Below are positions 1 through 32,159 of a stretch of DNA of 32,159 nucleotides, piece after piece. The position numbers were made by a program, and so were the translations under genes. The stretch is taken from positions 1 through 32,159 of the IMG/VR virus record IMGVR_UViG_3300035698_003453; one strand, written 5' to 3'. Numbering within the stretch: the stretch's first letter is position 1; every line of letters begins with the position of its first letter. This DNA is from a virus. Below the pieces are notes generated by a model, which was given only the letters and a program-made list of their open reading frames with translations, did not search any database and was not told where the DNA came from.

Positions 1-409
1 GTAGCGTTTGACCTGCTTTGTCCCAATTCATTCCACTAGTAGCCACGCCGTCTAATTGGTCGTTTATAGTGTCATAGTTCCAATCATCCCCTACATTCCA
101 CGCCGACCCATCACCTGTGAAATCATTATCGTTAATTACCTCACTCCCAATCGTCTCCCCTGTGCCAACCGCCCCAGAGTATCCCTCGGCTACGAGGCCC
201 GCTGAGTCGTGGAGGCGGACGAAATATTTACCCGCTTGTCCGTATGCCGAAACGTCAATACCGTTCCAATCAAGCCAAGAAAAATCCGTCGCAAACGAAC
301 ACCGGCTGTCCGTAGCTGTCAACCCCGTTGCGTGGTAGGAAGCACCCTGCACGTTGCTGCACATCCCCAGCAGGCCAAGCGCTATGATCGTCGTTATTAG
401 TTTTTTCAT
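1..409 (-). CDS. Secreted-type tail/adhesin protein, 3' end outside window
   Basis: Translation from the ATG at 409-407 runs open to the window edge (136 codons seen). It starts with a Sec-like signal peptide: MKK, a hydrophobic stretch of about 12 residues, then a likely cleavage after VQGA near residue 23. The mature part is rich in Gly, Asp, Trp and Ser, and the block FTGDGSAWNVGDDW resembles jelly-roll or lectin-like modules of phage tail fibres. The start is set by a GAGG Shine-Dalgarno and an ATGA overlap with the stop of the upstream HNH-AP2 gene, so the two are translationally coupled. Being last in the tail operon suggests a receptor-binding or adhesin role (inference). Function is not proven because most of the gene is missing. 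Confidence 0.75.
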   Translation of the reverse strand, partial: MKKLITTIIALGLLGMCSNVQGASYHATGLTATDSRCSFATDFSWLDWNGIDVSAYGQAGKYFVRLHDSAGLVAEGYSGAVGTGETIGSEVINDNDFTGDGSAWNVGDDWNYDTINDQLDGVATSGMNWDKAGQTL

Positions 410-1152
410 GTTGTTACCTCTTGAAAATTAAGTAGGAAATTGGAATCAAGCGATTTAGCCATATCGTCGTAAGCATGAGCAGCTTCTATTTTTGTGTCAA
501 AAGTCCCAATATGAATTGGCGTATTACCGTATTTTATCCTAGCGTACCATCGACCAGATTTCTGTTGTGCGATGCCCCTGTAGCCAGACGTATTATTCTT
601 CCTTATCAATCTCGTATTGCAAACATTCACGGTGGCAGTCACAAATCGACAATTTGATGGACTATACCCGCTGTCATTTTCCCGTCGATCTAGATACAAC
701 CCCTTTTCGTATCCATTGGCTAAACACCATTCATGGAACGGTTCAAACGAATCCTGCCATTCTTGACAGACATGGATTCCTCTGCCACCATATCTATCGT
801 ACCCTGTGTTGTTGGGGTTCCTGCATCTGTCATTCATAGATAGCCATACGGGATAAAGTGGATGTTTGATAAGGCCATGTTTATATAACCGTTCAACCTT
901 TACATCGTGGTCTAAGCATCCGCAGCTCTTTGTGTGTTTTTGCCTTAGGCTTTGCATGGACACTATTAATTTATTGCCACAATCGCATTTTACATTCATC
1001 CGCCTGATAGTCCTGCCGTTTGGCAGCCTTCGATTGTCTGCTTCAGACACAACAGACAATCGATCATATTTGTGTTCCATCAAGGATTCTATTGAGATTC
1101 TTTTTCGTGCTTGATCTTTGGACGCATATTTTGATATGATATTTTCAGCCAT
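406..1152 (-). CDS. HNH-AP2 homing endonuclease
   Basis: A 248-residue protein typical of free-standing phage homing endonucleases. Residues about 50-80 carry two Cys pairs (C56/C58, C77/C79) forming a putative zinc knuckle. Residues about 97-178 hold an HNH-like nuclease core with the signatures YGGRGI (121-126), LDRREND (154-160) and SPSNCRF (164-170). Residues about 186-245 are an AP2 DNA-binding domain (SGYRGI, WYARI, GTFDT, EAAHAYD). The ATG at 1152 is chosen because AAAGGAG lies just upstream; the reading frame is open further 5' but that stretch encodes the promoter and leader hairpin. It sits between two tail genes, beginning right after one stop and overlapping the next start by ATGA. 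Expected role: cut phage DNA lacking the gene and spread by repair. It is not a structural protein. Confidence 0.9.
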   Translation of the reverse strand: MAENIISKYASKDQARKRISIESLMEHKYDRLSVVSEADNRRLPNGRTIRRMNVKCDCGNKLIVSMQSLRQKHTKSCGCLDHDVKVERLYKHGLIKHPLYPVWLSMNDRCRNPNNTGYDRYGGRGIHVCQEWQDSFEPFHEWCLANGYEKGLYLDRRENDSGYSPSNCRFVTATVNVCNTRLIRKNNTSGYRGIAQQKSGRWYARIKYGNTPIHIGTFDTKIEAAHAYDDMAKSLDSNFLLNFQEVTT

Positions 1153-1187
1153 AACGCTCATCTCCTTTGTAGATGGGGTTGGGGTTA

Positions 1188-1221
1188 GAAACGGCATTGA
1201 GTAAAGGCTCGATGCCGTTTC
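1188..1221 (-). promoter_or_regulatory. 5' leader hairpin of the HNH-AP2 gene
   Basis: On the minus strand the arms GAAACGGCAT and ATGCCGTTTC pair perfectly over 10 bp. One mismatch follows, then GAG/CTC and a 6-nt loop, 34 nt in all. It starts a few bases after the predicted -10 box, so it would form the very 5' end of the mRNA. The end of the hairpin is 35 nt from the ATG. The same 34-nt layout, with the same outer arms and the same 35-nt distance, precedes the other endonuclease gene at 23083-23116. Confidence 0.7.
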
Positions 1222-1225
1222 ATTA

Positions 1226-1254
1226 TTTATAGCTAAATTTATCATAAAAGTCAA
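1226..1254 (-). promoter_or_regulatory. Sigma70-type promoter of the HNH-AP2 gene
   Basis: TTGACT (1254-1249) and TATAAA (1231-1226) are separated by exactly 17 bp on the minus strand. The promoter begins right after the stop codon of the upstream tail gene and would start transcription at the leader hairpin. The endonuclease can thus be expressed independently of the tail operon. Confidence 0.65.
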
Positions 1255-1258
1255 GCCT

Positions 1259-3439
1259 TTATTCATTATCCCAAGTATCAAACCCACGACATACACAATG
1301 TGCTTCAATCTCGCCAGCAGTAAAATCAGCACCTTGGGGCGTGAGTAGAATGTTCGTTTCAGCGTCCGTGAGCGTTCCACCATAACCGGCATCAGCATGG
1401 GCAAAGTGATTGACGTTGGTGTTCTGCGCCGCCGATGAACCGGAAGATATAACCTCTTCCTGACTTCCATCATTTAACTCTGCCGACCAAGTGTTATCCC
1501 CGGCATTTGTGACAGCCGTTTTCACATGAAGTTGACACTGTTTGATTACCCACCCGGCGGGTATGGCAAGGGCAATACTGTCAGTCGCTCCGGTTAGAGT
1601 TCCACTTGTGGCAGCAAACACTCGTTCAATATACCCACCATGAGCAGCACCACCGGGAGGCATGGTTTGGGTTGCGACATAGGTATCTTCTATGAAACGC
1701 TTGATTTCTTTTCCTCCTGCTATGGCTGAAAGTGCGTCTGCTGCTGCGTGGCCTATGCCGGTGTTTAGGTCCCCAGCATCTGTAACGAATGGTGCGGTAG
1801 CCGAAGCGCCTGACTGTTTTAGTACTCCACCACCACCATCATAAGAGCCAAACGTTGATGCAGTGATATTCCATCTACGGCTTCCTCCAATGGACATAAT
1901 TACCGTATCATCCGAACTCTCATAAAACCCGGTATCCCCATCCCCAAACGCCAGCGTAGGCGTAACCGCATCATTACTCAATGGCAGAATCAAGCTCTCC
2001 GCTGACCCGTCCCACCACATGAAGGTTTCCAGAGCGCCAGCCGTGCCCTGTCCACCCATGGCTTGCCAATACCAATCATAGACTTCTGCTCCTGTTCCGG
2101 TGGCCGTAGCGTTATTGTAGTCCTTCGCCCCAACATCGGCATCCGTACAGTCACTATCTATTCTGCTGGTTCCCGGTGCGCTGTTTGGTGGGGTGGTGAC
2201 TGTGGCGGCAATTAAATCCCCATCCGCATCCAAATCCCCCGTAAGCGTCAAAGACCCATCAGCTTCAGAGGACATAACTTCAAGAGTCCCACCTGTATTG
2301 CTTATCCCACCAAGTGCAATAAAGTCATCGAACTGGCTGGTCACGGTCGTGTCTGAATTAGCGAGTATGATTGAATTCGCTGTTCCAGCACCCGCTACAG
2401 CATGAACATGATTATACATACTCCTGATGCTAATTCCAGCCCCGCCACCAGCAGCGTACATCCCAGCAGCATCGTTGGCGCTATTAGACACATGGACAGT
2501 ATTATAACCCATCTCAGCCGTGCCAGTTCCGTTGACGATAGACAAAGCATAAGCAGCAGTCGTGCCATTGTCAGTCACCGTGATATCACACTTATCAACG
2601 GTTACATCCCCAACGAGGTTACTTCGTACCGCACTCATCGTGCTACTTGTGCTGCTTCCGGTTATCGTGAACGTAACATCGTCTATAACAAAGGTGCTTC
2701 CGGTTCCGACCAGAACAGCTTTCTTTCCGTTACCGCCTCTTGTAGCACTGTTGGTGTAGACAATCGAGCCCTCGACAATCTTAAAATCTCCGGTACCGGA
2801 GTAAACAGTTGAACCCCCACCAGGAGCACCGCCACTTGCAACCGTCTCGGCATGGACAAATTTAAAGTTACAGCTTCCAGTTCCAGTTACACAGTCATCA
2901 TAGGCGTTGGCCGCAAGGGTCATCACCATTTTAACGTCTTTGACAATGCAGCCGGTAAACGCCCCGAAGTCACAGATCCCTGTAGCCTTAGTGATTGTAA
3001 CGATCTTCGGACTAACCGGGAACCCCACAACATACTGGTTATTGGCTGTGAAGTTAATCGTATCATCCACATACGTCCCAGGATAAACAACAAACAGGGT
3101 ATCAGTTGTGGCGTTCGCAGTCAGAGCCGCCTGGATGGTGGTGTAGTCTCCGCCAGACTCGGCTATGGTAACCGTGTTTTCATAGTTGACCCCGCTGGTT
3201 CCACTGCTAGCTTCTTGCCAAACAGCAGCCCCCGCCGTATTATCCACTAAGAAATAAGTCTTGTTATTTGTTTCATCGACCCAAAGATAAGGCACAATAA
3301 ATGAATCGTCGTTAACAGTCGGTGCAGCAGTTTTCCCTTTGACGTAAGGAACAGGGTCAACGTCCCAGGGTCCGTCCCAAGCCGAGGCATAGGATGCGAA
3401 GAAACACAGCATAAACAGAATCAATAAGAGCTTTTTCAT
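1259..3439 (-). CDS. Signal-peptide beta-helix tail/adhesin protein
   Basis: A 726-residue protein. The ATG at 3439 is preceded by AAGGAGG and starts a clear Sec signal peptide (MKKLLLILFMLCFF..., likely cleavage after SYASA near residue 20). Residues about 90-170 contain GGDYTTIQAAL followed by VVYPGTYVDD, the typical start of right-handed parallel beta-helix proteins. A long Gly/Thr/Ser-rich repetitive region follows. The segment FGDGDTGFYESSDDT in the second half is a phrase common in phage tail-fibre proteins. The C-terminal part resembles a trimerisation or head domain but is not recognised. Position in the tail operon plus the fold suggests a tail spike or fibre binding surface glycans. 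A cleavable export signal is unexpected for a virion protein assembled in the cytoplasm. No catalytic residues can be assigned. Confidence 0.8.
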   Translation of the reverse strand: MKKLLLILFMLCFFASYASAWDGPWDVDPVPYVKGKTAAPTVNDDSFIVPYLWVDETNNKTYFLVDNTAGAAVWQEASSGTSGVNYENTVTIAESGGDYTTIQAALTANATTDTLFVVYPGTYVDDTINFTANNQYVVGFPVSPKIVTITKATGICDFGAFTGCIVKDVKMVMTLAANAYDDCVTGTGSCNFKFVHAETVASGGAPGGGSTVYSGTGDFKIVEGSIVYTNSATRGGNGKKAVLVGTGSTFVIDDVTFTITGSSTSSTMSAVRSNLVGDVTVDKCDITVTDNGTTAAYALSIVNGTGTAEMGYNTVHVSNSANDAAGMYAAGGGAGISIRSMYNHVHAVAGAGTANSIILANSDTTVTSQFDDFIALGGISNTGGTLEVMSSEADGSLTLTGDLDADGDLIAATVTTPPNSAPGTSRIDSDCTDADVGAKDYNNATATGTGAEVYDWYWQAMGGQGTAGALETFMWWDGSAESLILPLSNDAVTPTLAFGDGDTGFYESSDDTVIMSIGGSRRWNITASTFGSYDGGGGVLKQSGASATAPFVTDAGDLNTGIGHAAADALSAIAGGKEIKRFIEDTYVATQTMPPGGAAHGGYIERVFAATSGTLTGATDSIALAIPAGWVIKQCQLHVKTAVTNAGDNTWSAELNDGSQEEVISSGSSAAQNTNVNHFAHADAGYGGTLTDAETNILLTPQGADFTAGEIEAHCVCRGFDTWDNE

Positions 3440-3452
3440 TTTCACAACCTCC

Positions 3453-3794
3453 TTAAACCAGGACTTCGAATAACACATTTGCAGAACTAGTGCTCCCGAC
3501 CACACAACGAACTGCTGTCACCGGAGCATCGAGGTTTGCAGATACAGTTCCAATCTGTGCACCTGGAGGCCAGTCTTCCCAGACTGCCGTCCCAGCGGCT
3601 ACCTTCGCATCACTAGAAATAGTTGACTGGACTTTCGCATCATTCGTACCAGCGATTGTCCGGACCGAAATTCTTTGCCCTGCCAAAAGCGGGGGGATGA
3701 CTACCGGGTCGCTCGTTGCTGAAGCTGCCAAAGTTTCTTCATGTGCCCATCCAAGAAACCTGCCATCCCGCTGTGTTAGATTTTGTACGGCCAT
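3453..3794 (-). CDS. Small structural protein, tail cluster
   Basis: A 113-residue protein with a strong AGGAGG ribosome site 8 nt before the ATG. It is mostly Ala, Ser, Thr and Val with predicted beta content (VVIPPLLAGQRISVRTIAG). No signal peptide, transmembrane segment or known motif is visible. It lies between a 48-residue protein and the beta-helix adhesin gene, in the same orientation with a short gap, so it is probably a minor virion component or fibre-associated protein (inference from position). I do not recognise the family. Confidence 0.75.
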   Translation of the reverse strand: MAVQNLTQRDGRFLGWAHEETLAASATSDPVVIPPLLAGQRISVRTIAGTNDAKVQSTISSDAKVAAGTAVWEDWPPGAQIGTVSANLDAPVTAVRCVVGSTSSANVLFEVLV

Positions 3795-3812
3795 TGTTTT
3801 CGACCTCCTGTA

Positions 3813-3959
3813 TTAATTTAAAGTTTCAGAGTAGGCCCGAATATTCGGGATTGACAATTTCTTTTCATAGATAAAGTCCAGCATTTTCAAGAAATCTTTC
3901 ACCTGTTTCTTCGTTAGTGCTTCTTTGATTTCATCAACTTCTTTTCTTGTCATCGGCAT
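3813..3959 (-). CDS. Small charged helical protein
   Basis: A 48-residue protein. The ATG at 3959 is favoured because AGGAG lies 7 nt upstream; an in-frame ATG at 4019 lacks this and would overlap the preceding gene. The sequence is Lys/Glu-rich and helical (RKEVDEIKEALTKKQVKDF) and has no Cys. It sits immediately after the CAP-domain tail gene. It could be an assembly helper or a small minor tail protein. Function unknown. Confidence 0.65.
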   Translation of the reverse strand: MPMTRKEVDEIKEALTKKQVKDFLKMLDFIYEKKLSIPNIRAYSETLN

Positions 3960-3969
3960 AATGTTTCTC

Positions 3970-6657
3970 CTATTCTGATTTTTTGCATGGTCGCATGTCC
4001 CACGATCCAACCAAGACACTCGTTAGCTGAAATCTGCTTGCGTATGAAGTCGCATAACAATCTTTAATCGCCTGTTCCAGTTCTGTATTACGATCCATTT
4101 CAGTCGGCTTTTGTGCCGGGTCCGCCCCCTCTCCCACATCAAAGGAAGCCCGAATATAAAGAGCCGCCTCAATCTGTGCTTTATTCGCAGCGTATTCGAC
4201 CGGATTTACAAAGTTCTCAGGTGAATTAGTATAAGGAGCAAGAATAGCCACATTGATAATCCCTTGGGTTTTGTCCGCCGTATCACAGTACACGCCATAC
4301 ATCCTGAATGATTGATTGATATCTCGTGTTTTATCATCTTCGAGTGTTTTTGTTCCAAGCGGACCCCATCCTATCGAAGCAAAGTCAGAACCGAGCGGAG
4401 TATAATCGGTTTCCAACAACCCCGCCCATGGAAAAGGATCAGCGTTTTCCAGCCCCATCCTGAATTTCAGTTTATCGTTCGCTGTTTGAGACATCTTCAT
4501 CACAGACCAACTTGTACTGTGTGAATCGCTCGGGTCAACCGAGCAGCTATATTCCGTGGTCCCAAAGATTACTACATAGTATTCTCCGCTGTGGCCGTAT
4601 CCCATCATGTCAAAGTTTTCAAACTCGATATTGCTTCGATGACCGGGAGAATCTAACCACTCCTGGAAGCAAGTGGCCACTGGATCAGGATCTGTGATAG
4701 AAACCTTGTTTAGATTTTCCCCCATCTCTTCCGTGGCGCAATCCAAGGCGGCAAGAATAGTGTCTGCTCGATCATTGAAACCAGTATGATCATAAGGCGA
4801 TACACCATTATCCATATCTTCTGCAAACTGCTGGGCGACCGAAGCTATCTCAGAGTTGGGTACTAATTCAGGATACCATGGAAATTCAGAGGCTCGGTGA
4901 GCATTGTGTAGATCATACATAGTCCCGGATTCAGACGCCACGGTGCAATCTGTGCAGTCATCAGCGCCCCATGTACAACCGTCTGAGCCCTGGTATGAGT
5001 TTGCGTGATCTACAACCATATCCACATCTACGCAGGTGCCATAAGTAAGTGATCCAGCTTGAAACCGATCTTCCGGGAATGATCCAATGTAACCACCACC
5101 GTCCGTATAATGGTATTCCTGAGTCCCGTCATGTTCCATGAATACCGGATTGACATCGTTCACAATGAAGAAATACATCATGCCTACTATATTATCTCGA
5201 ATGTTTTGATAATCAGGATTTGCACCGCACCAAAAATATATGTCTGTTCCCCATGTTCCCGGTTCTGTTGGAGTATAGAAAACCCAAGGTTGGAGCCTGT
5301 CAATATATTGCTCTGATTTCAAGTATCGTTCGCTGATCCATCCCTCGTCAAGAAACCCCGAGGTCATGTAAGTAGCTTCCACATACCGATTGTGGTACGC
5401 CTTCATTTCAGCATCATCAAGCACCGGAGGAATAAGGATACTCGTGGAAACAGCATGCATCTCATCCACTCGTTTATAGTAATTCTCGTAGCTATACCGC
5501 GTGGCGATGGTCAGCCGATCATTAGATCCATTCCTAACTGCTTCATAAACCAAATAAATGTCATACTCTGTGTCATCGGCCCAGTAAATTTCAAAGTAAC
5601 TTGATATACAATCACCGGGATAAGGATCACCAGCTTGCCCGCCAAATACTCTTTTCCGATCATAACTTAATGCCGGATCAGAGCCAAATATGCTTGATGC
5701 CGGGGAGACAGCGGTGGTTTCCAGAGATGCCGTATTACTCATCTCCCACGTCTGGGTTCCAATATCCAGCTCACTGTCAAATACATCTACCAACGCCGCC
5801 GGTTCCTCGTCAGGATATGTTCCGGAACCAGACCCGTTTGTCCATAGACTGATCCATCCATCGTCATCCCAATCCACAAAATCAGATACACTCGGTGCTC
5901 CTGGGGCATAGATATCTACCGGCTGTTCTATCGGATCACCATCGTCATCAAGCAGAACTGCATAATCATTGGTATTGATATCCCAGACAAACCAGCAATA
6001 TGAAAAAGAAAAATAAATCCAATCACCACAACTAGCTGGCTCCTTCTTGAATCCTACAACTATCGGGTTCGTCCATACATTTGTAGAGGTGAATTCAAAC
6101 TTAACAAGAACCTCGTCTCCATTCTCAAACGCACCTGAATTACAACTCATATAATCAAATGTAGCCGAAACAGAGGGCGATTGATTTACATCCAACGTCT
6201 TCCCTTCAGGTTTGTCAGTCGCTTTGCAAGTGTCAAGTGTAACAGTACAGGTATTTTCATCATGATCAATTGCCGAAACAGTACCGTACCGGTAAGGGTC
6301 CCGCCACTTCTGCCACCCTGGCCGCATAGCCAAATTCCAGAATACTCCGGTTTGGTGCATCCCAGGTTCTGTTCCTGCTTCAATCTGTGCGGGTGTTGGG
6401 ATAGGATTCACTTTAGGAACTTCAAATAGTTCTCCGTCTCGGTCAACAGCATAAACAGCATTCCCGCCGTAGCCAGGTTGGATGTTCACACCTTTATTTC
6501 TATCGCCCGCAATCTCGATCAAGCCAACCGACCCTGACAGGTCTTCGTTTCTATCTGCACACCACAGCTCCTCGTCGTGCGTAATGTCGTCATCCACATT
6601 GATCCGGACGCTATATTTTGCATCCCCGATATGGCTGATAATAGTTCCTTTGCTCAT
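3970..6657 (-). CDS. Large tail protein with an internal CAP/SCP domain
   Basis: An 895-residue, Asp/Gly/Tyr-rich protein starting in an ATGA overlap with the previous tail gene. Residues about 578-702 match the CAP (SCP/PR-1-like) superfamily: HNAHR (584-588), a His in DHTGF (H624), GEN (646-648) and WLDSPGHRSNI (667-677). These give the usual His/Glu set (H624, E647, H673; E666 may supply the other Glu). The N-terminal about 200 residues look like a beta-rich tail or baseplate module. Residues 210-575 are Trp/Tyr-rich and unassigned; a Cys cluster (561-571) lies just before the CAP domain. CAP domains are usually secreted in bacteria and eukaryotes, where roles include adhesion, lipid binding or proteolysis in some members. 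Inside a phage tail protein it may bind or act on the host envelope (inference). Confidence 0.8.
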   Translation of the reverse strand: MSKGTIISHIGDAKYSVRINVDDDITHDEELWCADRNEDLSGSVGLIEIAGDRNKGVNIQPGYGGNAVYAVDRDGELFEVPKVNPIPTPAQIEAGTEPGMHQTGVFWNLAMRPGWQKWRDPYRYGTVSAIDHDENTCTVTLDTCKATDKPEGKTLDVNQSPSVSATFDYMSCNSGAFENGDEVLVKFEFTSTNVWTNPIVVGFKKEPASCGDWIYFSFSYCWFVWDINTNDYAVLLDDDGDPIEQPVDIYAPGAPSVSDFVDWDDDGWISLWTNGSGSGTYPDEEPAALVDVFDSELDIGTQTWEMSNTASLETTAVSPASSIFGSDPALSYDRKRVFGGQAGDPYPGDCISSYFEIYWADDTEYDIYLVYEAVRNGSNDRLTIATRYSYENYYKRVDEMHAVSTSILIPPVLDDAEMKAYHNRYVEATYMTSGFLDEGWISERYLKSEQYIDRLQPWVFYTPTEPGTWGTDIYFWCGANPDYQNIRDNIVGMMYFFIVNDVNPVFMEHDGTQEYHYTDGGGYIGSFPEDRFQAGSLTYGTCVDVDMVVDHANSYQGSDGCTWGADDCTDCTVASESGTMYDLHNAHRASEFPWYPELVPNSEIASVAQQFAEDMDNGVSPYDHTGFNDRADTILAALDCATEEMGENLNKVSITDPDPVATCFQEWLDSPGHRSNIEFENFDMMGYGHSGEYYVVIFGTTEYSCSVDPSDSHSTSWSVMKMSQTANDKLKFRMGLENADPFPWAGLLETDYTPLGSDFASIGWGPLGTKTLEDDKTRDINQSFRMYGVYCDTADKTQGIINVAILAPYTNSPENFVNPVEYAANKAQIEAALYIRASFDVGEGADPAQKPTEMDRNTELEQAIKDCYATSYASRFQLTSVLVGSWDMRPCKKSE

Positions 6658-8759
6658 ATCTCGGCCTCATTTACATGCATCATTTGGATGACCTGTGTGC
6701 CTTCAATCGAAACAATATAAACAATTTGATTTACGGTAAATTCATCTCCGTCATATTTGGCTGTGTCTCCTGGGTTCAAATATAAATCACTGGCAGCGCA
6801 CCGCATATACAGCACCCCATCATTATCCATTTTGTAAACCACGTCCTGCAATTCAATAATTTTCCCAGTATAAGATTCTGTTTTATGTCCGACTAATGTG
6901 ATAGATTGGTTCTTGCCTCCTATGTCCTTCCGCATTGTCTCATAGTCAGCTTCACATATTACCTTCCGATACTGCTCTACACCATCTAATAGATAGGCCA
7001 AGCTGACTTGCATCGTACCATTCTCTCTTGCAGCTATTTCAGTCTCATAGTCAGTTCCAGGAGTAACAACAGAAAGGAAAGTAGGCGATCCAGACTTCCG
7101 TCTTGCTTGCCATGAAGATAACTGGAGGGTGAGATCTGTTTCACCATCCGCAGCACCAGTCAGAGTGAAATAATAAAGCCGCGTAATACTATTTCCGTAG
7201 ATATCAACCCATGCTTGCCAAGCTGTTCCGTCCCAGATCGAGGGAGAAGGCATACTGCTTACAAGGGAGAAGGGCATAACAGGTACTTGGAGCAGAGGAG
7301 TCATCAATAGAGAAGAGGCTAACGAGAAAGCCGGAGCAGATACACTTATTCTAAGATTTGGGACAGCCAAACTGCTGGATAATGTGAACGGTGCCGAAGT
7401 AATCAAATCAGAGATTTCAAAGACAGAGACTTGACCAAAGCTGGAAATTAATCCAAACGCTTCAACAGGCACCACATCACTGTAGGTTATTTCCAATACT
7501 GGAAAATTAGACCCATTGTCATAAGCATTAAAAAGGCTCGCTTGGTAGGCCGGAATTGTTGAGTTGTAAGATCCGAGACCAATGAGTCCTACATCATTCC
7601 CAGATGCAAAACTGCCTCTGTTTATTATCTCCTGTACAATAGTCTTAACATCGAATTCCTTCCATCCGGTAGTCTCTCCTTCCCCTAAAGCGACTGCTGC
7701 AGAAGCCGTTGTTTTCGGAAGGGCGTTAAGATCTGAGGCAAAGTTCCAGGCCGGAGCGTCGTCAACATCATGTCCGTATAGAGTTCCTCCTCCGGTCGCA
7801 GCAGAGACTATTCGGTATAGTTTCAAAGTAGCTGAATCTATCGTGGTACCTTGTGGAATATCAACTTCTTGAAATCGAAGACCTAAGTTTTTAACGGCCT
7901 GATCAAATGTATATGTGTAAGTAGTAGCACCACCTGTGTAATAATGTGTGGATGTGAATAGAGGATTCCCGCCCATCCCTACAAATGAATATGTGTCATG
8001 CCCTGAAACTGAGGCTGTGCGAACTGCTTGATACCCATCGTCTGCACCAGCCGCAACAGTCTCTTCAATCACAGCATCTACAATGATTGGGTACTTAATC
8101 TTTCTTCTAACCCATTCTTTCTGCCTGGTCTTCTTATTCTTAACTTTCGAAACGTTTCTCTTGGATATAGTTTCTTTGATGGTGTAAGTTGTCGACGAGC
8201 TTAAAACTTTCTCTTTGGATTTTTCTCGGTCGAATTGTACTTGTCGGCCTTTCTTGTCTTTTGCCACCTTCTTTGTGAAAGTTCTGAAGCTGGCAGAATT
8301 AGATTCAATACAATTCCAATGAAGAACATGAGGACCGCTCTTGGACTTAATGTGTTTGAAATATTCTACGCCAAATGGCTTGAACCTTAACTCAATATCC
8401 AGATCTTTGGCTACCTCTTTCCACACAACACGCCCAGGCTTGATAGTATTAGGAATTGTATTTATGCCTATGCTGTCCACAGAAACATTATCTATTTTAT
8501 CAAGCAGTATTGTAAACTGACCGCTGTTCTTTGATCGGTACACTCCACCAATCTTATCTTTAAATGTCATGAAATGGTAATCACACTTACTAACCACCAA
8601 TCCATTTTCAGTCTCTACCGGAGTCAAGTCAATGTCAAGTAGATGGCCAATATCGTCTGCATAATGAATCTTGGCAGAAGAAAGTACCAGCCTCTTTCTG
8701 CGGTTTCCAAGATCGAATACTTTAGAATGCAGCTTGCGTAGTGATTTTATTTCTTTCAT
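6654..8759 (-). CDS. Tail protein with DNRLRE-like domain and FxLxSS repeats
   Basis: A 701-residue protein whose ATG overlaps the sulfotransferase-like stop (TAATG). Residues 1-230 are Lys-rich and unassigned. Residues about 285-427 resemble the DNRLRE/disaggregatase-type beta-sandwich often found in surface proteins: TIDSATLKLY, WNFASDL, GWKEFDVKTIVQEIIN and FPVLEITYS. Residues about 433-520 contain short degenerate repeats of the pattern (A/P)FxLxSS (FGLISSF, FTLSSSL, FSLASSL, FSLVSSM) linked by Pro-rich spacers. The C-terminal 180 residues look like a small beta domain ending in VIQMMHVNEAEI. Location and composition support a baseplate or fibre role, perhaps carbohydrate binding. No enzyme motif is seen. 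Confidence 0.75.
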   Translation of the reverse strand: MKEIKSLRKLHSKVFDLGNRRKRLVLSSAKIHYADDIGHLLDIDLTPVETENGLVVSKCDYHFMTFKDKIGGVYRSKNSGQFTILLDKIDNVSVDSIGINTIPNTIKPGRVVWKEVAKDLDIELRFKPFGVEYFKHIKSKSGPHVLHWNCIESNSASFRTFTKKVAKDKKGRQVQFDREKSKEKVLSSSTTYTIKETISKRNVSKVKNKKTRQKEWVRRKIKYPIIVDAVIEETVAAGADDGYQAVRTASVSGHDTYSFVGMGGNPLFTSTHYYTGGATTYTYTFDQAVKNLGLRFQEVDIPQGTTIDSATLKLYRIVSAATGGGTLYGHDVDDAPAWNFASDLNALPKTTASAAVALGEGETTGWKEFDVKTIVQEIINRGSFASGNDVGLIGLGSYNSTIPAYQASLFNAYDNGSNFPVLEITYSDVVPVEAFGLISSFGQVSVFEISDLITSAPFTLSSSLAVPNLRISVSAPAFSLASSLLMTPLLQVPVMPFSLVSSMPSPSIWDGTAWQAWVDIYGNSITRLYYFTLTGAADGETDLTLQLSSWQARRKSGSPTFLSVVTPGTDYETEIAARENGTMQVSLAYLLDGVEQYRKVICEADYETMRKDIGGKNQSITLVGHKTESYTGKIIELQDVVYKMDNDGVLYMRCAASDLYLNPGDTAKYDGDEFTVNQIVYIVSIEGTQVIQMMHVNEAEI

Positions 8760-9340
8760 TATATCCCTACTGTAAGATTTTCTATCTTAAATCTGCACTG
8801 CTTTGAATCTACAATAGCTGCTGCTGAAGCTACATTGATTGGCCAACCAAAGAGCTTCATCTGATTAAATGTTTTAAGAGGGTGTGCCACAACATCTCTA
8901 TAATTGAATTGGAACAAATCAACGTCATTTCTAACCCCTAGCATCAAAATTGTTTCATCCATAATCTCATCGTAAACATTTAAGATAGGAGGAGCGTCCT
9001 TGCTGAAGAATGCTTCATAAGACTGTCTAATTTCCTCTGAGTCTCTTCGCATAAAAACAACCTTATACTTACCTGCTACCAGCCTCCACATTGCACCATG
9101 TAAGGCTTTGATCAAACAGCCCTTCCACTTCCTAGGGAAATCTCTAGCTCTGTATTGGTCTTTAGAAAGCTCGTAGAAGCCTCCACCATTCGGCTGGTAA
9201 TCTGAATCACCGAATCTCCGATTCATCTTGTTCCGTGATTTATCAAACCTAACATCCATGCCGCCTGCATTCAAGGCTTGCATCATCATACTGGTGCCAG
9301 TTCGCATAAACCCTGAAACTATGTAGACAATATCATCCAT
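8759..9340 (-). CDS. Sulfotransferase-like P-loop protein
   Basis: A 193-residue protein. The N-terminal VSGFMRTGTSMM (8-19) matches the 5'-phosphosulfate-binding loop of PAPS-dependent sulfotransferases (xxGxxRSGTS type). FMRRDSEEIRQSYEAF (about 96-111) matches their 3'-phosphate-binding region with a conserved Arg (98) and Ser (107). At 193 residues it is shorter than many family members, but loop spacing is normal. It lies in the tail operon, 3 nt after a small tail gene and overlapping the next by TAATG, so it is co-expressed with adhesin genes. It may transfer sulfate to a glycan or tyrosine on the phage particle or host surface (inference); the acceptor cannot be read from sequence. A non-catalytic P-loop role is possible. 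Confidence 0.7.
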   Translation of the reverse strand: MDDIVYIVSGFMRTGTSMMMQALNAGGMDVRFDKSRNKMNRRFGDSDYQPNGGGFYELSKDQYRARDFPRKWKGCLIKALHGAMWRLVAGKYKVVFMRRDSEEIRQSYEAFFSKDAPPILNVYDEIMDETILMLGVRNDVDLFQFNYRDVVAHPLKTFNQMKLFGWPINVASAAAIVDSKQCRFKIENLTVGI

Positions 9341-9343
9341 GTT

Positions 9344-9775
9344 TTAAGATAACCTTAACTCAATATCCTGTAGTTGAAAACTACTTCCATTTGCAGTTGT
9401 ATAGTCGGTGCCAAAATCAATGCACCCAACCACCGTATCATCTACCGTTGTAGTGTCTATTATACAAGCAGCACCAAATGGTCCTATTTCACCGCCTGAA
9501 GCGGTGAATGTCACATCATTCCAAGTCACTTCTGCTCGGTCATCCGTATCATCTTCCGAAATTGCAACACCAGCAAGGGTTTCGTCATCTTGAGTGTAGC
9601 CGTAGTTGGTAGCTAGCTGATCTGCAGTAATGAGAGCCAAAGTTGCGTCTGCATCCTTGTCAAAGGCGAAAGTGGTATTCATTAGGATAATTTTGAATGT
9701 GTCGGCTGAGAAGTCCACGAGTCCCGATGCAAGCTGGAATTTAAAGTGATTGCTAAGGACTGCTGTAATTGCCAT
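9344..9775 (-). CDS. Putative minor tail structural protein
   Basis: A 143-residue protein with AGGTG ahead of its ATG. The start MAITAVLSNHFKFQLASG, followed by DFSADTFKIILMN, is a pattern I associate with small structural proteins encoded near tape measure and baseplate genes in siphoviruses. It is acidic and Thr-rich with predicted beta structure and no enzyme motif. It lies 10 nt after the 111-residue tail protein and 3 nt before the sulfotransferase-like gene. It may be a small baseplate, collar or fibre-attachment subunit; the role is not established. Confidence 0.75.
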   Translation of the reverse strand: MAITAVLSNHFKFQLASGLVDFSADTFKIILMNTTFAFDKDADATLALITADQLATNYGYTQDDETLAGVAISEDDTDDRAEVTWNDVTFTASGGEIGPFGAACIIDTTTVDDTVVGCIDFGTDYTTANGSSFQLQDIELRLS

Positions 9776-9785
9776 GATTTCACCT

Positions 9786-10121
9786 CTATTCAGTTACAAG
9801 TAGTGTCAATTTCATGTTGCCGTCCGGAGCAACGCATTTCTGAGCCGCGCAAGAAAAGAACTCCCCATTAATAGAAACATCCCAAGGCCGGTAATTCTCA
9901 AACATATGTTGAAGAATTACCCATTGAGCTTCTGTTATTTTTGCCTGGACAGTTATCGTTCTGTCAGAATCAGTGTACCCGGAATCGTTTGTCACACTGG
10001 ATTGATCAAGAGTAGTTACCCTCGAGACCCGGCGATGTAATGTCCTGTAGTCGTCACTCACGAACCGTTTAATGATTACGTAATAGCTGCTACCCGTTTG
10101 TGTGGTCAGTACAACCATCAT
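9786..10121 (-). CDS. Small tail/baseplate protein
   Basis: A 111-residue protein directly after the tape measure gene, separated by 5 nt. GGAGA lies just before two adjacent ATG codons (10121 and 10118); spacing favours the second, giving 110 residues. It begins with beta-type sequence (VVLTTQTGSSYYVIIKRF) and contains a short helix (EAQWVILQHMF) before WDVSINGEFF. This position usually holds distal-tail or minor tail proteins, but no specific family is recognised. Function inferred from position only. Confidence 0.7.
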   Translation of the reverse strand: MMVVLTTQTGSSYYVIIKRFVSDDYRTLHRRVSRVTTLDQSSVTNDSGYTDSDRTITVQAKITEAQWVILQHMFENYRPWDVSINGEFFSCAAQKCVAPDGNMKLTLLVTE

Positions 10122-10126
10122 GTCTC

Positions 10127-13030
10127 CTATGTTGCTGCAGCAAGTAAGAACTCAGCACCAGATTCATTGGCTCTGACTTGAGTTCTCTGCATAATTTTCC
10201 AAATGACCAACTCTATCTCAGGCTCAACTCCAGACATTTCCAGTTTGATCACCCCGCCCTCATCACCAAATTTATCAAGATACTTCTGAAGAGTCTTTCT
10301 GTGATCCTCGAGTGCTTCTGTTTGATCCCCTATGAGTTTCTCTTGCTTTTTCATGTGTTCTTCATTTTCTTTAGCTAACTTCTCTCTCAGATCCATCTCT
10401 CGATCCTGAAGTTCAATCTGGGCATCCGTCCAGTCTTCTACTTTATACTTGTCGAGTCCTTCTGCATTAGCAAATGTCTGTGCAAGGCTCGCGATAGCGT
10501 CGGCAGCGCCTGCTATGATTTCAGCCCCGGAAGTATACCCAGCTTCAACGGTCCCTGCATAAGAGGCATACGCTTGCTCTGATATGGCCAATGCTTCATT
10601 TACCTGATCGAAGTTTGTGGCAATCCTTGCTTCAAGTTCAAATGCAAGCTCCATACTATTCATCGCATCTTCAACACCATTCTGAATGCCTTCACTGAGT
10701 TCTTTTGAAACATCTTCTCTGATTTCTTTTGTGAGAGTTTCCTTCATTTCTTCCTGAGTCATTAGCGCTTTATCTTTGTCCAACTCAGGCTCAATAGGAA
10801 TTGTCATGGATGTAACAGCACCTATAAATTCATCTGGCTGTGGGGCCTGATCTGTAATGTGGGTCTGTCCATCACCGTCTGTCCACTTATACAACATCGA
10901 AGTTTCAACGCTTATTGGGAAGTTGGATATGCCATCAGCAGTCGCTTCCCAGAGACCAGCAACTTCATCGAAATCATCCTCAGTGGAAATGGTAGCTCCA
11001 ATATCGAAATCAAAATCATTCCAATCATCAAGTGTTTCTCCGATATCTGATATAATTGACACACTTAGATCTATGGGCTCTTCAGCCTCATTCTTCATTT
11101 CCTCAACCATCGCATTAATCGTTGCTATGTTCTTGTCCATCTCGGCAGTTTCCACACTAACATTGATGGGCGGTATATCTATATCAGACGTTGCAATCCT
11201 CTCCAATCCTTGATTAACTTGCTTGACACTATCATCAAATCTCTTTTCAAGTTCTGCAAGTTCTGCTTGAACACCTACCCTCATTTCTTTTACATCGTCA
11301 TTCCAATCTCCCCATGTTACGCTCTCAAGGCCTGCAAGGATTACGTCAATAGAGGCTAGAACAAAGCCAGCAACCCCCTGTATGGTTACCTTGAATCCGC
11401 CCCACAGCATTTCAATGGCACCGATGATTACTTGGAATACCGTTTCTATATCTCGTGCGTTGTCTCCAATCAAAAGAAGAATAGCAGTCAATCCTGTTCC
11501 AAGAGTTGTAAGAGCTTTAGCTAAGCCAAGAATGTTTCCAGCAGCTTCCTTGTCTGCTGTGTCTAACTGGTTGAAAGCTTCGACTGAATTCAAGATGCCT
11601 TCTATAAAAGGCTTGAAAGAGTCAACCATTCCTTTTGTAATCGTTACTAAGGATTCTAAAGAATCCACCACATACTGAATAGCAGCTCGCAGCTTCTCGG
11701 GATCTGATGGATCGAAGCCCTCAAACACTTCACCTATTGAGTTACCAACTTCACCCAACGCTTCGAGAAAATCAGTCCAATCAATGTCCGCAAGAGCCTC
11801 TGGAAGATTGCGACCAAGATCATCCAAAAACTTCACGATGTCTTCACTTGCCGCATCAATAGCAGCGAAGATCGGATCAAATGAATCTTGTGCAACAGAG
11901 CTACCAAGTCCTTTGAAAACACCTGATAGCTCTTTTACAATCTCAATGTAATCCCCGGTAAGACGCGACCCTAATTTTATGAATGTGATATTGACATTAT
12001 TGGCAAGATTCTGATTTGCTAATTGAAAATTATCAGCCATTTTTGCATAAGCTTCAGCCGTTGCTCCGGCTTTTGTTTTAAACTCTTCCAGTGCATCTTT
12101 AAATTTCCCAGACGCATCCTTACCTAAATTCATCACGGCTGGTAAAGATTCTATGCTGCCAAATAGCTGTACTATTTTTTCAGTGGCGCCTCCGGTGGCC
12201 TCATACACCTCCCTAAGAACACCATCAAACCCTTTAGACGCAAGAGCAGAGGAATTGAATTCAAGGCCCAAAGACTCTGCCATATCAGAGGCTTCTTTTG
12301 TTGGTTTGATTATAGCCTGAATTGCTGCCTTGATAGCAGTCATAGCCTGCTGAGTATTCACTCCATAAGCTGTTAAAGCAGCTATGGAAGCAGATAAGGT
12401 ATCAAAAGGGATCTCTCCAGCAGCAGCGATTGCAGTTACTTGGCCCAAGGATTGAGCAAGCTCTGGTATTGTAGTCTGTCCTAATTTTACAGTTTTAAAC
12501 AGAGCATCAGAGAAATTCGTGGCCTCTTCTACTCCAACTCCATAAGCATTCATTGTGGAAACAAGAGCCTTTGTTGTTGAGTCAAGATCAGCTTTCCCCG
12601 CAACTGACAGCTTCTCCGCTGTACTTAACACATCAAGGGAATCAGCATAATCTGTACCTGCCGAGATGGCGGTATAAACAGCAGCATTTATGTCATCTAT
12701 ACTTGCGGTTGAATCTGCCGAATAATTGAGGATGTCCACTCTAAATTTATCAAGGTTATCTGCTGAGGCATCAGTAAGAGTCGAGATCTCAGCGAACGAG
12801 TCTCCGAACTTCCCAGCCTGATTCACCGCAATAGCCATGCCCCCAACTACCAGGGCAGCCAAGGCAACATCAACCTTGAGCACAGAGTCAGCTACATTGG
12901 ACAGAGGCTCAGCCATTGATTGGATGGAGGCATCAAAGTCCTTCATCCCCCTGCCTATGTCCCCAATAGTACCGGATAATTTATCTGTGCCTTGGAATAC
13001 AATTTCTATGGTTTTTGCTATATCGGCCAT
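10127..13030 (-). CDS. Tail tape measure protein
   Basis: A 967-residue protein, the second longest complete gene product in this part of the window, and in the canonical place after the tail assembly chaperones. Residues about 75-330 match the TP901-type tape measure core: ISTLTDASADNLDKF, SAISAGTDYAD-like helices, GQTTIPELAQSLGQV and AALTAYGVNTQQAM. Hydrophobic stretches near residues 535-600 may be membrane-active. The C-terminal third is rich in coiled coil (LREKLAKENEEHMKKQEK). Tape measure proteins set tail length and can help DNA entry. A weak GAGAAG ribosome site precedes the ATG, and the stop of the chaperone frameshift extension is one base upstream. A membrane or lytic function is not claimed. 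Confidence 0.92.
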   Translation of the reverse strand: MADIAKTIEIVFQGTDKLSGTIGDIGRGMKDFDASIQSMAEPLSNVADSVLKVDVALAALVVGGMAIAVNQAGKFGDSFAEISTLTDASADNLDKFRVDILNYSADSTASIDDINAAVYTAISAGTDYADSLDVLSTAEKLSVAGKADLDSTTKALVSTMNAYGVGVEEATNFSDALFKTVKLGQTTIPELAQSLGQVTAIAAAGEIPFDTLSASIAALTAYGVNTQQAMTAIKAAIQAIIKPTKEASDMAESLGLEFNSSALASKGFDGVLREVYEATGGATEKIVQLFGSIESLPAVMNLGKDASGKFKDALEEFKTKAGATAEAYAKMADNFQLANQNLANNVNITFIKLGSRLTGDYIEIVKELSGVFKGLGSSVAQDSFDPIFAAIDAASEDIVKFLDDLGRNLPEALADIDWTDFLEALGEVGNSIGEVFEGFDPSDPEKLRAAIQYVVDSLESLVTITKGMVDSFKPFIEGILNSVEAFNQLDTADKEAAGNILGLAKALTTLGTGLTAILLLIGDNARDIETVFQVIIGAIEMLWGGFKVTIQGVAGFVLASIDVILAGLESVTWGDWNDDVKEMRVGVQAELAELEKRFDDSVKQVNQGLERIATSDIDIPPINVSVETAEMDKNIATINAMVEEMKNEAEEPIDLSVSIISDIGETLDDWNDFDFDIGATISTEDDFDEVAGLWEATADGISNFPISVETSMLYKWTDGDGQTHITDQAPQPDEFIGAVTSMTIPIEPELDKDKALMTQEEMKETLTKEIREDVSKELSEGIQNGVEDAMNSMELAFELEARIATNFDQVNEALAISEQAYASYAGTVEAGYTSGAEIIAGAADAIASLAQTFANAEGLDKYKVEDWTDAQIELQDREMDLREKLAKENEEHMKKQEKLIGDQTEALEDHRKTLQKYLDKFGDEGGVIKLEMSGVEPEIELVIWKIMQRTQVRANESGAEFLLAAAT

Positions 13031-13031
13031 T

Positions 13032-13208
13032 TTATTTCTTCTCGTCTAAAAACCTACTCCACATTTCAAGTTCCACCGTGCTCAGGAAATCGTAAGGGAA
13101 TAAGTCTGGAAGCACTTCAAAGAGAAATCTATTAGAACCCATCCCGCCACCGTGACACAGGGCAAGAGCCATCTTTACCCTGGGGTTCTGCCAGAGGCGC
13201 TCTATTCC
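13032..13208 (-). CDS. Tail assembly chaperone T extension reached by -1 frameshift
   Basis: Reading in the -1 frame from the GGGGGAA site at 13211-13205 gives an uninterrupted 58-residue extension. It begins GIERLWQNPRVKMALAL and ends WSRFLDEKK with TAA at 13034-13032. No good start codon or Shine-Dalgarno of its own is present. The extension ends 1 nt before the tape measure ATG, exactly as in lambda gpG/gpGT and many siphoviruses. The predicted fusion is about 201 residues. In known systems the G:GT ratio guides tape measure and tail tube assembly. The frame is conserved in layout, but slippage is inferred. Confidence 0.8.
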   Translation of the reverse strand, partial: GIERLWQNPRVKMALALCHGGGMGSNRFLFEVLPDLFPYDFLSTVELEMWSRFLDEKK

Positions 13209-13636
13209 CCCAGGCTTTGCCCCATCCCTGTAAGCTCGATAATCTTACGCCAAAGAGTATAGAAGACGACAGGGTGTGTATCAGCCAACCTGACGGCCAT
13301 CTCCTGAGTGCATTCGGGTTCGATAGATCCTAACCGGATCTGCATGATCCCACGAACCACTTCATCCGGAACGGAGTCTGTCAGCCCCAGGGACTCCTTA
13401 ATGGCCTCGATTTTCGTTGTAAGGTTTTCAGATAGTATTCCCTCAACCAACTCAGAAAGTGCTTTATTTTGAGTGGAAGCCTCATTGACTTTCCCCAGTT
13501 CTGGCCCGGTCAGTCCACGGACTGTCCACACCAGTTTATCACCTTCGTCAAAGAAATCCTTCAAGTCATGCACCAGCACATCAAATGTCCGTGGTGCAAA
13601 ATTCGCCGTTTGAAATTTATCTGCATTGAATCCCAT
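13202..13636 (-). CDS. Tail assembly chaperone G-like
   Basis: A 144-residue protein between the major tail protein and tape measure genes. The ATG at 13636 is preferred because GGGAG lies 10 nt upstream; the earlier in-frame ATG at 13645 is too close to that site. The protein is acidic and helical, with FDVLVHDLKDFFDEG near the start and QIRLGSIEPECTQEMAVRLADTHP in the second half. Features and place match tail chaperones that bind tape measure during assembly. Its 3' end carries the slip site GGGGGAA one codon before the TAG stop, so a minority of ribosomes probably make the longer GT form. Confidence 0.82.
   Translation of the reverse strand: MGFNADKFQTANFAPRTFDVLVHDLKDFFDEGDKLVWTVRGLTGPELGKVNEASTQNKALSELVEGILSENLTTKIEAIKESLGLTDSVPDEVVRGIMQIRLGSIEPECTQEMAVRLADTHPVVFYTLWRKIIELTGMGQSLGE
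13205..13211 (-). promoter_or_regulatory. -1 ribosomal frameshift site GGGGGAA
   Basis: In the zero frame the site reads G-GGG-GAA, directly followed by TAG. Slipping back one base keeps a GGG codon in the P site and opens the 58-codon T extension. The slip run is similar in kind to lambda G's GGGAAAG. A stop codon immediately after the site would help ribosome pausing. Confidence 0.7.
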
Positions 13637-13689
13637 AATAACCATTCTCCCGTTTGGTTTTGCTGACCTCCCGAATCAGCTATTTAAGG

Positions 13690-14703
13690 TTAAGAGTCGA
13701 AGTCCACACTGCCAGTTTCAGCACTGATCGTGCAAGATGACTGGTTCTGATTCGCCACAGGGAAAGTCCTCGCAATGCCGAGTGTCCCCTGAGTCAAAGT
13801 GTATGGTGCTTTGTTTCTGTTCGGAAAGAACTTAACGGTAATGACCTCGTTCTTTTCCCCGAGCAGAGTGTCCGTGATATTGTCAGTCATCAGGGCCGTG
13901 AAAGAAGCCTGGCCAAGACTGGACGACTTAGACCCGACAGTCCCGTTGTAATACTCTGTTGACGATACAGAATGAGCATCTTCTGCCGGTACAAAATCCA
14001 TCGTCTTTGAAACATCTGCGAAGATTGGTGTGTAATACTGAACATACACATGTTTATAGGTGGGTCCGACATGGATGGCAGAAAGCGCAGAACTGAACTT
14101 GATGTGTGACTTTTTCTCATTCGTGGAGTCTGCGTTTGATCCTTTCCCGACAGGATACTCTTCCCAGTCAGGCATGTTGAATCTTTCCACGTGGGAACCT
14201 GGAACTTGAAACAGCTGAGTAGCAACAAGAACATCAGCGGTGGATGCTGTGACCCTGATCTGCCCGATCTCTATTCCGCCAACCGGAATAAGAGGCGGTC
14301 CGCCAGCAGCACCTCTTGTGTCAGAGAATGTAGCACCGGACCCCTCTGCCCCCGGCGATACAGCGACTGCCCCGTCCGAGCCCATATAGACAGCGATCAC
14401 TTTAGATTTGCCAGGCCCTGTGCCTCGCGTGAATGTGTCCGTTGTTGCTGATACTGTGTGAAGAGTTCCTTTACTGTAAGCCGTGAAAGCCGCCACAGTC
14501 ACCGTGTCATTTGAAGCATGAACAGTAAGCAGATTGCGACCGGTTACTACACCGTCTGGTCTTACGTCAGCTTCAGCATCTTCATAATCTGACCAGATAG
14601 TCCCTCGATAAAAGATTTGATGATCACTATCCGTCATAGCCGTGAAGCTGGTCAGGGTTCGTCCTGTCTCAATTTGAATTTTTGCTTTTGCGCTTGTTGA
14701 CAT
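13690..14703 (-). CDS. Putative major tail (tube) protein
   Basis: A 337-residue beta-rich protein with AAGGAGA before the ATG, lying between the glycosyltransferase gene and tail chaperone G. The Ser/Thr/Gly-rich composition, no signal peptide and position directly upstream of the chaperones are typical for siphovirus tail tube proteins; many are 150-350 residues. Its middle (GGIEIGQIRVTAST) and C-terminal part (GTLGIARTFPVANQNQSSC) look like stacked beta segments. Family membership is inferred mainly from synteny. Its start lies inside the end of the glycosyltransferase gene (35 nt overlap), so translation is likely coupled. Confidence 0.75.
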   Translation of the reverse strand: MSTSAKAKIQIETGRTLTSFTAMTDSDHQIFYRGTIWSDYEDAEADVRPDGVVTGRNLLTVHASNDTVTVAAFTAYSKGTLHTVSATTDTFTRGTGPGKSKVIAVYMGSDGAVAVSPGAEGSGATFSDTRGAAGGPPLIPVGGIEIGQIRVTASTADVLVATQLFQVPGSHVERFNMPDWEEYPVGKGSNADSTNEKKSHIKFSSALSAIHVGPTYKHVYVQYYTPIFADVSKTMDFVPAEDAHSVSSTEYYNGTVGSKSSSLGQASFTALMTDNITDTLLGEKNEVITVKFFPNRNKAPYTLTQGTLGIARTFPVANQNQSSCTISAETGSVDFDS

Positions 14704-16807
14704 GATTCTTCTCCTTCTTGATTTGGGTTAGTCCGACAACACCGAGATTCTTTTTCAATTCAACCTCGATGCCGGATCTTGTTTTGGAATCCGAAATATC
14801 CTTGAGACTCTCCCGAAGTCTTGAAAGATGGATGGAACCTGATTGCAAATAACACATAGTGGCGTGGTGCAGAACATAAGACAGCGACTCCGGTCTGTTG
14901 CCGTAAACAAATCGGATACCTGACGCTGATGGATTGGACTTTAAATAATTATAAGCTACCTCGTATTTCTGCGCGCCCTCTAAAACCAAGTCACCGCGAT
15001 TGATCATTGTCCCGTACTCAATCATAGCCAGGCATAGATCCAGATCATTCGGGATAACTGCAAAACCCTCATTTAGCAATTCCCATGCCCTTGCTAGATT
15101 ATTCTGAGACAAGTAGGCCGTGATCAGCGAATAATAAACTGACGGGTTGAAATCATGTGCCTTTAACCTGGTTGTTATGTACCTTTCCCCGTACTCGATG
15201 CCCTTTTCTATTTCCCCAATATCGCAGTAAGATTGAAACAGATAGAAAAGAGCTTTATGGTCGTTAATATCCTGCTCAAGCCTTTTCTTCAAAAGAGCAA
15301 TCGTTCGAATAGATTTCTTTCTCTTAAGGACAGGATCTCCGTGATACCCATAATGTTTCAGGGACGCATCCTGGTAGAAACCAATCTCGCCGTCAACCAT
15401 CGGTTCATTATGAACAATGTTTTTGTATGTGACTTTACCATTCCTGAATATCCTGAGTGGGGTGAACATTACAGACTGCACTCCGTCATCCATCATATCC
15501 CGTAAAGGAAGCTGTATCCCGCATACGGATTCGGGGATGTTAGCAAGTGCCCGTTTCATCTTTCGCCCATCACCTATAAACTTCTCATCTGCGTCTATCT
15601 GGAGTACCCACGGATTTGTGGCATAATCTAAAGATTGGTTCCTGTGAAAACTAAAGTCATCCTGCCAAGGGTGATGGTATATCTTGGCCTTGTAGGGTTT
15701 GCACAGATTGACAGTGTTGTCCACGCTGCCGGTGTCCACGATAATGATTTCATCAGCGAAACCTACAACGGAGTTCAGGCACCGTTCGATGTTCTTTTCC
15801 TCGTCACGAACTATCATGGCAACCGTCAGCTTCACTGGAAATGATTTCGTGCTTAACTGATGTGCTGTGATCTGTGTAGGTTTGCAATCATCCAATATCT
15901 CCGCGATGGCCTTTATGGTTTCCTTGAGATTGAAATTATCGTTGACGAATGATCTGTAGTTCAAGGGAGCTAGTTTGCCATTTGCCTGAGCTACCAGATT
16001 CTCAATCGAGTACCACAAAAACTTGGATGGATACACATACTCTGAACCATAGAAAGAATGGATAAGCGGTTTGCACCCTGTAGCCATCGCTTCAAGGATG
16101 CCCATGCCTTGAGATTCGAGAAGGCTGGAAGATATGATGTAAGATTTGTCTCTAAGCCACTCCTGGATATTATCTTGCCATCCATCGAAACGGACCCGGC
16201 CCTCAAGCCCAAACTCTTTAATCATCTGATCAAAGTATAGCCGGTATCTTGGTTCCTGGAACTTCCCGGCGATATGGAGGTCGAAACCATGATCTGCCAG
16301 TTCTTTGAATCCATGAAGCAGCAGCATCGGCCCTTTTTTGTGGTTGATATAACCGACATAGGCGATGTTTTTATTCGGATCTCTGGGGATGAAATTATGC
16401 TTTTCGAGGTCCACCCCGTTTGGAATAATATGGATGTTGTCTTTCAGGATCAGCTTGATTTTGGGTACGGCGTCCAAGACTAAATCCCGAATATGCGGCG
16501 CCACGAATATCAGGTGATCAACCCGGTCCCAATTTATGTATTGAATATATGGTGCGAATGCCTCGTAACTGTGTATCCTGAGTATGACTTTTTTCCCATT
16601 GAGGATAGCCATATCGGTTGTCAATCTCTGCGCCAGGTCGTCAGCCCATTCGATCCATACTGTATCGGCGTCTTCTATGGCATGGACGATGCCGTTGTCA
16701 TCATGAGTCACAACATCCCGGCAATCATACCCAAAATTCCTCAAGGCCTCGGATACCGGCAGCATAAAATTTTCTAATCCAGGTTTGGCTATAAACGCTA
16801 TTTTCAT
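14669..16807 (-). CDS. Two-domain glycosyltransferase (GT4 + GT2) with TPR-like tail
   Basis: A 712-residue protein. The ATG at 16807 has AAGGA upstream and gives MKIAFIAKPG, a natural Rossmann start. Residues 1-310 form a GT-B (GT4-like) domain: IIPNGVDLEKHNF, AYVGYINHKKGP, and ESQGMGILEAMATG with the donor-binding ExxxxxxxE (E231/E239). Residues about 325-500 form a GT-A, GT2/SunS-like domain: MIVRDEEKNIERCL, IVDTGSVDNT and the DAD metal motif (D405-D407). Residues about 510-610 are helical TPR-like repeats (ALFYLFQSYCDIGEIEKGIEYG), as in many GT2-TPR fusions. It lies in the tail module between tail terminator and putative major tail protein genes. It probably glycosylates a virion or host surface component (inference). 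Neither donor nor acceptor is known. Confidence 0.88.
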   Translation of the reverse strand: MKIAFIAKPGLENFMLPVSEALRNFGYDCRDVVTHDDNGIVHAIEDADTVWIEWADDLAQRLTTDMAILNGKKVILRIHSYEAFAPYIQYINWDRVDHLIFVAPHIRDLVLDAVPKIKLILKDNIHIIPNGVDLEKHNFIPRDPNKNIAYVGYINHKKGPMLLLHGFKELADHGFDLHIAGKFQEPRYRLYFDQMIKEFGLEGRVRFDGWQDNIQEWLRDKSYIISSSLLESQGMGILEAMATGCKPLIHSFYGSEYVYPSKFLWYSIENLVAQANGKLAPLNYRSFVNDNFNLKETIKAIAEILDDCKPTQITAHQLSTKSFPVKLTVAMIVRDEEKNIERCLNSVVGFADEIIIVDTGSVDNTVNLCKPYKAKIYHHPWQDDFSFHRNQSLDYATNPWVLQIDADEKFIGDGRKMKRALANIPESVCGIQLPLRDMMDDGVQSVMFTPLRIFRNGKVTYKNIVHNEPMVDGEIGFYQDASLKHYGYHGDPVLKRKKSIRTIALLKKRLEQDINDHKALFYLFQSYCDIGEIEKGIEYGERYITTRLKAHDFNPSVYYSLITAYLSQNNLARAWELLNEGFAVIPNDLDLCLAMIEYGTMINRGDLVLEGAQKYEVAYNYLKSNPSASGIRFVYGNRPESLSYVLHHATMCYLQSGSIHLSRLRESLKDISDSKTRSGIEVELKKNLGVVGLTQIKKEKNHVNKRKSKNSN

Positions 16808-16826
16808 GGTTTCCTTTTCTCCCGTT

Positions 16827-17318
16827 CTAAGGTCCATAAGCTGTCATATTAAATGGTTCCGTTCTGTACTTGATCGTGAATTTCACCAAGGCACCGCACC
16901 AAGGGTCCTGCCCCTGCCCAATCTCATAGGCCGCTGAATCAAAAATCAGATCAGACACCGTTTCTGTCAACTCATAATCAGGGTCATCAGATACCTTTGG
17001 TGCTGTGTCTTTTCTTATTAATGATGTCACCACATCAGCGATAAGTTTATTCGCAATATCGATGAATGGATCATCCCTGGTCAAATCGTGTATTTCAATG
17101 TAAAGATCCAAGGTCCGGTTATCGTCGTCATATACAGTTCTCTCGTTTCCGATCTGCGTTGCCCAATAATTGACACTTGGCAGGTCGTACCCAGTGAACG
17201 GTTTCAATCTCGCTCGCTCAATCTTCTTAACGGTCACATTGTAACCGTTGGCTGTCGTGATGTTCGCCAGCCTGGTTCCTATTTCGGTCAATATGGTTGT
17301 CGCTGCAGGGGTCGTCAT
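16827..17318 (-). CDS. Putative tail terminator/completion protein
   Basis: A 163-residue protein following the gp10-like gene, with GGAGAGGATT just before its ATG. The start (ILTEIGTRLANI), the beta segment LDLYIEIHDLT and the C-terminal ALVKFTIKYRTEPF suit the small alpha/beta tail terminator or neck proteins that cap the tail in siphoviruses. Synteny (connector, gp10-like, this gene, then major tail protein) supports this. No enzyme motif is visible. It ends 19 nt before the glycosyltransferase ATG. Confidence 0.72.
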   Translation of the reverse strand: MTTPAATTILTEIGTRLANITTANGYNVTVKKIERARLKPFTGYDLPSVNYWATQIGNERTVYDDDNRTLDLYIEIHDLTRDDPFIDIANKLIADVVTSLIRKDTAPKVSDDPDYELTETVSDLIFDSAAYEIGQGQDPWCGALVKFTIKYRTEPFNMTAYGP

Positions 17319-17921
17319 TTAATCCTCTCCCATGATACTGATAACAGAATCAACAATGGTCGAAGTCTGGTTGTCCGCAGCGTCCCGCATTCCAAGTCTG
17401 GGATGTAATGTAACGCTTTTCAATAAGACAAACATTAGGCTATCCCCCTTAAAAACCAGCCACTTACCCGATTTTGCTTTTCGGATATACCCTTTACCAC
17501 TCTGGAAAACCTCTCTGGCAGATTGTCTCATCATCCCTGCAGGGGTTAAGTTATCCGCTATCGGGATGTTCAGGTACGGCCCCCCGGGTACTCCCTTATA
17601 TGCGTTCTTGGCTTCGACTGTCCCGCCGAATTCCTGGATAGGTGCATACTTGACTTCATCACCACCCGATCCCTGATTGCTGTAAATAGAAGCCTTCAAA
17701 CTTTTGAAATCGTTGCCTGATACGCTTTGTTGGATGGACCGCCGCAATGCCCCCGACCTAACTTTCAAATCTTTAAACTGCTTGACCTCCTTCGCAGCAT
17801 CAAGCACACCTTTTTGGAATATCTTTTTAACCTTCGGGAAATCCCGTTCCGACATAGTCTTGAGATATTCCGCCACTTCATCGGCGTTGCTTACCTTGAC
17901 GCTGAAACCATCTTCGGCCAT
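17319..17921 (-). CDS. HK97 gp10-like head-tail/neck protein
   Basis: About 200 residues from the ATG at 17921, which has GAGG nearby; GTG codons at 17930 are possible but less likely. The sequence resembles the HK97 gp10/tail-component family: a basic helical N-terminus (FPKVKKIFQKGVLDAAKEVKQF), VRSGALRRSI, which is the family's hallmark T/SGxLRxSI, and YAPIQEFGGT (YAxxxEFGT-type). It sits between the connector and tail terminator genes, as in HK97-like phages, and should act in the neck joining head to tail. The start overlaps closely with the connector's stop. Confidence 0.85.
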   Translation of the reverse strand: MAEDGFSVKVSNADEVAEYLKTMSERDFPKVKKIFQKGVLDAAKEVKQFKDLKVRSGALRRSIQQSVSGNDFKSLKASIYSNQGSGGDEVKYAPIQEFGGTVEAKNAYKGVPGGPYLNIPIADNLTPAGMMRQSAREVFQSGKGYIRKAKSGKWLVFKGDSLMFVLLKSVTLHPRLGMRDAADNQTSTIVDSVISIMGED

Positions 17922-17923
17922 TA

Positions 17924-18478
17924 TCACCACCTCAAGGGGTGCATATTCTGGTTTAAAAGCCGCTTAACTTCTTTCAGCAGGCCCAGTGCCGGACGCTGAA
18001 CAGACCCGCCTTCCGTGCTGACTGATTCGGCCCCTATCTGGTCTTTGCTCTGGAACTCGTAAGCCGTCTGCAAAAGAGCCGCCCGATTTAAAGAATCCGG
18101 TACGGTAGAAACTCCGCCCGTATATGTGATATCGACCTTGCAGGTATTGAGGCTTGACAAAAACCGTATCCCATACTCAGTGATCTCATAGTCGTTATGC
18201 TCCGTGTAGGCCTCGGTTGTCTCTGAGATGGTCACAGTGAGCGATGCAATGGACGCGACAGGTGTTGCATCAAGCTTGAGCATATGCGTAGGCTGGGAGC
18301 CGATATAGATAGTCCCGGCGGTACGCGCTTTGCTTTCAAAGAGCCTACCCGTGTATTCCTCAAGCGCGGATGTCACGGAATCCCGTATGATGTTCAATGC
18401 CGGATAATCGGTGATTGCCGCGTCTTCCAGGCTCAATAAGCTCTTTAGATCCGCAAATGAGACGAGTTCAAATGCCAT
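17924..18478 (-). CDS. Head-tail connector protein (gp6-like)
   Basis: A 184-residue protein starting inside the end of the preceding gene. The N-terminal helices (FADLKSLLSLEDAAITDYPALNIIRDSVTSALEEYTGRLFE) and central VDITYTGGVSTVPDSLNRAALLQTAYEF match the gp6/YqbG-like connector family, which forms the ring under the portal. The C-terminus (LGLLKEVKRLLNQNMHPLRW) is helical. Position between capsid-associated genes and the gp10-like gene agrees. Confidence 0.83.
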   Translation of the reverse strand: MAFELVSFADLKSLLSLEDAAITDYPALNIIRDSVTSALEEYTGRLFESKARTAGTIYIGSQPTHMLKLDATPVASIASLTVTISETTEAYTEHNDYEITEYGIRFLSSLNTCKVDITYTGGVSTVPDSLNRAALLQTAYEFQSKDQIGAESVSTEGGSVQRPALGLLKEVKRLLNQNMHPLRW

Positions 18479-18857
18479 TTGTCAGCTCCCAATGGTTTCT
18501 GATGATTCGATAGGGGATGGTGGCCCCGCTTTTCATGATGACAGCCCCGCCCCTGGCTACATTCACGATCTGTTCTTTCCGCCCGGTGGCCTTATCTCTA
18601 ACTTCCAGACCAATCCACTTCACAGGTTTGTCTTTCAACGTGATCTTCTTGTAACTCTTTTCCGGCTTCTCGAATTTCATGTCCTGCTCCGGGATTTCTA
18701 GTTCTGCCGATATCTCGACATTAATGGCTACATCCATATGGTTTACAAATCCATCCGCGAGGTCGTCGTCAATGTCGTATACCTTCCCGGCATCGAATGT
18801 TTTCAGCGTGACCCCATCCTCGCTGCCTTTTGCTGTTTCCGTCATCATGATTCTCAT
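18468..18857 (-). CDS. Small conserved phage head-region protein
   Basis: A 129-residue protein with GGAG about 6 nt upstream of its ATG, overlapping the connector start by 11 nt. The first part (KTFDAGKVYDIDDDLADGFVNHMDVAI) resembles short head-region proteins in which a GxxYDVD...A..L pattern is common. The rest is Lys-rich and then beta-type (GLEVRDKATGRKEQIVNVARGG). No catalytic motif. Probably a minor head or connector-associated protein; function unknown. Confidence 0.7.
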   Translation of the reverse strand: MRIMMTETAKGSEDGVTLKTFDAGKVYDIDDDLADGFVNHMDVAINVEISAELEIPEQDMKFEKPEKSYKKITLKDKPVKWIGLEVRDKATGRKEQIVNVARGGAVIMKSGATIPYRIIRNHWELTNGI

Positions 18858-18931
18858 AGGTTACTCCAGTTGGGAACGAGCGGGCAGGGTAGGAGGATGC
18901 CCCCACCCACTCTGGCCCCAAGGTAAACGGT

Positions 18932-19312
18932 TTAGGCTGCAATGTGACGCAGAGGTCCGAGCATATTCACAAGCCCGTTGACAACAGCATCAGTGGCAAC
19001 GGTGATATAGGCTCGGGTATACCTACCCATCGGATTCGGCACGTTCAGGGTAGAGAGACCCGCCGTGGTCCGACTCACGGTGTAATCATTGCCACTACTG
19101 CCATCATCATCGGTCCATGTGGAATCATCGTCAGAATACTGGCCTTTCATGGTGATCCTGGCCCCGGACCCGAAGGCTCCGCAATTAAGAACGAACGCCC
19201 CGCTATGCCCTGCGGCGTGGTCCTGAGACGCCCCGGCATCGGTCCCCGCTGATACAGATACAGGAGCCAGGCCGACAGCGATGGTGTAATTAGTTTCAAT
19301 GTCCATTTTCAT
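18932..19312 (-). CDS. Putative capsid decoration or head-associated protein
   Basis: A 126-residue protein with AGGAG upstream. It is rich in Gly, Ala, Ser and Thr with predicted beta structure (ARITMKGQYSDDDSTW; YTRAYITVATDAV). It lacks a signal peptide and Cys pairs. It follows the major capsid and secreted fibre-like genes, where decoration or head fibre proteins often lie. The segment YSDDDSTWTDDDG recalls small beta-sandwich virion proteins, but I cannot assign a family. Role inferred from place only. Confidence 0.65.
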   Translation of the reverse strand: MKMDIETNYTIAVGLAPVSVSAGTDAGASQDHAAGHSGAFVLNCGAFGSGARITMKGQYSDDDSTWTDDDGSSGNDYTVSRTTAGLSTLNVPNPMGRYTRAYITVATDAVVNGLVNMLGPLRHIAA

Positions 19313-19408
19313 GATTTCATTCTCCTCTTCTCCCGGTTGAATCGACTGTGAAGCCTGGCCGGGAGTACCAAGCGTTCAGGGATGGCCCCCTATCACAGTC
19401 AAAATGGT

Positions 19409-20113
19409 TTATCCCTTAATGTCCAAAAGAATCTCTGGCGGATCGGAATAAAATGCCAAAGCACCCGCAGCGTTCTCAGTGATTGCAGCGGTAATCTTGA
19501 AAACCAAAACATCCCCAGCCACAAGACCCGTTGCGGTAATTGTGAAATCCTTGTCATAGTAGGTCGCTTTAGCCGCGAAACTCACAGCTGTGGTCGTACA
19601 AAGATCAGACCCAACAGCCCCATTAGCCATCTCATACGCTGAGATATCAAACGTGCTGGCATTGTCCGTCCCCGCACCGGCGAGCTGACAATGGAACCTA
19701 ATCTTGACGTCCCCCGCAGCTACATATTCAGGAGGAAGTATAAACTGGATGTACCCAATAGAGGTCTCGGTCTCACTTACAGATTCCTCGCCTCTCAGGT
19801 TCATAAAATTGGTCCCAAGGTTCAGATAAAAGTCACCTGCGGTTTCACCGACACCCAATGCAGCACCATCAGCAGCCATTACCTGATTAACCGGAATGCC
19901 ATAAGGTTGAAGTACATCCTCCACGAGATTGGTTCTTGCCAGGCCATCATCGAGATAATTCAGCTCCGCCGCCGTGGATGTCACAAGGACGTTGTTTAAA
20001 TACAGAGCTTGGGTTTTAACCCAAGGACTGTTGTAGTCAGCCGCCACCAGGAAGGTGGCAGAAGCCACCAACATCAACCCGGTTACTAAGCTGATCCATC
20101 TTTTCTTATTCAT
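19409..20113 (-). CDS. Signal-peptide-bearing fibre-like protein after capsid gene
   Basis: A 234-residue protein with AAGGAG before the ATG. The N-terminus (MNKKRWISLVTGLMLVASATFLVAADYNS) is a classic Sec signal peptide with likely cleavage after LVAA, about residue 25. The segment VTSTAAELNYLDD (about 49-61) is the T-x-A-E-L-N-x-L-D phrase frequent in tail and head fibre proteins. The remainder is beta-rich (YIQFILPPEYVAAGDVKIRFHCQLAGAG). Between major capsid and head-completion genes, a head fibre is a reasonable guess. The export signal suggests that it may instead be secreted or membrane-processed during infection. Function not established. Confidence 0.75.
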   Translation of the reverse strand: MNKKRWISLVTGLMLVASATFLVAADYNSPWVKTQALYLNNVLVTSTAAELNYLDDGLARTNLVEDVLQPYGIPVNQVMAADGAALGVGETAGDFYLNLGTNFMNLRGEESVSETETSIGYIQFILPPEYVAAGDVKIRFHCQLAGAGTDNASTFDISAYEMANGAVGSDLCTTTAVSFAAKATYYDKDFTITATGLVAGDVLVFKITAAITENAAGALAFYSDPPEILLDIKG

Positions 20114-20143
20114 GGTCGTTCTCCTTCAGCTAGGGTTGACGGT

Positions 20144-21352
20144 TTAAGCGGAAATTTTCACAGGGGCGAATGCTTCAGCCAATGTTACCTGGCCACCAAC
20201 ACGTTTCTTGATAAGAAACCCGGTCTGATCATACTCAGCATATCGCTCGACAAGTCTCTGGACAGTAAGCCCGGCCCGGTCACGGATTTTGTAACCCGCC
20301 ATGAAATCCCCGAACACGATAGGGTAAAGACCTGCCCCGATATCAGGCATACCCTCTGGATTGACAATCGGCTTGCCAAGCAGAAGATTCGGCTCCCCGG
20401 CCTGCACGGACGGTTCCCAAATGTAATCGCCAGTTCCGTTTTTCAGCTTCCTGATAACCGCCTCAGTAGTCGAGTTAAACGCCCAATGACCGTTTCTTCT
20501 GTAGGTCTTTTTGGGGGTATACAAAACATCAATCAGGACATCGACACCGTTGATGGTCGCGTTACTCAGAGAATCCGAGATACCGGAATTGGTAGCAAGC
20601 GCCTGGACTCTGGTATCGGCTGCAACACCGGACGGTGAATCATCCCCGGCGCCTGCCGCAAAACCATCGTCTTCAGCTTCGGCCAGCGCCCGTCCGAAAG
20701 CGTCCGTCATTTCCCCAACGATATTTGCATCTGAATTATCAAGGGTGTTATTGCTGATCAGGGTCAAGGCACGGCAATCGTAAATGGTGATCCTTTCCCC
20801 ACCGGTGCTAAGGTCTTGCTCTGACACCGCGATTGACTGCCGACCCCACGCTACTGTGGGTTTGGACAGCGCCCCGAGAATCACCACATCGCGCCCGGTG
20901 GTCCCCACCTGACAAATGGGCCTCAGTTCTGCGAGGTCAAAAGCGTTCATGATAATGCCACTCTCGAAACTCGGGGGAATCAGGAACCCGCCATCCGCGT
21001 CGGATGTACCACCAAGTGCTCGAACCTCTTCCGGCTCCATCATTTTGCGCCCTGTTTCACCGGCACCGTATCGGAGAAACTTAATGAAAGCAGACTCACG
21101 CAGCTCCGTATCCTCGTCAATCTCTTTGCCGTTCTGATCCATCTTCGGACGGTTCATCTTTTTCTCAAGTTCAGTAATTTCCGTGCGAAGTTCGGTGATG
21201 GTATCATTCGCTTTGTCAACCATCGCACGTGTCTCTGCGGTTGCCTCTCCGCCACGCGCTTCGGCTTCTGAGATCGCTTTGTCGTTGTACTCCTTCAGCG
21301 TCTCAAAAGTCGTTGCGACCTCTTCATGCAGCTTTTTCAGTTCATCGCCCAT
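20144..21352 (-). CDS. Major capsid protein, HK97 fold
   Basis: A 402-residue protein with AAGGAG 8 nt upstream. Residues about 1-70 form a Glu/Lys-rich coiled coil (delta-like scaffold) typical of HK97-type capsids without a separate scaffold gene. Residues about 105-400 match the HK97 capsid family: GGTSDADGGFLIPPSF, TIYDCRALTLISNNTLDNS, FAAGAGDDSPSGV, GHWAFNSTTEAVIRKL, GKPIVNPEGMPDI and IVFGDFMAGYKIRDRAGL. It directly follows the prohead protease, which probably removes the N-terminal domain during maturation. Confidence 0.95.
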   Translation of the reverse strand: MGDELKKLHEEVATTFETLKEYNDKAISEAEARGGEATAETRAMVDKANDTITELRTEITELEKKMNRPKMDQNGKEIDEDTELRESAFIKFLRYGAGETGRKMMEPEEVRALGGTSDADGGFLIPPSFESGIIMNAFDLAELRPICQVGTTGRDVVILGALSKPTVAWGRQSIAVSEQDLSTGGERITIYDCRALTLISNNTLDNSDANIVGEMTDAFGRALAEAEDDGFAAGAGDDSPSGVAADTRVQALATNSGISDSLSNATINGVDVLIDVLYTPKKTYRRNGHWAFNSTTEAVIRKLKNGTGDYIWEPSVQAGEPNLLLGKPIVNPEGMPDIGAGLYPIVFGDFMAGYKIRDRAGLTVQRLVERYAEYDQTGFLIKKRVGGQVTLAEAFAPVKISA

Positions 21353-21353
21353 T

Positions 21354-22370
21354 TTAATTCTCCTTCAACTGTTCCCGTAGTTGTTTTATTTTGGATGTGA
21401 TCTCGATTGTTTCACTCGGCTTGTTCCGTAACAACTTCAAGAACTGAGTGCGCTCTTCATCCGTAAACCCGCCTTCCCTTAATTCATCGCAAAGTGTACT
21501 GACGGCTTTGCTTCTCTGTTCCTGGTGAGCATCCCGAATATTATCAGGAAGCTCGGCCAGTTTGTCTCGTTTCTCAATGGGAAGAACGGCGCCTCTCGCC
21601 AGTGTTCGCAGTTCGTTTAGTGTTAAGGATGTATCTTGTGCGATTGCGGCAAGATCCCCTTTGCTATATTCATAAAGACTTTTTACAAGCTCGTTATCTG
21701 TTGGGATGGTTCTGGAGTCTTGTGCGATGTATTCCTTGGCCCATGCCACATACGCCTTCCCGAAATCCTGTGTGGCTGATCGGATGAGCTGCAAATCCGG
21801 GCCCTCCATTCTCCACCATACTTCACTGAGAGTTTGCCCCAGGGAATCGAGTAACATCCACCCCCGTTGCGATAATTCATTCTGGTCAACCGTATCATTG
21901 AAATTCTCGGCACGGATGGACACTATTTTTGCGGCTTCGTTCGCGGGGAAGATTACAGGAGAAGCCTCAAGCACCCGTACTTCAGAGATAACCCTAACTC
22001 CATCTTTAATTTCATCCTGCACAACATTGAATCCGAATGACATGGCATCTACGTCACCGGCCTTCAAATGAGCGTATGCCTCACGCCCTGCGTTCGTTTC
22101 AAGATTTAACTTACCGGAAACAAACGGACCATAATTATCTTCTCTGCATTCCGTAATGTGTCCCGCCAACAGTTCATGGTTCCACATTAATTTTATCTTC
22201 CCAGCTGCCCCACGTTCCTCGAATGTTTTCTTGAAAGATCCTGGTAGGAATGTGGAATTATATGAGTCGATGCTTGAAAATTTAGTCAAATATCCATCAA
22301 TTATGCCATTATCATTTACGTTCCTTATTTCCCCAACGGCCCTAATCTCCATTTTTTCATCTTTATCCAT
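21354..22370 (-). CDS. Prohead protease, HK97 family, with helical C-terminal extension
   Basis: A 338-residue serine protease of the phage head maturation family. Residues 1-150 hold the core: EIRAVGEIRN, IDGYLTKFSSIDSY, catalytic His in MWNHE (H65) and catalytic Ser in DAMSFGF (S111), with an acidic residue in LEASP (E135) as a possible third member. Residues about 155-338 are a helical, charged extension that may act as scaffold or be autoproteolysed. The core family is usually about 150-200 residues, so the extension is long. AGGAG precedes the ATG, just downstream of the homing endonuclease's terminator. It lies directly upstream of the capsid gene. Confidence 0.92.
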   Translation of the reverse strand: MDKDEKMEIRAVGEIRNVNDNGIIDGYLTKFSSIDSYNSTFLPGSFKKTFEERGAAGKIKLMWNHELLAGHITECREDNYGPFVSGKLNLETNAGREAYAHLKAGDVDAMSFGFNVVQDEIKDGVRVISEVRVLEASPVIFPANEAAKIVSIRAENFNDTVDQNELSQRGWMLLDSLGQTLSEVWWRMEGPDLQLIRSATQDFGKAYVAWAKEYIAQDSRTIPTDNELVKSLYEYSKGDLAAIAQDTSLTLNELRTLARGAVLPIEKRDKLAELPDNIRDAHQEQRSKAVSTLCDELREGGFTDEERTQFLKLLRNKPSETIEITSKIKQLREQLKEN

Positions 22371-22391
22371 TATTAATTCTCCTTATCGAAT

Positions 22392-22432
22392 AAAAAAGGA
22401 CAATATCAGTGATATCGGCACCGATATTGCCC
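22392..22432 (-). terminator. Rho-independent terminator after the HNH gene
   Basis: On the minus strand GGGCAATATC (22432-22423) pairs with GATATTGTCC (22407-22398) over 10 bp including one G-U pair. It is followed at once by TTTTTT (22397-22392). This is a textbook intrinsic terminator placed between the homing endonuclease stop and the prohead protease start, in the middle of the head operon. Confidence 0.8.
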
Positions 22433-22492
22433 TTATATTATTCTTTATCCCCTGCCTAAAATGATCAGTTCAAGACAAGTCCTATTTACGGT

Positions 22493-23047
22493 TTATATGG
22501 CCGTTTTTGCTTTTTTTATCATCCCTCGATGTAGCTTCATGTGGCAGCTATGACATAATGTAGCGATGTCATGCGGGGCACATTTCTTTTTTCCATTTTT
22601 ATGGTGTGCAGACAATATTACCCCGAATAACTTCAAACACATCATTTGAGTTATCCCGCAAAATTCACAAGCGCCCTTTTTAATATCACGTATATATTCT
22701 CTATCTCCCCAAATGTGGCAATATCCATCTTTGCTTACCTCACCATTTTTTTGAGCGGCCTCTAGTCGTAAAAGTGATAGCTTATATTTAGTTTCTTCAG
22801 AATATTTTTTGCCTGTCTGTGACTTAGATATGTTCGCTTTATGTTCTTCTGACAGATGTTTTCCTGCGTGCGCTTTAGATAATTTTAATTTAGTTTCTTC
22901 AGAACATGGAACACCACGCCCATTATGTCCTGATACAAACAACCTGGCAACGCCCTTATAAATTGTGACCCTCTCTCCACACCCGCAGGCACATAAAGGT
23001 ATCCCTTGACCTTCTTCATCAGATAATGGTATTGATTTTTTGTCCAT
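22493..23047 (-). CDS. NUMOD3-HNH homing endonuclease
   Basis: A 184-residue protein. The ATG at 23047 follows GGAGAT; the open frame continues 5' only through the leader and promoter. Residues 15-45 have a Cys-rich finger (CACGCGERV plus H41). Residues 48-95 contain tandem NUMOD3 modules ([41 protein letters not shown]) that bind DNA. Residues 125-175 form an HNH nuclease with CEFC, SAHHKNG and [10 protein letters not shown]. It sits between the Gly/Lys-rich mini-gene and prohead protease with its own promoter, hairpin leader and terminator: a self-contained selfish gene inside the head operon. Its target is probably a nearby head gene in related phages (inference). Confidence 0.92.
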
Positions 23048-23082
23048 GGCTTCATATCTCCAATATATGAGGTTGTCGATTA

Positions 23083-23116
23083 GAAACGGTGGGAGGCTCA
23101 ATCCTCGCGCCGTTTC
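23083..23116 (-). promoter_or_regulatory. 5' leader hairpin of the NUMOD3-HNH gene
   Basis: On the minus strand GAAACGG and CCGTTTC pair, with an inner GAGG/CCTC helix and a 6-nt loop, 34 nt in all. The outer arms, total length and 35-nt distance to the ATG equal those of the hairpin before the HNH-AP2 gene (1188-1221), while inner bases differ in a way that mostly preserves pairing. The predicted transcription start is at the hairpin's 5' foot. Confidence 0.7.
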
Positions 23117-23121
23117 GTTAT

Positions 23122-23150
23122 TATATAGCATAGTTGCGACCATTTATCAA
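23122..23150 (-). promoter_or_regulatory. Sigma70-type promoter of the NUMOD3-HNH gene
   Basis: TTGATA (23150-23145) and TATATA (23127-23122) have a 17-bp spacer on the minus strand; TATAAT two bases further is an alternative -10. The run AAAGGCTTGA containing the -35 box is also present at the other homing endonuclease promoter (1226-1254). Confidence 0.62.
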
Positions 23151-23155
23151 GCCTT

Positions 23156-23227
23156 TTAATTTAAACTAACTTCCCATGTCATTGCCCAGAACTCACAATA
23201 TAATGAAAACACTTCCGTTGATTTCAT
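23156..23227 (-). CDS. Possible 23-residue peptide
   Basis: An ATG with GGAAG about 7 nt upstream opens a 23-codon frame (MKSTEVFSLYCEFW...) that ends right before the homing endonuclease promoter. It follows the Gly/Lys-rich gene by 22 nt. It may be a genuine mini-gene, or the remains of a gene cut off by insertion of the endonuclease cassette, or chance. There is no independent support. Confidence 0.25.
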   Translation of the reverse strand: MKSTEVFSLYCEFWAMTWEVSLN

Positions 23228-23249
23228 TGAATTTCTTCCGCCTGATCGT

Positions 23250-23375
23250 TTAGCAATTCCCTTTCTTGCCGCCTGTTTTCTTGCCTGACCCGGATCCAGT
23301 TCCTCGACCCTTGCCGCCGCCGTGACCATCTTTCGCGCCGTTTCCCTTTGGCCCTTTGGCATTCTTTTTTGGCAT
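23250..23375 (-). CDS. Gly/Lys-rich mini-protein (41 aa)
   Basis: A 41-residue protein starting at the ATG at 23375, with an excellent AAAGGAG 8 nt upstream. Sequence MPKKNAKGPKGNGAKDGHGGG followed by Gly/Ser/Lys repeats and a final Cys. Similar tiny Gly-rich basic proteins occur beside portal and capsid genes in many phages, but their role is unknown; disorder and nucleic-acid binding are plausible. A different frame begins at 23362 within it but has no ribosome site. It lies 13 nt after the head morphogenesis stop. Confidence 0.7.
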   Translation of the reverse strand: MPKKNAKGPKGNGAKDGHGGGKGRGTGSGSGKKTGGKKGNC

Positions 23376-23388
23376 GTCAGTTACTCCT

Positions 23389-24087
23389 TTATTCCAGCGT
23401 GCCGTAAATCGAACACCGGCAGTTGATTCTAGAGCCAGCCGAAAGTATCGGGTCCAATGGGTATAAAGCATTATTTGAAAACCGCTCCCTGACTCCCACC
23501 TTTTCACCGTTCATTTTAGCGTGAGCGTCACGAACGTGGGAATCCTCGGCTGTGGCCCAGACTTTAAATTTTGCCCCCGCCATATCCAGGCTAACGAATT
23601 GCCCAAGCGAACTTCCCGCACCACAAACGGTCCTGGCGATTCTCAACGCCCGCATTGGTGAAAAAACCCCAGCGTCGATAAGCAGAGTTTGAATCTCCGC
23701 AGTGGTTGCACCTTCAGAAACAACTTTAGCCATCTTCGCTTCTATTTGCCTGATCGTCGATTCCTGAATATCCGTTAATTCTCGCAAGATATCCATCTCT
23801 GCATCAATCGCCGCTTGCAGATCGTCAGACACTTCCCTTTTTTCGATAACGATATTCCGCCCAAAATACAGCCCGGCCTCCATGTACGAATCATAGATAG
23901 CTTCCTGAAAGTCGTCATCGAACAGACGGATAATACCCTTCATGGACTGGCCGTCCCCAGCGTCCATGCTTTTGAATAGCATGTCCTGTTGATCTTGTAA
24001 GATTGATTCGTACACTTTCGCCTGCTTCTCCGCCATCTGATCTTTTATTTTAGCATCCTCAACTGCCGATCTTCGCTCTGTTGCCAA
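23389..24087 (-). CDS. Head morphogenesis protein, Mu F/SPP1 gp7-like
   Basis: About 232 residues if read from a TTG at 24087. The C-terminal domain (about 170-230) is the Mu F/SPP1 gp7 signature: FKVWATAEDSHVRDAHAKMNGEKV, PLDPILSAGSRINCRCSI. The N-terminal half is helical and acidic (KQAKVYESILQDQQDMLF). It is a minor head protein that acts with portal in assembly and DNA ejection in related phages. There is no ATG or convincing Shine-Dalgarno near the proposed start. The frame is open upstream to 24117 and can be entered from the portal gene by a -1 slip on the A9 run. It may therefore be made only, or mainly, as a portal fusion of about 637 residues. Confidence 0.85.
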   Translation of the reverse strand: MATERRSAVEDAKIKDQMAEKQAKVYESILQDQQDMLFKSMDAGDGQSMKGIIRLFDDDFQEAIYDSYMEAGLYFGRNIVIEKREVSDDLQAAIDAEMDILRELTDIQESTIRQIEAKMAKVVSEGATTAEIQTLLIDAGVFSPMRALRIARTVCGAGSSLGQFVSLDMAGAKFKVWATAEDSHVRDAHAKMNGEKVGVRERFSNNALYPLDPILSAGSRINCRCSIYGTLE

Positions 24088-25301
24088 GGTATAGGCTTTT
24101 TTTTTACGGTTCTGGCTTCAGGTTCTGTTTCTGATGTGCTTATGTGGCTCTCGTCCCAGCCTTCGTATTCTTGGATTCCGAAACTGAAAATGCGGTTCAC
24201 TTCCGAGAACGGGACGCCCATGTCGAATAGAACTTTGGCTGTCTTACTCTTATCAAACAGCGCTTGTCTCATGGCTGGTACGTTTGAAGTATCATACCGT
24301 ATTTTTTCGCCTGGTTTTAATTCATCTCGAAAGGATAAATTCAGCGTATCGGCCATGTCGTCCAAGACAGGGATTACGGCCTGCAACCAATAGATAAGCT
24401 CGGACGCTTGAAAGTTGCTGTACGTTGCCCGTTCCGCAGTCACGTAGACCTCTGGCACGCTGAACACCAAACACAGTCTTGATATGTTCCCCTTTTGCGA
24501 CTGATTATAATCAAGCTCTGCGGGGGTCAATGACATTGGTTGGAACTTGGCTTCAGATCCTATTATCTTCAATTTCCTGGCGTTTAATGTGCCTGTGCTG
24601 ATCTCGTTTAACTTCTCCGATATGGCGTCTGTTTGATCCTGCGAAGTGAACTCCCTGGAAAAACTAACTATTCCGCTGGGAATGCAACTATTATCCATCT
24701 GAGCTTTTCCCCAGTCGCTCTGAGCATTGTCAATATCAACCACCTTACCAGCTGCCTGCAATGGTCCTATCCCTATCAACGGGTTGCTGGGGTCAAAGAA
24801 CCGGAAATGAACGACCTCTTCCGGTTCAAGATCCACCTTTCTTGACATATCGAGAGCGTAACCTTTTATCCATTCGTCTGAATTCGTTGACGGCATAACC
24901 GCCATCCGATCCGGTGAAATAGGCCAAATCTCTGCGGTTCGTCCCCCTGCCTTCACTTTCTTTAAATACGCATTCCCTGATAATTCAAGCCATGATATGA
25001 GCAATTCAAATACGTCTTGCCTTGACAGGTTAGGGTGCGGGGTCTTCATTAATTGGGTAATATTATGATTCTCAATGGTATCGCCGTTTGTGTCAACCAC
25101 ATCCCACGGTACGCTTGCCCCTGACTTCGTTATCATTTGGACCAACCGATATACAATCGGGTTGACCTTGTATCCTTCCTTTACGCTCTTTGCCACCGTG
25201 AACGTGGAGTAAATGGGCTGCCCCGATTTAATCTCGTATGAGCTGGACACAGAATAATTGCGCTTCTGGAACAGGGTCTTTATTCTTTGGGTTAGGGTCA
25301 T
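24045..25301 (-). CDS. Portal protein, HK97 type
   Basis: A 418-residue protein. The ATG at 25301 overlaps the methyltransferase stop by ATGA, which favours it over an upstream in-frame ATG at 25337. It matches the phage portal family: VNPIVYRLVQMITKSGASVPW, TPHPNLSRQDVFELLISWLELSGNAYL, EVVHFRFFDPSNPLIGIGPLQAA, LSRLCLVF-type segment and VPEVYV. Portals form the 12-mer ring through which DNA enters and leaves. The last about 17 residues lie downstream of an A9 run (24097-24105) and overlap the head morphogenesis frame. Confidence 0.94.
   Translation of the reverse strand: MTLTQRIKTLFQKRNYSVSSSYEIKSGQPIYSTFTVAKSVKEGYKVNPIVYRLVQMITKSGASVPWDVVDTNGDTIENHNITQLMKTPHPNLSRQDVFELLISWLELSGNAYLKKVKAGGRTAEIWPISPDRMAVMPSTNSDEWIKGYALDMSRKVDLEPEEVVHFRFFDPSNPLIGIGPLQAAGKVVDIDNAQSDWGKAQMDNSCIPSGIVSFSREFTSQDQTDAISEKLNEISTGTLNARKLKIIGSEAKFQPMSLTPAELDYNQSQKGNISRLCLVFSVPEVYVTAERATYSNFQASELIYWLQAVIPVLDDMADTLNLSFRDELKPGEKIRYDTSNVPAMRQALFDKSKTAKVLFDMGVPFSEVNRIFSFGIQEYEGWDESHISTSETEPEARTVKKKPIPWQQSEDRQLRMLK
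24097..24105 (-). promoter_or_regulatory. A9 slip run, possible -1 frameshift portal to head protein
   Basis: In the portal frame the run reads GTA-AAA-AAA-AAG. A -1 slip leads, with no stop between, through KAYT into the head morphogenesis protein. The new frame has a stop (TGA at 24120-24118) 12 nt before the run, so entry must be by slippage or by the weak TTG. A 9-versus-10 A miscount in assembly would give the same picture. Confidence 0.5.
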
Positions 25302-26476
25302 TGTAGTTTTGCCTTTTTGCCGGTGTAGTTCTCCCACCGTTTTACGATTACGTCACAATAATGGGGGTCAATTTCAATTCCGTAGCACTTCCGGTTTAGG
25401 TGTTCACATGCGATTAGGGTGCTGCCTGAACCGAGGAAGGTGTCTAGGATAATCCCAACAGAATGATTTCTTATCGCTTTCTCTGCCAAGGCTACAGGTT
25501 TTTGGGTCGGGTGGAGTTTGTTCACCCCGTCCTTATTTATATCCCATATCGTTGTTTCAGTGGTGGACCCTACGAAGTTTAACTTTTTGCCTTTCGGCTT
25601 CCAGTATAGGCATGGTTCGTGCTTTTGTTTATAGTTCGCATTCAAAGCACCATAGCCACCGTTCTTCACCCATATCAAGAGAGAATGAATATCGCCTACT
25701 AATTCAACAGCATCATATAGTTTTGACGCCTTAGTGCCAGCAAACCATACATAGCAAGGCCCGTTGCAATACTTTGCCATCACTGGGATTGCTGTTGTAT
25801 ATATGTCATCAGTGTGGTCGTTTTTTAATTTCTCACGCTGACCTTTCTTAACACCCTCATTGGTGAACTGGATGCCGCCATCGTAATCAACACCATACGG
25901 CGGATCAGTGAAAACCATGTCAGCCTTCACACCGTCCATCAGGCGTTCAACATCTTCCTTCTTGGTGCTATCACCACAAAGGACACGATGCTCACCCAAT
26001 AGCCACAAATCCCCCGGCTTCGTAACGGGCTCCTCCGGGACTTCCGGCACGGCGTCAGGGTCGGTCAGCCCCTCGGTGGGGTCGGACATAAGTCCGTCAA
26101 GATCCACATCCTCGAACCCCAAAAGCTCCAGATCAAAATCCAGCTCCGCCAAACCCTCAAGCTCTACTTTTAAAATATCGTCAAGCCAACCGCTGGCAAG
26201 ATTCAACTGATTATCCGCAATCCGGAACGCTTTCTTCTGTGCCTCTGTAAGCCCGTCAGCCCGTACACACGGCACGTCCTTCATCTTTAACAGCCTTGCC
26301 GCTTCGTACCTACCGTGACCTGCTATGATACCGTTCTCTTCGTCAAGCAGGATCGGAACCAGAAAGCCGAACTCTTTTATCGAGCTGGCTATTTTCTTGA
26401 CCTGGACCTCCGGATGTGCCTTTGCGTTGTTCTCGTAGGGTAGCAGGTCTTTTAATTTTATGGTTTCAATCTTCAT
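25298..26476 (-). CDS. ParB-domain DNA methyltransferase (N4/N6 type)
   Basis: A 392-residue fusion. Residues 1-95 are a ParB/Srx-like domain (LLPYENNAKAHPEVQVKKIASSIKEFGF; GHGRYEAARLL at 53-63). Residues about 155-390 are an amino-DNA methyltransferase with the catalytic DPPY (191-194) and SAM-binding FLGSGST (347-353) in the DPPY-first order of beta-class enzymes. Similar ParB-MTase fusions are frequent in phages next to terminase. It overlaps the terminase stop (ATGA) and the portal start (ATGA), so all three are translationally coupled. Likely role: modify phage DNA against host restriction or mark it for packaging (inference). No matching restriction nuclease is seen. Confidence 0.92.
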   Translation of the reverse strand: MKIETIKLKDLLPYENNAKAHPEVQVKKIASSIKEFGFLVPILLDEENGIIAGHGRYEAARLLKMKDVPCVRADGLTEAQKKAFRIADNQLNLASGWLDDILKVELEGLAELDFDLELLGFEDVDLDGLMSDPTEGLTDPDAVPEVPEEPVTKPGDLWLLGEHRVLCGDSTKKEDVERLMDGVKADMVFTDPPYGVDYDGGIQFTNEGVKKGQREKLKNDHTDDIYTTAIPVMAKYCNGPCYVWFAGTKASKLYDAVELVGDIHSLLIWVKNGGYGALNANYKQKHEPCLYWKPKGKKLNFVGSTTETTIWDINKDGVNKLHPTQKPVALAEKAIRNHSVGIILDTFLGSGSTLIACEHLNRKCYGIEIDPHYCDVIVKRWENYTGKKAKLQ

Positions 26477-27675
26477 GCGACAAATATCTCGCCCTGCACT
26501 TTAATAAGAGGCGAAGCCCCGTACCTAACGGCATCCCAAATGTGTTCCGATCCGTCTTTCAGCTTTGGTAAAACGTCCCCGGTCAGCCTGTCCACCTTGT
26601 AGCTCCAGTTCCGGGCCTCTTCGATAGTGTGCTTGCATCGGTCGTGAATAACGATCTTCTCGCATCCTCTGAGCCATGTCACACCATCCTCTACGCTACC
26701 GCCCCACTTGGATGCACCTTCCATTTTGAATCCGTTCCTGTTCATGTGGCTGATGGTTTCCGGTCTGGCACAGTCGGCCCGTATCATGTGATCCCTGGCC
26801 CCTGGTATCCGATCGAACATCTCCGGTGTGTCGTCTATATCAACCCCAACTCCGTATGTCTCATATTCGATCATAAGCCGCTTGCCGCCATGGTTGCCGG
26901 GTGCCATCCAAAACCTAACCAGAGTTGTTGGGTCATTGGCGAACCCCCAATCAGCCCCATAATACGGACCATCCCAATCTTCCGCAGGTTCAAAAACATC
27001 AACCATCCATTTCCCTTGCAGGACTTGAGCGTCTGAATGAGACCGGCACTCGCCATCCCAAACATGAGCAGCACGTTCCGGATCCACCCGCCACAAATAG
27101 TCCTTTTCCTTTTTAAGCTCTTCGGGAAACCAGTGATTATCTTTCCAAGTGGTTTTTTTAACGATTGAATTGGGAGGTGGGTTTTTAACGAACCTTCGAT
27201 ATGTTGGGTCGGATTCTTGGTCGGGGTTGAATGTGATCCATATTTGTGACCCTGGATTTCGGATAGTCGGGATAAGAACGTCCCATGATTCTTCTGATAC
27301 TTTTTCAGCTTCCTCGATCCAGGCAAAATCAATTCCCTCCATAGATTTGATCTTTGTGATATTGTGCCTGAGACCTTCAAACAAGAAGATGGAACCAGTC
27401 TGGGAAACGATTTCGTGTCTTTTGATTTGATACCCGAAAGATAATCCGAGTGTTTCGATTTGGTCGGATAATAGTCTGTGGACTGAATCTCTGATACTTT
27501 GCTGGAACTCCCTGGCGCACAAGATCCTGACCTTTCGAGACAGGCCGATTGACAGCAAGGCTCTTGCAGCGGCCCACGATCTTCCACCGCCCCTACCGCC
27601 GTAATAGATTTTATATCTTGCCTCTGTCCCAAGAAGATCCTTAAAAACCGTTGGTTGCTCAATCTGCATCGACAT
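26473..27675 (-). CDS. Terminase large subunit
   Basis: A 400-residue packaging motor. The ATPase part has a Walker A-like GGRGGGRS (26-33), Walker B AWIEEAE (118-124) and motif III ITFNPD (146-151). The nuclease domain shows the three usual acidic points: D242 in ADWG, D301 in RADC and D381 in IWDAVRYG. It is PBSX/SPP1-like in overall layout. It overlaps the small terminase end by 17 nt. No clear Shine-Dalgarno lies next to the ATG, so coupling to the upstream gene is likely. Confidence 0.95.
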   Translation of the reverse strand: MSMQIEQPTVFKDLLGTEARYKIYYGGRGGGRSWAAARALLSIGLSRKVRILCAREFQQSIRDSVHRLLSDQIETLGLSFGYQIKRHEIVSQTGSIFLFEGLRHNITKIKSMEGIDFAWIEEAEKVSEESWDVLIPTIRNPGSQIWITFNPDQESDPTYRRFVKNPPPNSIVKKTTWKDNHWFPEELKKEKDYLWRVDPERAAHVWDGECRSHSDAQVLQGKWMVDVFEPAEDWDGPYYGADWGFANDPTTLVRFWMAPGNHGGKRLMIEYETYGVGVDIDDTPEMFDRIPGARDHMIRADCARPETISHMNRNGFKMEGASKWGGSVEDGVTWLRGCEKIVIHDRCKHTIEEARNWSYKVDRLTGDVLPKLKDGSEHIWDAVRYGASPLIKVQGEIFVA

Positions 27676-28000
27676 ACTTGATAGTGAGGCATCCTTTCAG
27701 CGGCCCCCCATCGGGTCCGGTTTGCTCTTCCCGCTTGACGTATCCACGGTGTTTGCCGATCCGTTCAAGGTAAAACGTGATTGCTGACAGCTCTTCGTCT
27801 TTTATTTTTTTGAGTAGTTTGGATTCTGCGAAGTCAAGATGTGACTCCCTGATTGCGTGGTATGCTTTGCCGATCTTATCATTGCGCTTGATGCGTTTCT
27901 CAATACACTGGTAGGTAACGCCCAACGCTCTGGCTGTTTCGGTAATAAACCCAGCGTTTGCTCTTAGTCCATCTACGACCTGTTTGTCAGATAATGCCAT
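27659..28000 (-). CDS. Terminase small subunit-like DNA-binding protein
   Basis: A 113-residue protein immediately before the large terminase. Residues about 5-40 form a helix-turn-helix (KQVVDGLRANAGFITETARALGVTYQCIEKRIK). The helical second part (FAESKLLKKIKDEELSAITFYLERIG) fits the small terminase oligomer region; the end YVKREEQTGPDGGPLK is a phrase common in this family. It should recognise the packaging site. The ATG at 28000 lacks an obvious ribosome site (A/T-rich leader). Confidence 0.85.
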   Translation of the reverse strand: MALSDKQVVDGLRANAGFITETARALGVTYQCIEKRIKRNDKIGKAYHAIRESHLDFAESKLLKKIKDEELSAITFYLERIGKHRGYVKREEQTGPDGGPLKGCLTIKYVDAD

Positions 28001-28228
28001 ATTTTAAACATTTCGTACTCAAAAGTATTAGGGAACCTGCTGATCTGCTTGATTTTTTGAGTATGAGTGTCAGATACTTTGGCTCCGTTATATTTACCCG
28101 TATTCTATTGAGATTGAGTTGTCAAGTCTATTTTTTTCATTTATTTTATTTTTATTTCATTATTTACTTGACATTCTTTATTTAATGGCTTATCTTATAT
28201 CTAACATCAACTCAAACAGGGGGACAAC
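28001..28228. promoter_or_regulatory. AT-rich divergent control region
   Basis: A 228-nt non-coding stretch between the packaging operon (minus) and a small plus-strand operon. It holds a minus-strand TTGACA (28125-28120) without a good -10 at 17 bp, and a plus-strand promoter at 28168-28196. An almost pure T-rich stretch lies between them. Nearer the terminase gene are inverted arms TACTCAAAA (28016-28024) and TTTTGAGTA (28055-28063), and AAAGTAT/ATACTTT (28022-28028, 28074-28080), which could be repressor sites. Confidence 0.5.
28168..28196 (+). promoter_or_regulatory. Sigma70-type promoter of the plus-strand operon
   Basis: A perfect TTGACA (28168-28173), a 17-bp spacer and TATCTT (28191-28196) lie 33 nt before the first plus-strand ATG. 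Confidence 0.65.
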
Positions 28229-28498
28229 ATGACCAATCAAGAGATAAAAAAAGCGATCAAAGAAGAGTTCGATGCCTTCACCCAAAATAACATGATGGAT
28301 ATCGCCACCGAGTACATCATGTCCTTGGACTCAATCGAGTTCTGGACCCATGAAGCCGCCCCGTATATCGGGAACGCGATTGGCCTGGTAATGGAATTAG
28401 CCGGTAATGGAATTTTGATCGAAGGTTCTACCGGGGACAAAATAGCCACGATGTCACAAGAAACTGGAGAAATTGAAGTAACCATCCGAACGATTTAA
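28229..28498 (+). CDS. Small acidic protein of the plus-strand operon
   Basis: An 89-residue protein with AGGGGG ahead of its ATG and a promoter upstream. It is acidic and mostly helical (NQEIKKAIKEEFDAFTQNNMMDIATEYIM). A middle stretch (YIGNAIGLVMELAGNGILI) is hydrophobic but not clearly a membrane segment, and the end is beta-type (GEIEVTIRTI). No recognised domain. It is the only gene group transcribed against the rest of the window. Likely an early accessory or host-takeover gene (inference). Confidence 0.7.
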   Translation: MTNQEIKKAIKEEFDAFTQNNMMDIATEYIMSLDSIEFWTHEAAPYIGNAIGLVMELAGNGILIEGSTGDKIATMSQETGEIEVTIRTI

Positions 28499-28509
28499 AC
28501 ACCCACCCA

Positions 28510-28523
28510 CCCCCGCAAGGGGC
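28510..28523 (+). repeat. C-rich hairpin before second plus-strand gene
   Basis: CCCC, a GCAA tetraloop and GGGG (28511-28522) follow a C-rich stretch and end 3 nt before the AAGGAG ribosome site of the next gene. Confidence 0.45.
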
Positions 28524-28535
28524 AAGGAGCCAAAA

Positions 28536-28787
28536 ATGACAACATTACGGGACAGATGGGAACGTGGAGAAATTGGGTTGCTGCAAATCGGGATATACAT
28601 GACCGACGAAGAAAGGACCGCCACATTCAAAGAAGATACCAATGGATATTGCAGCCAAAATGACGGAAATTGTGGAACGTGCAGCCTCGTGAATTACGGC
28701 ATAGATTGCCACAATAGGGGCATGAGAACAAACGCTGAAGCGATTAACAACCCATACCCTCCAGATACTTCGATAGATTACGATTAG
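28536..28787 (+). CDS. Cys-containing small protein of the plus-strand operon
   Basis: An 83-residue protein with AAGGAG about 7 nt before its ATG. It has a central Cys cluster (C-x6-C-x2-C-x8-C in GYCSQNDGNCGTCSLVNYGIDC), which could bind zinc or form a small Fe-S site. The first 35 residues look helical and charged. A second Cys-rich small protein lies on the other strand at 29061-29312, but they are not obviously homologous. Function unknown. Confidence 0.7.
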   Translation: MTTLRDRWERGEIGLLQIGIYMTDEERTATFKEDTNGYCSQNDGNCGTCSLVNYGIDCHNRGMRTNAEAINNPYPPDTSIDYD

Positions 28788-28807
28788 CCCCTTAACCCCC
28801 GCACACC

Positions 28808-28824
28808 CCCGGCCAAGCGCCGGG
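28808..28824 (+). repeat. C-rich hairpin before third plus-strand gene
   Basis: CCCGGC (28808-28813) pairs perfectly with GCCGGG (28819-28824) across a 5-nt loop, after a C-rich stretch. It ends 2-3 nt before the AAAGGAG of the 44-residue gene. Confidence 0.5.
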
Positions 28825-28839
28825 AAAGGAGATTGAAAA

Positions 28840-28974
28840 ATGGAGATAACGATCAACGTCCAGCACATAGACGAGAAGACCTGGCGCAAGGTGAAAGCCG
28901 CCGCAATGATCGAAGGCATCAAGGTCGGTGAGATGCTGACCCAAATCCTCAAAGCGCACTTCGATAAAGATTAA
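28840..28974 (+). CDS. 44-residue helical protein, possible ribbon-helix-helix
   Basis: The ATG at 28840 has AAAGGAG upstream and encodes 44 residues: MEITINVQHIDEKTWRKVKAA, then a second helix (MIEGIKVGEMLTQILKAHF) and KD at the end. A short beta strand followed by two helices with a Gly-containing turn is the layout of ribbon-helix-helix DNA-binding proteins such as Arc. It is the third gene in the plus-strand operon. It could regulate its own operon or the divergent packaging genes (inference). Confidence 0.7.
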   Translation: MEITINVQHIDEKTWRKVKAAAMIEGIKVGEMLTQILKAHFDKD

Positions 28975-28983
28975 TCCCCCACC

Positions 28984-29004
28984 GCCCCGGTGTTAAGCCG
29001 GGGC
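28984..29004 (+). terminator. Hairpin at the end of the plus-strand operon
   Basis: GCCCCGG pairs with CCGGGGC over 7 bp across a 7-nt loop, 9 nt after the stop of the 44-residue gene and between convergent genes. There is no U run on either strand, so termination is uncertain; it may be a stabilising 3' end. Confidence 0.4.
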
Positions 29005-29060
29005 GTTACTCCAGCGTCTACTTTCACCTGTTTCACGCTTGCCGCGCACTCACGTTGCTA

Positions 29061-29312
29061 TCAGTCCCCCGTGTGTGGACAAATCATGTTAGAAACGAAC
29101 ATATCATTCCCGCAATAATGATCCTGCACGTTAAAATCGTTTCTCTTGATATCCACCAGCTTCCCGTTTGGTTCCGGGTTCCTGCTCCAGTAGAATGCTT
29201 CCACGAAACACACGCAATCCTTACGGCAAATCCCGGGTATCATCGGACAGAACCAATCGGGGCTAACCTTATGCAATTTTTCCACTTCCTTCTCTGCTTC
29301 TGTTTTTGTCAT
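29061..29312 (-). CDS. Small Cys-rich phage protein
   Basis: An 83-residue protein. The ATG at 29312 is preferred, with GGGTG upstream and a start just after the previous stop; an in-frame ATG at 29405 would run through the coding end of the HTH-like gene. The Cys pattern WFCPMIPGICRKDCVCF plus two later Cys (YCGND, ICPHTGD) suggests metal binding. CP...C..DC-type short proteins are common in phage early regions, but their function is unknown. Last in the early minus-strand operon. Confidence 0.7.
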   Translation of the reverse strand: MTKTEAEKEVEKLHKVSPDWFCPMIPGICRKDCVCFVEAFYWSRNPEPNGKLVDIKRNDFNVQDHYCGNDMFVSNMICPHTGD

Positions 29313-29316
29313 GTTT

Positions 29317-29706
29317 TCACCCACAAACCGGCCCCGGTTTACATTTCCTGTACCCCAGACCAGCCCGGGCCACCAGCTTCCGCGCCCAGCCTTCGGTACA
29401 ACCAAGCGCGCGCACGATTTCTATCATCGTCATTGTTGCCACTACACTTGCCGGGATTGCCCGTAATTTAGTTAATACCTGAGACTTCAATGCCACTGCA
29501 TGCCTCCGTTCGATGCCTTCTTTATCCATCCGATCTGCAATGGCGGCCCACGACACTCCAATCAGCGCATCCATAGTCCTGATGTTATTGGTTTCGGCAT
29601 ATAGTTTAGTTAGCATTTCCTTGGAGTTTTGGTACTCCGTTCCTTTGATCCGGTTGTAGCTGTCTACAATATCATCCCAGTCGATGGCATTATACCTATT
29701 CCCCAT
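29317..29706 (-). CDS. HTH-like regulatory protein (uncertain)
   Basis: A 129-residue protein with GGAGG before an ATG that overlaps the previous stop by one base (TAATG). The C-terminal part (IEIVRALGCTEGWARKLVARAGL) looks like a helix-turn-helix of the kind in phage transcription factors. The first 60 residues (DIVDSYNRIKGTEYQNSKEMLTKLYAET) are helical and may form a second DNA-binding or dimer unit. Being late in the early operon could mean a late-gene activator (inference). Confidence 0.6.
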   Translation of the reverse strand: MGNRYNAIDWDDIVDSYNRIKGTEYQNSKEMLTKLYAETNNIRTMDALIGVSWAAIADRMDKEGIERRHAVALKSQVLTKLRAIPASVVATMTMIEIVRALGCTEGWARKLVARAGLGYRKCKPGPVCG

Positions 29707-30002
29707 TATTCATCCTCCTCCCACAGCGCTATGGTTATGATTGCGTACACAGCGAGGTCACTTAACGTATCCTCGATGCTTTCATCTTTGATTTCGCAAT
29801 CCCCATCCTTCTCCACCAGGGAGATCACCCGGGACCACTTATCCGACATCCGGATAAGACTGCCTTTCCACGCGGGTACTCCGAACTGAGTACACTTTCG
29901 GAAATTGCTTAACGGCCCCGTGCCTCCGGCATAATCGGAGTCTTTTGCTTCGTGGAGTTCTTTCAGTTCGTCGAATATTTCCAACACTCGTTTACTTGCC
30001 AT
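29706..30002 (-). CDS. MazG/DUF1599-like nucleotide-metabolism protein
   Basis: A 98-residue all-helical protein. The motif AKDSDYAGGTGPLSNFRKC (about 19-37) and the later IEDTLSDLAVYAIITIALWEE resemble the DUF1599/Nmad-type proteins and all-alpha NTP-pyrophosphatases, where acidic residues bind Mg-nucleotide. If active it could hydrolyse or sense nucleotides during phage replication or DNA modification. A GGGG ribosome site precedes the ATG. The call is at fold level. Confidence 0.65.
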   Translation of the reverse strand: MASKRVLEIFDELKELHEAKDSDYAGGTGPLSNFRKCTQFGVPAWKGSLIRMSDKWSRVISLVEKDGDCEIKDESIEDTLSDLAVYAIITIALWEEDE

Positions 30003-30026
30003 TTGGTTGCCCCTTTCTTGCTTGTT

Positions 30027-30446
30027 TCATGCAATACCCAATAACTTGATATGAGTGGCTGCTACCTCTCCCACTTCTGTCCACCGTTTCTTGGCTGTTA
30101 GAACTATTATCTGAGAGTCATCCTTATACGCCTCACCGTTAAGGCAATCACATACGAACTTCACGCAATTATCCACATCAGGCTTCTTGACATGGAACTC
30201 CGGGGCAGACGGTTTCAGCTTATTAGCATTTTTGCCTGTCCCGAAATGGGACTTCGGTCGGTCGAATACGAAATTACACCCCATGAAGACGGCACCCTCT
30301 TCCATCTCCGTGATATGCGACCGCGCGGTCAGAATCCATTTGCCTTCCTCGGTTTCCTGTGAGTTATACGTCCCCACGAACTTGCCACGCCTTACGAATC
30401 TGGGTCTTGCCTTACTGATGGGCTTGCCGGGGATCGTTATGTTCAT
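30027..30446 (-). CDS. rusA: RusA-family Holliday junction resolvase
   Basis: A 139-residue nuclease. MNITIPGKPISKARPRF is the family start, and KKPDVDNCVKFVCDCLNG...YKDD carries the catalytic aspartates (about D90, D92, D110). The normal length is about 120-140. RusA cuts four-way DNA junctions to prepare concatemers for packaging. Its ATG overlaps the previous stop (ATGA), with GAGG just upstream. Confidence 0.93.
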   Translation of the reverse strand: MNITIPGKPISKARPRFVRRGKFVGTYNSQETEEGKWILTARSHITEMEEGAVFMGCNFVFDRPKSHFGTGKNANKLKPSAPEFHVKKPDVDNCVKFVCDCLNGEAYKDDSQIIVLTAKKRWTEVGEVAATHIKLLGIA

Positions 30447-30667
30447 TTCTCTGCCTCATTCTTCGGGAACCTCTTCTGCTTTAACTCATCCCAAATCGCC
30501 TGTGCTAACTTGGCTCCCTCTTTGCGAGCACATCCTAAGCACCAATCTTTCTCGGCATCAAGATCAATGCTTATACTCCCATTAGATGTTTTGTGGTCAA
30601 ACATGATATGGTTGCTAGCCCCTTCTATTATTTCTTTACATTGGTCACAGACCTGTACACTTGCCAT
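30443..30667 (-). CDS. CxxC zinc-ribbon small protein
   Basis: A 74-residue protein whose ATG at 30667 follows AAGGGGGAG; an in-frame ATG at 30814 would overlap the preceding gene and lacks this site. Two CxxC pairs (CDQC at 7-10; CLGC near 43-46) should bind one zinc. The C-terminus is helical and basic (AIWDELKQKRFPKNEAEK). Coupled to rusA by ATGA. May be a small nucleic-acid binding cofactor; function unknown. Confidence 0.75.
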   Translation of the reverse strand: MASVQVCDQCKEIIEGASNHIMFDHKTSNGSISIDLDAEKDWCLGCARKEGAKLAQAIWDELKQKRFPKNEAEK

Positions 30668-30668
30668 T

Positions 30669-31403
30669 TTACTCCCCCTTTTGTTTTTGTAATTCAACCG
30701 AAATATTCCTACATGCCTTGATGATATTATTACATGCTTCAACCCGCCTGTTGTCGTTATCCAGCGTTTCCAGGTAGTCAACAATCGCATCAAGAAATGA
30801 ATCAACCTTACCACCGTCTGATAATCTTATTTTATCTTTCCAATCACTTCGTTCCTGTTCTTTCACCATAATCGTCTCGGTTACTTTCTTCAGTGCCTCC
30901 GAAAAGAAACTTGTTGACTCTTGCTTCTCTGCCCTTTTCTTTTTGTTTACCTCTCGTTCCTGCCCAAGTGCTTCTATCCTTTCTTTCTGTTTTTCTAACC
31001 CATCATTATCTTTCTTCAGTCTGTAATCGAGTTTCCTGTCCCACCCATCAGGTTTAACCTTTGTCTTTCTGTATTCGGATATAAGCGACCTGGCTCGTTC
31101 TTCTTCGTCCATCTTTTCATGCTTCTTAATGTTTTCAATCTGCAGATATGCGTCTTGCAAATTACCGACATTCGGTAATTTGCTATTGTACTTAAAAAGG
31201 TTCATATAAGAGTCTGCCGAACTTCTCCCAAGGTCGAAATTAGATTCCAGCCACGGCATGAAATTCCCATGTCCTAAGAACAATTTTTGCTCCGTAAGCA
31301 ATTCACCGACCCTAATAGCCTTTTTAACACTCATTTTTAGCGACTGGTTAAGCCATTCCAGCTCTTCCCTAATCTCTTCCGTTCTATCTGTCATTAACTG
31401 CAT
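30669..31403 (-). CDS. DUF3102-like protein, coiled coil
   Basis: A 244-residue protein. The ATG at 31403 has GGAGG 6 nt upstream, inside the end of the antirepressor gene. Residues 5-75 match DUF3102: NQSLKMSVKKAIRVGELLTEQKLFLGHGNFMPWLESNFDLGRSSADSYMNLFKYNSKL. This ParB/HTH-like family is common in phages and plasmids. A Lys/Glu-rich coiled coil follows (about 85-200). Probably DNA binding with a regulatory or partition-type role; the precise function is unknown. Confidence 0.8.
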   Translation of the reverse strand: MQLMTDRTEEIREELEWLNQSLKMSVKKAIRVGELLTEQKLFLGHGNFMPWLESNFDLGRSSADSYMNLFKYNSKLPNVGNLQDAYLQIENIKKHEKMDEEERARSLISEYRKTKVKPDGWDRKLDYRLKKDNDGLEKQKERIEALGQEREVNKKKRAEKQESTSFFSEALKKVTETIMVKEQERSDWKDKIRLSDGGKVDSFLDAIVDYLETLDNDNRRVEACNNIIKACRNISVELQKQKGE

Positions 31404-31890
31404 ATCCGTCCTCCAATAGCCGTTTGGCTATGTAATCAAGACCCTTTTGTGTAACCATTGTTTTGTTACTGATGATATGATAGTCGTCTATATTGACAAC
31501 CTGCTCTATGATCTTGAAAAGTTTAGCGTCAACAAATTGCTGGTATGGATCTCTGTTGTGTCTCAATATCCCATTATCTTTCAAATAGGCGAACAGCTTA
31601 TTGCGACCCATCTTTTTGAAGTTTAAAGTCTTGGCAACCGTAGACATTTCGATAAGTGATTCGCTACCCATAGCCAAATCAAAAACCTCGACCTGCGGCA
31701 TCAAGACCTCATTCACATGCGTTTGCATCTCTTGGATTGTATCATCAGCATCCTGGAGTGCCTTGGCATAAAACTGTATGGCCTGCCTTGGATCGGATAA
31801 CAACCGCTCAAGCTCTTGCTCAACTCTGATTTGTATTTGATTTTCTAGTTGACTTTCTGTGGTTGAATGGGATAAGTTCTTATCAGTCAT
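31384..31890 (-). CDS. Antirepressor-type protein with KilA-C domain
   Basis: A 168-residue protein with AAAGGAG before the ATG. Residues 1-70 are an acidic coiled coil. Residues about 78-160 match the phage antirepressor KilA-C domain: LIEMSTVAKTLNFKKMGRNKLFAYLKDNGIL, NKTMVTQKGLDYIAKRL. The usual N-terminal Bro/Ant DNA-binding domain is absent, so it is a stand-alone KilA-C protein. It is probably the first or second early gene, driven by the promoter just upstream, and may counter a repressor in lytic switching (inference). Confidence 0.85.
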   Translation of the reverse strand: MTDKNLSHSTTESQLENQIQIRVEQELERLLSDPRQAIQFYAKALQDADDTIQEMQTHVNEVLMPQVEVFDLAMGSESLIEMSTVAKTLNFKKMGRNKLFAYLKDNGILRHNRDPYQQFVDAKLFKIIEQVVNIDDYHIISNKTMVTQKGLDYIAKRLLEDGYAVNDR

Positions 31891-31927
31891 GGCGTTTATC
31901 TCCTTTCAGATAACGTGGTGATTAGGA

Positions 31928-31956
31928 GGCGGTTGGTTCCCGACGAACTTACCGCC
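31928..31956 (-). promoter_or_regulatory. 5' leader hairpin of the antirepressor gene
   Basis: On the minus strand GGCGGT pairs with ACCGCC and an inner GTTC/GAAC helix closes a 5-nt loop. The hairpin starts about 12 nt after the -10 box, is followed within three bases by CTAATC and ends 37 nt before the ATG. The layout resembles the two homing endonuclease leaders, though the stem sequence differs. Confidence 0.55.
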
Positions 31957-31967
31957 TTTGTTCTTTA

Positions 31968-31997
31968 TATGTATCAGCAAAAGCAGTAGTTTGTCAA
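31968..31997 (-). promoter_or_regulatory. Promoter of the early operon (KilA-C gene)
   Basis: A perfect TTGACA (31997-31992) with an 18-bp spacer and TACATA (31973-31968) on the minus strand. It lies 3 nt after the stop of the upstream partial gene. The -10 match is moderate. Confidence 0.6.
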
Positions 31998-32000
31998 GGT

Positions 32001-32159
32001 TTATATCTCAATCTCCAAGTCAAAAGTTTCTTCGCAGGCAGGACACGAAACCTTAATCCGCTTGACCTTCGGCTCTTTCGGCTTGGCAGGGCCACGGATC
32101 TCTTCGCGTAGCTGCTTCACCGTCCACGCTCCCTCTGCGGCACGTTCCAACCACATGAC
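32001..32159 (-). CDS. Partial gene: C-terminal zinc ribbon protein
   Basis: The last 52 residues of a protein whose start is beyond the window. It contains LERAAEGAWTVKQLREEIRG, a helix-turn-helix-like WTVxxLRxxI phrase frequent at the end of phage DNA-binding regions, then a Lys/Pro-rich linker and a short CPAC ribbon near the end (VSCPACEETFDLEIEI). The second Cys pair of a full zinc site is not seen here. A DNA-binding function is possible but not demonstrable from this fragment. Confidence 0.65.
   Translation of the reverse strand, partial: VMWLERAAEGAWTVKQLREEIRGPAKPKEPKVKRIKVSCPACEETFDLEIEI

Follow-up and report, generated by a model that had tools for sequence, protein, structure and literature searches.

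A candidate sulfation cassette in uncultivated phages, linking a sulfotransferase gene to a tail-protein gene and, in some relatives, to APS kinase

PAPS, the product of APS kinase, is the sulfate donor. Three features are essential to sulfotransferases, namely a first motif with a basic residue, a second with a serine, and a histidine or glutamate base between the two (PMC6637879). The gene for the bacterial tyrosylprotein sulfotransferase RaxST lies in the same cluster as that of its substrate, the peptide RaxX, with PAPS supplied by separate genes (PMC6637879). In viruses, the APS kinase gene cysC has been read as part of assimilatory sulfate reduction (PMC9529941, PMC10914622), and the role of sulfotransferases in phage genomes has been called unclear (PMC10580990). 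The open-access literature searched here treats phage sulfotransferases as auxiliary genes but describes no pair of a sulfotransferase and a tail protein. Here, a small sulfotransferase (ST) gene and the gene of a partner protein are reported to travel together in unrelated viruses, sometimes with an APS kinase gene, which suggests, as far as gene content can indicate, that the viruses may add sulfate to some component of their tail.

The stretch of DNA analysed (the window) is an IMG/VR virus record of 32,159 bases with a structural operon of siphophage type on the minus strand. The ST gene is flanked by the gene of a small tail-operon protein (9344-9775, PHROG 644) and by a gene encoding the 701-aa partner (6654-8759). 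Elsewhere, a protein encoded in the tail operon of the window (3970-6657, minus strand) contains a CAP domain of SCP/YkwD-like type (PF00188, E 2e-6), and two HNH-like ORFs in the structural region (406-1473 and 22493-23143, minus strand) are, by their sequence, likely homing endonucleases. The first of these has a seemingly AP2-like C-terminus, and homologues of the region are found in contigs L038 and L059. The features of the ST gene are:

8759..9340, minus strand: ST gene (P0001), 193 aa, ATG start and TAA stop
9290..9313, minus strand: GFMRTGTS, 5'-phosphosulfate-binding loop, residues 10-17, with R13 invariant (sequence, alignment, profile)
9170..9172, minus strand: E57, invariant glutamate in the segment that separates the PAPS motifs, a candidate for the catalytic base
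9107..9109, minus strand: K78, invariant lysine, aligned with the lysine of the SULT 'LIKTHLP' segment (alignment, profile)
9020..9049, minus strand: RRDSEEIRQS, 3'-phosphate-binding motif, residues 98-107, with R99 and S107 invariant (alignment with the SULT arginine/serine pair)
8757..8761, minus strand: TAATG, ST stop overlapping the partner start, with base 8759 common to both genes (sequence)

Relatives of ST were gathered in viral contigs with the degenerate pattern GFxR[ST]GTSMMM and then by profile scan, giving 59 distinct viral contigs, and on the cellular side 571 confirmed genome stretches encode relatives, the best 80 of the 571 being kept. The ORF at 8759-9340 is therefore not a chance reading frame. 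Both viral scans demand GTSMMM, so that variants such as that of L210 (GTSMAM) are under-sampled. Some cellular relatives (L121, L125, L136 and L193) are C-terminal domains of proteins of ~860-1050 aa that combine a type I phosphodiesterase, TPR repeats and the sulfotransferase.

Across 31 phage and cellular members, R13, G15, T16, S17, N51, E57, K78, R99 and S107 are invariant. The second position of the R13-T-G-T-S loop is S, T or C, and its counterpart in the alignment with SULT1C3 is the PKSGT loop, while R99 and S107 provide the arginine and serine, eight residues apart, of a 3'-phosphate site. Of the three sulfotransferase essentials, R13 and S107 provide the first two, and the invariant E57 is a candidate for the base. 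A PDB search with the single window sequence returned unrelated proteins only, such as an NADH dehydrogenase subunit, and a profile of the 31 members was used instead, with which sulfotransferases alone among the listed hits scored below E 1 (best E 7e-7), their alignment matching R99 and S107 to the residue pair that binds the 3'-phosphate in solved enzymes, and R13 to their phosphosulfate loop. The AlphaFold model of ST (pLDDT 89.8) has sulfotransferases as all of its best fold matches, headed by the human tyrosylprotein sulfotransferases (rmsd 3.2 over 168 residues), with other sulfotransferases behind. The initial annotation had called the gene sulfotransferase-like from its two PAPS signatures and had proposed structure prediction and the fate of PAPS-binding residues in homologues as checks; profile, fold and invariant residues bear out this identification, and the key residues of both signatures are kept across the 31 members.

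The product of 8759-9340 as a PAPS-dependent sulfotransferase is thus well supported by sequence and predicted structure, and the enzyme is very probably catalytically competent, given the invariant PAPS-binding and candidate catalytic residues, the profile matches and the fold. The window ST scores 17.3 bits against Pfam PF13469 (Sulfotransfer_3), below the gathering cut-off of 27, and is therefore filed in the PAPS-dependent superfamily rather than under that model; of 22 relatives, 12 have a match to it at E<0.01, the best at 5e-10. The PHROG and NCBIfam libraries gave no model for the window ST. A tblastn search with four family members (the window ST and those of L063, L041 and L101) gave no match in 50,697 isolate phage records, which therefore supply no annotated family member whose host is named.

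The partner gene is a chimera, with the following features:

6654..8759, minus strand: partner gene encoding 701 aa, with an ST-linked module at the N-terminus fused to a hub domain at the C-terminus (blastp, model folds)
7470..8759, minus strand: ST-linked module, partner residues 1-430 (blastp coordinates, profile)
7485..7880, minus strand: DNRLRE/CBM96-like domain, partner residues 294-425 (library scores, fold)
6657..7193, minus strand: baseplate/tail-tip hub domain (gp27/VgrG-like), partner residues 523-701 (fold)

The DNRLRE/CBM96-like domain falls below both library cut-offs (NCBIfam DNRLRE 6e-7, 29.7 bits against 34; CBM96 6e-4, 20.1 bits against 26), and its predicted fold resembles the chondroitin-sulfate-binding CBM 8wab (Z 12.2). 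Residues 523-701 have the hub fold, best matching 9b45 (Z 16.6, rmsd 2.5, 164 residues) and reaching Z 10-17 among the Pa193 and E217 baseplates, Mu gp44, the T5 tail tip and VgrG. Since the C-terminal fusion domain folds as a tail hub, the ST-linked module would then sit on the tail tip in the window phage. Residues 1-430 match ST-linked genes and residues ~420-700 match the hub gene of sister phages, which occupies the same operon slot without the module; none of these phages gives an ST hit. An intermediate is found in L027, where the DNRLRE and hub regions are present but no ST adjoins them. As the sister phages possess the hub domain but neither ST nor its module, the simplest history looks like the insertion of a cassette of ST and module and its fusion to the hub gene.

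The overlap between ST and what the initial annotation had described as a tail adhesin gene is a meaningful, conserved signal. A homologue of the N-terminal module lies beside ST in 19 of the 20 closest contigs (ST score >195 bits), in 3 of the 17 next-closest and in none of the 22 most distant (22 of 59 in total), and the 37 contigs that lack it nearly all carry more distant ST relatives. The two genes usually overlap by a few bases, and the remaining genes of these phages are for the most part dissimilar to those of the window; in one of the 22 (L040/L073) the order of the two is reversed. Phylogenetically, the window ST falls within a phage clade of 27 members (support 97/91), 21 of them with the partner. 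In the reverse test, two pattern searches for the partner, the second of which did not cover TCN serine codons, gave 11 loci with ST adjoining in 5, and recovered the ST of L210 that the ST scans had missed. Partner-family proteins without an adjoining ST are those of L209 and L211-L215. The ST ORFs of L056 (9323-9997) and L078 (1535-2209) continue at their C-terminus into a partner-like YPVDIDPTV...DADDGFETNGTTW, perhaps by ST-partner fusion or by frameshift.

The recurring neighbour enzyme of ST is APS kinase (PF01583), present in 7 of 49 ST records. All seven kinases adjoin ST or the partner or lie within ~350 bases of ST (L097), placements whose joint chance at random in those records is roughly estimated at ~2e-8. 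In all 31 control records, including the window, APS kinase was below the cut-off or absent, and the window itself has none above it. Conversely, among 80 viral APS kinase loci the window-type ST family occurs in 2 and other ST-like ORFs in 5, and most viral APS kinases are therefore not explained by the ST cassette. In 4 of the 7, a small HxGH nucleotidyltransferase (CTP_transf_like) is fused to or beside the kinase, just upstream of ST (L041 3033-3851, L069 508-1234, L071 9367-10005 and L097 7845-8577), and is possibly a stand-in for ATP sulfurylase.

Together these genes would form a cassette of the tail operon, with a small PAPS-dependent ST translated together with the tail protein on which it acts. 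At a late stage of infection, and either before tail assembly or in its course, sulfate from host PAPS, to which some relatives may add through an APS kinase of their own, would be transferred by ST to a hydroxyl group in the N-terminal module of the partner, on the tail-tip hub in the case of the window phage, possibly altering the charge and binding of the surface that contacts the host. The linkage of the two genes makes it about an even call that the partner is the acceptor of ST. Sulfation of the tail-tip partner late in infection, for which we infer acceptor, residue type, timing and benefit alike, has perhaps one chance in two of being right. Counting against it are the ST and partner genes that occur apart, the lack of an APS kinase in the window, the low yield of the reverse search from viral APS kinases and the failure to find an ST-specific acceptor residue. 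The broader reading, of a mobile sulfation cassette (ST, a dedicated adhesin module and in some cases APS kinase) that sulfates the tail tip of the phage carrying it, with part of viral cysC serving virion sulfation, is tentative and somewhat less probable than not.

Several residues of the partner were considered as acceptors. A search for a residue confined to partners linked to ST turned up no convincing candidate, and tyrosines in an acidic context show no enrichment in these proteins. Y61 was rejected because it is also kept in partners without ST. T306 is T or S in 18 of 18 ST-linked sequences versus 1 of 6 others, a difference that was discounted because many columns were scanned against six distant sequences.

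The main rival to sulfation of the partner has ST acting on a polysaccharide or lipid of the host surface, a change of the receptor that would serve to keep out superinfecting phages or to convert a lysogen; the adhesin would lie nearby as receptor-related genes cluster. Many known bacterial sulfotransferases have glycans or Nod factors as acceptors, distant ST members adjoin other tail genes, and the partner domain is similar to lyase domains and to a module that binds chondroitin sulfate, all of which agree with a glycan target. However, neither so close a coupling to a single virion protein in phages that are otherwise unrelated nor the joint insertion of ST and module would be expected of such an enzyme, and incidental inspection of the 32 kb showed no integrase. 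Such a target on the host surface is therefore considered unlikely, at about one chance in five. Sulfation of a small molecule, or a contribution to host sulfur metabolism, would make ST an auxiliary metabolic gene, the category in which viromes list phage sulfotransferases and cysC (PMC8290583, PMC9529941, PMC10914622), but the linkage of ST to a structural protein is fixed, and this role is improbable.

The initial annotation had proposed a 'glycosylate then sulfate' pair, in which the glycosyltransferase (GT) of the tail module modifies a tail component and ST then sulfates that sugar:

14669-16837, minus strand: window GT, 722 aa, GT4-like and GT2 domains with a TPR-like tail (domain library matches)

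The GT2 part is closest to SunS-type S-glycosyltransferases (96.8 bits against a cut-off of 350). The two genes share one operon, and GT2 domains are somewhat commoner in ST records than in controls (10 of 32 versus 3 of 30, from sets of unequal record length), but they adjoin ST in only 3-4 records. Only in two sister contigs, L002 and L003, which each stop short of the ST slot, were homologues of the window GT found, and the ST-bearing loci searched contained none except a weak 160-aa match in L104. Co-occurrence of the two enzymes across phage tail modules, a check proposed in the initial annotation, found no conserved support in these loci, and GT-ST pairing was rejected as the conserved link. 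Glycosyltransferases do lie near ST in L070, and sequential modification of this kind is considered very improbable. The region of L070 upstream of its ST-partner pair (5018-9790) holds a cluster of ORFs that resemble glycosyltransferases and methyltransferases, together with two more ST-like P-loop ORFs (GAPHSATSF). Least probable of all is a non-catalytic role of the ST fold, as an assembly factor or a chaperone of the tail protein whose gene overlaps, which would account for the one-to-one coupling with the partner but not for the invariance of all PAPS-binding and candidate catalytic residues or for the APS kinases beside ST.

Sulfation of the tail-tip partner by ST can be compared with several described systems. 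The tyrosylprotein sulfotransferases (human TPST1/2 and bacterial RaxST, with its peptide RaxX) are the best fold matches of ST (Z 12.6) and share with it the arginine and serine of the two PAPS motifs and a glutamate between them. For tyrosine specificity the likeness is in fold only, and ST has ~15% identity to these enzymes, is phage-borne, has a tail protein as candidate substrate and is paired with a partner in which no acidic tyrosine site was found. RaxST/RaxX is the nearest cellular parallel to the ST-partner pair, which offers a concrete enzyme together with a candidate substrate. The cytosolic SULT1 family gives the highest sequence-profile scores, with R99/S107 and K78 of the window ST in alignment, whereas ST is shorter and without a histidine at the catalytic-base position (IKAL versus IKTH). 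Among viral proteins, a sulfotransferase family protein of an uncultured Caudovirales (BFVD A0A6J7WIG0) has the same fold throughout (TM-score 0.78/0.82) at 24% identity. If the partner is indeed the acceptor, phages might adjust their receptor binding through a post-translational modification at the tail tip. The resemblance to the viral cysC auxiliary genes lies in the APS kinase carried by some ST cassettes, where supply of PAPS fits better than assimilatory sulfate reduction and may provide an alternative reading for some viral APS kinase genes.
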